DNA of 64,000 nt, from positions 868,001 through 932,000 of the forward strand of contig NZ_CP074406.1 of assembly GCF_018388425.1 (NCBI RefSeq), read 5' to 3'. Positions within the stretch are counted from its first letter, which is position 1. Each line of letters begins with the position of its first letter. The DNA comes from Nocardioides faecalis. Lineage in GTDB: Bacteria; Actinomycetota; Actinomycetes; Propionibacteriales; Nocardioidaceae. The notes under the pieces were generated by a model, which saw only the letters and a program-made list of their open reading frames with translations, was not told the DNA's origin and searched no databases. This document shows, piece after piece, positions 1 to 64,000 of this stretch. A program made the position numbers and the translations under genes.

Positions 1-1836
1 GCCACGTCCTGGCACTGCAACAAGTTCGTCGACCCGGTCAACGACGGCGCGGTGCTGCCGGTGCTGCACCTCAACGGCTACAAGATCGCCAACCCCACCG
101 TCCCGGCCCGGATCCCGCGCGAGGAGCTCGAGGCCCTGCTGGTCGGCTACGGCCACGAGGTGTTCACCGTCGAGGGCGACGACCCGCTCGACGTGCACCG
201 CCAGATGGCCGAGGCGATGGACGCCGCCCACGACCGGATCGCCGAGATCCAGCGGGCCGCCCGCGAGGACGGCGACCTCGTACGACGCCCGTGGCCGATG
301 ATCCTGTTGGTCACCCCCAAGGGCTGGACCGGTCCGGCCGTGGTCGACGGCAAGCAGGTGGAGGGCACCTGGCGGGCCCACCAGGTGCCGTTGGCGGGGA
401 CCCGGGACAACGTGGAGCACCGCGCCCAGCTGGAGGAGTGGCTGAAGTCCTACCGGCCGGAGGAGCTCTTCGAGGAGGACGGTCGCCCGGTCGAGCGGTT
501 GCAGGCGCTCGCGCCGGACGGGGACCGTCGTACCTCCGCGAACCCGCACGCCAACGGCGGGCTGCTGCGCCGGCCGCTGGAGCTGCCGCCGTTCGCCAGC
601 GCCGCCGTCGAGGTCAAGGCGCCCGGCGCGTCGATGCACGAGCCGACCCGGGTGCTCGGGCACTACCTGCGCGAGGTGATGCGGCACAACGCCGACCGGT
701 TCCGCATCTTCGGCCCCGACGAGACCGCCTCCAACCGGCTGGACGCCGTCTACGAGGTCACCGACAAGGTGTTCGCCGGGGAGATCCTGGACTCCGACGA
801 GCACTTGGCGCCGCACGGCCGGGTGATGGAGATGCTCTCCGAGCACACCTGCCAGGGCTGGCTCGAGGGCTACCTGCTCACCGGCCGGCACGGGCTGTTC
901 AGCTGCTACGAGGCGTTCATCCACATCGTCGACTCGATGTTCAACCAGCACGCCAAGTGGCTCAAGACCACCAACGAGATCGAGTGGCGCGCGCGCATCG
1001 CCTCGCTCAACTACCTGCTCACCTCGCACGTGTGGCGCCAGGACCACAACGGCTTCTCCCACCAGGACCCGGGCTTCATCGACCACGTGGTCAACAAGAA
1101 GTCCGAGGTGGTGCGGATCTACCTGCCGCCGGACGCCAACACGCTGCTCTCGGTGGCCGAGCACTGCCTGGCCAGCACGCAGTACGTCAACGTCATCGTC
1201 GCCGGCAAGCAGCCGTCGTACGACTGGCTGGATGCCGAGCAGGCCGACCTGCACTGCGCCCGCGGTCTGGGCATCTGGGACTGGGCCTCCACCGGCGGCG
1301 ACGACCCCGACGTGGTGCTGGCCTGCGCCGGTGACGTGCCCACGCTGGAGGCGGTCGCCGCCGCCGGGCTGCTGCGCGAGCACCTGCCCGAGGTGTCCGT
1401 CCGGTTCGTCAACGTGGTCGACCTGATGCGCCTGCAGGACGAGCGCGACCACCCGCACGGCCTGTCCGGGCGGGAGTTCGACGCCGTGTTCACCGCGGAC
1501 AAGCCGGTGATCTTCGCCTACCACGGCTACCCGTGGCTGATCCACCGGCTGACCTACCACCGCACCAACCACTCCAACTTCCACGTGCGCGGCTACCTGG
1601 AGGAGGGCACCACCACCACGCCGTTCGACATGGTGATGATGAACAACCTCGACCGCTTCCACCTGGTGATGGACGTGATCGACCGGGTCGAGGGACTGGG
1701 GCAGCGGGCCGCCGGGGTGCGTCAGCTCATGATGGACACCCGGCGCCGGGCGCGGGCCTGGACCCGGGAGCACGGCGAGGACCTGCCGGAGGTCTCCGGG
1801 TGGCAGTGGTCGCCGACGTCGCCGACGTCGCCCTGA
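1..1836 (+). CDS. xfp: Phosphoketolase, C-terminal part (5' end outside window)
   Basis: Thiamine-diphosphate enzyme that cleaves xylulose-5-phosphate (and often fructose-6-phosphate) with phosphate to acetyl-phosphate plus a triose or tetrose phosphate; cytosolic. The frame is open from base 1 ([16 protein letters not shown]...) so the gene begins upstream, and the first in-frame ATG inside the window is not the start. About 611 of the usual ~790-800 residues are present. Family-typical stretches are visible: [54 protein letters not shown] and the C-terminal [15 protein letters not shown]. The protein ends in an SPTSPTSP tail encoded by a 9-base tandem repeat. The convergent neighbour is acetate kinase, which converts the product acetyl-phosphate to acetate and ATP, so the two form a phosphoketolase-acetate module. 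Identity is very secure; substrate range cannot be told. Confidence 0.96.
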
Positions 1837-1868
1837 GGGCCGTCTCGATCGTCCTGAGTGATCGGCCC
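1837..1868. terminator. Possible bidirectional terminator between phosphoketolase and ackA
   Basis: GGGCCG (1837-1842) can pair with CGGCCC (1863-1868), and an alternative CGATC/GATCG pairing lies inside. It sits in the 42-base gap between two convergent genes, where a shared terminator is expected. There is no T-tract and the stem is short, so this is weak. Confidence 0.35.
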
Positions 1869-1878
1869 GGGAGCGCGC

Positions 1879-3009
1879 TCAGCCCAGCAGGGCGACCGCC
1901 TCCCGGGCGATCGCCAGCTCCTCGTCGGTCGGTACGACGAGCACCGTGACTCCGGCGCCGTCGGGGCTGATCACGCCCGCCTCGGCCACCACGGCGTCGT
2001 TGCGCTCGGGGTCGACCTCGATGCCGAGCCCGGCCAGGCCGGCCAGCGCGTCGGCGCGCACCTTCGGCTGGTGCTCGCCGGCCCCGCCGGCGAACACGAT
2101 CGCGTCCGCGCCCCCCAGGAGCGCGAGGTAGGCGCCGACGTACTTGCGGATCCGGCGGCAGTAGATCTCATGGGCCAGCAGGGCCCGCGGGTCGCCGGCG
2201 GCCACCGCGGCCAGCACGTCGCGCACGTCGGTGGAGCCGTACAGGCCGCGCAGGCCGCTGCGGTGGTTCAGCAGGTCGTCGAGCCCGTCCGCGTCGTACC
2301 CGCGGTGGCGCAGCAGGTGCAGCAGGACGCCCGGGTCGAGGTCGCCGCTGCGGCTGCCCATCACCAGGCCCTCCACCGGGGTCAGCCCCATGCTCGTGTC
2401 CAGCGGGCGGCCGCCCTGCACCGCCGCCGCGGAGGCGCCGTTGCCCAGGTGCAGGGTGATCAGGGACAGCTCGGCGAGAGGCCGCTCGAGCAGGTCGGCG
2501 GTGCGTTGGACGAGGTAGCCGTGGCTGATGCCGTGCATGCCGTAGCGCCGGATCCCCTCCGCGTCCGCCAGCTCGACGTCGATGGCGTAGCGGGCCGCGG
2601 CCTCGGGCAGGTCGGCGAAGAACCCGGTGTCGAAGACGGCGACCTGGGGGATGTCGGGGAACGCGGCGGCCGCGTGCCGCATGCCGGAGACGGCGGGCGG
2701 GTTGTGCAGCGGGGCCAGCTCGGCGAGCTCCTCGACGCTGGCGATCAGGGCGTCGTCCACCACGGCCGGGCTGGTGTGCCGGGTGCCGCCGTGCACCACC
2801 CGGTGGCCGATCGCCCTCAACCGGCCGGACAGGCCGGCGCCGTCGACGGCCGTGGTGACGTCCGCCAGCGCCTGCCCCCAGCCGCCGGCCTCGACGAGCT
2901 CGACGTGCGCGCGCAGCAGGACCTCGCCGGCGGGCATCCGGAGCACCTGGTACTTCAGCGACGAGGAGCCGGCGTTCAGGACCAGGACGAGGTCGTCGGC
3001 TCGGCTCAT
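1879..3009 (-). CDS. ackA: Acetate kinase
   Basis: Interconverts acetyl-phosphate + ADP and acetate + ATP; cytosolic ASKHA-fold kinase. The 376 residues are slightly short of the usual ~400 but all family blocks are there: the N-terminal phosphate-binding NAGSSSLKYQVL, GHRVVHGG, the FDTGFF segment, HLGNGASAAA, GSRSGDLDPG (acetate kinase signature 2 region) and the adenosine loop VFAGGAGEHQ. The ATG is preceded at 6 bases by TAGTGT, a plausible -10 box, so the mRNA may be leaderless. It converges on phosphoketolase, the source of acetyl-phosphate, and no phosphotransacetylase gene lies beside it here. That supports a role in the phosphoketolase shunt rather than in the classical Pta-AckA pair. 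Confidence 0.95.
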   Translation of the reverse strand: MSRADDLVLVLNAGSSSLKYQVLRMPAGEVLLRAHVELVEAGGWGQALADVTTAVDGAGLSGRLRAIGHRVVHGGTRHTSPAVVDDALIASVEELAELAPLHNPPAVSGMRHAAAAFPDIPQVAVFDTGFFADLPEAAARYAIDVELADAEGIRRYGMHGISHGYLVQRTADLLERPLAELSLITLHLGNGASAAAVQGGRPLDTSMGLTPVEGLVMGSRSGDLDPGVLLHLLRHRGYDADGLDDLLNHRSGLRGLYGSTDVRDVLAAVAAGDPRALLAHEIYCRRIRKYVGAYLALLGGADAIVFAGGAGEHQPKVRADALAGLAGLGIEVDPERNDAVVAEAGVISPDGAGVTVLVVPTDEELAIAREAVALLG

Positions 3010-3015
3010 CCTCCG

Positions 3016-3021
3016 ACACTA
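3016..3021 (-). promoter_or_regulatory. -10 box of ackA (leaderless type)
   Basis: TAGTGT on the minus strand ends 6 bases before the ackA ATG, the spacing expected when transcription starts at the start codon. GGAGG is directly adjacent to the ATG, too close to be a good Shine-Dalgarno site. Inference from sequence only. Confidence 0.5.
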
Positions 3022-3124
3022 ACCGCTTGCGCCCCGCCCGGCGCGACGCGACGGCGGGAGGTGGCGTTGGATAGGCGCCGAGCCGCCGCACAGGCGCTGC
3101 CGCGGTGCACAGGAGAGGAGAGCG

Positions 3125-3865
3125 ATGACCACCGACGTCCCCACCCGGGTACGACGCCGTCGTACCCGCCCGGCGGCGCAGGGTCCGCGGCGCACGGGGC
3201 GCCGGGTCTCGTTCTGGCTCGGCTGCGGGCTGATCGCCGCCGGGCTGGCCGTGCTCGGCTGGGTCGCCTGGCAGCTCTGGGGCACCAACTGGCTCTCCGC
3301 GCAGCGCCACGACGACGTCCGGTCCTCCCTCGAGGACGGCTGGAGCGACGGCCAGGACGTCGTGCGCACCGAGTTCGGCAACGCCAGCGCGATCCTGCGC
3401 GTGCCGCGCTTCGGCGCGGACTTCTCGGTGCCGGTGCTGGAGGGCTCCACCGACCAGGTGCTCGCCGCCGGGGTGGGCCACATGAGCGACACCGCGGAGG
3501 CCGGCGGGGTCGGCAACTACGTGCTGGCCGGGCACCGGGTCACGCACGGCGAACCGTTCGCGGACCTGCCCGAGCTGCGCCCCGGGGACGAGGTGCACGT
3601 GCAGACCCGGGAGGCGACCTACACCTACGTGCTGGACACCGGCGGCACCGACCTGGTCGTGCCGTTCACCGCCTCCTGGGTGCTCGACGAGCGTCCCGTC
3701 AACCCGCGCGCCGGCGGCGTGCAGCCGCCTGCGGGCGTCGGTGACCAGCTGATCACCCTGGTCACCTGCTCGGAGATCTTCTACACCGAGAACCGCTCGG
3801 TCGTCTTCGGTCACCTCGTCGAGACCATCCCGGCCGACGAGTCGCCCGCCGGACCGGCCCCCTGA
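3125..3865 (+). CDS. Class E sortase
   Basis: Membrane-anchored cysteine transpeptidase that cleaves a C-terminal sorting signal (class E enzymes prefer LAXTG-like motifs) and links the protein to peptidoglycan. 246 residues: a basic cytoplasmic N-terminus (TRVRRRRTRPAAQG), one membrane segment at about residues 32-56 (VSFWLGCGLIAAGLAVLGWV), then the sortase domain from about residue 80. The catalytic triad is readable: His137 in LAGHRVTHG, Cys215 in TLVTCSE, Arg224 in ENRSVVFG. A strong ribosome site AGGAGAGGAG lies 5-6 bases before the ATG. Codons 9-15 contain an unusual near-perfect inverted repeat (3147-3167). Immediately downstream, in another frame, is a sorting-signal-like fragment, which suggests a lost substrate gene. 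Confidence 0.93.
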   Translation: MTTDVPTRVRRRRTRPAAQGPRRTGRRVSFWLGCGLIAAGLAVLGWVAWQLWGTNWLSAQRHDDVRSSLEDGWSDGQDVVRTEFGNASAILRVPRFGADFSVPVLEGSTDQVLAAGVGHMSDTAEAGGVGNYVLAGHRVTHGEPFADLPELRPGDEVHVQTREATYTYVLDTGGTDLVVPFTASWVLDERPVNPRAGGVQPPAGVGDQLITLVTCSEIFYTENRSVVFGHLVETIPADESPAGPAP

Positions 3866-3866
3866 G

Positions 3867-4043
3867 GGCGACATCGAGGTCACGCTGAGGGCGCCCTCCG
3901 CCGGCTCGCCCGGCGACCCGGGCGGCCCGGGCCTGCCGGACGCCGGTGGCCCGAGCATGATGTGGCTGCTCCTGGGCAGCGGGCTCGTCGCTGCCGGCGC
4001 CGGCGGGGTCGGCTACGGCCGTCGCCGCCAGTCCGCGGCCTGA
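3867..4043 (+). pseudogene. Remnant with cell-wall sorting signal (LPDAG + membrane segment + RRR tail)
   Basis: Directly after the sortase stop, the +3 frame reads GDIEVTLRAPSAGSP, then GLPDAGGPSMMWLLLGSGL, then VAAGAGGVGYGRRRQSAA and a TGA at 4041. That is the full layout of a C-terminal sorting signal: an LPxxG-like pentapeptide (LPDAG, 3933-3947), about 20 hydrophobic residues, and a basic tail. No ATG, GTG or TTG lies in this frame between the sortase stop and the motif; the only ATGs (3957, 3960) come after it. Upstream, the frame is just a shadow of the sortase. I read it as the 3' end of a lost or frame-shifted sortase substrate. A CTG start at 3885 or a programmed frameshift from the sortase is possible but unsupported. 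Confidence 0.55.
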
Positions 4044-4082
4044 CGGCTCGCACGCATCCGGCCGTCGCCACCGAGCTGCGAC

Positions 4083-4088
4083 TAGGCT
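4083..4088 (+). promoter_or_regulatory. Possible -10 box for the small DUF1059-like gene
   Basis: TAGGCT lies 38 bases before the ATG at 4127, giving a predicted leader of about 30 bases that contains the site GGGAGG at 4116-4121. Weak on its own. Confidence 0.35.
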
Positions 4089-4126
4089 CGGGTGGAACCT
4101 GTTCTCGTCGACCCCGGGAGGTCCCC

Positions 4127-4270
4127 ATGCCCTCGTTGCGCTGCCCCTGTGCGGTCACCCTGCGTGGTGCCGACGACGACGAGCTCGTGGCCACGGTGCA
4201 GGAGCACCTCGCCGCGGAGCACCCGGGCCGGGAGTACTCCCGCGAGGAGATCCTCTTCATGGCCATGTGA
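4127..4270 (+). CDS. Small DUF1059-like protein
   Basis: A 47-residue soluble protein (MPSLRCPCAVTLRGADDDE...). The ATG has a GGGAGG ribosome site 5 bases upstream. The layout of an N-terminal beta strand with Cys residues (RCPC, residues 5-8), then VATVQEHLAAEHPG and a closing EEILFMAM helix matches the short DUF1059 proteins common in actinobacteria, in which a Cys/His-containing strand precedes a helix with EH..EHPG. The function of that family is not known. It stands alone, 40 bases before the convergent enoyl-CoA hydratase stop. Existence as a gene is likely from the start signals and family resemblance; the family name is tentative. Confidence 0.75.
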   Translation: MPSLRCPCAVTLRGADDDELVATVQEHLAAEHPGREYSREEILFMAM

Positions 4271-4310
4271 GGCCGGGCAAGGGTCTCTACGGCTCTGCCC
4301 GCGGGTGGCC

Positions 4311-5174
4311 TCAGAACACCCGCGGCAGCTGCGAGGCCTTGCCGGTGAAGCGCGGTGTGCGCTTCTCCAGGAACGCGGCCACGCCTTCCTTGCCGTCGGC
4401 CAGCGACGTCCAGAACATGGCCAGCGAGTCGCTCAGGTGGGCCTCCAGCGGGTCGGCGGCTGCGCTGTTGCGGTAGAGCATCTGCTTGGCCAGCCCGAGC
4501 GCCACCGGTGAGCGGTCCACCACGAACGAGCGCGCCAGCTCCTGTGCGGTGCCGAGCAGCTCCTCGGCCGGGTGCACGCTGCGCACCAGCCGGCCGGCCA
4601 GCGCCTGCTCGGCGGTGAGGATGTCGGCGGAGTAGACCCACTCCAGCGCTTGGGCGATGCCGACGATGCGCGGCAGGAACCACGTCGAGCACGCCTCCGG
4701 CACGATCCCGAGCCGGCCGAAGACGAAGCCGATCCGCGCCTTCTCCGAGGCCAGGCGCAGGTCCATCGCCAGCGTCATCGTGGCACCGATGCCCACGGCC
4801 GGGCCGTTGATGGCGGCGATCACCGGCTTGGGCAGCGCATGGATCGCCAGCGTCACCTTGCCACCGGTGTCACGCACGCCCTCGTCGTACGGCTCCTCGG
4901 TGAGGTGGGCGCGCAGCTCCTCGGGGGTGGGCTGCAGGGACTCGTCGAGGCCGAACACGTTGCCCTCGGTGGAGAGGTCCATGCCGGCGCAGAAGGCCCG
5001 GCCGGCGCCGGTGACCACGATCGCCCGGATCGCGTCGTCGTGGGCGTCGGTGGTGAAGAAGGCCAGCAGCTCGCGCGCCATCGTCAGGTCGAAGGCGTTG
5101 AGCGCCTCGGGGCGCGACAGGGTCAAGGTGGCGACGCCGTCGCCGTCCACGTCGACGGACAGGGTCTGGTACAC
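4311..5174 (-). CDS. Enoyl-CoA hydratase/isomerase family protein
   Basis: Crotonase-fold enzyme, probably hydrating a 2-enoyl-CoA in fatty-acid or related acyl-CoA breakdown. 287 residues from the GTG at 5174, chosen because GAGGAG lies 5 bases upstream and MYQTLSVDVDGDG is a normal N-terminus. Crotonase features: RPEALNAFD near residue 23, the first oxyanion-hole loop GAGRAFCAGMDLSTEG, the second loop NGPAVGIGATMTLAMDLRLAS, and a Glu in GRLGIVPEACSTW at the usual catalytic Glu position. A Glu in ECH but not in many isomerases favours hydratase activity. The C-terminal FLEKRTPRFTGK is also typical. The neighbours (small DUF1059-like gene, LCP ligase) do not identify the substrate. Confidence 0.88.
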   Translation of the reverse strand: MYQTLSVDVDGDGVATLTLSRPEALNAFDLTMARELLAFFTTDAHDDAIRAIVVTGAGRAFCAGMDLSTEGNVFGLDESLQPTPEELRAHLTEEPYDEGVRDTGGKVTLAIHALPKPVIAAINGPAVGIGATMTLAMDLRLASEKARIGFVFGRLGIVPEACSTWFLPRIVGIAQALEWVYSADILTAEQALAGRLVRSVHPAEELLGTAQELARSFVVDRSPVALGLAKQMLYRNSAAADPLEAHLSDSLAMFWTSLADGKEGVAAFLEKRTPRFTGKASQLPRVF

Positions 5175-5197
5175 GGTTCTCCTCGGTGTCGCGGCGC

Positions 5198-6466
5198 TCA
5201 GTCGGCGAGGCCGGTGGCGGTGCACTGGGCCTTGGTGATGTCGCCGGTACGGTCCTCGGCCACAGCGGCGAACAGGCCGCTGGCGCGCTCCTCGTCCCAC
5301 GAGGCGTTCGCACCGGCCAGCGGGACGGTGCACGACTTCTCCACCGAGGTCATCGCCAGCGCCCAGCGGGCCGCCGTCACCGGGCTCATGCCCTCGCCGA
5401 ACCGGAAGAAGTCGGGCACGGCGTTGTTCAGCTTCCACCAGCGCACCGGGTTCAGCACGGTCCACGGGGAGAGCACCTTCTCGCCGACCGCGGCCACGAC
5501 CTCACGCTGCTGCTGCACCCGCGCCAGGTCGGAGATCGGGCTGTACTTGCGCGCCCGGGAGTAGGCCAGCGCGGTCACCCCGTCGACCTCCTGGCAGCCC
5601 TTGCGCACGTCCAGCCCCGAGGGCTTGTCCCGGATCCGGCGCTTCGGACAGATCTCGATCCCGCCCACGGCGTCCACCACGCCGACCAGGCCGCCCAGCC
5701 CGATCTCGACGTACTGGTCGATGCGGACGCCGGTGGCGTTCTCCAGCGTCGCGGCCAGCAGCGGCGCGCCGCCGCGGGCGTAGGCGGAGTTGACCTTCGC
5801 CCGACCCCGGCCGGGGATCTCCAGCGGGGAGTCGCGGGGGATCGAGATCAAGGTGGTGGGGCCGTCGCCGGTGTGCAGCAGCATGATCGTGTCGGTCAGG
5901 TTGCTCGTGGCGTCCCCGGTGGTGAGCTGCTCGCGCTCCTCCTTGCTCAGCCCGGCGCGGGAGTCGCTGCCGACCAGCAGGTACGTCATCCCGGGCTGGT
6001 CGCCCGGACGCTCGCCGTCGGGCTCGAAGGGGACCTTCTCCACCCGGTTCCACGACACCAGCGGCACCGCGACCAGGAACACCAGCCACAGCGCCAGCAG
6101 CCCCAGCACGATCCGGCGCCAGGAGCGGCGGCGCGGCCGCCGCCCGCGCTTGGGGGCGGCGGGTGCGGGCTCCTGGCGTCGCTGCGACGGCGGACGGGGA
6201 GGGCGCGGCTGGCGGGGTGGCGGGGATCCGGGCGGCGGAGTGCCGGGTGCCGGGGCGCGTCCGGGGTCCGGCTGCGCGGGCGTCGGACGCTGGCGCTGCA
6301 CCGGGATCCGGCGGGTGGGCTCGGGGTCGGACCGACCCGGCGCGCCGGCTCCGCCGGGCCCGGAAGGTCGGCCGGCACCGGAGCCGGAGCCCGAACCCGG
6401 GGAGCCGTAGATCCAGTCGAAGTCGTCGCCCCCGGCGCCCTTGTCGTCGCCGCCACGCCCTGCCAT
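5198..6466 (-). CDS. LytR-CpsA-Psr (LCP) family ligase
   Basis: LCP enzymes transfer lipid-linked glycopolymers onto peptidoglycan at the outer face of the membrane. 422 residues: about 130 cytoplasmic residues rich in Gly, Pro and Arg (GSGSGSGAGRPSG near the start), one membrane segment (RIVLGLLALWLVFLVAVPLV), then the LCP domain beginning YLLVGSDSRAGL. Key residues are present: the Asp in GSDSR, ISIPRDSPLEIPG with the Arg-Asp pair, KVNSAYARGG, VGGIEICP, and the LAYSRARKYS...DLARVQQQR block with the polyprenyl-phosphate-binding arginines. With the galactofuranan genes 6-13 kb away, attachment of galactan to peptidoglycan is a reasonable guess, not shown. The ATG is leaderless and its promoter overlaps that of the divergent thioesterase. 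Confidence 0.93.
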   Translation of the reverse strand: MAGRGGDDKGAGGDDFDWIYGSPGSGSGSGAGRPSGPGGAGAPGRSDPEPTRRIPVQRQRPTPAQPDPGRAPAPGTPPPGSPPPRQPRPPRPPSQRRQEPAPAAPKRGRRPRRRSWRRIVLGLLALWLVFLVAVPLVSWNRVEKVPFEPDGERPGDQPGMTYLLVGSDSRAGLSKEEREQLTTGDATSNLTDTIMLLHTGDGPTTLISIPRDSPLEIPGRGRAKVNSAYARGGAPLLAATLENATGVRIDQYVEIGLGGLVGVVDAVGGIEICPKRRIRDKPSGLDVRKGCQEVDGVTALAYSRARKYSPISDLARVQQQREVVAAVGEKVLSPWTVLNPVRWWKLNNAVPDFFRFGEGMSPVTAARWALAMTSVEKSCTVPLAGANASWDEERASGLFAAVAEDRTGDITKAQCTATGLAD

Positions 6467-6473
6467 GGAAACG

Positions 6474-6483
6474 ACGCTACCGT
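6474..6483. promoter_or_regulatory. Overlapping divergent -10 boxes (LCP gene and thioesterase)
   Basis: Only 23 bases separate the ATG at 6466 (minus) from the GTG at 6490 (plus). On the minus strand TAGCGT (6479-6474) is 7 bases from the ATG; on the plus strand TACCGT (6478-6483) is 6 bases from the GTG. The two boxes share bases 6478-6479. Both mRNAs are predicted to start at their start codons, and both polymerases cannot occupy the site together. Confidence 0.65.
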
Positions 6484-6489
6484 CAGCGG

Positions 6490-6996
6490 GTGAGCGAGAT
6501 CGTCGCGGCGCGCACGCCGTCCCACTCCCGAATCGCCCTGGCCAGCGTCACCGCGCGCTCCCAGGCCAACCTGCTCGGCACCGTCCACGGGGGAGAGGTG
6601 GTCAAGCTGGCCGACTCCGCCGCCGGGGTGGTGGCGCAACGGCACAGCGGGGGACCGGCCGTCACCGCGGCGCTGGACGAGATGGCCTTCCTGGCCCCGG
6701 TGCACGTCGGCGACATCGTGCGCACCTACGCCCAGGTCAACTGGGCGGGCACCTCCTCGATGGAGATCGGGGTGCGGATCGAGACCGAACCGTGGGACGC
6801 GCCCGAGGAGCCGCGCCACGTGGGCTCGGCCTACTTCGTCTTCGTCGCCGTGGACTCCTCGGGCGGCGCCCGCCGGGTGCCCGCGCTCGAGCCGGAGACC
6901 GACGAGGACCGCCGCCGGATGGCGGAGGCGCGGATCCGCCGGGCGCACCGGCTGGCCCGCCGGCGCGAGATCGAGGAGTCGCGGCTCAGTCCCTGA
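6490..6996 (+). CDS. Acyl-CoA thioesterase (hotdog fold)
   Basis: Predicted to hydrolyse acyl-CoA to free acid and CoA in the cytosol. 168 residues from the GTG at 6490, whose -10 box lies 6 bases upstream; longer readings have no start signal and run into the divergent LCP gene. Hotdog thioesterase features of the YciA/ACOT type: an N-terminal strand SRIALASVTARSQANLLG, the active-site helix region TVHGGEVVKLADSAAGVVA, HSGGPAVTAALDEMAFLAPVHVGD, then strands VRTYAQVNWAG and SAYFVFVAVD. The arginine-rich C-terminal tail (RRAHRLARRREIEESR) is an extension. The 3' end overlaps the convergent LysR gene by 11 bases. Confidence 0.87.
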   Translation: MSEIVAARTPSHSRIALASVTARSQANLLGTVHGGEVVKLADSAAGVVAQRHSGGPAVTAALDEMAFLAPVHVGDIVRTYAQVNWAGTSSMEIGVRIETEPWDAPEEPRHVGSAYFVFVAVDSSGGARRVPALEPETDEDRRRMAEARIRRAHRLARRREIEESRLSP

Positions 6997-7882
6997 GGCC
7001 GGCCGCCGCCGCGGCGAGCACCCCGGCCACCGCGTCCACCGCCGGCGGGCGGGGCGGGGAGCCGTAGCTGGCCAGCTGGACCCGGCGCAGCGCCGCCAGC
7101 GGCCGTCGTACGACGCCGGGGTGGGTGTGGGCGCGCAGCGCCAGGCCGGGCAGCACGGTGACGCCGGTGCCGGCGGCGACCAGCGCCTGCACGGCGACGT
7201 AGTCGTCGCTGGCGAAGGCGATCCGCGGCGTGAACCCGGCGGCCTCGCACAGCGCGAGCAGCTCGCTGCGGCACCGCTCGCAGCCGGTCACCCAGGCCGC
7301 GTCGCGCCACGCCGCCAGCTCGACGGGGTCGTGGTGAGCGTTGGGGGCCTCGGTGCTCGCCGGGGTGACCAGGTGCAACCGGTCGTCGAGCACCGGCACC
7401 GTGGTGATGTGCTCGGGCTCGGGCTGGTCGGGATAGCTGAAGGTGAGGGCCAGGTCGGCGCTGCCGGCGCGCAGCAGCTCGTGGGCCTCCGGCGGCTCGG
7501 CCTCCAGCAGGTCCAGCTCGATGCCGGGGTGGCGCTCGGCGAGCAGCGCGATCGCGGCCGGCACCACGGTCGCGGCACCGGAGGGGAAGGCGGCCAGTCG
7601 GACCCGGCCCGCCTGCAGGCTCGTCGTCGCGGCGAGCTCGGTCTCCGCGCGGGCCAGCAGGCCCAGGATCTCCTCGCCGCGCTGGGCCAGGCGCAGGCCC
7701 TCGGCGGTCAGCCGCACGCCGCGCCCGACCCGCTGCAGCAGGACCGCGCCGGTCTCGGCCTCCAGTCGGCGCAGGTGGTGCGACAGTGTGGGCTGGCCGT
7801 AGTGCAGCTGCTCGGCGGCGGCGGAGACCGAGCCCGTGCGGTGCACCGCGACCAGCGCCTCGAGGCGTCGTACGTCGATCAC
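6986..7882 (-). CDS. LysR-family transcriptional regulator
   Basis: DNA-binding regulator with an N-terminal winged helix and a C-terminal effector-binding domain. 298 residues from the GTG at 7882 (MIDVRRLEALVAVHRTGSV...). I prefer this to the GTG at 7891 because a consensus-like -10 box TATAGT (7895-7890) ends 7 bases before it. The helix-turn-helix is GSVSAAAEQLHYGQPTLSHHLRRLE (about residues 14-38), followed by GAVLLQRVGRGVRLTAEG. The effector domain begins near VRLAAFPSGAATV. It is divergent from the PLP dehydratase gene with 86 bases between them, the classic LysR arrangement of regulator and target, so it probably controls that enzyme. The inducer is unknown. Confidence 0.93.
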   Translation of the reverse strand: MIDVRRLEALVAVHRTGSVSAAAEQLHYGQPTLSHHLRRLEAETGAVLLQRVGRGVRLTAEGLRLAQRGEEILGLLARAETELAATTSLQAGRVRLAAFPSGAATVVPAAIALLAERHPGIELDLLEAEPPEAHELLRAGSADLALTFSYPDQPEPEHITTVPVLDDRLHLVTPASTEAPNAHHDPVELAAWRDAAWVTGCERCRSELLALCEAAGFTPRIAFASDDYVAVQALVAAGTGVTVLPGLALRAHTHPGVVRRPLAALRRVQLASYGSPPRPPAVDAVAGVLAAAAAGLRD

Positions 7883-7968
7883 GGCACCCACTATAGATCG
7901 ACAGCATCAATGGGAATCGGCGACAAGAACTATTGGACCGATGCATGCTGCGCGGGCGAGCATGGAGC
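7883..7968. promoter_or_regulatory. LysR / dehydratase divergent control region
   Basis: An AT-rich patch in GC-rich surroundings. It holds the TATAGT box (7890-7895, minus strand) serving the regulator. Towards the dehydratase, TATTGG (7931-7936) could be a -10 box. A LysR box of T-N11-A type probably lies in the AT-rich stretch 7892-7936, but I cannot pick one site with confidence. Confidence 0.55.
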
Positions 7969-8973
7969 ATGACCGCCAGCGCCGCCCTCACCTTCGCCGA
8001 CGTCCGTCGTGCCGCCGCCCTCGTCCGGGCGCAGCTGCCTGTGACCCCCGTGCAGGGGCACCCGCTGCTGGACCTCGCGCTGGGCGTCGAGGTGGTCGTC
8101 AAGCACGAGCACGTGCTGCCGACCGGCTCGTTCAAGGTCCGCGGCGGCGTGCACCTGGCCGCGAACCTCACCGCCGCCGAGCGCGCCCACGGCGTCGTCA
8201 CCTGCTCGACCGGCAACCACGCCCAGTCGGTGGCCTACGGTGCCGGGCTCGCCGGGGTGCCGGCGACGATCGTGATGCCGTCGATCGCGCCGCAGGTCAA
8301 GCGCGACGCGGTCGCCGCGCTCGGTGCCGAGGTGGTCGTCGCCGGCGACACGCTGGGGGAGGCCTCGGCCGCGGCCCGGGCGTTGGCCGCGGAGTCGGGT
8401 GCCTCGTTCATCTGCCCGACCGACCCACGGATCGTGCTCGGGCATGCCACCGGCTACCTCGAGCTGTTCGAGCAGCAGCCCGAGCTGGCCGCCGTCTACG
8501 TGCCGATCGGCAGCGGGACCGGCGCCGCCGGCGCATGCCTGGTGCGCGACGCCCTCGCGCCGGGCTGCCGGGTCGTCGGCGTGCAGTCGGCGGCGGCGCC
8601 GGCCGGCTGGCGCTCCTGGCGCCACGGACGCATCGAGACCGCACCGGCCCGCACCCGCGCCTCCGGCCTGGCGACCACGACCGGCTACCCGCTGCCGCAG
8701 CAGGTGCTGGCCGGACGGCTCGACGACTTCGTCCTCGTCACCGACGACGCCATCGACGAGGCAGCCCGGCTGCTGGCCACCCGCGCCCACACCCTCGCCG
8801 AGGGGGCCGGCGCCGCTGCGCTCGCCGGGCTCCGCGCCGACCTGGCCGCACACCGGGCCCCGGCCGGCCGGGTCGCGGTGATGTGCACCGGCGCCAACGC
8901 CAGCCCCGAGGAGATCGCCCGCCTCGCCGCCGGGGCGGCGGTCGAAGCCGCGGTCGCCGTCAGCGCGGCCTGA
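7969..8973 (+). CDS. PLP-dependent threonine/serine dehydratase family (possible hydroxyectoine-type EutB)
   Basis: Fold-type II PLP enzyme of the threonine dehydratase group, which deaminates a hydroxy-amino acid to a 2-oxo acid. 334 residues if started at ATG 7969; ATG 7945 or TTG 7933 would add 8 or 12 residues. The Schiff-base lysine is in LPTGSFKVRGG (about residue 54), the phosphate/substrate loop is STGNHAQSVAYGAG, and the PLP phosphate loop is PIGSGTGAAGA. There is no C-terminal ACT domain, so it resembles catabolic dehydratases and the EutB branch rather than biosynthetic IlvA. The divergent LysR gene probably regulates it. No ectoine genes lie nearby, so the EutB name is only a possibility. 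Confidence 0.85.
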   Translation: MTASAALTFADVRRAAALVRAQLPVTPVQGHPLLDLALGVEVVVKHEHVLPTGSFKVRGGVHLAANLTAAERAHGVVTCSTGNHAQSVAYGAGLAGVPATIVMPSIAPQVKRDAVAALGAEVVVAGDTLGEASAAARALAAESGASFICPTDPRIVLGHATGYLELFEQQPELAAVYVPIGSGTGAAGACLVRDALAPGCRVVGVQSAAAPAGWRSWRHGRIETAPARTRASGLATTTGYPLPQQVLAGRLDDFVLVTDDAIDEAARLLATRAHTLAEGAGAAALAGLRADLAAHRAPAGRVAVMCTGANASPEEIARLAAGAAVEAAVAVSAA

Positions 8974-9032
8974 GAGCGTGGGCTGGGCGACACCCCCGGC
9001 GCGTCGCGACCCCTGGGGCGGTTGGGACTGGT

Positions 9033-9038
9033 GATACT
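9033..9038 (+). promoter_or_regulatory. -10 box of the second LCP gene (leaderless type)
   Basis: GATACT ends 6 bases before the GTG at 9045, supporting that GTG as both transcription and translation start. Confidence 0.45.
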
Positions 9039-9044
9039 TGGCCC

Positions 9045-10463
9045 GTGTCCCAGATCGCCGTAGCCGAGCGCGCAGCGCGAGTTCGGTTCCGCCGGGCCCT
9101 CACTCTCATGGCCTTCACGCTGCTCCTGCCCGGGTCGGCCCAGCTGCTCGCCGGCAACCGCGACGTCGGCCGGACCGCGATCCGTGTGTGGCTGATCAGC
9201 CTGGCCACCCTGCTCGGCGTCGCCGTCACCGCCGCGGTGCACCCGCCGTTCGCCTACTGGCTCACCTTCAACCCGAACGTGATGCTGGCGATCCGGCTCT
9301 ACCTGCTCGTGGGTGCGGTCGCCTGGGCCGCGCTGTTCGTCGACGCCTGGCGGATCGGCCAGCCGCTGACGCTGCGGCTGCCGCAGCGCCGCGCCGTGGT
9401 CGGCATCAACGGCATCCTCTGCTTCTCGGTGGCCGGCACCCTGCTCTTCGGCGCCCACCTGGCCAACACCCAGCGCGAGTGGCTGACCAGCTTCGTCGAC
9501 GGCGACCTCGGCTCGGCCCACGACGGCCGCTACAACATCCTCCTGCTCGGCGGCGACTCCGGCGCCGACCGCTGGGGCCTGCGGCCCGACTCCCTCACCG
9601 TGGCCTCGGTCGACGCCCGCACCGGGCGCACCGTGATGGTCGGCCTGCCGCGCAACATGCAGAACTTCCCCTTCGCCAAGGGCTCGGTGATGGCCGAGCA
9701 GTTCCCGAAGGGCTTCGACTGCGACGGCTGCTACCTCAACGGCGTGAGCACCTGGGCCGAGGACCACACCGGCCTCTTCGACTCCACCACGCCCGGCATC
9801 GACGCCACCGTGATGGCGGTCGAGGGGATCACCGGGCTGGACATCAACTACTGGGTGATGGTCAACATGCGCGGCTTCGAGCGCCTGGTCGACGCCTTCG
9901 GCGGCGTCACGCTCAACGTGCGCGAGCGCATCCCCGTCGGCGGACTGGGCCGCGACGTCACCGGCTACATCGAGGCCGGCGAGCGCAAGCTCAACGGGCA
10001 CGACGCGCTCTGGTACGCCCGGGCCCGCGAGGGCAGCGACGACTACTCCCGGATGGCGCGACAGAAGTGCGTGATGTCCGCGATGCTCGCCCAGGTCAGC
10101 CCCCGGCAGGCGCTGACCAACTTCCAGGAGATCGCCCGGGCCTCCAGCGCGATGATCAAGACCGACATCCCGGGCGGTGCGCTCAACGACTTCGTCGAGC
10201 TCGCCCTGCGCGTGCGGACCCAGAAGCTGGCCACCATCTCCCTGGTGCCACCGCACGTCAACACCGCCAAGCCCGACATCGACAAGGTGCACGCGATGGT
10301 CGACGGGGCGCTCGAGCGCGCCAGCGGCAAGGCCACCGACAAGGACGGGGAGACCGTGACGGCGAAGAAGCCGGCCCCCCGCAGCGTCACCGGCGGATCG
10401 CTGGGCTCCCGCAAGCAGGGCTACGTGGCCAACGCGACGGACGACGTCGCAGCCGCCTGCTGA
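9045..10463 (+). CDS. LCP family protein with several membrane segments
   Basis: 472 residues from GTG 9045 (MSQIAVAERAARVRF...). Unlike the first LCP protein it has about four N-terminal membrane segments (near residues 17-37, 46-66, 80-103 and 117-138) before the extracytoplasmic LCP domain at about 158-390. LCP blocks: YNILLLGGDSGADRWGLRPDS, VASVDARTGRTVMVGLPRN, GFDCDGCYLNGV, INYWVMVNMRGFERLVDAFGGV, ALWYARAREGSDDYSRMARQK. The usual PRD-S motif reads PRNMQ, so one Asp of the family consensus is replaced by Asn. Two cysteines close together (CDGC) may form a disulfide. Likely a cell-wall glycopolymer ligase; the substrate is unknown. A short duplicated CCTGCTGAGGGC lies at its stop codon. 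Confidence 0.9.
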   Translation: MSQIAVAERAARVRFRRALTLMAFTLLLPGSAQLLAGNRDVGRTAIRVWLISLATLLGVAVTAAVHPPFAYWLTFNPNVMLAIRLYLLVGAVAWAALFVDAWRIGQPLTLRLPQRRAVVGINGILCFSVAGTLLFGAHLANTQREWLTSFVDGDLGSAHDGRYNILLLGGDSGADRWGLRPDSLTVASVDARTGRTVMVGLPRNMQNFPFAKGSVMAEQFPKGFDCDGCYLNGVSTWAEDHTGLFDSTTPGIDATVMAVEGITGLDINYWVMVNMRGFERLVDAFGGVTLNVRERIPVGGLGRDVTGYIEAGERKLNGHDALWYARAREGSDDYSRMARQKCVMSAMLAQVSPRQALTNFQEIARASSAMIKTDIPGGALNDFVELALRVRTQKLATISLVPPHVNTAKPDIDKVHAMVDGALERASGKATDKDGETVTAKKPAPRSVTGGSLGSRKQGYVANATDDVAAAC

Positions 10464-10483
10464 GGGCGCGGCCTGCTGAGGGC

Positions 10484-11251
10484 TCAGTCGGCGGCGAGCG
10501 CGGCCACCACGGCGTCGTACGTCGCCCGGTCGGGCGCGGCGACGATCCCGCCGCCGAGCTTGCCGGCCCCCAACGGCTGCCCGTCGTGGTCGCCCAGGAC
10601 GCCGCCGGCCTCGGTGAGGATCAGGCCGCCGGGCAGGTGGTCCCAGGGCATCGACCGGTTGTAGACCAGGGCGCGCGCGGCTCCGGCGATCAGCTGCGGG
10701 TAGTCCACGCCGCAGCAGGCCCAGGTGAGCTCGAGGGTGCCCAGCCCGGGCAGCTCGCGTCCCACCCACTGTCGCCGCGCGGTCCGGTACGGCGCGTCGG
10801 TGTCGGCCGCGACCCGCAGCGGCTCGCCGTTGCGCCACGCGCCGGCTCCGCGCTCGGCCACGTAGGAGACCTCGTGCTGCGGCTGGTGGATCCAGGCGCG
10901 CACGACTTCGCCGCGTCGTACCTCCGCGACCATCACCGCGTGGTCGGGCGAGCCGTGCACGAAGTTCTTGGTGCCGTCCACCGGGTCCACGGTGAAGCCG
11001 TGCTCGGCATCCTCGAAGCGGTCCAGCAGCGAGGGGTTGGTCGCCACCGCCTCCTCGCCGAGGACCACGGCGTCGGGGTAGGCGGCGAGCAGTGCCGCGG
11101 TGATCAGCTCCTCGGACTCGCGGTCGGCGACGGTGACCAGGTCACCGGGGTTCTTCTCGGCGATCTCGGAGGCGGCCAGGGCCCGGAAGCGGGGCGTGAT
11201 CACCTCCGCGGCGACGTCGCGGAGCAGGGCGAGCACGGCGTCGGTGTCCAC
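10484..11251 (-). CDS. Inositol monophosphatase family protein (histidinol-phosphatase-like)
   Basis: Mg-dependent phosphatase of the IMPase/FBPase/CysQ fold. 255 residues from a GTG at 11251. Metal and catalytic motifs are intact: VVLGEEAV (Glu pair), TVDPVDGTKNFVHG (Asp-Pro-Val-Asp-Gly-Thr, with the FVHG extension) and NRSMPWDHLPGGLILTEAGG (the WDH Asp). The actinobacterial members near this sequence include inositol-1-phosphatases and HisN-type histidinol phosphatases; sequence alone does not decide. The minus-strand box TACGGT (11258-11263) ends 6 bases before the GTG, so the mRNA is probably leaderless. It converges on the LCP gene with 20 bases between. Confidence 0.88.
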   Translation of the reverse strand: MDTDAVLALLRDVAAEVITPRFRALAASEIAEKNPGDLVTVADRESEELITAALLAAYPDAVVLGEEAVATNPSLLDRFEDAEHGFTVDPVDGTKNFVHGSPDHAVMVAEVRRGEVVRAWIHQPQHEVSYVAERGAGAWRNGEPLRVAADTDAPYRTARRQWVGRELPGLGTLELTWACCGVDYPQLIAGAARALVYNRSMPWDHLPGGLILTEAGGVLGDHDGQPLGAGKLGGGIVAAPDRATYDAVVAALAAD

Positions 11252-11257
11252 GCCACC

Positions 11258-11263
11258 ACCGTA
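11258..11263 (-). promoter_or_regulatory. -10 box of the IMPase-family gene (leaderless type)
   Basis: Minus-strand TACGGT 6 bases from the GTG start at 11251. Confidence 0.5.
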
Positions 11264-11288
11264 GTGGGACGGGTGGGAGGCGCTCGGC

Positions 11289-11334
11289 CGGGTCGTGCCA
11301 CGCGACCCGCGCCCGACGTGCCCGCACGTCGGGC
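11289..11334. promoter_or_regulatory. Two adjacent perfect inverted repeats between divergent genes
   Basis: CGGGTCG/CGACCCG (11289-11295 with 11303-11309, 7-base loop) is followed at once by GCCCGACGTGC/GCACGTCGGGC (11311-11321 with 11324-11334, 2-base centre). Both lie between the IMPase-family gene (minus) and the lysoplasmalogenase (plus). The second is a 24-base palindrome too tight for an RNA loop, which suits a dimeric regulator's operator better than a terminator. No terminator is needed between divergent genes. Confidence 0.5.
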
Positions 11335-11376
11335 GGCGGCGCGGCGGAACGACCGAGACGGGACCGAGGGGTCAGG

Positions 11377-12150
11377 ATGTGCGCCATGTCCTCGAGCACG
11401 CCCTCCATCACGCCGTCCGTCCTGCGCAGGCTCCTGCCCGGCGCCGCCTACGCCGCCCTCGCGGTGGCGGACACGGTGGCCGCCGGCCGCGGCGAGCGCG
11501 CCCGGCGGGCCCGCCGGCTGCTCAAGCCCGCGCTGATGCCCACGCTGGCCGTGGCGTTCCTGGACGGCACTCGCGGCCGGGCGGCCCATCCTGCAGCCCA
11601 GCCCGCGGCCCACCCTGCGGCCCACCCTGCGGCCAGCCGGCTGCGCAAGGCCACCGCCTCCGCGCAGGTGCTCTCCTTCGCCGGCGACGTGGCGCTGCTC
11701 GGGCGCAGCGAGCGCGCCTTCCTCACCGGGGTCGGGTCCTTCTTCGGCGCGCACGTCGCCTACCTGACCGGCTTCCTCGCGGTGCGTGGGCAGGCGGGCG
11801 AGCACGACACCACCGGTCTGCGGGTCGCGGCGGCGACGTGGCTGGTCGCCGCTCCGACGCTCGGCGCGGCCGCCGGACGCCAGGACCCGACCCTGCGCCT
11901 GCCGGTGGCCGCCTACGCGACGATCCTGACCGCGATGTTCGCCGCCTCCCGGATGCTCGACCCCGCGCTGCCGGCCGAGGCTCGCCGGAACCTGCAGGCC
12001 GGCACGGCGCTCTTCTTGGCCTCCGACACCGTCCTGGGCGTGCAGGAGTTCCTCCTGCCCGAGCGGCGCCCGGCGCTCGATGCGCTGGTGATGGCGACCT
12101 ACACCGCGGGCCAGGGGCTGATCGCCCGCGGCGTGGCCGGCGCCCTCTGA
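11377..12150 (+). CDS. Lysoplasmalogenase family (YhhN-like) membrane protein
   Basis: YhhN/TMEM86 family integral membrane protein; characterised members hydrolyse the vinyl-ether bond of lysoplasmalogens, and bacterial substrates are mostly untested. 257 residues with about eight membrane segments (for example LLPGAAYAALAVADTVAAG, QVLSFAGDVALLG, GSFFGAHVAYLTGFLAV, ATWLVAAPTLGAAAG). Family motifs include KPALMPTLAVAFL, SFAGDVALL and LFLASDTVLGVQEF (an SD-containing helix near the C-terminus). An Ala-His-Pro repeat (four 12-base units, 11581-11628) sits in the first cytoplasmic or extracytoplasmic loop and is not part of the family core. The start may be ATG 11377 or ATG 11386. Confidence 0.85.
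   Translation: MCAMSSSTPSITPSVLRRLLPGAAYAALAVADTVAAGRGERARRARRLLKPALMPTLAVAFLDGTRGRAAHPAAQPAAHPAAHPAASRLRKATASAQVLSFAGDVALLGRSERAFLTGVGSFFGAHVAYLTGFLAVRGQAGEHDTTGLRVAAATWLVAAPTLGAAAGRQDPTLRLPVAAYATILTAMFAASRMLDPALPAEARRNLQAGTALFLASDTVLGVQEFLLPERRPALDALVMATYTAGQGLIARGVAGAL
11581..11628 (+). repeat. 12-base tandem repeat inside the lysoplasmalogenase gene
   Basis: Four 12-base units of GCGGCCCACCCT type (two exact, two degenerate), encoding Ala-Ala-His-Pro-type repeats in frame. Confidence 0.85.
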
Positions 12151-12193
12151 GCCGAGCGTCGAGCCGGGCGCTGCTGTGCCCGGAGGTGGTCAG

Positions 12194-12199
12194 TAGGGT
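12194..12199 (+). promoter_or_regulatory. -10 box of the first galactan glycosyltransferase (leaderless type)
   Basis: TAGGGT ends 7 bases before the GTG at 12207. Confidence 0.6.
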
Positions 12200-12206
12200 C
12201 TAGGCC

Positions 12207-13111
12207 GTGCGGGTGACAGCGGTGGTGGTGACGTTCAACCGGCTCGCCATGCTGCAACGGCTCGTCGCGCGGCTGCGCGAGACCCCGGACCTCGACCGGA
12301 TCCTGGTGGTCGACAACGCCTCCACCGACGGCACGGGGGAGTGGCTGGCCGGCCTCGGCGCCGACGTCGTCGCGCACGAGACGCTGCCGAGCAACACCGG
12401 TGGCGCGGGCGGCTTCCACCACGGCCTGGCGTGGGCGGTGCGCGAGGGCGCGGACCTGGTCTGGTTGATGGACGACGACGGGCTGCCGGAGCCCGACTGC
12501 CTGGCGGTGCTGCTGGAGCGGCAGCAGCGTGACTCCCTCGACTTCTGCGGTCCCGCGGTGCTCGCCGAGCAGGACCCGAGCCGGCTCTGCTTCCCGATCC
12601 GGCTGCCCGGGACCACCAGCGTCGTGCACGGCATGGCCGAGGTCGAGCTCGCCGCCCGCGACGGCCTCATCGACGACGTGGTGATCCCGTTCAACGGCGT
12701 GCTGGTGACCCGCGAGCTCGTCGAGAGGATCGGCCTGCCGCGCGAGGAGTTCTTCATCTGGGGCGACGACGTGGAGTACCTGTGGCGCGCCGAGCGCGCC
12801 GGTGCCCGGATCGCCACCGTCGTCGCCGCCCGCTTCGCCCATCCCGCGACCGACGACCTCGGCACGCCGATGATGGGCGGCCGGACGACGTACAACCACA
12901 CGCCCAGCGACCTCAAGCACTACTGCATGGCGCGCAACAACACCCTCAACCTGCGGGCCTACCGCGGCTGGGGCCACGTGCTGGCGTTCTGGCTCAAGAC
13001 CGTGTGGTTCTACCTGTTCACCCGGCCCCAGCCGCGGCGGGTGCTGCTCAGCGCCCGCGCCGCGGCGGCGGGGCTGCGCGGCGACTTCACCGGCCACCGG
13101 CGGTACCTGCG

Positions 13112-13115
<4 letters not shown>
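12207..13115 (+). CDS. GT2 glycosyltransferase, probable GlfT1-like galactofuranosyltransferase
   Basis: Adds sugar to a polyprenyl-linked acceptor at the inner membrane face; by resemblance to mycobacterial GlfT1 it would add the first galactofuranose residues. 302 residues. GT-A motifs: VVVTFNRLAMLQRLV, LVVDNASTDGTGEW, SNTGGAGGF, the metal-binding WLMDDDGLPEPD and the catalytic-region FIWGDDVEYLWRAERAG. The segment DPSRLCFPIRLPG and the C-terminal LFTRPQPRRVLL match the GlfT1 pattern. It overlaps the next glycosyltransferase by 4 bases (GTGA) and opens a cluster with glf, glfT2 and an O-antigen-type exporter. GlfT1 assignment is by motif and context. Confidence 0.82.
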
Positions 13116-17343
<4,228 letters not shown>

Positions 17344-17347
<4 letters not shown>

Positions 17348-18237
17348 GCGCGTCGGTGGTGCAGGAGGACCCGGAGAAGGACCTCCCGCCGCTCCGGCCG
17401 CCCACGGCGGACAACGGCCTGCTCGCGGTCTTCAAGCGCCGCTACCTGCTCAAGCTGTTGGTGACCCGCGAGATCAGCGCCCGGTACCAGGGCTCGTTCC
17501 TCGGGCTGATCTGGTCCTACATCAACCCGTTGACCCAGTTCGTCATCTACTGGTTCGTGATCGGGTTCCTGTTCCAGCTGCACACCGACGTGCCCAACTT
17601 CGCGATCCACCTGTTCTGCGCCCTGATCATCGTCCACTTCTTCACCGAGACCTTCGGCGCCGGGACCCGCTCCATCGTGCGGAACCGAGCGCTCGTGGTG
17701 AAGATGGCGATGCCACGCGAGATGTTCCCCGTGGCGACCATGCTGGTCTCGCTCTACCACGTCGTGCCCCAGCTGGTGATCCTCCTCGTCGCCGTCATCG
17801 CGTCCGGCTGGACGCCGGACGCCACCGGCGTGCTCGCCGGAGTGCTCGCGCTCGCCATCAGCGGTGTGCTAGGCACCGCCGGCGCGCTCATGTTCAGCGC
17901 GGCGAACGTGTTCTTCCGCGACTTCGGCAATGCCGTCAACGTGCTCACGAACTTCGTCCGGTTCGGCGTGCCGATGATGTACCCGTACGCGATGGTCCAG
18001 GACCGGTTCGGCTCGTTCGCGCCGTACTACCTGCTGAACCCGATCGCCGACGCGGTGCTGCTGCTGCAGCGGGCGTTCTGGTACGGGACCGCCACCCCCG
18101 CGGAGCAGGAGCGGATCGTCCTGCCCGACAACCTGATCGGGATCGGCTTCCTCGCGCTGCTCGGCAGCGTGGTCGTGCTGGGCGTGTCCCAGCTGATCTT
18201 CAGCCGGCTCGAGAACAAGATCCCGGAGCGTCTGTGA
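17344..18237 (+). CDS. wzm: ABC-2 type polysaccharide export permease (Wzm)
   Basis: Membrane half of an O-antigen-type ABC exporter, here predicted to move polyprenyl-linked galactan to the outer membrane face. 297 residues from ATG 17344, overlapping the glfT2 stop. About six membrane segments (FLGLIWSYINPLTQFVIYWF, FAIHLFCALIIVHFFTETFG, VVPQLVILLVAVIAS, VLAGVLALAISGVLGTAGA and two C-terminal ones). LLVTREISARYQGSFLG is the conserved cytoplasmic helix before the first segment, and NPIADAVLLLQRAFWYG is typical of Wzm/RfbA permeases. It is followed by its ATPase with one shared base. Confidence 0.93.
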
Positions 18238-19010
18238 TGGTGCACTCGATCGTGGCGGAGAACGTCTCCAAGTACTTCACCTTGCGCTACCACCGCACGT
18301 TCAAGGAAGTCACCGTCGCCAAGCTCCGCGGGCAGCAGACGGGCGACACCTTCAAGGCGATCGACGACGTCAGCTTCACCGTCGAGCAGGGGGAGTCGAT
18401 CGGCCTGATGGGCCTCAACGGGTCCGGCAAGTCGACCCTGCTGAAGATGATCAACGGAGTGATGCGCCCCGACGAGGGTTCCGTGCTCACCCGTGGCCGC
18501 ATCGCCGGTCTGATCGCCACCGGTGCCGGCTTCCACCCCCAGCTGACCGGCCGGGAGAACCTCTACCTCAACGCCGCCATCCTCGGCATGACCGAGCGGG
18601 AGATCGCCCGCAAGTTCGACGACATCGTCGAGTTCGCCGAGCTCGGCCGGACCCTGGACGGTCCGGTCGGCCACTACTCGTCGGGCCAGAAGGCGCGGCT
18701 CGGCTTCGCGATCGCCGTGCACGTGGACTCCGACATCTTCCTCGCCGACGAGGTCCTCGCGGTCGGTGACAAGCCGTTCAAGGTCAAGTGCATGGCCCGG
18801 ATGCGGGAGATCCGGGACTCCGGTCGGACGCTGTTCTACGTCAGTCACTCCGCGGCGTCGGTCAAGAAGATGTGCGACCGCGTCATCGTGCTCGAGCAGG
18901 GAAAGCTGGCTTTCGACGGAGCCACCGCGGACGGCATCCGCTTCCTGGAGTACGGCGCCGCGAACGACGAGGACGAAGTGGCCGACGAGGAGATCGGCAA
19001 CGACGTCTGA
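18237..19010 (+). CDS. wzt: ABC polysaccharide exporter ATP-binding subunit (Wzt)
   Basis: Cytoplasmic ATPase partner of the preceding permease. 257 residues from ATG 18237 (the preceding GTG at 18234 is an alternative). Walker A GLNGSGKSTLLKMI, Q-loop near GFHPQLTGRENLYL, signature YSSGQKARLGFAIA, Walker B SDIFLADEVLAVGD and H-loop YVSHSAASVKKMC. It ends soon after the ATPase domain, so it lacks the C-terminal carbohydrate-binding domain of some Wzt proteins, as in mycobacterial galactan exporters. An acidic tail (DEDEVADEEIGND) closes the protein. A strong terminator follows, marking the end of the galactan operon. Confidence 0.95.
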   Translation: MVHSIVAENVSKYFTLRYHRTFKEVTVAKLRGQQTGDTFKAIDDVSFTVEQGESIGLMGLNGSGKSTLLKMINGVMRPDEGSVLTRGRIAGLIATGAGFHPQLTGRENLYLNAAILGMTEREIARKFDDIVEFAELGRTLDGPVGHYSSGQKARLGFAIAVHVDSDIFLADEVLAVGDKPFKVKCMARMREIRDSGRTLFYVSHSAASVKKMCDRVIVLEQGKLAFDGATADGIRFLEYGAANDEDEVADEEIGNDV

Positions 19011-19026
19011 ACGCATCGCCTCGCAA

Positions 19027-19063
19027 GGGGCGGTCGGGCCATCGGGCCCGGCCGCCCCTTTCT
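19027..19063 (+). terminator. Strong intrinsic terminator of the galactan operon
   Basis: GGGGCGGTCGGGCC (19027-19040) pairs over its whole length with GGCCCGGCCGCCCC (19045-19058), one G-U wobble, 4-base loop, followed by TTTCT. It starts 17 bases after the wzt stop. Confidence 0.9.
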
Positions 19064-19107
19064 GCGTGTCGGGCCGGGACCGGACAGAAATCGTGACAAT
19101 CTTCATG

Positions 19108-19207
19108 TTGTCGGCGTGGCGAGTGGAAATTACATCGTTGTAGTTACTCACGACGTCTTCCCAGGCTGGTGTGACTCGTGTGAAAGTTGCTTCTCGTGTG
19201 ACAACTT
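19108..19207 (+). promoter_or_regulatory. AT-rich promoter and repeat region of the amidase gene
   Basis: TTGTCG (19108-19113) and TACATC (19131-19136), 17 bases apart, make a fair -35/-10 pair. Downstream, in the predicted untranslated leader, GTGTGA occurs three times (19169, 19178, 19196); the longer CTCGTGTGA occurs twice (19175-19183, 19193-19201). AAGTTG (19184-19189) and CAACTT (19202-19207) form an inverted repeat across the second copy. The stretch is markedly richer in A+T than its surroundings. Regulator unknown. Confidence 0.5.
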
Positions 19208-19238
19208 CCCCGGTCCACGCACATGTCTGGAGTTCTTC

Positions 19239-21428
19239 ATGCCGTACGCGAACGACGTCCCCGAGCGCACCCGCCGGTTCCGCTTCGTCACCCTGTGCCA
19301 GCAGCTGCTTGCCCTCGCCGTCGTCGTCGCCGTGCTCACCCCCGCGGCGCGCACGGTCACCATGGACGTGCGCCCCGCGCAGCCGCTCGACATCGACGCG
19401 AACGCCGTGGGCCTGCAGGCCGCGGCGTTCCCCTCCGAGGTGCCGACCGGCACCGTCGAGCCCGCGGTCGAGGAGTACGCGCTGACGGAGGCCGCTGAGG
19501 CCACCGAGGCCACCGAGGCCACGGACGCCACGGAGCCCGCGACGGTGGCCGCCGAGGTCGAGCCGCACGCTGAGAACGGCGAGGCGATCACCAGCGAGGA
19601 GCTGCCCGTCGACGGCTACGGCACCGTCGGCGTCACGTGGTCGCCCGAGGACCGGGTCGGCGACGACAAGATCGCGGTGGAGGTGCGCACCCGGACCGGC
19701 GACGAGTGGTCGGAGTGGACCGAGGCCGAGTACCACGACGAGCACGGACCTGACGCCTCCACCGAGGAGGGCAAGAAGGCCCGCCCGGGCACCGACGCCC
19801 TGCTGGTCGGCGACGTCGACGCGGTCCAGGTCAAGGTCGCGACCGAGGAGTCCGCCCCGGCCGACCTCAAGATCGCGGTCGTCGCCCCCGGTGAGGCCAC
19901 GGCGACCACCAAGCAGATGCCGGCCATCGACACCGCCCGCAGCGCGACCCCGGCCTCGCCGACGAGCCCCGCCACCCCGGCGCCCGGCGAGGACGACGAG
20001 CCCGTCGAGCAGCCCGACCCGGCCCCCGGCACCGACTCGCTGGACCTGCAGGCCAGCACGCCCACCCCGAAGCCGATGATCTACTCCCGCGCCCAGTGGG
20101 GGGCCAACGAGAAGCTGCGGGACGCGAGGTCCCTGGCCTACTACGAGGTGCACGGCGGCTTCGTGCACCACACCGTGAACGCCAACGACTACACCGCCGC
20201 CCAGGTGCCCTCGATCATCCGCGGCATCTACGCCTACCACACCAAGACCCGTGGCTGGAGCGACATCGGCTACAACTTCCTCATCGACCGCTTCGGCCGC
20301 ATCTGGGAGGGCCGCGCGGGCGGCGTCGACCGTGCCGTGGTGGGTGCCCACACCCAGGGCTACAACAACTACGCGTTCGCCGCGTCGGCGATCGGCAACT
20401 TCGAGACCGCCAAGCCGACCAGCAAGCTGATCAACGCCTACGGCTCGCTGCTCGCCTGGAAGCTGTCGCTGCATGGCGTCTCCGCCGCCAGCACCGCGCA
20501 GCGGATCGGCTCCAAGACGTTCCCCGCCATCAGCGGTCACCGCGACGCCGGCAAGACCGCCTGCCCGGGCAAGCACCTCTACGCCAAGATCCCGCGGATC
20601 CGGCAGCTGGCCGCCGCCGCGCAGCGGGTCGACCTGGGCCGTGAGGCCACGGGCCGCTTCGTGAAGTCCGGCGCCACCAACGTCATCGTGCGGCGCGACC
20701 GGGACAACCGCCTGATCACGCTGGTCATCAAGCAGTCGGCCGCCGGCGTGTGGAAGGTGGCCCGCAAGGTGGACAGCGGCCGCACGCTGAGCAAGAACGT
20801 CGTCTCGATCATGCGGGCCGGTGACTGGGATCGCGACGGCTCTGACGACCTGATCGCCCGCAAGAAGAACGGCGTGCTGCTGCTGCTGCGCGGCAAGGGC
20901 AACGGCACGTTCCACGGGCACCAGGTGCTCAGCGACAAGCTGAAGACCGCCACCTTGATCTCGGCGCCCGGCGACGTCTCCGGCGACGGCTACCCGGACC
21001 TGATGGCGCAGCCCAAGGGCGGCTCCATGCGGATCTACCCCGGCCGCGGCGCGGTGGGCCTGGGCACCTCCCGCGACAACCTGCCGACCAGCTATGCCGC
21101 CTACGGCAAGGTCACCGGCACCGACGTGGTCGCCGCCGGCTTCGTCAACGCCGACGGTGCGCCGGACGCCCTGGTCCGCCGCGGCACCAAGACGGTGCTC
21201 TACACCGGCAACGGCCCGGGTGGCTGGAGCAGCCAGCGCGTGGTGGAGAAGAGCACCCGGGGCTACGACTGGCTGATCGGGGTGGGCCGGGTCGACGGTG
21301 ACGCCCGCTCGGACTTCGTCGGACGCAAGAAGTCCAACGGCGAGCTGTTCCTGCTGATCGGCAACGGCGAGACGTGGAAGAAGCGGCACCGCCTCGGGAT
21401 CCGCAACACCTACGACATTGCCGGCTGA
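19239..21428 (+). CDS. Secreted N-acetylmuramoyl-L-alanine amidase (PGRP type) with FG-GAP/VCBS repeats
   Basis: Exported zinc amidase predicted to cut the bond between muramic acid and the peptide stem. 729 residues from ATG 19239: signal-like segment at about residues 22-40 (QQLLALAVVVAVLTPAART); an acidic linker with Thr-Glu-Ala repeats; a beta-rich segment (GTVGVTWSPEDRVGDDKI...) to about 230; the amidase-2/PGRP domain from about residue 283 (YSRAQWGANEKLR) with zinc-ligand candidates in GGFVHHTVN and SGHRDAGKTACPG; and four C-terminal FG-GAP-like blades with Asp-rich loops (DWDRDGSDD, DVSGDGYPD, FVNADGAPD). It stands alone after the galactan operon terminator. It fits wall remodelling in a galactan-bearing wall. 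Confidence 0.92.
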   Translation: MPYANDVPERTRRFRFVTLCQQLLALAVVVAVLTPAARTVTMDVRPAQPLDIDANAVGLQAAAFPSEVPTGTVEPAVEEYALTEAAEATEATEATDATEPATVAAEVEPHAENGEAITSEELPVDGYGTVGVTWSPEDRVGDDKIAVEVRTRTGDEWSEWTEAEYHDEHGPDASTEEGKKARPGTDALLVGDVDAVQVKVATEESAPADLKIAVVAPGEATATTKQMPAIDTARSATPASPTSPATPAPGEDDEPVEQPDPAPGTDSLDLQASTPTPKPMIYSRAQWGANEKLRDARSLAYYEVHGGFVHHTVNANDYTAAQVPSIIRGIYAYHTKTRGWSDIGYNFLIDRFGRIWEGRAGGVDRAVVGAHTQGYNNYAFAASAIGNFETAKPTSKLINAYGSLLAWKLSLHGVSAASTAQRIGSKTFPAISGHRDAGKTACPGKHLYAKIPRIRQLAAAAQRVDLGREATGRFVKSGATNVIVRRDRDNRLITLVIKQSAAGVWKVARKVDSGRTLSKNVVSIMRAGDWDRDGSDDLIARKKNGVLLLLRGKGNGTFHGHQVLSDKLKTATLISAPGDVSGDGYPDLMAQPKGGSMRIYPGRGAVGLGTSRDNLPTSYAAYGKVTGTDVVAAGFVNADGAPDALVRRGTKTVLYTGNGPGGWSSQRVVEKSTRGYDWLIGVGRVDGDARSDFVGRKKSNGELFLLIGNGETWKKRHRLGIRNTYDIAG

Positions 21429-21482
21429 GACCGGCCTCCGGGCACCCGCGAGGGTGCCCGGAGCACCAGCTGTCCTGGTCGT

Positions 21483-22259
21483 TCAGGCGGGGAAGCGGGC
21501 AGTGGCATGCTCGGCGACGTACGTCGCCTCGAGCCGGCCCTGCTCGGCCCGGGCGACCAGGACGAGCGAGCCGCCCTGGGTGAGCGGCTCGCTCAGGGTC
21601 GCGGGCTCCAGCAAGGGGTTCGCGACCGACAGGAGGCGGCCGCCGCCCACCAGGGTTCCGGCGGCCGCCTCCCGACACAGCTCGGCCTGGCTCACCGTGC
21701 GCCCGGCCAGCTCCAGCGCCACGTCGTCGCCGGTCGGCGGGTCGAGGGCCACGAACGCGTCCGGCTGCGACCAGATCACCGCACCGACGTCGTGCACGCC
21801 GTCCGGGACCGGCTCGGCGAAGCGGACGCCGAGCGGGAGCAGGGCGCAGGCGAGCACCTCGAGGTCGCCGGTGCGCTCGGCCCAGGCCGGCAACGTGGCA
21901 GGGCCGCAGACCACCGCCGCCAACCCGTCGGCCGCTGCGGTACCGGCGCCTGGATCGGCGGCTTCCTCGGGGGCCACCAGCGGCACCGCCACCAGGCCTG
22001 CGCTCCACGCCGCACCCAGGAAGACCGTGCCCAGCCAGTGCGTGGGCAGGTCCAGGCCCACCCGGTCACCGCGCTCGAGCCCGAGCTCGTCGACGAGCAG
22101 CGAGGCGGCCTTGGCCACCCAGTTCGCCCAGGTCGTGGCGGAGAGCTCGACCCGCTCGCCGGTGGCGTGGTCGTAGAAGGTGACCAGGGGCCGGCCCGGG
22201 TCGCTGCGCAGCCTGCGGTCGAGCACGGACGGGAAGGTGGTCTCGCTCAAGGTGCTCAT
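21483..22259 (-). CDS. TIGR03089 family protein (AMP-binding-like, no known function)
   Basis: 258 residues from ATG 22259. It resembles the N-terminal part of acyl-CoA synthetases (FPSVLDRRLRSDPGRPLVTFYD, GDRVGLDLPTHWLGTVFLGAAWSAGLVAVPL) but lacks the ATP-binding TSGTTGxPKG loop and the C-terminal lid domain. TIGR03089 is described as a single-copy actinobacterial family with only distant similarity to AMP-binding enzymes; adenylation activity is unlikely without the loop. Its promoter overlaps that of divergent manC, a conserved-looking pairing that hints at an envelope role. Function unknown. Confidence 0.85.
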   Translation of the reverse strand: MSTLSETTFPSVLDRRLRSDPGRPLVTFYDHATGERVELSATTWANWVAKAASLLVDELGLERGDRVGLDLPTHWLGTVFLGAAWSAGLVAVPLVAPEEAADPGAGTAAADGLAAVVCGPATLPAWAERTGDLEVLACALLPLGVRFAEPVPDGVHDVGAVIWSQPDAFVALDPPTGDDVALELAGRTVSQAELCREAAAGTLVGGGRLLSVANPLLEPATLSEPLTQGGSLVLVARAEQGRLEATYVAEHATARFPA

Positions 22260-22266
22260 CGGCACG

Positions 22267-22276
22267 AGGATAGGGT
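22267..22276. promoter_or_regulatory. Overlapping divergent -10 boxes (TIGR03089 gene and manC)
   Basis: Start codons are 24 bases apart. Minus-strand TATCCT (22272-22267) is 7 bases from the ATG at 22259; plus-strand TAGGGT (22271-22276) is 7 bases from the ATG at 22284. The boxes share two bases, as in the pair at 6474-6483. Confidence 0.68.
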
Positions 22277-22283
22277 GCCGCGC

Positions 22284-23363
22284 ATGGTCGCTGACGAGAT
22301 CCCCGGCTTCTGGGCCGTCGTTCCCGCCGGCGGCGCCGGCACCCGCCTGTGGCCGCTCTCGCGCGCCGGCTCGCCGAAGTTCCTGCACGACCTCACCGGC
22401 TCCGGGCGCTCCCTGCTGGAGCAGACCCGCGACCGGCTGGCCCCGATCGCCGGCGACCGACTGCTGGTGGTCACCGGCGAGGCCCACCAGGACGCCGTAC
22501 GACGCCAGCTGGACGCTCTGGGCCCCGAGGCTGTGCTCGCCGAGCCCTCGGCGCGCGACTCCATGGCCGCGATCGGGCTCGCCGCCGCCGTGCTGGAGCG
22601 CCGCGGCGCCGAGGTGATGGGCTCGTTCGCCGCCGACCACGTCATCACCGGCGCCGAGGAGTTCGCCTCGGCGGTGGCCGCTGCTGCGGCCGCTGCGGCC
22701 GACGGCTGGCTGGTCACCATCGGGATCGAGCCGACCTTCCCGTCCTCGGCGTTCGGCTACATCCACCAGGGCGAGGAGCTCGACGACCACCCCGGCGTGT
22801 GCCGGGTGGTCGAGTTCGTCGAGAAGCCGTCCGTGCCGGTCGCCCAGCAGTACCTGGAGACCGGGCGCTACCGGTGGAACGCCGGCATGTTCGTCGTCCG
22901 CCCCTCCGTCCTGCTCGACCTGCTCGCCGAGCAGGACCCCGCCTTCGCCGCCACCCTGCGCGCCATCGCCGCCGAGCCCGAGCGGCTCGGCGAGCTCTGG
23001 CCGACGCTGCCGAAGATCGCGATCGACCACGCGATCGCCGAGCCGGCCGCCGCGCAGGGCCGGGTGGCCACGGTGCCGGGCAGCTTCACCTGGGACGACG
23101 TGGGCGACTTCGACTCCCTGGCCGGGCTGCTCGGCGACGCCGAGGGCTGCCAGGTCCTCGGCGACCCCGGTCAGGTCCTGGCCACCGGCGCCAGCGGCCT
23201 GGTGGTGCCCGGCTCCGGCCGCGTCGTCGCCGTCGTCGGCCTCGACGACGTCGTGGTGGTCGACACCCCCGACGCGCTGCTCGTCACCACCCGCAGCCGC
23301 GCCCAGGACGTCAAGGCGATCGTCGCCACGCTCAAGGAGATCGGCCGCGCCGACCTCACCTGA
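22284..23363 (+). CDS. manC: Mannose-1-phosphate guanylyltransferase
   Basis: Makes GDP-mannose from mannose-1-phosphate and GTP for mannosylated lipids, glycans and proteins; cytosolic. 359 residues: single nucleotidyltransferase domain plus a short C-terminal beta-helix, without the fused isomerase domain of long ManC. Motifs: the pyrophosphorylase signature VVPAGGAGTRLWPLSRAGSPKFL, SFAADHVI, SSAFGYIHQGEEL, VEFVEKPS, GRYRWNAGMFVVRPS and SFTWDDVGDFDSLAG. Its substrate can come from the phosphomannomutase 10 kb downstream. The ATG start follows a leaderless promoter. A run of alanines near residues 133-141 comes from a GCTGCGGCC repeat. Confidence 0.93.
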   Translation: MVADEIPGFWAVVPAGGAGTRLWPLSRAGSPKFLHDLTGSGRSLLEQTRDRLAPIAGDRLLVVTGEAHQDAVRRQLDALGPEAVLAEPSARDSMAAIGLAAAVLERRGAEVMGSFAADHVITGAEEFASAVAAAAAAAADGWLVTIGIEPTFPSSAFGYIHQGEELDDHPGVCRVVEFVEKPSVPVAQQYLETGRYRWNAGMFVVRPSVLLDLLAEQDPAFAATLRAIAAEPERLGELWPTLPKIAIDHAIAEPAAAQGRVATVPGSFTWDDVGDFDSLAGLLGDAEGCQVLGDPGQVLATGASGLVVPGSGRVVAVVGLDDVVVVDTPDALLVTTRSRAQDVKAIVATLKEIGRADLT

Positions 23364-23430
23364 GCGAGGGCGCGAGTGCCGCGCTCGGCTCCGGGCCGCC
23401 GACGTCCTACGTCGCTCGCCCGTCACGCAC

Positions 23431-23467
23431 GAAGCCCCGCCACGCGGGGTTCCGCGGGCGGGGCTTC
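23431..23467. terminator. Bidirectional terminator between manC and the DUF3105 gene
   Basis: GAAGCCCCGCC (23431-23441) pairs perfectly with GGCGGGGCTTC (23457-23467); inside, CGCGG and CCGCG make a second stem with a GGTT loop. The outer GAAG/CTTC ends supply short U-tracts in both directions, fitting two convergent genes. Confidence 0.85.
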
Positions 23468-23504
23468 GAAGGTGCGAGCGATCGGTCGGGCGCTCACGCC
23501 GTGA

Positions 23505-24254
23505 TCAGGGGACGTAGGGCTCGGGGGAGTCGGTGAACGGGTACTTCTTCATGAACGACTCCAGCGCCTCGCCGCTCGTCTCGGAGCAGTACTGCCACGC
23601 GCCGTACTGCTCCTCGGTGCCCGGCTCGAGGCGCCAGTGGGTGAAGGCGATGTGCTGGCCCTTGGGGAAGGCCTTGCCGTCGGCCTTGGTCCACGGCACG
23701 GCCTTGAACTTCAGGCGCTGGTTGGTGTCGCTGGCATCGAGGGAGGCGGCGATGGCCTTGATCGCGGCGATCTGGCTGGAGTCGTCGGCGATGGTCTCGT
23801 CGTACCACAGGATGGAGTAGCCGTGCTCCAGGTTGTGCACCAGCGACTCGAGCTCGGGGCGCGAGTCCTTGGTGTAGAACCGGTCGGTGATCGGCGCCGG
23901 GGCGACCCCGGCCTCGTTCCAGTGCGCGCCGAAGGCGACCGGCGCGTCGTCGTACTCGACCTGGGTGCCGGTGGGGACGTGCTCGCCGCTGCCGGTGGCG
24001 GACTTCTCGGTGATCTCGCCGCAGACCTCGGCGCTGGCGCCGATCTCGGCGAGCGGGGTGCCGGAGTAGCGGGCCTTCTGGATCGCCGTCTTCACCGGGT
24101 TGTACGCCGCGGCGCCGATGATCAACAGCGCGACCACCACGCAGACCCCCACGATGGCCATGCCCTGGCGCTTGTCAGCGCTCCGCTGCTTGCGCCGGAT
24201 GTCATCGATGACCTGTCGGCGGTCCGACTTCTCGGACTTGGTGGACTTGACCAC
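23505..24254 (-). CDS. DUF3105 family membrane-anchored protein
   Basis: 249 residues from the GTG at 24254: a charged cytoplasmic N-terminus (KSTKSEKSDRRQVIDDIRRKQRS), one membrane segment (GMAIVGVCVVVALLIIGAAAY, about residues 33-53), then an extracytoplasmic domain. DUF3105 hallmarks are present: GTQVEYDDAPVAFGAHWNEAG, VHNLEHGYSILWYD with conserved His residues, IAFTHW and WQYCSETSGEALESF. The conserved His and Cys residues suggest metal binding, but no function is established for the family. It is 44 bases downstream of fbiB on the same strand, possibly in the same transcript. Confidence 0.85.
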   Translation of the reverse strand: MVKSTKSEKSDRRQVIDDIRRKQRSADKRQGMAIVGVCVVVALLIIGAAAYNPVKTAIQKARYSGTPLAEIGASAEVCGEITEKSATGSGEHVPTGTQVEYDDAPVAFGAHWNEAGVAPAPITDRFYTKDSRPELESLVHNLEHGYSILWYDETIADDSSQIAAIKAIAASLDASDTNQRLKFKAVPWTKADGKAFPKGQHIAFTHWRLEPGTEEQYGAWQYCSETSGEALESFMKKYPFTDSPEPYVP

Positions 24255-24298
24255 GGCTCGGGGACCTCGTCTGGTGAGTACGACAGAACGGGGGGAGT

Positions 24299-25363
24299 CT
24301 ACGGACTGCCGGGCCGTAGCCGGAGATCGGCGCCAGCAACGTCGCGCGCCGGTGTCCCCAGCGGTGTCCCCAGCGGTGTCCCCGCCGGTGCCCCCAGGGG
24401 TGCCTCGACCGGCGACCAGCCGTGCGCGAACGCCACCACCGCGGCGAGGTCTGCGCGGGCCGCGGGGGAGCGGACCTCGTCGGGGCCGACGACGTGGCCC
24501 TCGAGCCCGGCGCGGCGCAGTGCGTCGAGGAGCTCCTCGGCGGTGACCGGCGCGCCGAAGGGGGCCTGGTCGGCGGCAGCGCCGGCCACGGCGCGCACGA
24601 TCGCCTCGCGGGCGCCGTACCCGAACAGGTCGCCACCCTCGGCACGCACCAGCGCGGCCGCGCCGGTGCCGTGCTCGCCGGGCGGCAGCACGAGGTCGGC
24701 GCGCCCGCGCAGGACGCCGCAGGGCCGGCCACCGAGCTTGCCCTGGGCCAGCTCGACCGCGGAGGCGATCTGGTCGGCGACCGCCGGGGCGGTCACGGCG
24801 AGCTCGTTGCCGTGCGCGTCGAGGACGCCGGCGAAGGACTCCAGGACGAGGATCCCGGCGGCGCCGATCGCGATGTCGGTCTGGCCCTCGCGCCAGGCCC
24901 GGCCGGCGGTGTCGGTGACGATCACCCCGACGTTGAGACCGGTGCGCTCGGCGATCGCGGTGCGCAGGGCGCGGGCGGAGGCGTCGGGGTCCTCGGGCAG
25001 CAGCACCAGGGAGCCCGCGGCCACGTTGGAGGCGTCCACGCCCGCGGCGGCCATGGTCAGGCCGAGCCGGTTGCGCACGATCCGGGTAGCGCCGCGGGTG
25101 GCGACGACGCGCTGGGTCTCGGCGTCGATCCACCGCTCCCGCTCACCAGCGACCACGCGGCCCTCGGCCTTGCTGACCACCTTGGAGGTGACGACCACGA
25201 TGTCGCCGTCGCGCAGGCCCGCCGCCGCGTCGGCGACATCCCCGTCGTCGGGGTGGTGGTCGGGATGGAGCACCGCCAGCAGCAGCGCGGCCAGGTCGTC
25301 GCCGGCGCGGACCTCGCCGAGGCCGCCGGGTGCCAGCACCCGCAGCTCCTCGGAGCGGCTCAC
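24299..25363 (-). CDS. fbiB: Coenzyme F420:L-glutamate ligase (CofE-type FbiB)
   Basis: Adds glutamate residues to F420-0 to give the polyglutamated deazaflavin cofactor. 354 residues. CofE-domain motifs: DIVVVTSKVVSKAEGRVV, ATRIVRNRLGLTMAAAGVDASNV, LPEDPDASARALRTAI, VGVIVTDTAGRAWREGQTDIAIG, LGGRPCGVLRGR and DLFGYGAREAI. Mycobacterial FbiB (about 450 residues) has an extra C-terminal nitroreductase-like domain; here the remaining ~100 residues do not look like it, and the protein ends in a Gly-Thr-Pro-Leu repeat coded by 12-base tandem units. The GTG start overlaps the fbiA stop (GTGA), so the two are translationally coupled. Confidence 0.9.
   Translation of the reverse strand: MSRSEELRVLAPGGLGEVRAGDDLAALLLAVLHPDHHPDDGDVADAAAGLRDGDIVVVTSKVVSKAEGRVVAGERERWIDAETQRVVATRGATRIVRNRLGLTMAAAGVDASNVAAGSLVLLPEDPDASARALRTAIAERTGLNVGVIVTDTAGRAWREGQTDIAIGAAGILVLESFAGVLDAHGNELAVTAPAVADQIASAVELAQGKLGGRPCGVLRGRADLVLPPGEHGTGAAALVRAEGGDLFGYGAREAIVRAVAGAAADQAPFGAPVTAEELLDALRRAGLEGHVVGPDEVRSPAARADLAAVVAFAHGWSPVEAPLGAPAGTPLGTPLGTPARDVAGADLRLRPGSP
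24351..24404 (-). repeat. 12-base tandem repeat at the 3' end of fbiB
   Basis: About four and a half units of GGTGTCCCCAGC (plus-strand reading; first two exact, then degenerate). In fbiB they encode repeated Gly-Thr-Pro-Leu near the C-terminus. Confidence 0.85.
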
Positions 25364-26421
25364 GCGGGGTCCACGACCAGCGCGAGCGCGGCGGCCGCCA
25401 TCGCGGCGGTGGCGTCGTGGTCGGTCATCATCAGCGGCACGGCCGCGGCGCGCAGGCCGGCCGCGGTGAGGCGGTCCACCTGGTCGCGGTCGCGCTCGTC
25501 GACCAGCCAGCCGTCGAGGACGCCGCCGCCGGACCGGGCGCCGTAGTTGAGGCCCACCCCGGCCGCGCTGACCTCCACGCCGATCGCGGTCAGCATCTGC
25601 TCGGCCATGCCCCGCACGTGCGAGGTGCCGACGATGGGGGAGAGGCCGACGACCGGCGCGGTGGTCGCGCGGACGGCGTCGCGCACGCCGGGCACGCCGA
25701 GGATCGTGCCGACCGAGACCACCGGGTTCGACGGCGGCACCAGCACCACGTCGGCCTCGGCGATGGCCTCCAGCACACCGGGGGCGGGAGTGGAGCTGTC
25801 CAGGCCCACGACCACGACGGCCTCGGCAGGCAGCTCGGCGCGCAGGCGCACCCAGTACTCCTGGAAGTGCACGACGCGGCGACCGCTCGGGGTCTCGGGT
25901 GCGGGGATGGCGACGTGGGTCTCCACCCGGTCGTCACTCATCGGCAGCAGCGTCACGGTGTCGCCGTGCACCGGGGTGAGCCAGCGCCGACACAGCGCCT
26001 TCGTGACCGCGGAGAGCGGGTAGCCGGCGTCCAGCATCTGGGTGCGGACCAAGTGGGTGGCGACGTCGCGGTCGCCCAGGCCGAACCAGGTGGGCTCGAC
26101 GCCGTACGACGCCAGCTCCTCCTTGACGCTCCAGGTCTCCGCGCGCCGGCCCCAGCCCCGCTCGGGGTCGATGCCGTCGCCGAGGGTGTACATCACGGTG
26201 TCGAGGTCCGGGCAGACCTTGAGGCCGTGGATCCACCAGTCGTCGGCGGTGTTGGCGATCACCGTGACCTGCGCGTCGGGGGCCACGCCCGGCAGCGAGC
26301 CGGTGGCGATGCCGTGCAGCAGTCCCTGGATGAACTTCGCGCCGCCCATGCCGCCGGACAGCACGGTGAGTCGGCGGAGCGGGCCCCCGGTGGCGGCGGG
26401 CGTGGGCTGTGTCGTCTCCAC
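25360..26421 (-). CDS. fbiA: 2-phospho-L-lactate transferase (CofD/FbiA)
   Basis: Transfers a phosphoenolpyruvyl- or lactyl-phosphate unit onto the deazaflavin Fo, forming (dehydro-)F420-0. 353 residues from the GTG at 26421. Family blocks: TVLSGGMGGAKFIQGLLH, VTVIANTADDWWIHGLKVCPDLDTVMYTLG, WFGLGDRDVATHLVRTQML, VHFQEYWVRL, VLVPPSNPVVSVGTILGVPG and SPIVGTSHVRGMAEQML. All are standard CofD. It is the first gene of fbiA-fbiB and diverges from whiB. A TATAC motif on the minus strand at about 26467-26472 could be its -10, with a leader of about 40 bases. Confidence 0.95.
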   Translation of the reverse strand: METTQPTPAATGGPLRRLTVLSGGMGGAKFIQGLLHGIATGSLPGVAPDAQVTVIANTADDWWIHGLKVCPDLDTVMYTLGDGIDPERGWGRRAETWSVKEELASYGVEPTWFGLGDRDVATHLVRTQMLDAGYPLSAVTKALCRRWLTPVHGDTVTLLPMSDDRVETHVAIPAPETPSGRRVVHFQEYWVRLRAELPAEAVVVVGLDSSTPAPGVLEAIAEADVVLVPPSNPVVSVGTILGVPGVRDAVRATTAPVVGLSPIVGTSHVRGMAEQMLTAIGVEVSAAGVGLNYGARSGGGVLDGWLVDERDRDQVDRLTAAGLRAAAVPLMMTDHDATAAMAAAALALVVDPA

Positions 26422-26483
26422 GGCACCACTCTGCCCTGTCGGCCCTTGCGGTGCCGAGCCGGGTCTGTATAGCAGAGCCGACC

Positions 26484-26513
26484 TTGACTCTTTGGGTATG
26501 ACACGTATGTAAT
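26484..26513 (+). promoter_or_regulatory. Promoter of the whiB gene
   Basis: TTGACT (26484-26489) and TATGTA (26506-26511) lie 16 bases apart, with TGTAAT overlapping as an 18-base alternative. This is the best sigma-70-type promoter in the window and sits in an AT-rich patch. The leader to the ATG at 26563 is about 45 bases. Confidence 0.7.
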
Positions 26514-26562
26514 TCCAAGTGTGTCGTTCGGGCACGGGGTCGAGCTGTGAGGGGCGAAGTCG

Positions 26563-26817
26563 ATGAGGGAACTGTTTCTGGTCGAAGCGGAGTCGGAAGA
26601 GCTCGGGTGGCAGGAGCGCGCGCTGTGCGCGCAGACCGACCCTGAGGCGTTCTTCCCGGAGAAGGGTGGCTCCACCCGGGAGGCGAAGAAGGTCTGCCAG
26701 ACCTGCGAGGTGCGGGTCGAGTGCCTCGAGGCGGCGTTGGGCAACGACGAGCGGTTCGGCATCTGGGGCGGACTGTCGGAGCGGGAGCGCCGCAAGCTGA
26801 AGAAGCGCGCCGTCTGA
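26563..26817 (+). CDS. whiB2: WhiB-family iron-sulfur regulator (WhiB2/WhmD type)
   Basis: Small [4Fe-4S] protein that acts with the principal sigma factor; WhiB2/WhmD in mycobacteria and WhiB in Streptomyces are needed for septation or sporulation. 84 residues with the four cluster cysteines Cys22, Cys45, Cys48 and Cys54 (CQTCEVRVEC), the sigma-contact turn GIWGGLSERERR (residues 66-77) and the basic tail RRKLKKRAV. The short N-terminus beginning MRELFLVEAESEELGWQE and the position next to fbiA-fbiB match mycobacterial whiB2 (Rv3260c beside Rv3261-Rv3262). It has a strong own promoter. No cysteine is missing. Confidence 0.94.
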   Translation: MRELFLVEAESEELGWQERALCAQTDPEAFFPEKGGSTREAKKVCQTCEVRVECLEAALGNDERFGIWGGLSERERRKLKKRAV

Positions 26818-26874
26818 GCCGCTGACCCACTGGCCCTGCGCCGCCGGCGGTTCGCCCCCTCGGGCCGTCGGTCG

Positions 26875-26880
26875 TAGGGT
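26875..26880 (+). promoter_or_regulatory. -10 box of the large membrane glycosyltransferase (leaderless type)
   Basis: TAGGGT ends 8 bases before the GTG at 26889. Confidence 0.58.
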
Positions 26881-26888
26881 CTGACGTC

Positions 26889-29783
26889 GTGCCGAAACAT
26901 GACGGGGTCGCCGTAGTCCTGGTGAGCCACGACGGCTCGTCGTGGCTGCCGGGCGTCCTCGACGGCCTGCTCGAGCAGACCCGTCCCGCCGACGTCGTCG
27001 TCGCCGTCGACACCGGCAGCCGCGACGACTCTGCCGCCCTCGTCCGCACCGCCCTCGAGCCCCGCGTGCCGCTGCTGGCACGTGCCCTGCCCCGCGACAC
27101 CAGCTACCCCGACGCCGTCGCCGACGCCCTGGCGACCCTGGAGTCTGCCGGCCGCGAGCCGGAGTGGATCTGGCTGCTGCACGACGACTCCCGGCCCGCC
27201 CCCGGCGCCCTGGCCGCCCTGCTCGACGCGGCCGCGCGCCATCCCGACGCCGACATCCTCGGCCCCAAGCTGCGCGAGTGGCCCTCGCTGCGCCGGCTGC
27301 TGGAGGTCGGCGTCACCATCAGCGGCACCGGGCGCCGCGAGACCGGTCTGGAGCGCGGCGAGTACGACCAGGGCCAGCACAGCCAGGTCCGCGAGGTGCT
27401 CGCGGTCAACACCGCCGGGATGCTGGTGCGCCGCAGCGCGCTCGTCGCGCTCGGCGGCCTCGACCCCGCGTTGCCGGTCTTCGGCAACGACCTCGACCTC
27501 GGCTGGCGCGCCGCCGCCGCCGGCCGCACCACGTTGGCGGTGCCCGCCGCAGTGGTCTTCCACGCCGAGGCCGCCCACCGCGGGCTGCGGCGCACGCCGC
27601 TGACCGGTCGGCACACCCACTTCGCCGAGCGTCGCGCCGCCCTGTTCACCCTGCTCGCCAACGGCCGCGGCCCCACCCTGGGGCTCAAGGTCGTCCGGCT
27701 CGTGCTGGGCACCGTGCTGCGGATGCTCGGCCTGCTGTGCGCCCGCGCCGTCGGCGAGGCCCTCGACGAGGCCGCCGCGCTGGTCTCCGTGCTGCGCCAC
27801 CCGGGCCGGATCCGCGCGGCCCGCCGCTCCCGTTCCGCCGCGATCGCCGCCCAACGCGGGGACGCCGGCCCGGACCGGGCCCGGACCCGCCGCCTGCTGG
27901 CGCCCTGGTGGCTGCCCTACCGGCACGGGCTCGACGTGCTCGGCGACCTCCTCGCCGCCGCCACCCACCAGGCCGCCGACGTGGCCGAGCGGCGACGTGC
28001 CGCCGCCATCGAGCGGGGCGAGGCGCCGCCGGTGGCCCGGCACCGCGACGAGGAGGACGAGTTCGCGGACAACAGCCTCGCGGTGCGGTTCTTCACCAGC
28101 CCCGTCGCGCTCGCCACCGCGCTCACCGTGATCGCCCTGCTGGTCGGCGTGCGCGACGTCCTCGGCGGGGTCAGCGGTGGCGCGCTCAGCCCGGCGCCGG
28201 ACTCCGCCGGCGACTGGTGGCGGCTGCACCTGCAGGCCTGGCACCCGCTCGGCTTCGGCAGCCAGGTCCCCGCACCGCCGTACGTGCTGCCGCTGGCGCT
28301 GGGCGGCAGCGTCCTCGGCCCCACCTTGTTGATGTCGGCGCTGATGGCGCTCTCCGCGCCGCTGGCGCTGTGGGGGGCCTGGCGCTTCCTGCGTGTCGTC
28401 GGCCGGCTCGCCACGCCGTACGGCGCCCCCCGGTGGCTGCTGCTGTGGGGCTCGGTCGCGTGGGCGCTGGTGCCACTGACCTCCGGTGCCTGGGGCGGCG
28501 GGCGCTGGGGAGTGGTGGTCGGTGCGGCCGTGCTGCCCTGGCTCGCCCACGCCGCGCTCGGCTTCGTCGACCCCGCCGCCGAGCGTCGCTGGCGCGCAGC
28601 GTGGCGCACCGGTCTCGCGCTGAGCCTGCTGGTCGCCTTCGTGCCGCCGGCATGGCTGCTGTGCCTCGTGCTGAGTGTCGTGCTCGTCGGCGCCGCCGCG
28701 CGCGTGGTGCCCGGCCTGCTGCGGGATCGCTCGCTGTGGCTGCCGCCGCTGGCCGCGCTGGCCGTGCCGCTGGTCGTGCTCGCCCCGTGGTGGCTGCCGT
28801 CGGTGCTGGAGGGTGGCGCCGCGGCCACGCTGCTGGACGTCGGCCGTTGGCCCACCGCCGCCACCACCGGCTGGGACCTGCTCGCGGGCCGCTTCGGCGA
28901 CCTCGGCGCCCCCGCCTGGGTCGGCCTGGTGCTGCCGCTGCTCGCCCTGGGGGCGCTGGTGCCGCCGGCGACCCGGGTGCCGGTCGTCCTGTGCTGGCTG
29001 GTCGCCGCCGTGACCGCCCTGGTCGCGGTGCCGTTGGCGCTGGTCAGCGTCGAGCTCCCCGGCGGCACCGAGCAGCAGCCGGGCCTGGGTGCGGTGCTGC
29101 TGGTGCTGCACGGCGCCTGGCTGAGCGCCGCGCTGCTGGGTGCGCTGTCCCTGCGCGACCTGGCCGGCCGACCCCGGCCGATGCAGGCGCTGCTGCTGCT
29201 CGGCGGTGTCGTCGCGCTGCTCGCCCCGCTCGTCGGTCTGGTCTGGTTCGCCGGCTGGGGCGGCGACGACCTGGAGCAGGAGCAGGGCTCCGACGTGCCC
29301 GTCTACATGGAGCAACGGGCCGCCGACGCACCCGAGAACGGCGTGCTCGTGCTGCGCGGGAGCGTCGCCGACGGCCTGCGCTACACCGTCTACCGCGGCG
29401 ACGGGCTCCGCGTCGGCGAGGACGAGGTCGCCGCGCTGACGCCCGAGGACGAGGCCGCCACCGAGGCCATCGCGGCGCTGGTCACCTCGCCCGACGTGGA
29501 CGCGGTGGAGACGCTGCGCGAGCTCGGCATCCGCTACGTCGTGCAGCCGGCGCCCGTCGACGGCTCCGTGGCCACCCGGCTCGACGCCACCTCGGGGTTG
29601 GAGCAGGCCAGCGCGCCGCGCGGCACCCGCGCCTGGGAGGTGGCGCCCGCCCCGGACGCGTTCGACTCCGAGCCCGGCTGGTGGGGCTGGGGCCGCTGGC
29701 TGCTGCTGCTCGTGCAGGCCGGCGCCGTGTGCGTCCTGGTCGTGCTGTCCCTCCCGCCGCTGCGAAGGAGCCGCGATGACTGA
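26889..29783 (+). CDS. GT2 glycosyltransferase fused to a large multi-span membrane domain
   Basis: 964 residues. The N-terminal ~270 are a GT-A domain: VVLVSHDGSSWLPGVLDGLL, VVAVDTGSRDDSA, IWLLHDDSRPAPGAL, LAVNTAGMLVRRSALVALGGLDPALPVFGNDLDLGWRAAAAG. From about residue 400 a string of ten or so membrane segments follows (LATALTVIALLVGV, LLMSALMALSAPLALWGAW, WALVPLTSGAWGGG, LALSLLVAFVPPAWLLCLVL, and others), then an extracytoplasmic segment of ~170 residues and a final membrane helix. The layout suggests cytosolic sugar transfer coupled to membrane handling of a lipid-linked sugar. Conserved next to whiB and the mannose genes in actinobacteria; donor and acceptor unknown. It overlaps the next gene by 8 bases. 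Confidence 0.85.
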   Translation: MPKHDGVAVVLVSHDGSSWLPGVLDGLLEQTRPADVVVAVDTGSRDDSAALVRTALEPRVPLLARALPRDTSYPDAVADALATLESAGREPEWIWLLHDDSRPAPGALAALLDAAARHPDADILGPKLREWPSLRRLLEVGVTISGTGRRETGLERGEYDQGQHSQVREVLAVNTAGMLVRRSALVALGGLDPALPVFGNDLDLGWRAAAAGRTTLAVPAAVVFHAEAAHRGLRRTPLTGRHTHFAERRAALFTLLANGRGPTLGLKVVRLVLGTVLRMLGLLCARAVGEALDEAAALVSVLRHPGRIRAARRSRSAAIAAQRGDAGPDRARTRRLLAPWWLPYRHGLDVLGDLLAAATHQAADVAERRRAAAIERGEAPPVARHRDEEDEFADNSLAVRFFTSPVALATALTVIALLVGVRDVLGGVSGGALSPAPDSAGDWWRLHLQAWHPLGFGSQVPAPPYVLPLALGGSVLGPTLLMSALMALSAPLALWGAWRFLRVVGRLATPYGAPRWLLLWGSVAWALVPLTSGAWGGGRWGVVVGAAVLPWLAHAALGFVDPAAERRWRAAWRTGLALSLLVAFVPPAWLLCLVLSVVLVGAAARVVPGLLRDRSLWLPPLAALAVPLVVLAPWWLPSVLEGGAAATLLDVGRWPTAATTGWDLLAGRFGDLGAPAWVGLVLPLLALGALVPPATRVPVVLCWLVAAVTALVAVPLALVSVELPGGTEQQPGLGAVLLVLHGAWLSAALLGALSLRDLAGRPRPMQALLLLGGVVALLAPLVGLVWFAGWGGDDLEQEQGSDVPVYMEQRAADAPENGVLVLRGSVADGLRYTVYRGDGLRVGEDEVAALTPEDEAATEAIAALVTSPDVDAVETLRELGIRYVVQPAPVDGSVATRLDATSGLEQASAPRGTRAWEVAPAPDAFDSEPGWWGWGRWLLLLVQAGAVCVLVVLSLPPLRRSRDD

Positions 29784-31278
29784 GACGCCGACCCCGCCGG
29801 GGCGCCGCTCACGACGCGCCACCGACCCCCAGGCCGACTCCGCCGCCACCGGCCGCCGCGCCGCGCTGCGCCGAGGGCGCCGCGTCGATCTGCTCGTCGC
29901 GCTCGGCGTCGTGCTGCCCGCGGTGACCGCGATCGCCCTGGTCGTGATCGGGGAGGAGGAGCGCACCGCGCCCGCGGGCAGCCCGCCCACCGACGCCGCG
30001 CTCACCTCCCTCTCCCTCGTCTGCCCGAGCCCCGTGGCCACCCGCGGGGCCGGGGTGCGTGCGGCCCGGGCGCCGGAGGTTCCCGGCGGCACCGTGCAGG
30101 TGCGTCTCGCCGACCCCGCCGGGCCGGCGCAGGCCCGGGCCCGGCTGGAGTCCGCCGGCGACCTCGACGTGCCGGCGCGCGGCAGCGTCGCCGTGCCGGA
30201 TGCCTCCGGGGCGGTGGCGCTGTCGGCCGACGGCGAGGCCGCGCCGGGGCTGGTGGCGGGGCGCACCGAGCGGGCCGCCGCGGTGCCCGAGTGCCGTGCG
30301 CCGTCGTACGACGAGTGGTTCGTCGGGCTCGGCGCGTCGGCCCGCTACGCGAGCACCCTGGAGCTGGTGAATCCCGATCCCGGCGACGCGGTCGTCGACG
30401 TGGTGCTGCACGGGCCCGACGGGATCCTCGAGGAGCCGGGGCTGCGCGGGGTGCAGGTGCCGGGCCACAGCGTGCGCCGCCTCGACCTGTCCCGCATCGC
30501 CCCGCGCACCGCGCTCACCGCGGCGCACGTGACCTCGGTCCGCGGCCGGGTCGTCACGAGCGCGCCCACCACCCGCGACCCGCTGGGCGGCGGTGTGGTG
30601 AGCACCGACTTCCTGCCCGCCGTCGCGGCGCCGAGCACCGACAGCCTGATCCTGGGCCTGCCGCAGCGGCCCGGCAGCGCGATGCTGGTCGTCGCCAACC
30701 CCGGCGCCGACGAGGCCCGCGTGACGCCGCGCCTGGTCACCGCCGAGGCGACGTTCGCCCCGGTCGGGGCCCCGGAGATCACCGTGCCGCCGCGCTCGGC
30801 GGTGCAGGTCCGCCTCGACGAGCTGCTGCGCGACGACGCTGCCGAGGGCGCGGTGGGCCTGCGGCTGACCTCCACCACGGCCACCGTCGCCTCGCTGCGG
30901 CTCACCGTCGGCAGCGACCTGGCGCTGCTGGCGCCGGTGCCGCAGCTGCGCGAGCCCACCACCACGGTCGTGCCGCGCGGCGCCAAGACGCTGCAGCTGG
31001 CCGGCGCGACCCGCGCCGGCGTGGTCCGCGTCCGCTCCTACGGCGCCGACGGTGCCGAGCTCGCGGACAAGTCCGTCGACGTCCGCACCGACACCGCCGC
31101 CACGCTGCGCCTGCCGTCGGCGGCGGTGAGCGTGCAGGTGGAGCCGCGTGAGACCCCCATCTCGGGCGTGGTGTCGCTGCCGGGCCAGGCCCCGACCTCG
31201 CTCGCCACGGTGCGGCTGCGTCCCGCCGAGCTGCGTGCGCGGATCCCCGTGGTCGCCCCGGACCAGCTGCAGCCCTAG
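29776..31278 (+). CDS. DUF5719 family exported protein
   Basis: 500 residues: cytoplasmic Arg-rich start (RRSRRATDPQADSAATGRRAALRRGRR), one membrane segment at about residues 36-60 (VDLLVALGVVLPAVTAIALVVIG), then a long beta-rich extracytoplasmic region. Repeating units of the type ASTLELVNPDPGDAVVDVVLHGPDG, SAMLVVANPGADEARVTPRLV and EITVPPRSAVQVRLDELL look like immunoglobulin-like beta-sandwich domains, as described for DUF5719. No catalytic motif seen. The 8-base overlap with the membrane glycosyltransferase argues that the two work together, perhaps as an extracytoplasmic partner or scaffold (inference). Its stop codon lies in the first degenerate unit of an 11-base tandem repeat. Confidence 0.82.
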   Translation: MTETPTPPGRRSRRATDPQADSAATGRRAALRRGRRVDLLVALGVVLPAVTAIALVVIGEEERTAPAGSPPTDAALTSLSLVCPSPVATRGAGVRAARAPEVPGGTVQVRLADPAGPAQARARLESAGDLDVPARGSVAVPDASGAVALSADGEAAPGLVAGRTERAAAVPECRAPSYDEWFVGLGASARYASTLELVNPDPGDAVVDVVLHGPDGILEEPGLRGVQVPGHSVRRLDLSRIAPRTALTAAHVTSVRGRVVTSAPTTRDPLGGGVVSTDFLPAVAAPSTDSLILGLPQRPGSAMLVVANPGADEARVTPRLVTAEATFAPVGAPEITVPPRSAVQVRLDELLRDDAAEGAVGLRLTSTTATVASLRLTVGSDLALLAPVPQLREPTTTVVPRGAKTLQLAGATRAGVVRVRSYGADGAELADKSVDVRTDTAATLRLPSAAVSVQVEPRETPISGVVSLPGQAPTSLATVRLRPAELRARIPVVAPDQLQP

Positions 31279-31344
31279 CCGCAGCCCAGCCGCAGCCCAG
31301 CCGCAGCCCAGCCGCAGCCCAGCCGCAGCCCAGCCGCAGCCCAG
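31279..31344. repeat. 11-base tandem repeat, six exact copies, between convergent genes
   Basis: Six perfect copies of CCGCAGCCCAG (31279-31344), with degenerate units on both sides (CTGCAGCCCTAG before, CCGCCGCTCAG after). The period is not a multiple of 3, fitting a non-coding place between the DUF5719 stop and the metallopeptidase-family stop. Confidence 0.95.
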
Positions 31345-31351
31345 CCGCCGC

Positions 31352-31843
31352 TCAGTCGTCGAGGTAGCGGGGGTCGACCTCGGACGGCGGGATGCCGAGC
31401 AGCTCTGCCACCTGCTCCACCACGACGGTCAGCAGCATCGCCTCGAGGTCGGCACGGTCGGAGGCGCGGTGCTCCAACGGTCGCCGGAACACCACCAGCC
31501 GCGACGGCGTGGTGCCCGTGCCGCGCACCAGCGAGGACAACGGCACCCGGTTCGAGTCCCAGTCCTCCGGCAGCTGCGGGGTGTCCTCGACGGCGTACTC
31601 CAGCAGGCCGAGGCGGTCCGCCCAACGCTCGTCGAGGTCGCTGACCAGGTCCAGCATGATCCGGTCGAACACCTCGCGCCGGGTCCGGGGCCGCGGCGGG
31701 CGAGGCTGCGAGGCCCAGCCATCACCGGGCACCGGAGCGCCGAGCGGCAGCACGGCCGGCCCCCGCGCGCCGCGTCCACGCCGGTCGCGGCGGCGGCGCT
31801 GGCGGCCCTCAGGCGTCGGCGGTCCGGACTGTTCTCGGTGCAC
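31352..31843 (-). CDS. Metallopeptidase-family (DUF1025/zincin-like) protein without the HExxH motif
   Basis: 163 residues from the GTG at 31843. After an Arg/Pro-rich N-terminus comes the domain RTRREVFDRIMLDLVSDLDERWADRLGLLEYAVEDTPQLP...VVFRRPLEHRASDRADLEAMLLTVVVEQVAELLGIPP (quoted in part). The family is named for an HExxH helix (as in HELGHHLG), but the matching helix here is VVVEQVAELLG, so both zinc histidines and probably activity are gone. The mycobacterial relative Rv3259 shows similar decay. A non-enzymatic role is therefore likely. Leaderless -10 TAGGCT lies at 31852-31857 (minus). Confidence 0.78.
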   Translation of the reverse strand: MHREQSGPPTPEGRQRRRRDRRGRGARGPAVLPLGAPVPGDGWASQPRPPRPRTRREVFDRIMLDLVSDLDERWADRLGLLEYAVEDTPQLPEDWDSNRVPLSSLVRGTGTTPSRLVVFRRPLEHRASDRADLEAMLLTVVVEQVAELLGIPPSEVDPRYLDD

Positions 31844-31851
31844 GATCAGCG

Positions 31852-31887
31852 AGCCTAGTCACCACCGCGGCGTGCACGCGGTACCGT
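31852..31887. promoter_or_regulatory. Divergent leaderless promoters (metallopeptidase-family gene and DUF3499)
   Basis: Minus-strand TAGGCT (31857-31852) is 8 bases from the GTG at 31843; plus-strand TACCGT (31882-31887) is 7 bases from the GTG at 31895. Confidence 0.58.
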
Positions 31888-31894
31888 CTGCGCC

Positions 31895-32269
31895 GTGAGC
31901 GCGATTCCGGCACAGCAGGGGGTTCGGACCTGCTCCCGCACTGCCTGCTCGGCACGGGCCGTGGCGACGCTCACCTACGTCTACGCCGACTCCACCGCGG
32001 TCCTGGGCCCGCTGGCCACCTTCGCGGAGCCGCACGCCTACGACCTGTGCGAGCAGCACAGCGAGCGGCTCTCGGCGCCCCGTGGGTGGGAGGTCGTGCG
32101 GCTGTCGTTGGGCACGCGGCCCTCGGGCCCCAGCGGGGACGACCTGCTCGCCCTGGCCGACGCCGTGCGCGAGGCGGCCCGACCCGTGCAGCGGGTCGTG
32201 GAGCAGCCGCGGGAGACCGGCCGCGAGGTCTCGCGCAAGGGCCACCTGAGGATGCTCTCCACCGAGTGA
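31895..32269 (+). CDS. DUF3499 family protein (putative zinc-ribbon)
   Basis: 124 residues from the GTG at 31895, 7 bases after a -10 box. Two N-terminal cysteines in RTCSRTACSARAVATLTYVYADSTAVLGPL and a third in HAYDLCEQHSERL make a plausible metal site (Cys-x4-Cys ... Cys-x2-His). This matches DUF3499, which in mycobacteria (Rv3258c) also precedes phosphomannomutase. No function is established. The C-terminus is helical and charged. The family and position are clear; the metal site is inference. Confidence 0.85.
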   Translation: MSAIPAQQGVRTCSRTACSARAVATLTYVYADSTAVLGPLATFAEPHAYDLCEQHSERLSAPRGWEVVRLSLGTRPSGPSGDDLLALADAVREAARPVQRVVEQPRETGREVSRKGHLRMLSTE

Positions 32270-32348
32270 GGACCGCTGAGTGAGGAGCCTCACGCCCCTC
32301 GTGGGCCGGGCCTCGCCCGCCTCGTGCCCCGCGTTCGGTGGCGTCCAC

Positions 32349-32354
32349 TAGGGT
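32349..32354 (+). promoter_or_regulatory. -10 box of the phosphomannomutase gene (leaderless type)
   Basis: TAGGGT ends 7 bases before the ATG at 32362. Confidence 0.6.
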
Positions 32355-32361
32355 CCGGGTC

Positions 32362-33738
32362 ATGCCGAGCGCCACCACCTCCCCGGACAACCTGAGCAAG
32401 ATCTTCAAGGCGTACGACGTGCGCGGGATCGTCGGCGAGCAGCTCGACGAGGACCTCGCCCGGGCCACCGGTGCCGCGTACGTGGAGGTGCTGGGCGTCG
32501 ATGCGCTGGTCATCGGCTACGACATGCGGCCCAGCTCCCCGTCGCTGGCCGGTGCCTTCGCCGAGGGCGCCACCGCCGCCGGTGCGGACGTCACGATGAT
32601 CGGCCTGGCCTCCACCGACCAGCTCTACTTCGCCTCCGGCCACCTCGCCCTGCCCGGCGCGATGTTCACTGCCAGCCACAACCCGGCGCAGTACAACGGG
32701 ATCAAGATGTGCCGCGCCTACGCCCAGCCCGTCGGCGTGGAGAGCGGCCTGGCCGAGATCCGGGACCGGGTCGCCGCGGGCGCCCCCGCCACCGCCGCGA
32801 CGCCGGGCAGCATCAGCGAGACCGACGTGCTCGACGCCTACGCCGCGCACCTGATCTCGTTGGCCCCGGTCTCCGGCCGACCGCTCAAGGTCGTCGTCGA
32901 CGCCGGAAACGGCATGGCCGGGCACACCGCGCCCGCGGTCTTCGCCCGGCTCGGCGACGCCGTGGAGATGGTCCCGATGTACTTCGAGCTCGACGGCACC
33001 TTCCCCAACCACGAGGCCAACCCGATCGAGGCCGCGAACCTCGTCGACCTGCAGGCCCGCGTGCTGGCCGAGGGCGCCGACATCGGCCTGGCCTTCGACG
33101 GCGACGCGGACCGCTGCTTCCTCGTCGACGAGCGCGGCGAGCTGGTCTCCCCGTCCACCCTGACCGCGCTCATCGCCGCCCGTGAGCTGGCCAAGGAGCC
33201 CGGCTCCACGGTGATCCACAACCTGATCACCTCGCGCGCGGTGCCCGAGATCGTCACCGAGCTCGGCGGCACCCCGGTGCGGACCCGGGTCGGCCACTCC
33301 TACATCAAGGCCACGATGGCGGAGACCGACGCGATCTTCGGTGGCGAGCACTCGGGCCACTTCTACTTCCGCGACTTCTGGCGCGCCGACTCCGGCATGC
33401 TGGCGGCCCTGCACGCGATGGCGGCGCTCGCCGAGACCGACGCGCCGCTCTCGCAGCTGCTCTCGAGCTACGAGCGCTACCCGCTCAGCGGCGAGATCAA
33501 CAGCACCGTGGCCGACCAGGGCGCGGTGCTCGCCGAGCTGGAGAGCACCTACGCTTCTCGTGAGGGCGTCAGCATCGACAAGCTCGACGGCCTCAGCGTC
33601 AGCCACGCCGACTGGGCGTTCAACGTGCGTGCCTCCAACACCGAGCCGCTGCTGCGGCTCAACGCCGAAGGGAAGGACGAGCCCACCATGACCCGAGTCC
33701 GCGACGAGGTCCTCGCCGTCATCCGGAGCGAGCGGTGA
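32362..33738 (+). CDS. manB: Phosphomannomutase/phosphoglucomutase
   Basis: Interconverts mannose-6-phosphate and mannose-1-phosphate (and probably the glucose analogues) through a phosphoserine; cytosolic. 458 residues, normal length. Four-domain alpha-D-phosphohexomutase motifs: IFKAYDVRGIVGEQLDEDLA, the active-site serine Ser105 in FTASHNPAQYNGIKM, the metal loop LAFDGDADRCFLVDERG, the sugar-binding FGGEHSGHFYFRDFWRADSG and the phosphate-binding VRASNTEPLLRLN. It supplies the substrate of the guanylyltransferase at 22.3 kb. It overlaps the Trm112 gene by 4 bases (GTGA). It starts an operon with Trm112 and the SIS protein. Confidence 0.95.
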   Translation: MPSATTSPDNLSKIFKAYDVRGIVGEQLDEDLARATGAAYVEVLGVDALVIGYDMRPSSPSLAGAFAEGATAAGADVTMIGLASTDQLYFASGHLALPGAMFTASHNPAQYNGIKMCRAYAQPVGVESGLAEIRDRVAAGAPATAATPGSISETDVLDAYAAHLISLAPVSGRPLKVVVDAGNGMAGHTAPAVFARLGDAVEMVPMYFELDGTFPNHEANPIEAANLVDLQARVLAEGADIGLAFDGDADRCFLVDERGELVSPSTLTALIAARELAKEPGSTVIHNLITSRAVPEIVTELGGTPVRTRVGHSYIKATMAETDAIFGGEHSGHFYFRDFWRADSGMLAALHAMAALAETDAPLSQLLSSYERYPLSGEINSTVADQGAVLAELESTYASREGVSIDKLDGLSVSHADWAFNVRASNTEPLLRLNAEGKDEPTMTRVRDEVLAVIRSER

Positions 33739-33929
33739 GTGCCCCGCAGCTCTCCGAGGAGCTGCTCGCGATCATCGTGTGCCCGGCCTGCAAGGGCGAC
33801 CTGTCCGTGACCGGCTCCGACGCGGACGCCGAGCCGGTCGAGCTGGCCTGCTCCGGCTGCGGCCTGGTCTACCCCGTGCGCGACGGCATCCCGGTGCTGC
33901 TCGTGGACGAGGCCCGCAAGCCCGTCTGA
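33735..33929 (+). CDS. Trm112 family zinc protein
   Basis: 64 residues with two CxxC pairs, Cys16/Cys19 (VCPACKGD) and Cys39/Cys42 (ACSGCGLVYP), a zinc ribbon of the Trm112/YcaR type, ending VRDGIPVLLVDEARKP. In eukaryotes Trm112 activates methyltransferases; bacterial members are usually found beside glycan or lipid genes and their partner is mostly unknown. It overlaps manB by GTGA and precedes the SIS protein by 15 bases, the order seen around Rv3256c-Rv3257c. Confidence 0.9.
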   Translation: MSAPQLSEELLAIIVCPACKGDLSVTGSDADAEPVELACSGCGLVYPVRDGIPVLLVDEARKPV

Positions 33930-33944
33930 GCGCCGGCGCCACCC

Positions 33945-34970
33945 ATGGTCTGGTTCGACGAGTCCCGGCTGGACGACGAGCGCGCGCTCGGCACCGCCGA
34001 CCTGCGGCTGCGCACGCTCGCCGAGGCCGGCTCCCGCGTCCGACGCGAGGCGGGCGACGCGGCTCCGGCGATCGCCGAGGCCGTGGCCCGGGCCGGTGAG
34101 AGCCGACCGCGGGCCGTGATCGCCGCCGGGCCCGACTCCCGGCTGCTGCGGGCGGTGCTGGAGCCGTCCTGCCCGGTGCCGTTCGTCGCCTGGCCCGCGC
34201 CGGCCCTGCCCGGCTGGGCCGGCAGCCTCGACCTCGTCGTCGTCCTCGCCCCGGAGGGGTCGGACCCCGGCACGGCCTCCGCGGTCGCCGAGGCCGTGCG
34301 CCGCGGCTGCCAGCTCGTGGTCGCCACGCCCCCGGACTCCCTGGTCGCCGAGCACGCGACCGGTCGCTGGACCACGCTGCTGCCCACGGGCACCTCCGAC
34401 CCGCTCGCCGTCGCGGTGGCGATGCTGTGCTTCCTGCACCAGGTCCAGCTCGGCCCCACGACCGACCCCGAGGCGGTCGCCGACGCGCTCGACGTGGTGG
34501 CGATCGAGTGCTCCCCGCTGCGCGACATCTCGATCAACCCGGCCAAGATGCTGGCCATCTCGCTCGCCGACGCGAACCCGCTGCTGTGGGGCGGCTCGGT
34601 GCTGTCCGCCCGCGCGGCCCGGCGCATCGCGGAGTCGATCCGTCGTACGTCGGGGCGCACAGCGCTCGCCGGCGACGCCGAGCACCTGCTGCCCGTCATC
34701 GAGGCGGCCCGCCCACGCAACGTCTTCGCGGACCCCTTCGCCGACGACGCCTCGGGCCGTCGACCGGTGCTCGTGCTGCTCGACGACGGCGCCGACGACC
34801 CGGTCGCGCACGACCAGCGCCGCCGCCTGGAGCAGGCCGCCGCCGCCCACGACGTGCGTGTGGAGCACGTGACCTCGCAGGCGCCGGGAGAGGTCTCGCG
34901 CTACGCCTCGCTGCTGCTCAGCGGCACCTACGCGGCCGAGTACCTGCGGCTGGGGCTGGTCGAGGACTGA
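33945..34970 (+). CDS. SIS-domain sugar isomerase-like protein (Rv3256c/TobH type)
   Basis: 341 residues. Two SIS-like halves: the first around AVIAAGPDSRLLRAVLEPSCPVPFVAWPAPALPGWAG (in parts) with a phosphosugar-binding GPDS loop, the second around NVFADPFADDASGRRP. LWGGSVLSARAARRIAESIRR resembles the bifunctional phosphoglucose/phosphomannose isomerase family. The position directly behind phosphomannomutase and Trm112 supports mannose-6-phosphate supply or its control. Catalytic Glu/His of that family could not be placed with certainty, so activity is unproven. Confidence 0.78.
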   Translation: MVWFDESRLDDERALGTADLRLRTLAEAGSRVRREAGDAAPAIAEAVARAGESRPRAVIAAGPDSRLLRAVLEPSCPVPFVAWPAPALPGWAGSLDLVVVLAPEGSDPGTASAVAEAVRRGCQLVVATPPDSLVAEHATGRWTTLLPTGTSDPLAVAVAMLCFLHQVQLGPTTDPEAVADALDVVAIECSPLRDISINPAKMLAISLADANPLLWGGSVLSARAARRIAESIRRTSGRTALAGDAEHLLPVIEAARPRNVFADPFADDASGRRPVLVLLDDGADDPVAHDQRRRLEQAAAAHDVRVEHVTSQAPGEVSRYASLLLSGTYAAEYLRLGLVED

Positions 34971-35000
34971 GCCTCCCGGTCCCCGGGTAACGGGCGGATC

Positions 35001-36086
35001 ATGGCTTCCCGTGATCCGTGGCTCGACAACGCGAAAGCAGGCCTCGTCCTGCTCGTCGTCGTCGGTCACGCGTGGGAGATGCTGCCGCTGGACGGCCCCG
35101 CCGGCCACCTGTACGACTTCCTCTACCTGTGGCACATGCCGGCCTTCGTGTTCCTCTCCGGCTACCTCTCGCGCAGCTTCGCCTACGACTCGCGCCGGAT
35201 GTGGCAGCTGGTGAGCACCCTGCTGGTGCCGTACCTGCTCTTCGAGGGACTGCTCGGCTGGTTCCGGCTCCAGCTCGGTGACGAGGAGCTGCAGGACCTG
35301 TGGCTCGATCCACACTTCCCGATGTGGTACCTGCTGGCGCTGGTCGTCTGGCGGCTGGCCACGCCGGTGCTGCGGCCCCTGCCCGGCGCCGCGCTGGTGG
35401 CCGTCGGACTGTGCCTGGCCAGTGGCTTCCTGGCCGACGACTGGGCGCGCTGGCTCGACCTGCCCCGCCTCCTGGGCTTCCTGCCGTTCTTCGTGCTCGG
35501 CCTCAAGACCACCCCGGAGACGCTCCAGCGCCTGCGCGGGCGGGTCCCGGTCCTGCTCGGTCTCGCCGCGGGTGCCGTGGTCGCCGTGGTCGCGGTCAAC
35601 CTGGAGCACTGGAGCGAGCGGGCGCACCTCTACTACCGCACGTACGACGCGATGGAGACCTCCGAGACCGGGTCGATGCTGGTGCGGCTGGTGATGATCG
35701 GCGTCGGCCTGCTGGGCACGTACGCCTGGCTCACCCTGGTCCCGCGGGTCGACGGCTGGTTCACCCGGATGGGAGCGGCCACGATGGTGGTCTACCTGTT
35801 CCACGGCTTCGCGGTGAAGTGGCTCGACTACTCCGAGTTGATGACCCGTCTCGAGGGCCGGCCGTGGCTGGGCATGGTGGTGGCGACGGCGTTCGGCGCC
35901 GGCCTGGCGCTGCTGCTCGGCTCGCCCCCGGTGCGCCGCCTCCTCGGCCACGTCGTGGACCCGTTCGCGACCGCCCAGAAGAAGGTCGACGAGGCGGTGG
36001 CACTGACCGCGGTGGTGGCCGAGGCCGAGGCCGGGCCGCTGCACCCGGTGCCGGACGTGGCCCGACAGGCCGCCGCGGGCCGGTAG
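35001..36086 (+). CDS. Acyltransferase family 3 membrane protein
   Basis: 361 residues, about ten membrane segments. Begins SRDPWLDNAKAGLVLLVVVGHAWEML; the His in GHAW corresponds to the conserved catalytic-region His of the family. LYLWHMPAFVFLSGYLSRS, LLVPYLLFEGLLGWF, PMWYLLALVVWRL and MGAATMVVYLFHGFAVKW are typical of acyltransferase-3 proteins that O-acylate glycans or lipids at the membrane. It follows the mannose genes by 30 bases and could decorate a surface glycan (inference). Its TAG stop is part of the -10 box of the next small ORF. Confidence 0.87.
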   Translation: MASRDPWLDNAKAGLVLLVVVGHAWEMLPLDGPAGHLYDFLYLWHMPAFVFLSGYLSRSFAYDSRRMWQLVSTLLVPYLLFEGLLGWFRLQLGDEELQDLWLDPHFPMWYLLALVVWRLATPVLRPLPGAALVAVGLCLASGFLADDWARWLDLPRLLGFLPFFVLGLKTTPETLQRLRGRVPVLLGLAAGAVVAVVAVNLEHWSERAHLYYRTYDAMETSETGSMLVRLVMIGVGLLGTYAWLTLVPRVDGWFTRMGAATMVVYLFHGFAVKWLDYSELMTRLEGRPWLGMVVATAFGAGLALLLGSPPVRRLLGHVVDPFATAQKKVDEAVALTAVVAEAEAGPLHPVPDVARQAAAGR

Positions 36087-36089
36087 CCT
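36084..36089 (+). promoter_or_regulatory. -10 box of the small repeat ORF before DUF808
   Basis: TAGCCT, whose first three bases are the stop codon of the acyltransferase, ends 7 bases before the ATG at 36097: the same geometry as the other leaderless starts in the window. Confidence 0.55.
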
Positions 36090-36096
36090 TCGCACC

Positions 36097-36186
36097 ATGT
36101 CCACCGCGTCGTCCACCGCGTCGTCCACCGCGTCGTCCATGGCGTCGTCCAGCGTCTCCGTCCCCGTCCTGCGGGGGCGCTCGTGA
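36097..36186 (+). CDS. 29-residue leader ORF built of Ser-Thr-Ala repeats, coupled to DUF808
   Basis: ATG 36097 opens a short frame, MSTASSTASSTASS then [15 protein letters not shown], ending TGA 36184-36186. Its body is four 12-base units (TCCACCGCGTCG three times, then TCCATGGCGTCG). A leaderless -10 box stands 7 bases upstream. The stop overlaps the GTG of DUF808 (GTGA), the coupling seen in real operon pairs of this window. No ribosome site for DUF808 other than CGGGGG was found, so translation of DUF808 may depend on this leader. No homologue known to me; existence as a translated ORF is inferred. Confidence 0.55.
   Translation: MSTASSTASSTASSMASSSVSVPVLRGRS
36100..36147 (+). repeat. 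12-base tandem repeat in the leader ORF
   Basis: Three exact copies of TCCACCGCGTCG and one variant (TCCATGGCGTCG), in frame with ATG 36097. Confidence 0.93.
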
Positions 36187-37136
36187 GCGCCGGCCTGTTC
36201 GGCCTGCTCGACGACGTCGCGGCGATCGCCCGCCTGGCCGCTGCCTCCATCGACGACGTGGGTGCCGCCGCGGGCCGCGCCACCGTGAAGGCGGCCGGCG
36301 TGGTCGTCGACGACACCGCCGTCACCCCGCAGTATGTGCACGGCGTCGCCGCCGAGCGCGAGCTGCCGATCATCAAGCAGATCGCCCTCGGCTCGATCCG
36401 CAACAAGCTGCTCTTCATCCTGCCGGCGGCGCTGCTGCTCAGCGAGTTCCTCCCCGGGGTGCTGCCGATCATCCTGCTGGCCGGCGGCACGTTCCTGGCC
36501 TACGAGGGCGCCCACAAGGTGTGGCACGCGCTGCGCGGGCACGACAAGCACGACGCGCCGGTCACCGAGGTCGGCCCGGAGGCCGAGAAGGAGATGATCG
36601 GCGGTGCCGTGCGCACCGACCTGATCCTCTCGGCCGAGATCATGGTGATCGCCCTGGACTCGGTGAAGGACGAGAGCTTCTGGTCCCGGCTGGCGATCAT
36701 GGTCGTCGTCGCCTTCGCCATCACCTTCGTGGTCTACGGCGTGGTCGCTGCCATCGTGAAGATGGACGACACCGGCCTGCTGCTCGCCCAGCGCTCCTCG
36801 GCGTTCGCCCAGCGGCTGGGCCGCGGCCTGGTCTCCGCGATGCCCAGGCTGCTGTCGGTGATCTCGGTCGTGGGCGTCGTCGCGATGCTCTGGGTCGGTG
36901 GCCACATCCTGCTGGTCAACGTGCACGAGGCGGGCTGGTGGGACGCGCCGTACGAGTGGGTCCACGACCTCGAGCACGACATCGCGCACGCCGTCCACGG
37001 CTTCCTCGGGTCCGTGCTGGGCTGGCTGGCCAACACCGGGATCTCCGCGGTGATCGGGATCGTGGTCGGCTCCGTCGTCGTCGCCGTGCTCGCGGTGCTG
37101 CCGTTCGGGAAGAAGAAGCAGGACGCGCACGCCTGA
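36183..37136 (+). CDS. DUF808 family inner-membrane protein
   Basis: 317 residues from the GTG at 36183. DUF808 (E. coli YedI type) is a conserved integral membrane family of unknown function. Recognisable blocks: [52 protein letters not shown] (in parts), [64 protein letters not shown] and [19 protein letters not shown]. Around six to seven membrane segments; the C-terminal [21 protein letters not shown] ends in a basic tail. The upstream leader ORF shares 4 bases with it. Confidence 0.88.
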
Positions 37137-37216
37137 CCTCGGCCAGGTCCGAGCTGGGGCCTGGCGGGCGCCGGAGGGTCCTTCTTCGGGATTGCCCGCG
37201 CCCGTCAGCGCGCTTG

Positions 37217-37222
37217 TAGGGT
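37217..37222 (+). promoter_or_regulatory. -10 box of ahcY; 166-base intergenic region
   Basis: TAGGGT at 37217-37222 predicts a start near 37229 and a leader of about 74 bases with GAGGAT (37291-37296) as ribosome site. I looked for the SAH riboswitch core in the leader and did not find it. A weak GCGGGC/GCCCGC pairing (37164-37169 with 37194-37199) upstream may end DUF808 transcription. Confidence 0.45.
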
Positions 37223-37302
37223 GGTCCAGGTCATGCGCGGGAGACCCCGACGATGCGCAGATGCGCCGCAGGACCCGACACTCGAACCTCGAGGATCACT
37301 TG

Positions 37303-38742
37303 ATGGACTACAACGTTGCCGACCTGAGCCTGGCCGAGTACGGCCGCAAGGAGCTCGCGCTCGCCGAGCACGAGATGCCCGGGCTGATGTCCCTGCGGGA
37401 GCGCTACGGCGACGCCAAGCCGCTCGCCGGCGCGCGGATCGCGGGCTCGCTGCACATGACGATCCAGACCGGTGTGCTGATCGAGACCCTGGTCGCCCTC
37501 GGCGCCGACGTGCGCTGGGCCTCGTGCAACATCTTCTCCACCCAGGACCACGCCGCCGCCGCGATCGTCGTCGGTGACGGCACGCCGGAGGACCCCAAGG
37601 GCATCCCGGTCTTCGCCTGGAAGGGCGAGACCCTCGCCGAGTACTGGGACCTGGCGGAGAAGGTCTTCGACTTCACCGACGAGGCGGGCAACCTGGTCGG
37701 CCCCAACATGCTGCTCGACGACGGCGGGGACATCACGCTGCTCGTGCACAAGGGCGTCGAGTTCGAGAAGGCCGGCGCCGTGCCCGGCCAGGACTCCACC
37801 GACAACGAGGAGTTCAAGGAGGTGCTGCGCGTCCTGGCCCGATCGCTGGAGAACGACCCGCAGCGCTGGACCACCATCGCCAACTCCATCAAGGGCGTCT
37901 CCGAGGAGACCACCACCGGGGTGCTCCGCCTCTACGACCGGTTCAAGGAGGGCTCGCTCCTCTTCCCGGCGATCAACGTCAACGACTCCGTCACCAAGTC
38001 GAAGTTCGACAACAAGTACGGCTGCCGCCACTCCCTGATCGACGGCATCAACCGCGCCACCGACGTCATGATCGGCGGCAAGGTCGCGGTCGTGTGCGGC
38101 TACGGCGACGTCGGCAAGGGCTCCGCGGAGTCCCTGCGCGGCCAGGGCGCCCGCGTCATCATCACCGAGATCGACCCGATCTGCGCCCTGCAGGCGGCCA
38201 TGGACGGCTTCGAGGTCCGTCGCCTGGAGTCGGTCGTCGAGACCGCCGACATCTTCATCACCACGACCGGGAACTTCGACATCATCCGGGTCGAGCACTT
38301 CGAGAAGATGAAGCACCAGGCGATCGTCGGCAACATCGGACACTTCGACAACGAGATCAACATGGCCGGCCTGGCCAAGATCCCCGGCATCGTCAAGGAC
38401 GAGATCAAGCCCCAGGTCCACCAGTGGATCTTCCCCGACGGCAAGAAGATCATCGTGCTCTCGGAGGGCCGCCTGCTCAACCTCGGCAACGCGACCGGCC
38501 ACCCGTCGTTCGTGATGTCGAACTCCTTCACCAACCAGGTGCTGGCCCAGATCGAGCTCTTCACCAAGACCGACGAGTACCCGACCGGCGTCTACGTGCT
38601 GCCCAAGCACCTCGACGAGGAGGTCGCCCGGCTGCACCTCGACGCCCTCGGCGTCGAGCTCACCGAGCTCACCCCCGCCCAGGCCGAGTACCTCGGCGTG
38701 CCGGTGGAGGGTCCCTACAAGTCGGACCACTACCGCTACTGA
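37303..38742 (+). CDS. ahcY: Adenosylhomocysteinase (SAH hydrolase)
   Basis: Reversibly splits S-adenosylhomocysteine to adenosine and homocysteine, relieving product inhibition of methyltransferases; cytosolic NAD-containing tetramer. 479 residues from ATG 37303. Conserved blocks: [89 protein letters not shown], the Rossmann loop [39 protein letters not shown] and the C-terminal KSDHYRY. Location directly before mtrA-mtrB-lpqB is the usual actinobacterial order (tmk is missing here). A strong hairpin terminator follows. Confidence 0.98.
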
Positions 38743-38754
38743 GCCTCCGGCCAC

Positions 38755-38798
38755 CACGAGCGCGACACTCCGGCCCCGTGCCGGGTGTCGCGCTCGTG
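38755..38798 (+). terminator. Terminator of ahcY
   Basis: CACGAGCGCGACAC-T-CCGG pairs with CCGG-GTGTCGCGCTCGTG: 18 base pairs with one bulged T and a 7-base loop, 12 bases after the stop. There is no long T-tract. Confidence 0.8.
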
Positions 38799-38900
38799 TC
38801 GTCTTCCCGGTCGTCTTCCCGGTGGTCTTGTCGGTCGTCTCCTCGGTCGCCGTGCCGTCGCGCCGCTACTGGCGAGTAGGTAGCCGCGGCGCGCGGTGCC

Positions 38901-38906
38901 TAGGAT
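38901..38906 (+). promoter_or_regulatory. -10 box of mtrA (leaderless type)
   Basis: TAGGAT ends 7 bases before ATG 38914. This favours that ATG over the in-frame GTG at 38896 and ATG at 38905. The 100 bases upstream hold imperfect direct repeats of CGGTCGTCTTCC type (about 38808-38845). Confidence 0.6.
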
Positions 38907-38913
38907 GGCGGGC

Positions 38914-39627
38914 ATGAGTCCCTCGCCCGGAGCGACGTCGTACCCGCTGACCCGGGGACGCGTGCTCGTGGTCGACGACGACGCCCCGCTCGCGGAGATG
39001 CTCGCCATCGTGCTGTCATCCGAGGGCTTCGAGAGCCGGATCTGCCCCCGCGGGGACACCGCGCTGGCCGCCTTCCGCGACTACCGGCCCGACCTCGTCC
39101 TGCTCGACCTGATGCTGCCCGGCAAGGACGGCATCGACGTGTGCAAGGAGATCCGCGCCGAGTCCGGCGTGCCGATCGTGATGCTCACCGCCAAGGGCGA
39201 CACCGTCGACATCGTCGTCGGCCTGGAGTCCGGCGCCGACGACTACGTGGTCAAGCCGTTCAAGCCCAAGGAGCTGATCGCCCGGATCCGGGCCCGGGTG
39301 CGCCGTACCGACAACGTCGGCCCGGAGACCCTCACCGTGCGCGACATCGACATCGACGTCGCCGGGCACGCGGTCACCCGCGACGGCGTCGAGATCTCAC
39401 TGACCCCGCTGGAGTTCGACCTGCTGCTCGCGCTGGCGCGGCGCCCCGGGCAGGTGCTGACCCGCCAGCAGCTGCTCGAGGAGGTCTGGGGCTACCACCA
39501 CGCCGCCGACACCCGGCTGGTCAACGTGCACGTGCAGCGGTTGCGCTCGAAGGTCGAGCACGACCCCGAGCACCCCGAGATCGTGCTGACGGTCCGCGGA
39601 GTCGGCTACAAGTCCGGCGTGGCGTAG
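38914..39627 (+). CDS. mtrA: Response regulator MtrA
   Basis: OmpR/PhoB-type regulator of cell-wall and division genes, phosphorylated by MtrB. 237 residues from ATG 38914. Receiver domain: VLVVDDDAPLAEMLAIVL with the acidic pocket, phospho-acceptor Asp65 in LVLLDLMLPGKDG, VPIVMLTAKGD (Thr) and DYVVKPFKPKEL (Lys). The winged-helix domain contains HAVTRDGVEISLTPLEFDLLLALARRPGQV, EEVWGYHHAADTRLVNVHVQRLRSKVE and VLTVRGVGYKSG. It is 13 bases from mtrB. It matches MtrA through much of its length, and gene order fixes the name. Confidence 0.97.
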   Translation: MSPSPGATSYPLTRGRVLVVDDDAPLAEMLAIVLSSEGFESRICPRGDTALAAFRDYRPDLVLLDLMLPGKDGIDVCKEIRAESGVPIVMLTAKGDTVDIVVGLESGADDYVVKPFKPKELIARIRARVRRTDNVGPETLTVRDIDIDVAGHAVTRDGVEISLTPLEFDLLLALARRPGQVLTRQQLLEEVWGYHHAADTRLVNVHVQRLRSKVEHDPEHPEIVLTVRGVGYKSGVA

Positions 39628-39639
39628 GAGCCATCGGCG

Positions 39640-41361
39640 ATGGCCGGCGAGGTGCGCTCCAGGCTCCGTGCGCTGTGGGCGCGCGTGGCGCCGCGGGCGC
39701 GTCGCGCCCTGACGGTCTGGCGCCGCTCCATCCAGGCGCGTGTCGTGGTCAGCACGGTGCTGCTGTCCGCGCTCGTCGTCGCCGGCGTCTCCTTCCTGCT
39801 GCTCCAGCAGACCCGCAACGGGCTCCTCGAGCACCGGGTCGAGGTCGTCCTCGGTGAGGTCGACGCGGAGATGCGCGACGCCCGGGCCCGGCTGGCGGCG
39901 GCGTCGGGCACCGAGAGCAACGCCTCGCGCCAGCAGCGCGACCTGGTCGACCCGATCATCGAGCGCGGCCGGGGACGCGGCTACAGCGTGGCGCTGGCCG
40001 GGCCGGCGGGGGAGGGCCGTTCGCTGCGCGACGGCGGCGGCGAGTACACCAGCGGCCTGGACCTCCTCAGCATCCCGCGCAGCCTCGAGTCGCACTTCGA
40101 CGGCGTCAACCGGACCACGGCCTGGACCTACACCGAGATCGCCAGCACCGCGGAGGCCCAGACCCGGGCCGGCGTCGTCGTCGGCTCGCAGATCCAGCTG
40201 CCCTCGGACGGCAGGACCTACACCCTCTACTTCCTCTACCCCTTCACCGAGGAGGAGGAGACCCTCGGGCTCGTCACCCGCGCCCTGCTCACCGCTGCCG
40301 GGCTGCTGATGGCGCTGGTGGCCGGTGTGACCTGGCTGGTCACCCGGCAGGTCGTCACCCCGGTCCGGCTGGCCCGCCAGGTCGCCGAGCGGCTCGCGGC
40401 CGGACGGCTCCAGGAGCGGCTCGAGGTCACCGGCGAGGACGACATCGCCCGGCTGGCGTACTCGTTCAACCAGATGGCGACCAACCTGCAGCGCCAGATC
40501 CGGCAGCTCGAGGAGCTCAGCTGGGTGCAGCGGCGCTTCGTCTCCGACGTCTCCCACGAGCTGCGCACCCCCCTGACCACGGTCCGCATGGCCTCCGACC
40601 TGATCCACGACGCCCGCGCGGACTTCCACCCCTCCGCGGCCCGGGCCGCGGAGCTGCTGCAGGCCGAGCTCGACCGGTTCGAGGCCCTGCTCGTCGACCT
40701 GCTCGAGATCAGCCGGTTCGACGCGGGCGCGGCGGTCCTGACCGTGGAGGAGGTCGACCTGGCCGAGGTCGCCGAGCGGGTCGTCGCCGCCGCCCGGCCG
40801 CTGGCCGAGCAGCGCGGCGTGCAGGTGTGGGTCGAGCCGCCGCAGGGTCCGGTCACCGCCGAGGCCGACGTACGACGTGTCGAACGGATCGTGCGCAACC
40901 TGGTCACCAACGCCATCGACCACGCCGACGTCGAGCACCCGGCGCGGGCGGTCGTGGTGCGCCTGGCCGCGGACGAGGACGCCGCGGCGCTGACCGTGCG
41001 CGACAACGGCGTCGGTCTCGCGCCGGGCGAGGCCGCGATGGTGTTCAACCGGTTCTGGCGCTCGGACCCGGCCCGGGCCCGGACCAGCGGCGGCACCGGT
41101 CTGGGCCTGGCCATCGCCCAGGAGGACGCGCACCTGCACGGTGGCTGGCTGCAGGCGTGGGGCCGCACCGGTGAGGGGGCGCTGTTCCGGCTCACCCTGC
41201 CGCGTCACCCCGGCACGGCGCTGCGGCACAGCCCGCTCCCGCTCATCCCCGACACCGCCCCCATCCCGACCGGCGCCGCCCCCACCCGCGACACCCCCGT
41301 CCGCGAGCCGGACCGCGGCCCGCGGCCGGTGGCGAGCAGCGCAGGGGAGGAGGACAGGTGA
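39640..41361 (+). CDS. mtrB: Sensor histidine kinase MtrB
   Basis: Membrane sensor kinase paired with MtrA. 573 residues: first membrane segment near residues 28-50 (VVVSTVLLSALVVAGVSFLLL), an extracytoplasmic sensor domain of about 165 residues, second segment near 216-237 (ALLTAAGLLMALVAGVTWLV), HAMP linker, dimerisation helix with phospho-acceptor His306 in FVSDVSHELRTPLTTVRMA, and the HATPase domain with the N-box VRNLVTNAIDHA, G1 DNGVGLAPGEA and G2 TGLGLAIAQED. A Pro-rich tail after residue 520 is variable in the family. GTGA overlap with lpqB shows an operon. Confidence 0.97.
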   Translation: MAGEVRSRLRALWARVAPRARRALTVWRRSIQARVVVSTVLLSALVVAGVSFLLLQQTRNGLLEHRVEVVLGEVDAEMRDARARLAAASGTESNASRQQRDLVDPIIERGRGRGYSVALAGPAGEGRSLRDGGGEYTSGLDLLSIPRSLESHFDGVNRTTAWTYTEIASTAEAQTRAGVVVGSQIQLPSDGRTYTLYFLYPFTEEEETLGLVTRALLTAAGLLMALVAGVTWLVTRQVVTPVRLARQVAERLAAGRLQERLEVTGEDDIARLAYSFNQMATNLQRQIRQLEELSWVQRRFVSDVSHELRTPLTTVRMASDLIHDARADFHPSAARAAELLQAELDRFEALLVDLLEISRFDAGAAVLTVEEVDLAEVAERVVAAARPLAEQRGVQVWVEPPQGPVTAEADVRRVERIVRNLVTNAIDHADVEHPARAVVVRLAADEDAAALTVRDNGVGLAPGEAAMVFNRFWRSDPARARTSGGTGLGLAIAQEDAHLHGGWLQAWGRTGEGALFRLTLPRHPGTALRHSPLPLIPDTAPIPTGAAPTRDTPVREPDRGPRPVASSAGEEDR

Positions 41362-43115
41362 CCCGCCGCCCGTCCCGCGCGGGGTCCCCGGTCCTGGTGC
41401 CCGGCCTGCTGCTGGGCCTGCTCGTCGCGCTCGTCGCGTCCGGCTGCGCCCACCTGCCCACCACCGGGCCCGTGGTGGAGAGCCGGGCCAGCCAGTCCGC
41501 CGACATGCGCCGGGCCAGCGACATCGACGCCCGCCCGCCGGTCGCCGGAGCGTCGCGCTCCGAGGTCGTCTCCGGCTTCCTGGACGCGATGACGGCGTGG
41601 CCGGTGCAGACCGGCGTCGCCAAGCAGTACCTCACCGTCGCGGCCGCCGAGCAGTGGGACCCCGAGCAGGGCACCGTCGTCTACAGCGACACCCAGCCCG
41701 CCCGGGAGAGCGGCGGCACCGTGACCGTCCCCCTGACGTCGGCCTCCAGCCTCGACTCCGCCGGCGCCTGGCGCGGCCCGCTCGCCGGCGACGACCTCAC
41801 CCTGGACTTCCGGGTCACCGTCGAGGACGGCGAGTACCGCATCGCCGACCCCGTCGACGCGCTCGTGGTGCCCAGCCGCTGGTTCCAGCAGCGCTACCGG
41901 CAGGTCTCGCTGTACTTCTTCGACCCGCTGGCGCAGATCCTGGTGCCCGAGCCCGTCTTCGTGCCCGTCGGCGAGCAGCTCGCCACCAGCCTCGTCGCCG
42001 GCCTGCTGGCAGGGCCGCCGCCCCAGGCCCGCGGCGTCGTACGCACCTTCGTGCCGGACGGGCTCAGCGTGGGTCTCTCGGTCCCCGTCGACGCCGCCGG
42101 CATCGCCCGGATCGCGCTCGTCGGCGCCGCGCCACGGCTGACCGCCGGCGAGGCCGAGCTGATGCTCGCCCAGCTGGCCTGGACGCTGCGCCAGGACTCC
42201 GCCGTGCGGGCGCTGCGGGTCACCGTCGACGGCGCGGACCTGCCGCTGTCCGGTGGCGGCGCGGACTACCCCGTTGACAGGGGAGAGGCGTTCGACCCGG
42301 CCGGCGCGGACGCCACCCGGCTGCTGTACGGCGTCGCCGACGGCCGGCTCGTCTGGGGTCCCAGCGACAACCTGGCCGTCGCCAAGGGGGTGCTCGGAGC
42401 GAAGGAGCGCGGCCTCGTCACGGTCGCCGCCCGCCCCGACGGCGCGGTCGTCGCGGTCGTGGACTCCGGCGGCTCCCGGCTCCGCATCGGCGGCGTCCGC
42501 GACACCGTGGGCCCGTCGCTGCGCACCGTGCTGTCCGGTGGCGTCCTGCGCCGGCCCACGTGGGACGCCGCGGGCCGGCTGTGGGTGCTCCAGGAGCGCG
42601 GCGGGCGGGCCGTGGTCTGGGTCGTCGACGACCGTGGCGCCCGGAAGGTGCGGGTGCCGGGGATCTCCGGGCGGTCCGCGCGGCAGCTCCTGGTCTCTCG
42701 CGACGGCACCCGGTTGGTGGCCGTGGTGCGCGGCGCCGCCGGAGACCGGGTCGTCGGTGCCCGCGTCGTCCTCGACCCGCGCGGCGCCGTCGCCCGGGCC
42801 GTCGCCCCGTTCGTGCTGCGCCCCGCCCGCGGCACCCGCATCCGCGACCTCGCCTGGACCGGCCCCAGCCGGATCGCGCTGCTGACCCCGACCGTGCCCG
42901 GCACGCTGTCCGAGATCGACGTCGCCTCCGCCGACGGCGCCACCGGCGGCGACGAGCTGTCCACCATCGTCGCCGGCGACGTGATCGGCCTGGCCGCCGA
43001 CCCCTCGGGCACCAGCCCCATCCTCGCGGTCCTCGGCGACCGGCTGCTCGACATCGTCACCCAGGGCGAGCACGACGTCCCCGCCGGGCTCACCGAGCTC
43101 GACTACCCGGGCTGA
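41358..43115 (+). CDS. lpqB: Lipoprotein LpqB
   Basis: Extracytoplasmic lipoprotein that interacts with the MtrB sensor domain in mycobacteria and modulates MtrAB signalling. 585 residues from the GTG at 41358. Signal peptide with lipobox VASGC, lipidated Cys30. Then LPTTGPVVESRASQS (LpqB N-terminal), an NTF2-like segment, a GerMN domain around residues 200-305 (LATSLVAGLLAGPPPQARGVV, GLSVGLSVPVDAAGIARI, AELMLAQLAWTLRQD) and a C-terminal beta-propeller-like region of repeated short strands (RRPTWDAAGRLWVLQ). Standard gene order mtrA-mtrB-lpqB. Confidence 0.95.
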   Translation: MTRRPSRAGSPVLVPGLLLGLLVALVASGCAHLPTTGPVVESRASQSADMRRASDIDARPPVAGASRSEVVSGFLDAMTAWPVQTGVAKQYLTVAAAEQWDPEQGTVVYSDTQPARESGGTVTVPLTSASSLDSAGAWRGPLAGDDLTLDFRVTVEDGEYRIADPVDALVVPSRWFQQRYRQVSLYFFDPLAQILVPEPVFVPVGEQLATSLVAGLLAGPPPQARGVVRTFVPDGLSVGLSVPVDAAGIARIALVGAAPRLTAGEAELMLAQLAWTLRQDSAVRALRVTVDGADLPLSGGGADYPVDRGEAFDPAGADATRLLYGVADGRLVWGPSDNLAVAKGVLGAKERGLVTVAARPDGAVVAVVDSGGSRLRIGGVRDTVGPSLRTVLSGGVLRRPTWDAAGRLWVLQERGGRAVVWVVDDRGARKVRVPGISGRSARQLLVSRDGTRLVAVVRGAAGDRVVGARVVLDPRGAVARAVAPFVLRPARGTRIRDLAWTGPSRIALLTPTVPGTLSEIDVASADGATGGDELSTIVAGDVIGLAADPSGTSPILAVLGDRLLDIVTQGEHDVPAGLTELDYPG

Positions 43116-43218
43116 GCCGCCGGTCGCCACACGGGCTCTCCAGGGGGCTCCCCAGGGGGTCTCCACAGGGCACGCAGGGGCCGTTGTGCCCCGTGGGCAC
43201 GACTGCTCGGATGACACC

Positions 43219-43977
43219 GTGACTCGGCCCCGCGTGCTGCCGCAGCTCGCCGACGGCTTCCTCGACCTCGTCCTCGGCTCCGGCTGCGTCGCCTGCACCC
43301 GACCCGGCCGGGCGCTGTGCCCAGCGTGCCGCGCCCGGCTGCCCGTCGGCGCCGCGCCGTGCTGGCCGAGCCCCACGCCCGCCGGGCTGGTGCCGCCGTA
43401 CGCCACCGGCGCCTACGACGGTGCGTTGAAGGCGATGGTGCTGGCGCACAAGGAGCGCCGGGTGCTGGCGCTGGCGGCACCGCTGGGCGGGCTGCTCGCG
43501 CAGTCCGTGGCCGCCGCGCTCGACGACGCCCACGTCGCGGGCGAGCCCGTGGTCCTGGTGCCGGTGCCGTCCCGGCCGGCCGCCGTGCGCCAGCGCGGCC
43601 ACGACCCCACCCGGGCGATGACGCTCGCCGCCGCCCGAGCGCTCGGCGGGACCGTGCGCACCGCCCGGCTGCTGCGCACCCGACCGGGGCTGGTGGACCA
43701 GGCCGGCCTCGACCGCCGGGCCCGCGCGGCCAACCTCGCCGGTTCCATGGCCGCCCCTGCGGACGCCGTACGACGCCTCGCCGTGCGGGTGCCGCAGGCC
43801 CGCGTCCTGGTGTGCGACGACGTGGTCACCACCGGCGCCACGCTGCGCGAGGCACAGCGCGCACTGGCCGCGGCCGGGGTGCCCGTGCTCGCCGCAGCGG
43901 CGGTCGCAGCCACCCGCCGCCGGGTCGCGGCGCCCGAAGGGAGGGGTGCCCTTTTGCCGGACTCGGCGACGGACTAA
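43219..43977 (+). CDS. comF: ComF family phosphoribosyltransferase-like protein
   Basis: 252 residues from the GTG at 43219. The N-terminal zinc ribbon has CVACTRPGRALCPACRARL (two CxxC pairs), and the C-terminal PRT domain has ERRVLALAAPLGGLLA, VPVPSRPAAVRQRGHDPT and the PRPP loop RVLVCDDVVTTGATLREA. ComF helps DNA uptake in competent bacteria, but its role in actinobacteria is untested. It lies in the usual place between lpqB and hpf. The 103 bases upstream contain short imperfect repeats (CTCCCCAGGGGG type, about 43140-43170). Its TAA stop overlaps the -10 box of the downstream RNA. Confidence 0.92.
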   Translation: MTRPRVLPQLADGFLDLVLGSGCVACTRPGRALCPACRARLPVGAAPCWPSPTPAGLVPPYATGAYDGALKAMVLAHKERRVLALAAPLGGLLAQSVAAALDDAHVAGEPVVLVPVPSRPAAVRQRGHDPTRAMTLAAARALGGTVRTARLLRTRPGLVDQAGLDRRARAANLAGSMAAPADAVRRLAVRVPQARVLVCDDVVTTGATLREAQRALAAAGVPVLAAAAVAATRRRVAAPEGRGALLPDSATD

Positions 43978-43980
43978 CGT
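43953..43980 (+). promoter_or_regulatory. Promoter for the comF-hpf intergenic RNA
   Basis: TTTGCC (43953-43958) and TAACGT (43975-43980) are 16 bases apart. The -10 box includes the comF TAA stop. Predicted transcription start near 43987. Confidence 0.5.
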
Positions 43981-43986
43981 CTTTCC

Positions 43987-44232
43987 ATGGAGTCCGCCCG
44001 GGTCCGTGGTTGCGCAGCACCACGCGGGTGCGAGCCCGACGTGGTGGAGCAAGCCGATGCCAGTCGCAGGCGAAACGGTCCACGTAAGTCGCTGTCCGCA
44101 GCGATGATCACGGTGCGGCTTAGCAGTAAGCCCTGCCTCGGCCCGGACGCCAGATGTGTCCGACGTCGGGAGAAGGTGGGTAGTGGCACCAAGCTGCGAG
44201 AGCCTCAGCAGGCGGGTGTGGGGTCGAAGACC
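43987..44232 (+). ncRNA. Structured non-coding RNA upstream of hpf, candidate raiA RNA
   Basis: No coding frame here shows codon bias, and the GC content is below its surroundings. Many local stems are possible in order: GTGGT/ACCAC (44006/44019), CGGG/CCCG (44025/44035), a long-range ACGTGG/CCACGT (44039-44044 with 44080-44085) enclosing CCG/CGG and GCC/GGC, TCGCTG/CAGCGA with a TCCG loop (44089-44104), GGCTTA/TAAGCC with a GCAG loop (44117-44132), CGGAC/GTCCG (44144-44162), GGTG/CACC (44175-44190), GCTG/CAGC (44193-44209) and GGTC/GACC (44222-44232). The raiA RNA motif is a known, functionally unexplained structured RNA found upstream of hpf (raiA) genes in Actinobacteria and Firmicutes. 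Position and size fit; I could not test the covariance model. Confidence 0.62.
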
Positions 44233-44267
44233 AGGTCGGCCGGGCGGACTCCTCCCGCACCCCGTGA

Positions 44268-44407
44268 GCCCGGTGCCGGGCCCACGCACCATGCGCGGCC
44301 GAGCCGCGCCCGCCGCGCCGATCGGCGCGGTCCCCTCAGCCTCTTCCCGAGCCCATCGCTGGTCGAGAACCGTGCCAGCGCGAGACATCCCGCCCACCGT
44401 GGCGGGA
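44268..44407 (+). promoter_or_regulatory. Hairpin-rich 5' leader of hpf
   Basis: Rest of the 461-base non-coding interval. GCCCGG/CCGGGC hairpin at 44268-44281; a perfect 18-base palindrome CCGCGCCGATCGGCGCGG at 44313-44330; and TCCCGCC/GGCGGGA (44388-44394 with 44401-44407, 6-base loop), ending 20 bases before the GGAGG site of hpf. The last could attenuate or shield the leader. No second promoter is evident, so hpf may be read through from the RNA promoter. Confidence 0.45.
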
Positions 44408-44438
44408 GACCCATCACACCAACCACTGGAGGTAACTG

Positions 44439-45071
44439 ATGGACGTTGTGGTCACCGGACGGAATTGCGAGATCACGGACCGGTTCCGTGCACACGCAGC
44501 CGAGAAGCTGTCCAAGCTCGAGAAGCATGATCACCGGATCATGCGGGTCCACGTCGAGGTCGACTGTGAGCCCAATCCCAGGCAGTACGACCAAGCCGTC
44601 CACCTGGAGCTCACCGCCTACTCCAAGGGACCCGTGATCCGCGCCGAGGCCGCCGCCCCCGACAAGATGGCCGCCCTCGACCTCGCCCTGGACAAGATGG
44701 CCGCCCAGATGCGCAAGGCCGCCGACCGCCGCCGCGTGCACCGCGGACGTCGTGCGCCGGTCTCGGTCGGTCGGGCGCTGGCCGACCTGCCCACCGCCGA
44801 CGACGCCGGCACCGACACCGCCGACGACGGCCCCGTCGAGCGCCAGGTCGGTCCGATCACCGTGACCGGCGACGGCCCGCTGGTGGTGCGGGAGAAGACG
44901 CACCACGCCACGCCGATGACGCTCGACCAGGCCCTCTACGAGATGGAGCTGGTCGGCCACGACTTCTACCTGTTCGTCGACAAGGAGAGCGAGCGGCCCT
45001 CGGTGGTCTACCGCCGCCGCGGCTACGACTACGGCGTGATCGCGCTCGACCTCGAGGAGACCGAGGACTGA
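44439..45071 (+). CDS. hpf: Long-form ribosome hibernation promoting factor
   Basis: Binds the 30S decoding centre and, in the long form, dimerises to make 100S ribosomes in stationary phase or stress. 210 residues from ATG 44439 with GGAGG 6 bases upstream. N-terminal S30AE domain: DVVVTGRNCEITDRFRAHAAEKLSKLEKHDHRI, HLELTAYSKGPVIRAEAAAPDKMAALDLALDKMAAQMRK (in parts). A flexible acidic linker (about residues 115-145) leads to the C-terminal dimerisation domain VVREKTHHATPMTLDQALYEMELVGHDFYLFVDKES (in parts) ending GVIALDLEETED. Regulation through the long leader and the upstream RNA is likely but inferred. Confidence 0.97.
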   Translation: MDVVVTGRNCEITDRFRAHAAEKLSKLEKHDHRIMRVHVEVDCEPNPRQYDQAVHLELTAYSKGPVIRAEAAAPDKMAALDLALDKMAAQMRKAADRRRVHRGRRAPVSVGRALADLPTADDAGTDTADDGPVERQVGPITVTGDGPLVVREKTHHATPMTLDQALYEMELVGHDFYLFVDKESERPSVVYRRRGYDYGVIALDLEETED

Positions 45072-45081
45072 GGCCGACGCC

Positions 45082-45131
45082 GAGGTGCAGACCGGCCGTG
45101 CTCCCGAGCGCCACCAGTCGGTCTGCACCTC
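45082..45131 (+). terminator. Terminator-like inverted repeat after hpf
   Basis: GAGGTGCAGACCG (45082-45094) is perfectly complementary to CGGTCTGCACCTC (45119-45131), 13 base pairs with a 24-base loop, 10 bases after the hpf stop. No T-tract. It ends 33 bases before the next gene, so it could also be an operator. Confidence 0.65.
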
Positions 45132-45164
45132 CGGCGGTCCCGCTGGACATGCCATGATGCCTGC

Positions 45165-45866
45165 GTGGGGAACCCGACAGCGGCCAACGGATCGGCGGCG
45201 CACGCGGTGAGCGGACCGATCCGGGTCGCGGTCGTCGACGACCAGGAGCTCTTCCGGCGCGGCCTGACGATGCTGCTCGGCATCGAGCCGGGCATCGAGG
45301 TCGTCGGAGAGGCCGGCGACGGCGTCGAGGGCGTCGAGCTCGCCGTGAAGACCGCGCCCGACGTCGTGCTGCTCGACGTCCGGATGCCGAAGAAGTCCGG
45401 CATCGAGGCCTGCGTGGCCATCAAGGAGTCGGTGCCGACCACGAAGATCATCATGCTCACCGTCTCCGACGAGGAGGCCGACCTCTACGAGGCCGTCAAG
45501 AGCGGGGCCTCGGGCTACCTGCTCAAGGACTCCTCCATCGAGGAGGTCGCCCAGGGCATCCGCGTCGTCGCCGACGGACAGTCCCTGATCAGCCCGTCCA
45601 TGGCGGCCAAGCTGATCGAAGAGTTCAAGACCATGTCGGCCCCCGAGCGGGCCACCGGTCCGGCGCTGAAGCTCACCGAGCGCGAGCTCGAGGTGCTGCG
45701 CCTGGTCGCCAAGGGCCTGAGCAACCGCGACGTCGCCGGCCAGCTCGCGATCAGCGAGAACACCGTGAAGAACCACGTGCGCAACATCTTGGAGAAGCTG
45801 CAGCTGCACTCCCGGATGGAGGCCGTGATGTACGCCGTGCGCGCCAAGCTGGTGGAGCTCGACTGA
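45165..45866 (+). CDS. NarL/FixJ-type response regulator (orphan)
   Basis: 233 residues from the GTG at 45165 (6 bases after CATGAT, a plausible -10). Receiver: VAVVDDQELFRRGLTMLLGIEPGIEVVGEA, phospho-acceptor Asp71 in VVLLDVRMPKKSG, IIMLTVSDEEADLYEAVKSGASGYLLKDSS (Thr and Lys conserved). LuxR helix-turn-helix: LTERELEVLRLVAKGLSNRDVAGQLAISENTVKNHVRNILEKL (in parts). No kinase gene lies beside it. The same regulator follows hpf in Streptomyces as well, so the link to hibernation or secretion genes may be old. The last base-pairs overlap the next gene. Confidence 0.92.
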   Translation: MGNPTAANGSAAHAVSGPIRVAVVDDQELFRRGLTMLLGIEPGIEVVGEAGDGVEGVELAVKTAPDVVLLDVRMPKKSGIEACVAIKESVPTTKIIMLTVSDEEADLYEAVKSGASGYLLKDSSIEEVAQGIRVVADGQSLISPSMAAKLIEEFKTMSAPERATGPALKLTERELEVLRLVAKGLSNRDVAGQLAISENTVKNHVRNILEKLQLHSRMEAVMYAVRAKLVELD

Positions 45867-47074
45867 GCACCCAGTCGCTGAGCCTCGCGCAGGCCCGGCG
45901 GATCGCGCTCGCGGCCCAGGGGTTCGTCGACCCGCTGCACGCGAGGCCGACGCTGCGCACCTTCGACCGCACGCTGGCCCGTGTCGGCGTGCTGCAGGTG
46001 GACAGCGTCAACGTCCTCCAGCGCGCCCACTACATGCCGCTGTACTCCCGGATGGGGCCCTACGACACCGGCCTGCTGGACCGGGCGGCCTCAGGGCCCC
46101 GGCGCCGGGTGGTGGAGTACTGGGCGCACGTGCAGGCGTTCATGCCGGTCGAGCTGTGGCCGGTGATGCGGCACCGGATGGAGCACTACCGCGCGCGGCG
46201 CGGCAAGTGGTCGTTCGTGCCCGAGGACGCCACCCTGGAGCGCGCGCTGGTCGCCGAGGTCGCCGCTCGGGGCGCCAGCACCGCCCGGGAGCTCGACGAC
46301 GGGCTGCCGCGCAGCAAGGAGCACTGGGGCTGGAACTGGTCGCGCACCCGCCGGGTGCTGGACTTCCTCTACAGCGTCGGCGACCTGGCGATCGCGGGAC
46401 GCACCAGCCAGTTCGAGATCCGCTACGACCTGCCGGAGCGGGTGCTGCCCGCGGCGGTGCTGGACGCACCGGTCCCCAGCGCCGCGCAGGCACACGTCGA
46501 GCTGGTCCGCCGCGCGGCCCGCTCCCTGGGCGTGGCCGCCGCCAGTGACCTCGCCGACTACTACCGCCTCGGTCTCACCGACGCCCGGGCCGCGCTCGCC
46601 GAGCTCGTCGCGGCCGGTGAGGTCGAGCCGGTCCAGGTGGCCGGCTGGCGCCGCCCCGCCTACCTGCACCGCGACGCCCGGCTGCCGCGCCGGATCGGGG
46701 CCCGGACCCTGCTCAGCCCGTTCGACCCCGTGGTCTGGGAGCGCAGCCGGACCGAGGCGCTGTTCGGCTTCCGCTACCGCATCGAGATCTACGTGCCGGC
46801 GGCCCAGCGCGTGCACGGCTACTACGTGCTGCCGTTCCTGCTGGGGGACCGGCTGGTCGCCCGCCTCGACCTGAAGGCCGACCGGCGCACGCGGACGCTG
46901 CGGGTGCCGGCCGCCTGGTCCGAGCCGGACGCGCCGCAGGAGACCCCGGACGAGCTGGCTGCCGAGCTGCGCCGGCTGGCGTGCTGGCTGGGCCTGGACG
47001 AGGTCGAGGTCGCCGATCGCGGCGACCTCGCCCCGTCCCTGCGTGCCGTGCTCAGCGCATCCGCAGCGACCTGA
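45863..47074 (+). CDS. YcaQ-type DNA glycosylase (HTH_42 family), CTG start
   Basis: Winged-helix DNA glycosylase family; E. coli YcaQ unhooks interstrand crosslinks. The best N-terminus STQSLSLAQARRIALAAQGFVDPLHARPT begins right after a CTG at 45863 that overlaps the regulator's stop (CTGA), with GGTGGAG 6 bases upstream. No ATG, GTG or TTG is available in frame before the conserved region, and ATG-like starts inside (GTG 45989) would cut off the first helices. 403 residues on this reading. The catalytic-region motif LQVDSVNVLQRAHYMPLYSRMGPYD (Gln-Val-Asp, in place of QxQ/QxD) is present, as is LLSPFDPVVWERSRTEALFGFRYRIEIYVPAAQRVHGYYVLPFL (in parts). Its 3' end overlaps the convergent dehydrogenase by 23 bases. 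Confidence 0.85.
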   Translation: MSTQSLSLAQARRIALAAQGFVDPLHARPTLRTFDRTLARVGVLQVDSVNVLQRAHYMPLYSRMGPYDTGLLDRAASGPRRRVVEYWAHVQAFMPVELWPVMRHRMEHYRARRGKWSFVPEDATLERALVAEVAARGASTARELDDGLPRSKEHWGWNWSRTRRVLDFLYSVGDLAIAGRTSQFEIRYDLPERVLPAAVLDAPVPSAAQAHVELVRRAARSLGVAAASDLADYYRLGLTDARAALAELVAAGEVEPVQVAGWRRPAYLHRDARLPRRIGARTLLSPFDPVVWERSRTEALFGFRYRIEIYVPAAQRVHGYYVLPFLLGDRLVARLDLKADRRTRTLRVPAAWSEPDAPQETPDELAAELRRLACWLGLDEVEVADRGDLAPSLRAVLSASAAT

Positions 47075-48671
47075 GCAGCCGCATCTGCGCGTTGCCGATC
47101 CCGACGAACCGCTCCACGGGCATCCACGGCGGCGGACCCAGCGGCATCAGCCGCTGCGTGGCGATGGTCTGCTGTTCGGTGTACTTGCGGATCCCCTCCG
47201 CGCCGTGCCGCCGGCCCAGGCCGCTGTCGCCCATGCCGCCCATCGGTGCCTCGATCGACCCGGCCGCCGCGGCCGCACCGTCGTTGACGTTGACCGATCC
47301 GGCCCGCACGGAGGTGGCCAGCCGTTCGGCCGCGGCCGTGTCCCGCGACCAGATGCTGGCCGACAGCCCGTAGCGCCCCGCGTTGGCCTTCGCCAGGGCG
47401 TCGGCCTCCGTCACCGCCCGGTACAACGAGAGGACCGGCCCGAAGGTCTCCTCGGCGCACACCGGCATCTCCTCGGTGACACCCTCCAGCACCGTCGGCT
47501 CGTAGACCAGCGGCCCCAGGTCGGGTCGGTGCCGGCCCCCGATGAGGACCTGCGCGCCCGCCGCGACCGCGGTCTCCACGTGCGAGCGCACCGTCTCCAG
47601 CTGGGCCGGCGAGGCCAGCGAGCCCACGTCCACGGAGTAGTCGAATGACTGGCCCACCCGCAGCGCCGCGGTCGCCGCCACGAGCGCGTCGCGGAAGGCG
47701 TCGTACACGTCGGTGTGCACGATCACCCGCTCGACGTGGATGCACATCTGACCGGTGTTGGCGAACGCTGCCGCCACGCAGCCCGCCGCGGCCTTCTCCA
47801 CGTCGGCGTCGGGAAGCACCAGCAGCGGGTTCTTGCCGCCCAGCTCCAGCGAGGCCGCGATCAGCCGCTCGCCCGCGCGCCGACCCACTCCGCGGCCGGT
47901 GGCGGTGGAGCCGGTGAAGCAGATGTGGTCCACCCCCTCCGCGGAGGCGTCGACCGGCCCGATCAGCGCGTCACCGACCACCGACCCGGGGCCGACCACC
48001 ACCTGCCACAGCTCACGCGGCAGCCCGGCCTCGGCCATCAGGGCGCGAGCCCACAGCAGGGTCAGCGGGGTCTGGGAGTCGGCCTTGGAGACCACGCCGT
48101 TGCCCGCCAGCAGCGCCGGCAGCACGTCGCCGACCGCGAGGTAGAGCGGGTAGTTCCACGGCGAGATCATCCCGATGACACCCTTGGGCACTCGCACCTC
48201 GCGGACCTTGGTCAGGCCCGGGATCGCCCCGCGCACCTTGTTGTCGGCCAGGTAGTGCCGGCCGTGCCGGGCGTAGTGGCGCGCGATGGTGGCCACCTGC
48301 AGGATCTCCTGCCAGGCGCTGAACCGGGCCTTGCCCATCTCCCACTGGACCAGGTCGATCGCCTCGTCCTGGCGCTGCACCAGCAGGTCGTGGAAGCGCA
48401 GCACGATCGCCGCCTTCGTGCCCCACGGCAACCGGGCCCAGGAGCGCTGCGCGCGGCGCGCCCCCGCGATGGCCGTGGCCACGTCCTCGGCGGTGCTGGC
48501 CGGCACGGTGGCGGTCACCAGCCCGTCGTACGGCGCGACGGCGGTGCTGGTCGCGGTGCCGGCGGGGTCGCGGGCCACCCACGTGCACCACTCGGCGAGG
48601 CGCTCGTCGCTGACCCACGCCGGCCGCACGCCGGTGCCCGCGGCCCCGGCGTCGGTCGCGGTGGCGCTCAC
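47052..48671 (-). CDS. Aldehyde dehydrogenase (succinate-semialdehyde dehydrogenase type)
   Basis: NAD(P)-dependent oxidation of an aldehyde to the acid. 539 residues from the GTG at 48671, overlapping the synthetase stop by 4 bases. ALDH motifs: ISPWNYPLYLAVGDVLPALLAGNGVV, CFTGSTATGRGVG (cofactor loop), catalytic-base Glu in SLELGGKNPLLVLPDADV, nucleophile Cys in ANTGQMCIHVERV, and EETFGPVLSLYR. The N-terminal ~60 residues are an extension of the usual ~480. The succinate-semialdehyde label reflects relatives, not evidence of substrate. Coupling to the acyl-CoA synthetase and mce genes suggests handling of a fatty aldehyde or lipid breakdown product. Confidence 0.88.
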   Translation of the reverse strand: MSATATDAGAAGTGVRPAWVSDERLAEWCTWVARDPAGTATSTAVAPYDGLVTATVPASTAEDVATAIAGARRAQRSWARLPWGTKAAIVLRFHDLLVQRQDEAIDLVQWEMGKARFSAWQEILQVATIARHYARHGRHYLADNKVRGAIPGLTKVREVRVPKGVIGMISPWNYPLYLAVGDVLPALLAGNGVVSKADSQTPLTLLWARALMAEAGLPRELWQVVVGPGSVVGDALIGPVDASAEGVDHICFTGSTATGRGVGRRAGERLIAASLELGGKNPLLVLPDADVEKAAAGCVAAAFANTGQMCIHVERVIVHTDVYDAFRDALVAATAALRVGQSFDYSVDVGSLASPAQLETVRSHVETAVAAGAQVLIGGRHRPDLGPLVYEPTVLEGVTEEMPVCAEETFGPVLSLYRAVTEADALAKANAGRYGLSASIWSRDTAAAERLATSVRAGSVNVNDGAAAAAGSIEAPMGGMGDSGLGRRHGAEGIRKYTEQQTIATQRLMPLGPPPWMPVERFVGIGNAQMRLLRSLRMR

Positions 48672-50539
48672 GCGTAGAGCCTCTCCAGCACGTCGGCGTA
48701 CTTGGCGTGCACCACACGCCGCTTGAGCTTCAGCGTCGGGGTCAGCTCCTCGGACTCCGCGGTCCACTCCACCGGCAGCAGCTCCCACGCCTTGACCTGC
48801 TCGGGTCGGGAGAGCCGCTCGTTCGCGGCGTCCACGGCCTGCTGCGCCATCGCCTGGATGGCGGGGTGGGCGGCGATCTCGGCCAGGTCGGTGCCCGGCG
48901 CGATGCCCACCTGCGCGGCGACCAGCGGCGCGATCTCCGGGTCGAGGGTGAGCACCGCGACGACGTACGGCCGGCTCTCGCCGAACACCAGGGCGTGGCC
49001 CACGATCGGGCTCTCCTTGAGGTAGTTCTCGATGTTCGACGGCGCGATGTTCTTGCCCGAGGAGGTGATGATCATCTCCTTCTTGCGGTCCACCACCTTG
49101 AGGAACCCGTCGGCGTCGATCTCCCCGATGTCGCCGGTGTGCACCCAGCCGTCGGCGTCGATCAGCTCGGCGGTGGCGTCCTCCTGCTTGTAGTAGCCCT
49201 TCGAGGCCACCGGGCCGCGGGCGAGGATCTCGCCGTCGGGGGCGAGGGTGACCTCGATGCCGGGCAGCGCGCGGCCCACGGTGCCGAGCCGGAACTGCTC
49301 CGGGCCGCCCGCGGTGACGGCCGCGCAGGTCTCCGTCATGCCGTAGACGTCGTAGATGCGCATGCCGAGGCCGGCGAAGAACCGCGCCACCTCCAGCGGC
49401 ATCGGCGCGGCCGCGGAGGCCGCCCACTCGCAGCGGTCCAGGCCGAGCAGGGCGCGCAGGAAGGCGAGCAGGCCCTCGTCGGCGGCCTTGAACCTCGCCT
49501 CGAGCTCGGGGGAGACGGTGTGACCGAGCTGCTGGGCCTCGACGTACTCCAGACCGATCGCCAGGGCGCCCTCGACCTGCGCCTTCTTCTCCGGGTCGGT
49601 CTCGGCGGCGAGCTTGGCCGAGACACCGGTCTTGATCTTCTCCCACACCCGCGGCACACCGAAGAAGCGCGTGGGGTGGACCTCGCCGAGCGCGCCGAGC
49701 AGCAGGGCGGGGTCGGCGATCAGGTGGATGTGGCCACCGTGGATCTGCGGGATGTACATGCCCAGCGTGCGCTCGGCGATGTGGGCGAACGGCAGGTAGG
49801 AGATGAACTCGTTGTGCTGGGTGTTGTTGGCGACCTTGAGCGAGCAGATGCACTCGTAGAGCACCGCGTGGTGGGTCAGCACCACGCCCTTCGGGTTGCC
49901 GGTGGTGCCGGAGGTGTAGAGGATCGTCAGCGGGTCCTCGGGGGTGACCTCCGCGGTCCGGGCCTGAAGCTCCGCGGCGTGCTCGGTGCGCCAGGCGGCG
50001 CCGTCGGCGACGAACGCGTCCCAGGTGACGCACCGCTCGTCGCCCTCGGGCACCGCGGCGTCGACCAGCACCACCACGCGGATCGAGGTGGACTCCGTCA
50101 GCGCGCGCTCCCAGCGGGCGAGGTGGTCGGCGTTCTCCAGCACCACCACGGTGGGCTCGGAGTGGCTCGCCACGTAGGCCACCTGCTCGGGGGAGAGGGT
50201 GTTGTAGACCGACATCGACACCGCGCCCGCGTGCACCGCGCCGAGGTCGGCGACGACGTGCTCGATCCGGTTGCTGGCCATCAGGGCGACGCGGTCGCCC
50301 TTGTCCACCCCGGCCGCGAGCAGCGCACCCGCGACGTCCAGCGCCCGCTCGCGCACCTCACGCCAGCCGATGGTGCGCCAGCCCGGTGCGTAGCCCCCCG
50401 ACAGGTCGATGCCGACCTTGTCGGAGTACGCCGGGGCGTCGCCCTCGGCCTCGACGGTGCGCGCCAGGGCGATCGGCAGGGTCAGACCGGCGATCGACTC
50501 CTCGATCTCGGCGCGCACGGCCTCGATGTCGCTGCTCAT
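48668..50539 (-). CDS. Long-chain acyl-CoA synthetase (FadD15-like)
   Basis: Activates fatty acids with ATP and CoA. 623 residues from ATG 50539 (GAGGAA ribosome site 7 bases upstream), normal for the long-chain group. AMP-binding motifs: ILYTSGTTGNPKGVVLTHHAV, VYGMTETCAAVTAG, GWVHTGDIGEIDADG, and VDRKKEMIITSSGKNIAPSNIE with the adenylation lysine region. It follows mceF by 46 bases and precedes the dehydrogenase with an overlap, so it belongs to the mce transcript or a linked one. It probably activates fatty acids imported by the Mce system (inference from context and the known fadD-mce association in actinobacteria). Confidence 0.93.
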   Translation of the reverse strand: MSSDIEAVRAEIEESIAGLTLPIALARTVEAEGDAPAYSDKVGIDLSGGYAPGWRTIGWREVRERALDVAGALLAAGVDKGDRVALMASNRIEHVVADLGAVHAGAVSMSVYNTLSPEQVAYVASHSEPTVVVLENADHLARWERALTESTSIRVVVLVDAAVPEGDERCVTWDAFVADGAAWRTEHAAELQARTAEVTPEDPLTILYTSGTTGNPKGVVLTHHAVLYECICSLKVANNTQHNEFISYLPFAHIAERTLGMYIPQIHGGHIHLIADPALLLGALGEVHPTRFFGVPRVWEKIKTGVSAKLAAETDPEKKAQVEGALAIGLEYVEAQQLGHTVSPELEARFKAADEGLLAFLRALLGLDRCEWAASAAAPMPLEVARFFAGLGMRIYDVYGMTETCAAVTAGGPEQFRLGTVGRALPGIEVTLAPDGEILARGPVASKGYYKQEDATAELIDADGWVHTGDIGEIDADGFLKVVDRKKEMIITSSGKNIAPSNIENYLKESPIVGHALVFGESRPYVVAVLTLDPEIAPLVAAQVGIAPGTDLAEIAAHPAIQAMAQQAVDAANERLSRPEQVKAWELLPVEWTAESEELTPTLKLKRRVVHAKYADVLERLYA

Positions 50540-50585
50540 GGGGGATTCCTCTCGGTTGGGGCGGATCACTGCGGAAGCCAGCGGG

Positions 50586-51752
50586 CTACTGCCTCGGCAC
50601 CCGGGCCGAGCCGCGGCCCTGGGTCTGCGGGGGCGGGTCGGTGCACCGCACGTGCGTCTGCGGCGCGCGCTTGCGCACCTCCTGCACGTCGCGCTGCACC
50701 GTGCGGTCGTAGACGCAGTTCTTCAGCACCCGGGGCACGAGCAGCACCCGGCCGCTGCCGCCGCGGGTGCTGCCGGCCATCACGTCGGCCTGCACCGGCA
50801 CCCAGTCCAGCCAGTGCTGCAGCCCGCGGAGGTGACCGGCGGCCATCTCCGTGACCGGCACGCCGTCGCGCAGCAGCCGGCGCAGCTGCGGGGAGGACCT
50901 GCGCCACCACCGGTCCAGCCGCGGCAGCAGGTCCATGCTGGTGGTCACCGTGCGTCGTACGTCGGGGGTGGCGGCGGCCAGCGAGGAGGCGACCGCCTCC
51001 AGGTCGGCGGCCAGGCGGCGCACCTCGGGGCCGAGGTCGGCGAAGGTGCGCAGCGGTGTCTCGGCGGTGCGGGCCAGCGCGGTCAGGTCGGGCTCGAGCC
51101 GGCGCAGCATCGCGAACGCCGACTCCAGCTCGATGGCCAGCGCCCGCAGGTCGACGTCGTCGGCGGAGTCGCCGAAGACCGCGGAGGTCTCGGCGGTGAT
51201 GGTCCGCACGTCCTCGAGGTCGAGGCCGGTCATCAGGTGCTGGGCGTGCGCCAGCACGTCGGGCACGGCGCGCGGTACGGAGGTCTGCGCCAGCGGCACG
51301 GTGTCGCCCTCTGCGAGGTAGGGGCCTGCGGCGGTGCGCGGCAGCACCTCGAGGTACTGCTCGCCGACGGCGGAGAGGTTGCGCACCTCCACCGCGCTGT
51401 CGGCAGGCACGTCGATGTCGGACTCGATCTCGATGGTGGCGACCGCGCCGACACCGGTCGCGGCCTCCTCGGCGTCACCGAGCCGGACCTCGCGCACCTC
51501 GCCGATCCGCTGGCCGCGGTAGGTGACGACCGAGCCGGCATGCAGCCCGGCCGCCTGCGGCAGTTCGACGCGTAGGACGTCGGGGTCGCGGAACAGCGAG
51601 CCGCCGACCACGGCGTCGGTCACGTAGACCACACCGCCCACGAGGATGATGAGGATCAGCGCCTGCGCGGTGCGCGCCCGGCGCTGCCAGCGGCGCGCAC
51701 CCGCACCGGCATCGCCTGCGCTGGCGCGGGTGGCTCGACTCGGCGTGCTCAT
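50586..51752 (-). CDS. mceF: MCE family protein, sixth (MceF position)
   Basis: Last substrate-binding subunit of the Mce lipid importer. 388 residues from ATG 51752, overlapping mceE (ATGA). Membrane anchor at about residues 33-52 (ALILIILVGGVVYVTDAVVG), then the MCE domain VLRVELPQAAGLHAGSVVTYRGQRIGEVREVRL...AVEVRNLSAVGEQYLEVLPRT (in parts), then a long helical coiled region (GDSADDVDLRALAIELESAFAMLRRLEP in part) typical of the helical tube-forming segment. A Pro/Arg tail ends the protein (PPPQTQGRGSARVPRQ). Order in the operon gives the F position. Confidence 0.92.
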   Translation of the reverse strand: MSTPSRATRASAGDAGAGARRWQRRARTAQALILIILVGGVVYVTDAVVGGSLFRDPDVLRVELPQAAGLHAGSVVTYRGQRIGEVREVRLGDAEEAATGVGAVATIEIESDIDVPADSAVEVRNLSAVGEQYLEVLPRTAAGPYLAEGDTVPLAQTSVPRAVPDVLAHAQHLMTGLDLEDVRTITAETSAVFGDSADDVDLRALAIELESAFAMLRRLEPDLTALARTAETPLRTFADLGPEVRRLAADLEAVASSLAAATPDVRRTVTTSMDLLPRLDRWWRRSSPQLRRLLRDGVPVTEMAAGHLRGLQHWLDWVPVQADVMAGSTRGGSGRVLLVPRVLKNCVYDRTVQRDVQEVRKRAPQTHVRCTDPPPQTQGRGSARVPRQ

Positions 51753-52747
51753 CGCGGCCCCGTCACGGTGAGGGCCTCGAGGTCGAGGAGGAAGGTCAGG
51801 TCGAAGTTGGCGTAGTCACCGGGCGCGGCGGTGTCGCTGCCCTCGGCGAACGCGACCAGACCGGCCATCACGCCGTCGATGCTCCTGCGGTTGCGCAGCA
51901 GGGTGCGGACCACGGGGCGCATGTCCTCCAGCTGGGCCACGAGGTCCTCACGCACGGCGTCGGCGAGCGGGGTGGCGACGATGTCGAGGGAGCGCAGCGA
52001 GGCCATCGCGGTGACGAGGTCGCCGCGCTGGGAGTCCAGGGAGGTGACCAGCTCGGTGAGGTCGGTCAGCGACCGGGTGATCTGCGGCAGGTCGTCGACG
52101 AGGCGGGAGGAGAGCCGGTCCAGCGCGGCGGTGAGCCGGTCCACGCGGGGGAAGTCGTCGTTGAGGTCGGTGACCGCGCGGTCCAGGCGGCGCAGCAGGC
52201 GGCGGGTGCTGCCGCTGTTGTCACGCAGGGCGGTGTTGAGCTCCTTGATGATCGTGGAGATGTCGGTGAAGGAACCGCCGGTCACCACGGTCGACAGGGC
52301 GGTGAGCAGGTCGGTGACGTCGGGTGCGGTGCCGGTCGCGGCCGCGGGCACGACCGCGCCGTCGGCCAGCACCGCGCCCTCCTCGCCCGGCCAGAGCTGG
52401 ACGAAGGCGGTGCCCATCGGCGAGGTCAGCCGGATCTCGGCGCGGGTGGACTCGCGCAGCTCGACGTCGGCGGAGACGGCGAGCTCCACCTCGGCGACGT
52501 ACTCGCCGGCCTCGACGGCGCTGACCTGGCCGACGGTGGCGCCGTCCAGCTTGACCGGCGCGTCGACGGGCAGGTTGAGCGCGTCGGTGAACTCGACGGT
52601 GATCGCGTACGTCTCGCCGTCGACCAGGTCGGGCAGCGGCAGGTCCTCCAGGGACAGTCCACAGCCCGACAGCAGGGCCGCGGCGACGGCGAGCGGCAGC
52701 GTCACCGGCCACGCGACGCGCCGCCCCCCGGGCCTCCGCCGGCTCAC
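51749..52747 (-). CDS. mceE: MCE family lipoprotein (MceE position)
   Basis: 332 residues from the GTG at 52747, overlapping mceD (GTGA). Unlike its siblings it carries a lipoprotein signal: AVAAALLSGCG, lipidated Cys29, as mycobacterial MceE (LprK type) does. MCE domain: YAITVEFTDALNLPVDAPVKLDGATVGQVSAVEAG and RLTSPMGTAFVQLWPGEE (in parts). The helical region follows (LLTALSTVVTGGSFTDISTIIKELNTALRD in part, with STRRLLRRLDRAVTDLNDDFPRVDRL). The lipid anchor probably fixes the hexameric tube to the membrane's outer face. Confidence 0.93.
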   Translation of the reverse strand: MSRRRPGGRRVAWPVTLPLAVAAALLSGCGLSLEDLPLPDLVDGETYAITVEFTDALNLPVDAPVKLDGATVGQVSAVEAGEYVAEVELAVSADVELRESTRAEIRLTSPMGTAFVQLWPGEEGAVLADGAVVPAAATGTAPDVTDLLTALSTVVTGGSFTDISTIIKELNTALRDNSGSTRRLLRRLDRAVTDLNDDFPRVDRLTAALDRLSSRLVDDLPQITRSLTDLTELVTSLDSQRGDLVTAMASLRSLDIVATPLADAVREDLVAQLEDMRPVVRTLLRNRRSIDGVMAGLVAFAEGSDTAAPGDYANFDLTFLLDLEALTVTGPR

Positions 52748-53892
52748 GGGACGCCTCCCGGGATCGCGTCGTACAGGCCGTCCAGCAAGGGGTCGAGCAA
52801 CCCGGTGCCGGCCCCGGTGAACAGCGCCCCGCACAGCCGGGTGCCGGCATCCCCGGCGAGCCCGTCCACCAGCACCCGGCAGGTGTGGTCGCGGAAGGCG
52901 GCGGAGAACGGGCCGGCGCTGAACGCGAACTGCACCCGCAACCGCCCCAGGTCCCAGTCGTAGGCCCGGCTGAAGTTCTCCGCCGTCGTCGGCATCACGT
53001 CGAACGCCTCGGCCAGCGAGCCCTGGTGGGTGCGCACGAGGGAGACCACGTCGGTGATGCCGCGCAGGTCCTCGGCGAGCACGTCGCCGTTCTTGCGCAG
53101 GAACTTCTCCGACAGCCGGGTGAGCTTGTCGAGGCTGTCGAGGGCGGCGACCAGCTCGGTGCGCTGGTCGGCCAGCACCGCGGTGGTCTCGGTGGCGGCG
53201 GAGGTGAACGTGCGCAGCCGGGAGTCGCGCTCGGCCAGCGTGGTGGACAGCTCCAGCAGGTTCTCGGTGACCGCGCCGAGGTCGGCGTCCTTGGCGTTGA
53301 TGACGGCCAGCGCGTCGCGGCTGCGGGCCAGGGCCCGGCGCAGGTGGGCGCCGTTGCCGTCGAGGGTGCGGGCGGTGACGGCCAGCGCGTCGCCCAGGTC
53401 CTTGCGGCCCCCGCCCTCGTTCCCGGCGCCGAGGTCGGCGTCCAGGGCCAGCACGAGGTCGTCGATGGCGGCGGCGATCCGGTCGATGGTCGCGGGCGCG
53501 CGGGTGTGCTCGACGTCGATGTGGGCGCCGGAGGCCAGCGTCGGTCCCTCGCGCCAGGCGGGGCCGAGCTCGATGTAGCGGTCGGTCACCAGCGACCCCT
53601 GCAGGACCTGGGCCCCGGCGTCGGCCGGGACCCGGGTGCCCGGCTCGAGCTGCATCCGCACCCGCATCGTGGTGCCGCGGGGGACGACTTCGACGATCTC
53701 GCCCACCTGCACGCCGAGGTAGGTGACGTCGTTGCCGACGTAGACGCCCGTGGTGTCGGCGAAATCCGCGGTGATCACGAGCGCGTCGGGGTCCTCCCCG
53801 CGCAGCCACCCGACCAGCCGGGCTCCGGAGACGACGGCGGTCAGGACGAGGACGCCGGCCAGCGCCAGCAGCAGGAGACGTCGGCGGCTCAC
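52744..53892 (-). CDS. mceD: MCE family protein (MceD position)
   Basis: 382 residues from the GTG at 53892, overlapping mceC by GTGA. N-terminal membrane helix (LLLLALAGVLVLTAVVSGARLV), MCE domain ALVITADFADTTGVYVGNDVTYLGVQVGEIVEVVPRG...QVLQGSLVTDRYIELGP (in parts), then long helices (LLELSTTLAERDSRLRTFTSAATETTAVLADQ in part). The C-terminal region holds two Cys (HTCRVLVDGLAGDAGTRLCGALF) that may form a disulfide outside the membrane. One subunit of a predicted heterohexamer. Confidence 0.92.
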   Translation of the reverse strand: MSRRRLLLLALAGVLVLTAVVSGARLVGWLRGEDPDALVITADFADTTGVYVGNDVTYLGVQVGEIVEVVPRGTTMRVRMQLEPGTRVPADAGAQVLQGSLVTDRYIELGPAWREGPTLASGAHIDVEHTRAPATIDRIAAAIDDLVLALDADLGAGNEGGGRKDLGDALAVTARTLDGNGAHLRRALARSRDALAVINAKDADLGAVTENLLELSTTLAERDSRLRTFTSAATETTAVLADQRTELVAALDSLDKLTRLSEKFLRKNGDVLAEDLRGITDVVSLVRTHQGSLAEAFDVMPTTAENFSRAYDWDLGRLRVQFAFSAGPFSAAFRDHTCRVLVDGLAGDAGTRLCGALFTGAGTGLLDPLLDGLYDAIPGGVP

Positions 53893-54881
53893 TTGCAGTC
53901 CTCCGGGGTGATCGAGCAGACGAGGTCGTCGGGCACGACCGCCCAGGGAGCGTTGACCCCGAGCCACGGGCCGTCGCCGGTGGCATTGGTGAAGACCCGC
54001 ATCGTGGGCCCGGCCAGCGCGAGGGTGCGGTCGAGGTCCTTGCGCTGCTCGTTGAGGACCTCGACCACCTCGCGCAGGTCGGCCAGCGCCGGCGCGAGCT
54101 CGGGCGCCGTACGACGCACCAGGGTGGCCAGGCCGGTGGCGAAGCGCTGTGCGTCGGCGAGCAGCACCCGCAGCGTCTCGCGGCGCTGGGCGACGGTGAG
54201 CAGCACCTTGGTGCCGTTGTCGAGCACGTCGTCGAGCCGCTCGGTCTGGTCGAGCACCAGCCGGGTGACCGCCTTGGTGGAGGTGAGCAGCTCGTCCAGC
54301 TGCTCCTCGCGGTCGGTGACGATGTCGGAGACGCCGGCGATGCCGTCCAGGGCGTCACGCAGCGCGGTCGGCTCGACGGCGAGGTCGGTGGCGAGCACGT
54401 CGACGGCGTCCTGGATCACCTGCAGGTCGAGCGCCTCGACCTGCGGCGTGGAGTCCAGCCAGAACCGCTCCATGGTGTAGCTGTCCTGGGCCTGCTCGGC
54501 GGCGATGGTGCCACCGGAGGCCAGCGGCGTGCCGGCGCCCGGGGACAGCGCGAGGAACCGCTGGCCGAGGATGGACAGCAGCTTCACCTCCACCGTGGAC
54601 TCCTCGGTGACCCCGAGCTCCTCGGGTGCGGAGACCAGCGAGAAGCGGACGTCGACCTCGTCGCGGTCGGCCTCCACGGCCAGCACCTTGCCGACCTTCA
54701 GCCCGGCCATCCGCACGTCGTCCCCGGCCTTCAGGCCGGCCGCGTGGTGCAGCCGGGCGTGGTAGCTCGCCTCGCCGGCCACGGCGCGCGCGCCCAGCAG
54801 CACGAGGCCGGCCAGGACGAGGACGACCACGACCCGCAACGGCCAGCCCAGCCGGCGCATCATCCGGACCATCAGCGGCAC
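53889..54881 (-). CDS. mceC: MCE family protein (MceC position)
   Basis: 330 residues from the GTG at 54881 (MPLMVRMMRRLGWPLRVVVV). Membrane helix at about residues 14-35, then MCE domain ARLHHAAGLKAGDDVRMAGLKVGKVLAVEADRDEVDVRFSL (in parts) and TEESTVEVKLLSILGQRFLALSPG, then helical segments with repeated Leu/Thr (LTSTKAVTRLVLDQTERLDDVLDNGTKVLL in part). Ends in a CSITPEDCK pair of cysteines, possibly a disulfide shared with neighbours. Its start overlaps the mceB stop region by 10 bases. Confidence 0.92.
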   Translation of the reverse strand: MPLMVRMMRRLGWPLRVVVVLVLAGLVLLGARAVAGEASYHARLHHAAGLKAGDDVRMAGLKVGKVLAVEADRDEVDVRFSLVSAPEELGVTEESTVEVKLLSILGQRFLALSPGAGTPLASGGTIAAEQAQDSYTMERFWLDSTPQVEALDLQVIQDAVDVLATDLAVEPTALRDALDGIAGVSDIVTDREEQLDELLTSTKAVTRLVLDQTERLDDVLDNGTKVLLTVAQRRETLRVLLADAQRFATGLATLVRRTAPELAPALADLREVVEVLNEQRKDLDRTLALAGPTMRVFTNATGDGPWLGVNAPWAVVPDDLVCSITPEDCK

Positions 54882-55927
54882 CTCCGGGAGTGCTGGTCCC
54901 CGGTGACGCCGAGGTCGATGCTGTTCGGCACCCCGGACAGGCCGGCCGACAGCGTGCAGACGTAGACGTTGAGATAGCTGCCGTAGCCCAGGGTGCGCAG
55001 GTAGACCTCGAGCTGGCGGGGCAGCGAGGCGCCGGTGTCGGCGAGCAGCTGCTTGCGCTCGGCGAGGTAGTCGAACCAGTCACGGCTCAAGGTGGTGACG
55101 TCCCTCACCGCCGGTCCGGCCTGCTCGACGAGCCCGGCGGTGGTGGCGCTCAGCCGGGCGATGGAGTCGAGGCTGGTGGCGATCCGGTCGCGGTCGCGGG
55201 CCAGCCCGCGGGTGAGCGAGTCGAGGCCGGTGACCAGCGAGGTCACCTCCTCGCGGTGCTCGTCGGTGGTCTGCAGCACCAGGGTCACGTCGTCGGCGAC
55301 GCGGGCCAGGGTCTCCTCCCGGTCGCTGAGCCCGGCGGTGAGCTCGGCGGTCTGGGCGAGCAGGTGGTCCAGGGTGGGGCCCTGGCCCTGCAGCGCGGCG
55401 ACGATGTTGCCGGCGAGCTCGTTGACGTCGCCGGGCTGCAGCAGGTCGAAGACCGGCTTGAAGGCGTTGAACATCGCGCTGAGGTCCAGCGCCGGCCGGG
55501 TGCGCTCCAGCGGGATCCGGTGGCCGTCGCGCAGCCGCGGGGCCTGGGCTTCGCGGTCGGGGCGGGAGAGGTCGACGTAGCGCTGGCCCATCAGGTTGAG
55601 GTAGTCGATGCTCGCCACCACGTCGGTGTGCAGCGGCTGTGTGGCCTCCACGCTCATGGTGACCACGGCGAGACCGCGTTCCTCGCCCGTGCCCACGCGG
55701 GTCTCGGCGACGCGGCCGACCCGGACCCCGGCCACCCGTACGTCGTCGCCGGCGCGCAGGCCGGTCGCGTCGCGGAAGACGCCGGTGAGGGTGATCGTGT
55801 CGCCGCGCTGGCTGCGCGAGAGGGTGCCGGCCACCATCGAGGTGAGCAGCGCGCCGACCAGGGCGAACACCACGACCCCGAGCACGGCACCGCGGTGGCG
55901 GCGCAGCTCGCTCAGCTGCCGGCTCAT
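54872..55927 (-). CDS. mceB: MCE family protein (MceB position)
   Basis: 351 residues from ATG 55927, overlapping mceA (ATGA); the longer reading from 55942 has no better signal. Membrane helix GAVLGVVVFALVGALLTSMVAG (about residues 12-33), MCE domain TLTGVFRDATGLRAGDDVRVAGVRVGRVAETRVG (in part), VASIDYLNLMGQRYVDLSRP, then a helical region ending LRTLGYGSYLNVYVCTLSAG and NSIDLGVTGDQHSRRCR. The YLNVYVC motif near the C-terminus is common to MceB proteins. Part of the six-subunit set. Confidence 0.92.
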   Translation of the reverse strand: MSRQLSELRRHRGAVLGVVVFALVGALLTSMVAGTLSRSQRGDTITLTGVFRDATGLRAGDDVRVAGVRVGRVAETRVGTGEERGLAVVTMSVEATQPLHTDVVASIDYLNLMGQRYVDLSRPDREAQAPRLRDGHRIPLERTRPALDLSAMFNAFKPVFDLLQPGDVNELAGNIVAALQGQGPTLDHLLAQTAELTAGLSDREETLARVADDVTLVLQTTDEHREEVTSLVTGLDSLTRGLARDRDRIATSLDSIARLSATTAGLVEQAGPAVRDVTTLSRDWFDYLAERKQLLADTGASLPRQLEVYLRTLGYGSYLNVYVCTLSAGLSGVPNSIDLGVTGDQHSRRCR

Positions 55928-57060
55928 CGCGCACCTCCGCACGCGCCGCGCAGCCCGCGGTAGGTCGGGCAGTCCGCCGGGTCGGCGGAGTCGTAGGGGT
56001 CCAGCAGCTGCGGCGCGATGACGCCCTCCATCTGGATCCGGCCGCCCTTGACCGCTGCCGCGCCGTTGCGCAGCAGCTGCGGCACCTTCTGCAGCATCAG
56101 CGCGAACGAGGGGTGCCGGGCCGCGAAGACCTCCAGGTTGGCGGCGGTGGCGTTGAGCAGCCGCGCGCTGAGCGCGCCGTTGGCGCGCAGGAACGCCGTC
56201 ACCCCGTCCTTGCCGTCCAGCAGCTCCGGGAGCGCGGTGAGCAGGGTGCGCAGCTCCCGCTCCTGCTCCACCAGGGCGCGGGTCAGGGGCCGGGTGTCCT
56301 TCAGGGCTGCGATGAGCTGCGGCTCGACGTCACCGGCGAGCCGGGCGTCGGTGGTGAGCAGGTCGAGGTCGCGCTGCACCTGCGGGCGCAGCTCGGTCCA
56401 CCGGCCCACGAAGGCGTCACCGTCGCGGATCATCTCCGCGATCCGGGTGCCGCGGCCCTCGAGGGCGGCGGCCAGCTGGGAGAGCGCGACGTCCCACTGG
56501 GCGGGGTCCACCGCGCCGAGGAGGCGCTGGGTGGCCTCGAAGGTGTCCATCAGCCGCAGCGTGGCCCGCGAGGTGTCCGCCGGTACGACGTCCCCGTCGG
56601 CCAGGTGCGCGCGGCCTGCTCCGGCCGCGGCCGGTCGGACGGCCGGGGCCGGTGCGTCGGGCACCACCAGGTCGACGTACTCGTTGCCGAACAGGGTGCC
56701 CGGCAGTACCCGCGCGACGACGCCGGAGGGGATCGCCGCGGCGTGGTCGGGGTCGACGAGGACGGTGGCCGTCGGCCCGTCCCAGCCGGTCTCACCCGGC
56801 CGGGCGACGGGGTCGACCTCGACCACGCGGCCCACCCGCAGGCCGTTGTACTTCACGTCGGAGCTGGTGCCGAGGGTGTCGCCGACGACCGGCAGCTGCA
56901 CCGTGAGCCGGTAGTCACCGCTGAGCACGCCGAGGGTCTGCAGGCCCAGCATCCCGATCAGCAGCGTCAACGCGAGGGCGCCGAGCCCACCGACGGCGGC
57001 CAGGCGCAGCCGCAGCGCGCCGGGGGAGAGCCGGGTGTGGGGGAACAGGACGTCGCTCAC
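55924..57060 (-). CDS. mceA: MCE family protein (MceA position)
   Basis: 378 residues from the GTG at 57060, 4 bases after yrbEB. Membrane helix at about residues 21-45 (AAVGGLGALALTLLIGMLGLQ), MCE domain YRLTVQLPVVGDTLGTSSDVKYNGLRVGRVVEVDP (in part), RVLPGTLFGNEYVDLVVP with an Ala/Pro-rich insert after it, then helices (LERRTRIAEMIRDGDAF-like, TRALVEQERELRTLLTALPELLDG). Ends YDSADPADCPTYRGLRGACGG, a Cys-containing tail typical of MceA. First Mce subunit after the two permeases. Confidence 0.92.
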   Translation of the reverse strand: MSDVLFPHTRLSPGALRLRLAAVGGLGALALTLLIGMLGLQTLGVLSGDYRLTVQLPVVGDTLGTSSDVKYNGLRVGRVVEVDPVARPGETGWDGPTATVLVDPDHAAAIPSGVVARVLPGTLFGNEYVDLVVPDAPAPAVRPAAAGAGRAHLADGDVVPADTSRATLRLMDTFEATQRLLGAVDPAQWDVALSQLAAALEGRGTRIAEMIRDGDAFVGRWTELRPQVQRDLDLLTTDARLAGDVEPQLIAALKDTRPLTRALVEQERELRTLLTALPELLDGKDGVTAFLRANGALSARLLNATAANLEVFAARHPSFALMLQKVPQLLRNGAAAVKGGRIQMEGVIAPQLLDPYDSADPADCPTYRGLRGACGGAR

Positions 57061-57064
57061 TGCC

Positions 57065-57922
57065 TCACCCCGAGATCTGGACCTGGGCGTCCGCGCCCCA
57101 CAGCAGCAGGGTCAGCAGGATGTCCACGATGGTCAGGGAGATGATGCTGGCGCGGATCGCGCGTCCGGTGGCCCGGCCGACGCCCTCGGGGCCGCCGCTG
57201 GCGGTGAACCCGTGGTAGCAGTGGATGAGGGTGACCACGGTGGTCAGCACGACCACCTTGATCGCTGCGTAGATGACGTCGATCGGCGCCACGAACGTGC
57301 GGAAGTAGTGCTCGTAGGTGCCGGCGGACTGGCCGTAGAAGGTGGTCACCATGAAGTCGGTGGCCAGGTAGGTGCCGACGAGGCCGATCAAGAACAGCGG
57401 CAGCACGATGATCCACGCGGCGATGAGGCGGGTGCTGACGAGGTAGGGGATGGGCCGGATCGCCATCGACTCCAACGCGTCGATCTCCTCGCTGATCCGC
57501 ATCGCGCCGATCCGGGAGGTGAACCCGCAGCCGATCCGCGCCGCGAACCCGAGCGCGGCGACCATCGGCGCGAGCTCGCGGGTGTTGGCGTAGCCGGAGA
57601 TGAAGCCGGTCAGCGGGGCCAGGCCGATCACGTCGAGCCCCTGGTAGCCCTCGAGGCCGACCTCGGTCCCGGTCAGCGTCGAGAGCAGCAGCACGACGCC
57701 GACCACGCCGCCACCGACCAGGAAGATCCCGGAGCCGAGGGTGACCTCGGCGAGCACCCGGGTGACCTCCTTGCGGTAGCGGGTCGCGGCCAGCGGCAGG
57801 CCGGCCACCGCCCGCCAGGCGAGGACGAGCTGCAGCCCGATCCCGGCTGCCGGGCCGAGCACGACGCCCGGCAGGGCGGCGGGCGCCGTGGCCCGTGCGG
57901 TGGCACGAGAGGCTGTGCTCAT
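57065..57922 (-). CDS. yrbEB: MlaE/YrbE family ABC permease, second
   Basis: Permease half of the Mce ABC importer. 285 residues from ATG 57922, overlapping yrbEA (ATGA). Five to six membrane segments (GIFLVGGGVVGVVLLLSTLTG, LVSTRLIAAWIIVLPLFLIGLVG, VVVLTTVVTLIHCYHGF, ISLTIVDILLTLLLWG). The MlaE/YrbE signature TRELAPMVAALGFAARIGCGFTSRIGAMRISEEIDALESMAI (in parts) is intact, containing the coupling helix that meets the ATPase. No Mce ATPase (Mkl/MceG) gene is in the window; in other actinobacteria it is encoded elsewhere. Confidence 0.95.
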   Translation of the reverse strand: MSTASRATARATAPAALPGVVLGPAAGIGLQLVLAWRAVAGLPLAATRYRKEVTRVLAEVTLGSGIFLVGGGVVGVVLLLSTLTGTEVGLEGYQGLDVIGLAPLTGFISGYANTRELAPMVAALGFAARIGCGFTSRIGAMRISEEIDALESMAIRPIPYLVSTRLIAAWIIVLPLFLIGLVGTYLATDFMVTTFYGQSAGTYEHYFRTFVAPIDVIYAAIKVVVLTTVVTLIHCYHGFTASGGPEGVGRATGRAIRASIISLTIVDILLTLLLWGADAQVQISG

Positions 57923-58728
57923 CCGATCGGACCTCCCGCGAAGGTGCTGTGCACCTGGGAGATGACGAAGTTGGCGGCGAACAGCAGCACGAAGTTGGTC
58001 ACCACGGCGCTGGTCACCGCCTCCCCGACGCCGGTCGGCCCGCGCTCGGCGCGCAGGCCCTTGAAGGAGGCGACGAGCGCGCAGATCACCGCGAACACGG
58101 CGGCCTTGGTCAGGGAGAGGTAGAGATCGGAGGGCTGGGCGAGCGTGGTGACCGAAGCCAGGTAGCTGCCCGGCGGCAGGTCCTGCAGCACCACGCTGAT
58201 GCTGAGCGTGGTGAGGATGGTGAAGAACATGACGACGCCGTTGAGCAGCACCGCGACGAAGATGATCGCGAGCATCCGCGGCACGACCAGCCGCTCGACC
58301 ACCGAGATGCCCATGACCTCCATCGCGTCGATCTCCTCGCGGATGCGGCGCGAGCCGAGGTCGGCGCAGATGGCGGAGCCGGCGACGCCGGAGAGCATGA
58401 GGGCGGTGATCAGCGGGGAGGCCTGCCGCACCACGGCGAGGGTGTTGCCGGCGCCGGTGAACGCCACCGCGCCCACCTCCTGGGCCAGCACCCCCACCTG
58501 CAGCGCCAGGATGACGCCGAACGGGATCGACACCGCCAGCGCGGGCAGCGTGCACACCCGGATCGCGTACCAGGTCTGCACGACGCACTCGGCCAGCGGG
58601 AACCGGCGCGCGGCCAGCGAGCCGACGAGCGCGGCGAACACACGGCGGGAGAAGACCAGCAGCGCCACCGTCTCCGTGAGCGGCCGGGCGAGCGCGGGAA
58701 GCACGCGGATGGCGCTGCTGGCCGACAC
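57919..58728 (-). CDS. yrbEA: MlaE/YrbE family ABC permease, first
   Basis: 269 residues from a GTG at 58728 with AGGAGG 5 bases upstream. It heads the mce operon. Segments AIRVCTLPALAVSIPFGVILALQ, AVFAVICALVASFKGL, NFVLLFAANFVISQVH; signature PLITALMLSGVAGSAICADLGSRRIREEIDAMEVMGI (in parts), the YrbE coupling-helix region with EEIDAMEVMG. Eight genes run from here to mceF with overlaps or gaps of 4 bases or less, so they are surely one transcript. Upstream lie a MerR-type gene and duplicated palindromes. Confidence 0.95.
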   Translation of the reverse strand: MSASSAIRVLPALARPLTETVALLVFSRRVFAALVGSLAARRFPLAECVVQTWYAIRVCTLPALAVSIPFGVILALQVGVLAQEVGAVAFTGAGNTLAVVRQASPLITALMLSGVAGSAICADLGSRRIREEIDAMEVMGISVVERLVVPRMLAIIFVAVLLNGVVMFFTILTTLSISVVLQDLPPGSYLASVTTLAQPSDLYLSLTKAAVFAVICALVASFKGLRAERGPTGVGEAVTSAVVTNFVLLFAANFVISQVHSTFAGGPIG

Positions 58729-58778
58729 TGGCGCCTCCTGCTCCGGGTCCCCGACCGGGAGCGGGCCGGGGCGAACAA

Positions 58779-58931
58779 TGACAGTTGGACTGTCACACCC
58801 GGTACTGTCGCCCCGAGTGTGATCTACGTCAACCCCAACGCTGCAACCTGTTCCAGGTCACGAGATCCGCGCCTGGATGCGTCGCCCGACCCGCGTTGCG
58901 CCTGTGTCGATGACAGTCGTACTGTGACAGT
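58779..58931. promoter_or_regulatory. Control region between mce operon and MerR-type gene: duplicated TGACAGT palindromes, two promoters, CRP-like site
   Basis: Copy A: TGACAGT-TGG-ACTGTCA (58779-58795), a perfect palindrome, with another half-site ACTGTC at 58804. Copy B: TGACAGT-CGT-ACTGTGA (58911-58927) followed by a third TGACAGT (58925-58931). Plus strand: TTGCGC (58896-58901), 18-base spacer, TACTGT (58920-58925), then 7 bases to the ATG of the regulator, so copy B covers that promoter. Minus strand: TTGACG (58833-58828), 17-base spacer, GACAGT (58810-58805) is a fair mce promoter, with copy A just downstream. TGTGATCTACGTCAAC (58818-58833) resembles a Crp/GlxR site and overlaps the -35. 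Confidence 0.7.
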
Positions 58932-58932
58932 C

Positions 58933-59745
58933 ATGAGCGCATTGGCCAGGGTGGAATCGGGTTCACCGGCCGACGACGACGCGGGCCTGCGCACCGTCGA
59001 CGAGCTCGCCGCGGCCGCCGGGCTGACCGTGCGCACCACCCGGTACTACGCCAGCCTCGGGCTGCTCCCGCCGCCGGCCCGGCGCGGCCGGGTGGCCTGG
59101 TACGACGAGACCCACCTCGCCCGCCTGGAGATGATCCGGGCGCTGCAGTCCCACGGGTTCACCCTGCAGGCCATCGAGGGCTACCTGGCCTCGCTGCCCG
59201 AGGGCGTCGGCGTCGAGGACCTCGCGGTGCAGCGGGCGATGCTCACCTCCTGGACGGTCGCCCCGCCCCAGGAGCTCACCCGCCGCCAGCTCGACGCGCA
59301 CGCCGGTCGGGCGCTGTCCGACGACGAGGTCGCGCTGCTGGAGGAGCTCGGCATGGTGCGCCGCGGCACGGACTCCCGCGGGCTGATCCGGTTCACCCCG
59401 ATGCACGGCTTCGACGTCACCGTGCAGCTGCTCGACCTGGACATCCCGGTCCCCGGCATGCGGCGCGCGGGGGAGGCGATCGGCCGGCACACCGCCGCCC
59501 TGGCCGAGGAGCTCACCGAGGTGCTGCACCACGAGGTCGTCGAGCCCTGGCGTCGCGCGCGGCAGACCGGCACCGGGAGCGACCGGGAGGACGACGGCGC
59601 GAGCGACCGGGAGAGCGACCGGGAGAGCGCTGCCCGGCTGGAGCACACCATCGCCACGCTGCGCCAGCTGACGCTGGACGCGATCGTGCGCGGCTTCCAG
59701 CGCTCGGCCAACGACCTGATCGCGCGGTCCCTGGCTCGCCGCTGA
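58933..59745 (+). CDS. MerR-type transcriptional regulator, probable mce operon regulator
   Basis: 270 residues from ATG 58933, 7 bases from its -10 box. MerR winged helix at about residues 19-75: TVDELAAAAGLTVRTTRYYASLGLLPPPARRGRVAWYDETHLARLEMIRALQSHGFTLQAIEGYLASLP (in parts); the RTTRYYxxxGLLPPPxR motif is diagnostic. The C-terminal ~190 residues are helical with no metal-binding cysteines, so the ligand may be a lipid or other organic molecule. A SDRESDRE repeat (12-base units) marks a linker near residues 224-232. It diverges from the mce operon, and palindromes cover both promoters. Most known mce regulators are TetR or GntR types, so a MerR one is unusual. Confidence 0.9.
   Translation: MSALARVESGSPADDDAGLRTVDELAAAAGLTVRTTRYYASLGLLPPPARRGRVAWYDETHLARLEMIRALQSHGFTLQAIEGYLASLPEGVGVEDLAVQRAMLTSWTVAPPQELTRRQLDAHAGRALSDDEVALLEELGMVRRGTDSRGLIRFTPMHGFDVTVQLLDLDIPVPGMRRAGEAIGRHTAALAEELTEVLHHEVVEPWRRARQTGTGSDREDDGASDRESDRESAARLEHTIATLRQLTLDAIVRGFQRSANDLIARSLARR
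59601..59624 (+). repeat. 12-base tandem duplication in the MerR-type gene
   Basis: GAGCGACCGGGA twice in exact tandem, with a partial third and a related copy just upstream (59575), encoding Ser-Asp-Arg-Glu repeats in a linker. Confidence 0.85.
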
Positions 59746-59755
59746 GTGGACCGAC

Positions 59756-59761
59756 TAGGCT
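59756..59761 (+). promoter_or_regulatory. -10 box of ndk (leaderless type)
   Basis: TAGGCT ends 8 bases before the GTG at 59770, supporting that start over the in-frame GTG at 59746. Confidence 0.55.
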
Positions 59762-59769
59762 CGGACAAC

Positions 59770-60180
59770 GTGAGCCAACGCACCCTCGTCCTCCTCAAGC
59801 CCGACACGGTCCGCCGTGGCCTCGTCGGCACCGTGCTCGCCCGGTTCGAGGCCAAGGGCCTTCGGATCGTCGCGATGGAGCAGCGTCACATCGACGCCGC
59901 GCAGGCCGACGCGCACTACGCCGAGCACGTCGAGCGCGACTTCTACCCGCCGCTGCGCGACTTCGTGACCAGCGGACCGCTCGTGGCGCTCGTGCTCGAG
60001 GGCGACCAGGCGATCGAGGTGGTCCGCACGCTCAACGGCGCCACCGACGGCCGCAAGGCCGCGCCCGGCACCATCCGCGGCGACCTCGCGCTGTCGAACC
60101 GGGAGAACCTGGTGCACGGCTCGGACTCCGAGGAGTCCGCCGCGCGCGAGATCGCGCTCTGGTTCCCCCACCTGGCCTGA
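59770..60180 (+). CDS. ndk: Nucleoside diphosphate kinase
   Basis: Moves the gamma-phosphate between nucleoside triphosphates and diphosphates through a phosphohistidine; cytosolic. 136 residues from the GTG at 59770, the standard length. QRTLVLLKPDTVRRGLVGTVLARFEAKGLRIVAME (in parts), YAEHVERDFYPPLRDFVTSGP, GATDGRKAAPGTIRGDLAL, and active-site His116 in ENLVHGSDSEESAAREI. The gene order ndk-mreB-mreC-mreD-pbp2 is common in actinobacteria, but the usual upstream folC is replaced here by the MerR/mce block. Confidence 0.97.
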   Translation: MSQRTLVLLKPDTVRRGLVGTVLARFEAKGLRIVAMEQRHIDAAQADAHYAEHVERDFYPPLRDFVTSGPLVALVLEGDQAIEVVRTLNGATDGRKAAPGTIRGDLALSNRENLVHGSDSEESAAREIALWFPHLA

Positions 60181-60253
60181 GCCTGGCGGCCCGGCGGCGA
60201 GACACGCGCCGCGCCGCTGCGGCGTGCCTGCGCCACCGCGCGGACTTCCTTAC

Positions 60254-60259
60254 CTAGTC
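60254..60259 (+). promoter_or_regulatory. Possible -10 box of the mreBCD operon; 199-base gap after ndk
   Basis: TAGTCT at 60254-60259, with TTCCTT upstream, would give a leader of about 115 bases before mreB. The first 60 bases of the gap are GC-rich with imperfect GCGGC/GCCGC pairings (60190-60225), possibly an ndk terminator. I see nothing else in it. Confidence 0.35.
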
Positions 60260-60379
60260 TCGCAAGCGGTGGCCCTCGGATCGTGCGCCCGGTGACCACC
60301 CCGGCTCACGAGCCGGCTTCCCCAGGACGCGCACGAGCGGGCTGCTTTCGGGCGGTCCGGCGACGTGCTGCGAGGATGC

Positions 60380-61411
60380 GTGAGGGCGAACTCCATCATC
60401 GGCCGTGACATGGCCGTGGACCTCGGCACTGCGAACACGCTCGTCTACGTCCGCCGCCGGGGCGTGCTGCTCGACGAGCCGAGCGTCGTGGCGATCAACG
60501 ACTCCACCGGCGAGGTCATCGCCGTGGGCCACGCGGCCAAGCAGATGCTGGGCCGCACCCCGGACAACATCACCGCGCTGCGACCGTTGCGCGACGGCGT
60601 CATCGCCGACTTCGAGGCCACCGAGCAGATGCTGCGGCACTTCATCGCCCGCGTGCACCGGCGCCGCTACTTCGCCAAGCCGCGGATGGTCATCTGCGTG
60701 CCCAGCTCCATCACCCCGGTGGAGCAGCGCGCGGTGAAGGAGGCCGGATACCAGGCCGGCGCCCGCCGCGTCTACGTCGTCGAGGAGCCCATGGCTGCCG
60801 CGATCGGCGCCGGGCTGCCCGTGCACGAGGCCACCGGGAACATGATCGTCGACGTCGGCGGCGGCACCACCGAGGTCGCCGTCATCTCGCTCGGCGGCAT
60901 CGTCACGTCGCTGTCGGTGCGCACCGCCGGCGACGACCTCGACGCCGCCATCGTGGCGTGGATGAAGAAGGAGCACGGCGTGATGCTCGGCGACCGCACC
61001 GCCGAGGACGTCAAGATCAACCTCGGTTCCGCGTTCCCGCGCCCCGGCGAGCCCGACGGCGAGGTCCGTGGCCGCGACATGGTCACCGGCCTGCCCCGCA
61101 CCGTCGTGGTGTCCAGTGCCGACATCCGCAAGGCGCTGGAGGAGCCGCTGCACGCCATCGTCGACGCGGTCCGGGTGACCCTGGACCAGACCCCGCCCGA
61201 GCTGGCCGGCGACATCATGGACCGCGGCATCGTGCTCACCGGCGGCGGCGCCCTGCTGCGCGGCCTCGACGAGCGGATCCGGCACGAGACCGGCATGCCC
61301 GTGCACGTCGCCGAGGACCCGCTCGTCTCCGTCGCCATGGGCGCGGGACGGTGCGTGGAGGAGTTCGAGGCGCTGCAGCAGGTCCTGGTCAGCAACCAGC
61401 GGCGGTTCTGA
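60380..61411 (+). CDS. mreB: Rod-shape protein MreB (actin homologue)
   Basis: Forms membrane-associated filaments that guide wall synthesis. 343 residues from the GTG at 60380, chosen over the GTG at 60365 because GAGGA lies close upstream and MRANSIIGRDMAVDLGTANTLVYVR is the usual start. Actin-fold motifs: phosphate-1 DMAVDLGTANTLVYV, VCVPSSITPVEQRAV-type block (ICVPSSITPVEQRA), phosphate-2 MIVDVGGGTTEVAVISLGG, adenosine loop IVLTGGGALLRGLDERI. Presence of a full mreB-C-D-pbp2 cluster is patchy in actinobacteria (lost in Corynebacteriales), so it is informative about lineage. Confidence 0.96.
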   Translation: MRANSIIGRDMAVDLGTANTLVYVRRRGVLLDEPSVVAINDSTGEVIAVGHAAKQMLGRTPDNITALRPLRDGVIADFEATEQMLRHFIARVHRRRYFAKPRMVICVPSSITPVEQRAVKEAGYQAGARRVYVVEEPMAAAIGAGLPVHEATGNMIVDVGGGTTEVAVISLGGIVTSLSVRTAGDDLDAAIVAWMKKEHGVMLGDRTAEDVKINLGSAFPRPGEPDGEVRGRDMVTGLPRTVVVSSADIRKALEEPLHAIVDAVRVTLDQTPPELAGDIMDRGIVLTGGGALLRGLDERIRHETGMPVHVAEDPLVSVAMGAGRCVEEFEALQQVLVSNQRRF

Positions 61412-62370
61412 TGGCGATCGACACCCGGCCCGTGCGCCCCTCGCGCCGTACCCCCCGCCCGGCGGGCCCCACCCGCTCCGGCAACCGTCCCGACGACGGC
61501 GGCGGCCGGCCGTCGCGCTCGCTGGTGCTGGCGATCGTGCTGGCCTGCGCCGCGCTGATGGTGGTGGACAAGGCCGGCGGCGACGACTCGCCGGTCGCGC
61601 CGCTGCGCCAGGTCGCCGGCGAGGTCCTCGGCCCGGTGCAGGCCGGGGTGGCCACCGTGGTGCGCCCGGTCGCCGACCTGCCCTCCGCGCTGCGCACCAA
61701 CTCCTCGCTGCGCGAGGAGGTCTCCACGCTCGAGGCCGACAACGCCGCGCTGCGCGCCCGCCTCGACAAGGCCGGGTACGACGCCGCCCGCGCCGCGCAG
61801 CTCGAGGGGCTGCGTGCGGTGGCCGGCGACCTGGGCTACGCCCTCGTCCCGGCGCGGGTGATCGCGATCGGTGCCGCGCAGTCCTTCTCCAGCACGGTCA
61901 CCATCGACGCGGGCTCGGAGGCCGGCCTGGCGCCCGACATGACCGTGGTGGCCGCCGAGGGCCTGGTCGGCCGGATCACGTCGGTGACCCGCCACACCGC
62001 CACCGTGCTGTTGATCGTGGACCAGACCTCCGCCGTCGGCGGGCGGATCGGCGACAACCTCGAGCTCGGGTTCGTCCGCGGCAACGGCACGCTCGGCACC
62101 GACGACCGGCTCGAGATGGAGCTGACCGACCGCAACGTCGTGCCCAAGGTCGGCCAGCAGGTCGTCACGTGGGGCAGCGAGGGCGGTGCGCCGTACGTCG
62201 CCGGGGTGCCGATCGGCAAGGTGACCAAGGTGTACGAGTCGCTGCGCGAGACCAGCTACCGCTCGGTGATCGAGCCGGGCGTCGACTTCACCGCCCTGGA
62301 CCTGGTGGGCGTCGTGGTGCCCTCGGGTACCGGCGGCCGGGTCATCGAGGCGGACGGGAGCCTGCGATGA
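61411..62370 (+). CDS. mreC: Rod-shape protein MreC
   Basis: Bitopic protein linking MreB to the extracytoplasmic wall enzymes. 319 residues; the ATG shares its A with the mreB TGA. Cytoplasmic basic N-terminus (about 45 residues), membrane segment near 46-62 (SLVLAIVLACAALMVVD), coiled coil at about 100-125 (NSSLREEVSTLEADNAALRARL), then the double beta-barrel domain: VPARVIAIGAAQSFSSTVTIDAGSEAGLAPDMTVV, GLVGRITSVTRHTATVLLI (in parts), GTDDRLEMELTDRNVVPKVGQQVVT. Typical length and layout. Confidence 0.94.
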   Translation: MAIDTRPVRPSRRTPRPAGPTRSGNRPDDGGGRPSRSLVLAIVLACAALMVVDKAGGDDSPVAPLRQVAGEVLGPVQAGVATVVRPVADLPSALRTNSSLREEVSTLEADNAALRARLDKAGYDAARAAQLEGLRAVAGDLGYALVPARVIAIGAAQSFSSTVTIDAGSEAGLAPDMTVVAAEGLVGRITSVTRHTATVLLIVDQTSAVGGRIGDNLELGFVRGNGTLGTDDRLEMELTDRNVVPKVGQQVVTWGSEGGAPYVAGVPIGKVTKVYESLRETSYRSVIEPGVDFTALDLVGVVVPSGTGGRVIEADGSLR

Positions 62371-62957
62371 GGGTCAGCTCGTCAGGACGTCTGGTCGCCG
62401 TGCTTCTGGCGGTGCTGCTCGCCCTGCTCGCGCAGGTCACGGTGCTGCCGCACTTCGCCTGGCAGGTGCGCGGCCTGGGGGTCGTGCCCGACCTGCTGCT
62501 GCTCGTCGTGGTGGGCGTCGCCCTGCTGACCGACACCCGCTACGCCACCCTCACCGGCTTCTTCGCCGGCCTGCTGCTCGACCTCGCGCCGCCCGCCGAC
62601 CACCTGGCCGGACGCTGGGCGCTGGCCCTGGCCGTCGTGGGCTACGTGATCGGTCGGCTGGCCCACGACCACACCACCGACGCGCCGCAGCTGGCGCCCG
62701 AGGTGGTCCGGCGGGTGCCGCTGCCGCTGGTGCTCGCCGCCGCGGCCGGCGGCTCGTTCGTGGGCACCTCGGTGTTCGCGCTGACCGGGGTGTTCCTCGA
62801 CGACGCCGCCGCGGGCGTGAGCGACCTGCTTCCGGTGGCGCTGGTCGCGCTGCTGCTCGACGTGCTCGCCGCCCTCGTGGTGGTGCCGGCGTTGGCCTGG
62901 CTGCTGCGCCGGATCGGGACCGAACGGGGCCCTGCGGGCCTGTGGGCGCGGGCCTGA
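62367..62957 (+). CDS. mreD: Rod-shape protein MreD
   Basis: Small integral membrane partner of MreC. 196 residues with about five membrane segments (LVAVLLAVLLALLAQVTVLP, VVPDLLLLVVVGVALLTD, LTGFFAGLLLDLAPPADHLAG, LVLAAAAGGSFVGTSVFAL, LVALLLDVLAALVVVPALAWLL). The FFAGLLLDLAPP motif is characteristic. ATGA overlap with mreC and one-base overlap with the pbp2 ATG show tight coupling. Confidence 0.92.
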   Translation: MRVSSSGRLVAVLLAVLLALLAQVTVLPHFAWQVRGLGVVPDLLLLVVVGVALLTDTRYATLTGFFAGLLLDLAPPADHLAGRWALALAVVGYVIGRLAHDHTTDAPQLAPEVVRRVPLPLVLAAAAGGSFVGTSVFALTGVFLDDAAAGVSDLLPVALVALLLDVLAALVVVPALAWLLRRIGTERGPAGLWARA

Positions 62958-64000
62958 TGACCCAGGGCGCCTCGCACCGCAGCCGGCTGCGGCTGATCGT
63001 GATCCAGACACTGGTGTTCTCGCTGCTGGCCACCCTCGGCGTGCGCCTGTACTACCTGCAGGTCATCTCGGGGGAGACCTACCGTGGGCAGGCTGCCTCG
63101 CAGTCGGTGCGCGAGATCGTGGTGCAGCCGCAGCGCGGCCTGGTCGTGGACGCGATGGGCCGCCCGCTGGTCACCAACCGGCTCACCTGGGTGGTCTCGG
63201 TGGACCGCACCCTGCTCGGCAAGATGAGCGAGGCCGACCGAGCCGGGCTGCTGGAGCGCACCGGCGAGGCCATCTCGGTGGACGTCGCGAAGATCGAGCG
63301 CCGCCTGCTGCTGTGCGGCGACGCCGGCGCGGTGGCCGGCGAGTGCTGGAACGGCTCGCCCTTCCAGCCCGTCCCGGTCGCCTCCGGCGTCGAGGAGGCG
63401 GCCGCGCTGCGGATCCTCGAGCAGCCCGAGGACTTCCCCGGCGTCGTGGTCGAGCAGCAGAGCGTGCGGGCCTACCCGGCGCCGTACGGCGTCAACGCCG
63501 CGCACGTGCTCGGCTACGTCAGCCCGATCACCTCCGATGAGCTCGACGAGGCCAAGGAGGCCGGCGACAGCTCGGTCAACGGTGCCTCCGTGGTCGGCCG
63601 CGCCGGCGTCGAGAAGGGCTACGACGAGTGGCTGCGCGGGCAGCCCGGCTACCAGAAGGTCGCGGTCGACTCGAAGGGCCGGGTGCGCCAGGACGTCTCC
63701 GACCTGCAGGCGCAGCCCGGCGACACGCTGGTCACCAGCATCGACGCCAAGGTGCAGTCGGTGGTGGAGGAGCAGCTGGCCGCCGCGATCGCCAAGCAGC
63801 GCGCCACCCGCGACCCGGTCACCAAGCGCAACTTCGAGGCCGACTCGGGTGCCGCGATCGTGATGGAGGCGCATACCGGCCGGATCGTGGCGATGGCCAG
63901 CCAGCCGACGTACGACCCCGAGGTGTGGGTCGGCGGGATCAGCGAGAAGCAGCTGAAGCGGCTCTACTCCGAGGCCGCCGGCAACCCGCTGCTCGCCCGG
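62957..64000 (+). CDS. mrdA: Penicillin-binding protein 2 (3' end outside window)
   Basis: Peptidoglycan transpeptidase of the elongation machinery. ATG 62957 overlaps the mreD stop; 348 codons run to the window edge without a stop. Membrane anchor at about residues 11-33 (LRLIVIQTLVFSLLATLGVRLYYLQV), pedestal domain with RGLVVDAMGRPLVTNRLTWVVSVDR and GYVSPITSDELDEAKEAG, then VVGRAGVEKGYDEWLRGQPG and the beginning of the transpeptidase domain (GDTLVTSIDAKVQSVVEEQL, AAIVMEAHTGRIVAMASQPTYDPEVW). The catalytic SxxK, SxN and KTG motifs lie beyond the window. Two cysteines (LCGDAGAVAGEC) in the pedestal are unusual. Confidence 0.95.
   Translation, partial: MTQGASHRSRLRLIVIQTLVFSLLATLGVRLYYLQVISGETYRGQAASQSVREIVVQPQRGLVVDAMGRPLVTNRLTWVVSVDRTLLGKMSEADRAGLLERTGEAISVDVAKIERRLLLCGDAGAVAGECWNGSPFQPVPVASGVEEAAALRILEQPEDFPGVVVEQQSVRAYPAPYGVNAAHVLGYVSPITSDELDEAKEAGDSSVNGASVVGRAGVEKGYDEWLRGQPGYQKVAVDSKGRVRQDVSDLQAQPGDTLVTSIDAKVQSVVEEQLAAAIAKQRATRDPVTKRNFEADSGAAIVMEAHTGRIVAMASQPTYDPEVWVGGISEKQLKRLYSEAAGNPLLAR

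Follow-up and report, generated by a model that had tools for sequence, protein, structure and literature searches.

What is the element that separates comF from hpf in Nocardioides faecalis, and is it only a structured RNA? The question arises from a 64,000-nucleotide stretch of the genome (contig NZ_CP074406.1, positions 868,001 to 932,000; hereafter the window), in which the original prediction placed a hairpin-dense RNA with its own promoter upstream of hpf and named the raiA RNA motif as a candidate. The element at 43987-44252 is, with virtual certainty, a member of the raiA motif / ModT RNA family (Table 1), and as a raiA RNA this copy is not new. What appears to be new here is an open frame, predicted to be leaderless, that runs through the raiA RNA of actinomycetes, which the first reading of the sequence had overlooked and of which no earlier account was found in the open-access literature.

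The cmscan search gave a match to RF03072 (raiA RNA) at 43993-44248 on the forward strand, complete over model positions 1-209, with 139.6 bits against a gathering cut-off of 101.3 and an E value of 2e-34. This was the sole above-gathering Rfam match in the window, and one raiA RNA copy was found when the entire 3.86 Mb genome was searched with RF03072. The identity rests on this score together with the conserved pseudoknot and helices and the comF/hpf synteny, and the predicted structured RNA and its raiA reading are both borne out. A GC content lower than that of the neighbours had also been noted; the interval (68.0%) is indeed below comF (79.3%) and the window (73.2%), but hpf has only 69.4%.

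Table 1. Features of the comF-hpf region, in window coordinates.
Feature	Position	Strand	Remarks
comF, ComF-family phosphoribosyltransferase-like protein	43186..43977	+	stop TAA 43975-43977 supplies the first three bases of the raiA -10 box
-35 element TTTTGC (predicted)	43952..43957	+	17-nt spacer; TT at -35/-34 from the ATG conserved in 203 relatives
-10 element TAACGT (predicted)	43975..43980	+	A of the ATG 7 nt downstream; begins with the comF stop codon
Leaderless start ATG at predicted +1	43987..43989	+	same place in nearly all actinomycete raiA loci
raiA motif / ModT RNA	43987..44252	+	spans predicted TSS through extended P1; matched by Rfam at 43993-44248
ORF, 150 codons, whole raiA RNA and tail	43987..44439	+	TGA 44437-44439 overlaps hpf ATG (TGATG)
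P1 5' strand	43989..44011	+	third base of the ATG lies within it
P2 hairpin	44014..44050	+	length variable; changes are multiples of three across relatives
P3 stem-loop	44054..44078	+	loop 44062-44068 forms pk-1
P4 5' strand	44079..44083	+	pairs with 44218-44222; 100% of cells paired
P5 hairpin	44089..44104	+	variable length, multiples of three across relatives
pk-1 3' half	44114..44120	+	pairs with 44062-44068; 100% of cells paired
P6-P7-P8 domain	44132..44212	+	cryo-EM variant 2 architecture
P1 3' strand	44229..44252	+	CUCC 44249-44252 read directly
Tail between RNA and hpf	44253..44438	+	frame kept open; strong GC hairpins, without T-tract terminator
hpf, ribosome hibernation-promoting factor, 210 aa	44439..45071	+	TIGR00741 yfiA, 78.4 bits against a cut-off of 40.9

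The window RNA folds with a z score of -3.5, and none of 200 shuffles was equally stable. A structure derived jointly from the Rfam alignment and the cryo-EM description in the literature was tested on 48 divergent actinomycete copies, in which 96% of the cells were paired and 23 pairs had changed on both sides, against 13.0 +/- 1.3 in shuffles; when the structure was slid by 1-3 columns, at most 44% of the cells were paired. The covariation thus supports the raiA fold in actinomycetes, and the compensatory changes proposed as a check of the prediction are present. P1, which closes the whole RNA, is 99.5-100% paired in the 48 sequences with 8 pairs changed on both sides, and it is lengthened by the pairing of GGAG (43989-43992) with CUCC (44249-44252). 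The RNA therefore ends at about 44252; the end first proposed, 44232, is too short and omits the P1 3' strand. The seven pairs that join the P3 loop to the pk-loop (pk-1) are present in every one of the 48 copies, and the cryo-EM structure has seven cis pairs in pk-1. In P4, CCAC (44080-44083) pairs with GUGG (44218-44221), invariant in the 48 sequences. The long-range pairing ACGTGG/CCACGT originally suggested is not the conserved one, because ACGTGG belongs to an arm of P2 and CCAC pairs with this GUGG. The P6-P8 domain (variant 2, helices 9-12) is 90-100% paired in the same set. P2 aligns poorly because its length varies; 188 of 190 copies of it fold as a single end-closing hairpin with a median z of -3.5. 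Length variation is likewise the reason that the window P5 pairs are not upheld across the MAFFT alignment (helices 7 and 8). By reading only, GUAGU...GCGAGA in P8 looks like the reported E-loop.

The raiA RNA was found in 89 of 98 genomes of the genus Nocardioides, in 102 of 395 genomes sampled across the class and in 137 of 396 sampled across the phylum. The suggestion that the window holds a new example in this lineage is therefore not upheld, as the family, known from Bacillota and Actinomycetota (PMC11706538), was already described for this phylum and is present in nearly all species of the genus. All 85 Nocardioides loci have comF upstream and hpf downstream. For wider comparison, actinomycete raiA RNAs with an ATG at the exact +1 place were collected and deduplicated by sequence, giving 203 copies; 199 of them lie between comF and hpf in the same order and direction within 500 nt. 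The loci were found by conserved anchors and Rfam hits, a procedure that favours well-conserved copies and is blind to frame. A search of viral contigs with HPF found no relative.

The predicted promoter is supported by comparison. TANNNT, with TANNGT as the usual form of the -10 box, occurs in 202 of the 203 relatives at a spacing to the ATG of 6 nt (173 copies) or 7 nt (29 copies), which places the predicted +1 at the A of the ATG; a further 12 actinomycete-type copies have GTG in this position. The -10 box TAACGT and a start near 43987 agree with the original prediction, and its -35 element TTTGCC is better replaced by TTTTGC. A plain sigma-70 consensus scan of the window did not pick up the raiA promoter. 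The comF stop, which supplies the first three bases of the -10 box, ends 9 nt before the ATG in 51 loci.

The frame that begins at this ATG was first seen to be open in Nocardioides, where it crosses the whole RNA in 83 of 85 loci while the other frames are nearly always closed, and where the RNA lengths are nearly all equal modulo three; the hypothesis was then tested on other actinomycete families. Frame 0 is open through the RNA in 197 of the 203 copies, against 13 for frame 1 and 12 for frame 2. By type, 117 of the 119 Nocardioides-type copies and 80 of the 84 other ATG copies are open, with the other two forward frames open in 7+0 and 6+12 cases, respectively. All three classes of total length show the same (131/133, 37/38 and 29/32 open), so the openness does not stem from one inherited length. 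Of 84 raiA RNAs without the ATG (clostridia, other lineages and GTG types), 8 have frame 0 open; for actinomycete-type RNAs without ATG the figures are 7 of 12 with GTG and 1 of 4 with no start codon. The closed copies are six with ATG (L018, L022, L146, L272, L288 and L301) and five of the 12 with GTG. The earlier statement that the interval has no coding frame is thus right as to codon bias, the GC by codon position of the window ORF being flat (70/70/71), and wrong as to the frame itself, which is conserved across actinomycetes.

Three stop triplets belong to the conserved core, UAA between P4 and P5, UAG in the pk-loop and UAG in P8, and each blocks one phase. They fall in the ATG frame in 0 of 180, 1 of 175 and 5 of 154 copies, respectively, and at the last two sites both remaining phases are common (81 and 93 for the pk-loop UAG, 41 and 108 for the P8 UAG). 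Simple tallies of this kind retain nonindependence; changes were also counted by parsimony on FastTree trees of the hpf and comF proteins. On this tree the minimum number of phase changes at the P4/P5, pk-loop and P8 sites was 11, 18 and 24, of which 0, 1 and 4 led into the stop phase. Length changes were multiples of three in 50 of 66 cases in P2 (p 2e-12) and in 39 of 52 in P5 (p 1e-9), against an expectation of one third, whereas the control spacers gave 51 of 132 (RNA to hpf) and 25 of 88 (comF to ATG). Of 33 length changes within the RNA but downstream of its final stop-bearing site, only 7 were triplets, and most were single-base. P2 contains no in-frame stop in 2717 codons, where 53 were expected from shuffled P2, and of 186 copies 172 lose the open frame when one nucleotide of P2 is deleted computationally, and 177 when two are. 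The triplet constraint is confined to those parts in which a shift would bring a stop into frame; neither hairpin geometry nor a general indel bias can be its cause. These patterns in sequence and tree argue that the ATG frame in the raiA RNA is very probably under selection to stay open.

Simpler sources of an open frame were rejected. Chance or base composition does not account for closed alternative frames, for stops missing from P2 when its shuffles contain them, or for flanking spacers without triplet bias, and a structural periodicity of hairpins is at odds with the changes seen between P8 and the 3' end. Readthrough from comF is excluded by the comF stop, which precedes the ATG at varying distance, and for a gene on the opposite strand no reverse frame is consistently open.

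A conserved peptide was rejected as well. Differences in P2 fall almost evenly on the codon positions (154/191/146 in 68 disjoint close pairs), with no third-position excess; the same comparison on the tail had 14 pairs, too few to use. comF and hpf have strongly third-position GC, in contrast to the flat ORF, and no Pfam or NCBIfam family matches the ORF product. Downstream parts of the frame are read in two or three phases in different clades and yield unrelated residues. Without a codon-position sign of selection on the peptide, the selected feature would be openness, that is, ribosome transit, and the peptide itself probably does not matter. Repeated in-frame inserts, with the frame staying open, were seen in P5 of three loci (L076, L067 and L079) and in the tail of two (L055 and L085).

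The end of the frame is related to hpf. Past the RNA, stops stood at 66 for frame 0, against 47 and 35 in the other frames. The ORF terminates between -60 and +5 relative to the start of hpf at 58% of loci, compared with 25% and 18% when the other two frames are read, and its end position correlates with the distance to hpf (Spearman 0.40, p 8e-9). With RNA-hpf distances of 34-322 nt, 14 loci have a TGATG-type overlap, which is found in the window at 44437-44441 as a direct stop/start overlap; the other frames have 1 and 2 such overlaps. Coupling of stop to start is not a general rule, since at about 30% of loci the frame continues, out of phase, beyond the start of hpf. In relatives, hairpins of the tail (44253-44438 in the window) exceed those of shuffles, with stems of at least 7 pairs in 50% versus 22% (141 loci). 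These hairpins are without T-tracts and may be terminators of the actinobacterial type; a T-tract terminator scan of the window found none.

Relatives without the RNA separate the start from the long frame. All 11 Nocardioides without an RNA match keep the comF-hpf synteny and TANCGT-N6/7-ATGGA(G/A), and their ORFs, of 4-75 codons, all stop before hpf. In RNA-less genomes of other families, TANCGT-ATGG is kept before hpf in L358, L359 and L361 and is missing from several others. As promoter and ATG are kept without the RNA, the leaderless start outlives the RNA, and the long open frame goes with it. Three of the RNA-less Nocardioides loci (L342, L343 and L345) have a leaderless ORF of 4-7 codons, a GC hairpin and a T-rich stretch before hpf, an arrangement that resembles a leader-peptide attenuator. 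The comF-hpf spacer of L343 measures 1.3 kb and contains a tandem array whose repeat unit is about GGCGTGCGTGGGGTGGC. In L351, an RNA-less locus of the same family, the promoter is followed by a minimal start-stop frame, ATG-TAA, 37 nt before hpf.

Leaderless translation in mycobacteria requires a 5'-terminal ATG or GTG, which by itself suffices (PMC4633059), and it is mostly 70S ribosomes that bind leaderless mRNAs (PMC9031893). The actinomycete raiA RNA, supposedly noncoding, is probably read by ribosomes, and leaderless translation in vivo from the ATG at 43987, the predicted transcription start, appears likely. We favour, with moderate confidence, the reading that the raiA RNA of actinomycetes is the body of a leaderless ORF upstream of hpf in which folding and translation compete. 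With transcription starting at the A of the ATG, as predicted, a ribosome would load directly on the 5' end. Ribosomes loaded on the nascent 5' end would run through and keep the RNA unfolded, and their passage may shield the transcript from early termination and, by coupling, pass ribosomes on to the start of hpf. With little ribosome loading, P1 would instead close, including the third base of the AUG, and allow folding into raiA/ModT; closure of P1 and occupation of the nascent 5' end by a ribosome would be mutually exclusive. The folded RNA could then act in trans, shut off the downstream gene, or both. That this competition forms a switch setting the level of hpf is a tentative proposal, to which we give somewhat less than an even chance. 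More speculative, and rather doubtful, is a translation-gated raiA RNA, whose translated or folded state would report free ribosomes and set hpf against the trans-acting RNA. In clostridia, the raiA RNA acts in trans without an ORF (PMC11706538), hence its core function cannot need translation.

The main mechanistic rival, itself unlikely, holds that translation of the ORF serves solely to protect the transcript from Rho on the way to hpf, with neither a switch nor a tie to the folding of the RNA. Openness without peptide conservation is just what such anti-polarity would produce, and the attenuator-like hairpins of RNA-less relatives with very short ORFs fit it too. These relatives, however, reach hpf with ORFs of 4-30 codons over 100-160 nt, so that a long open frame would not in itself be needed for this.

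Less probable again is a plain noncoding raiA RNA acting in trans, with the frame as a by-product of RNA conservation, much as spurious ORFs are well known in 23S rRNA. The noncoding, trans-acting raiA/ModT of Clostridium and a peptide that is unconserved, lacks codon bias and belongs to no Pfam or NCBIfam family would suit this reading. It leaves unexplained why the variable hairpins change length only by triplets when the flanking and 3' controls change freely, why variable P2 has no stop, and why the stop phase alone is avoided with both others in use. Moreover, the frame is open in all three length classes, the effect is absent from raiA RNAs without ATG, and the ATG and promoter persist after loss of the RNA.

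A ligand-binding riboswitch or attenuator acting in cis on hpf is marginally less probable still. Rfam types RF03072 as cis-reg; riboswitch, and the elaborate fold always stands upstream of hpf in actinomycetes; against this, trans complementation and the lack of an adjacent hpf argue against a cis riboswitch in C. difficile, and the window is without a T-tract terminator downstream. The weakest alternative, that the ORF encodes a functional small protein, is very improbable, since the blocks that recur in the peptide (a start MES/MAP-x-RVRGC, and ADASRR(R/L)NGPRK) follow invariant RNA sequence, phase differences give unrelated residues elsewhere, and neither P2 nor GC shows a codon-position signal.

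Translation competing with folding remains the preferred reading, and selection for ribosome transit across the whole RNA would tie the raiA RNA physically to the ribosome and to ribosome hibernation. The case also warns that structured RNAs held to be noncoding can carry leaderless frames, which annotation ignores because the peptide is not conserved.

The actinomycete copies share with the raiA motif RNA / ModT of Clostridium acetobutylicum and Clostridioides difficile the full-length covariance match, P1-P8 with pk-1, comF upstream, hpf/raiA downstream, and an own promoter with a transcription start at the foot of P1, both predicted in actinomycetes. What sets them apart is the ATG at the predicted +1, an additional hairpin (P2) and the open frame maintained across the RNA, whereas the clostridial copies are noncoding, lack such an ATG, have stops in the frames and possess a T-rich promoter of the usual sigma-A type. 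An abundant, stable, trans-acting raiA transcript is known for clostridia only. The ModT study treats Acetohalobium arabaticum as a member of Actinomycetota; in the NCBI taxonomy this organism belongs to Bacillota, so the complementation in that study included no actinobacterial copy (PMC11706538).

Mycobacterial leaderless upstream ORFs (PMC4633059) have ATG or GTG at the first base of the transcript, as is predicted for the raiA ORF; like it, they lack a Shine-Dalgarno sequence and are short, unannotated and placed before a gene. The raiA ORF differs from them in that it overlaps a large structured RNA throughout, and its openness, not its sequence, is conserved. With leader-peptide attenuators and coupled leader ORFs it would share an upstream translation that competes with folding; unlike them, it is without special codons, no terminator/antiterminator pair was seen in the window, and the competing structure is itself a trans-acting RNA family. 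Dual-function RNAs such as SgrS and RNAIII carry the ORF in a separate part of the RNA and encode a functional peptide. They resemble the raiA ORF in that one transcript combines an RNA role with a reading frame, whereas in the raiA RNA the ORF and the fold overlap completely and the peptide drifts.
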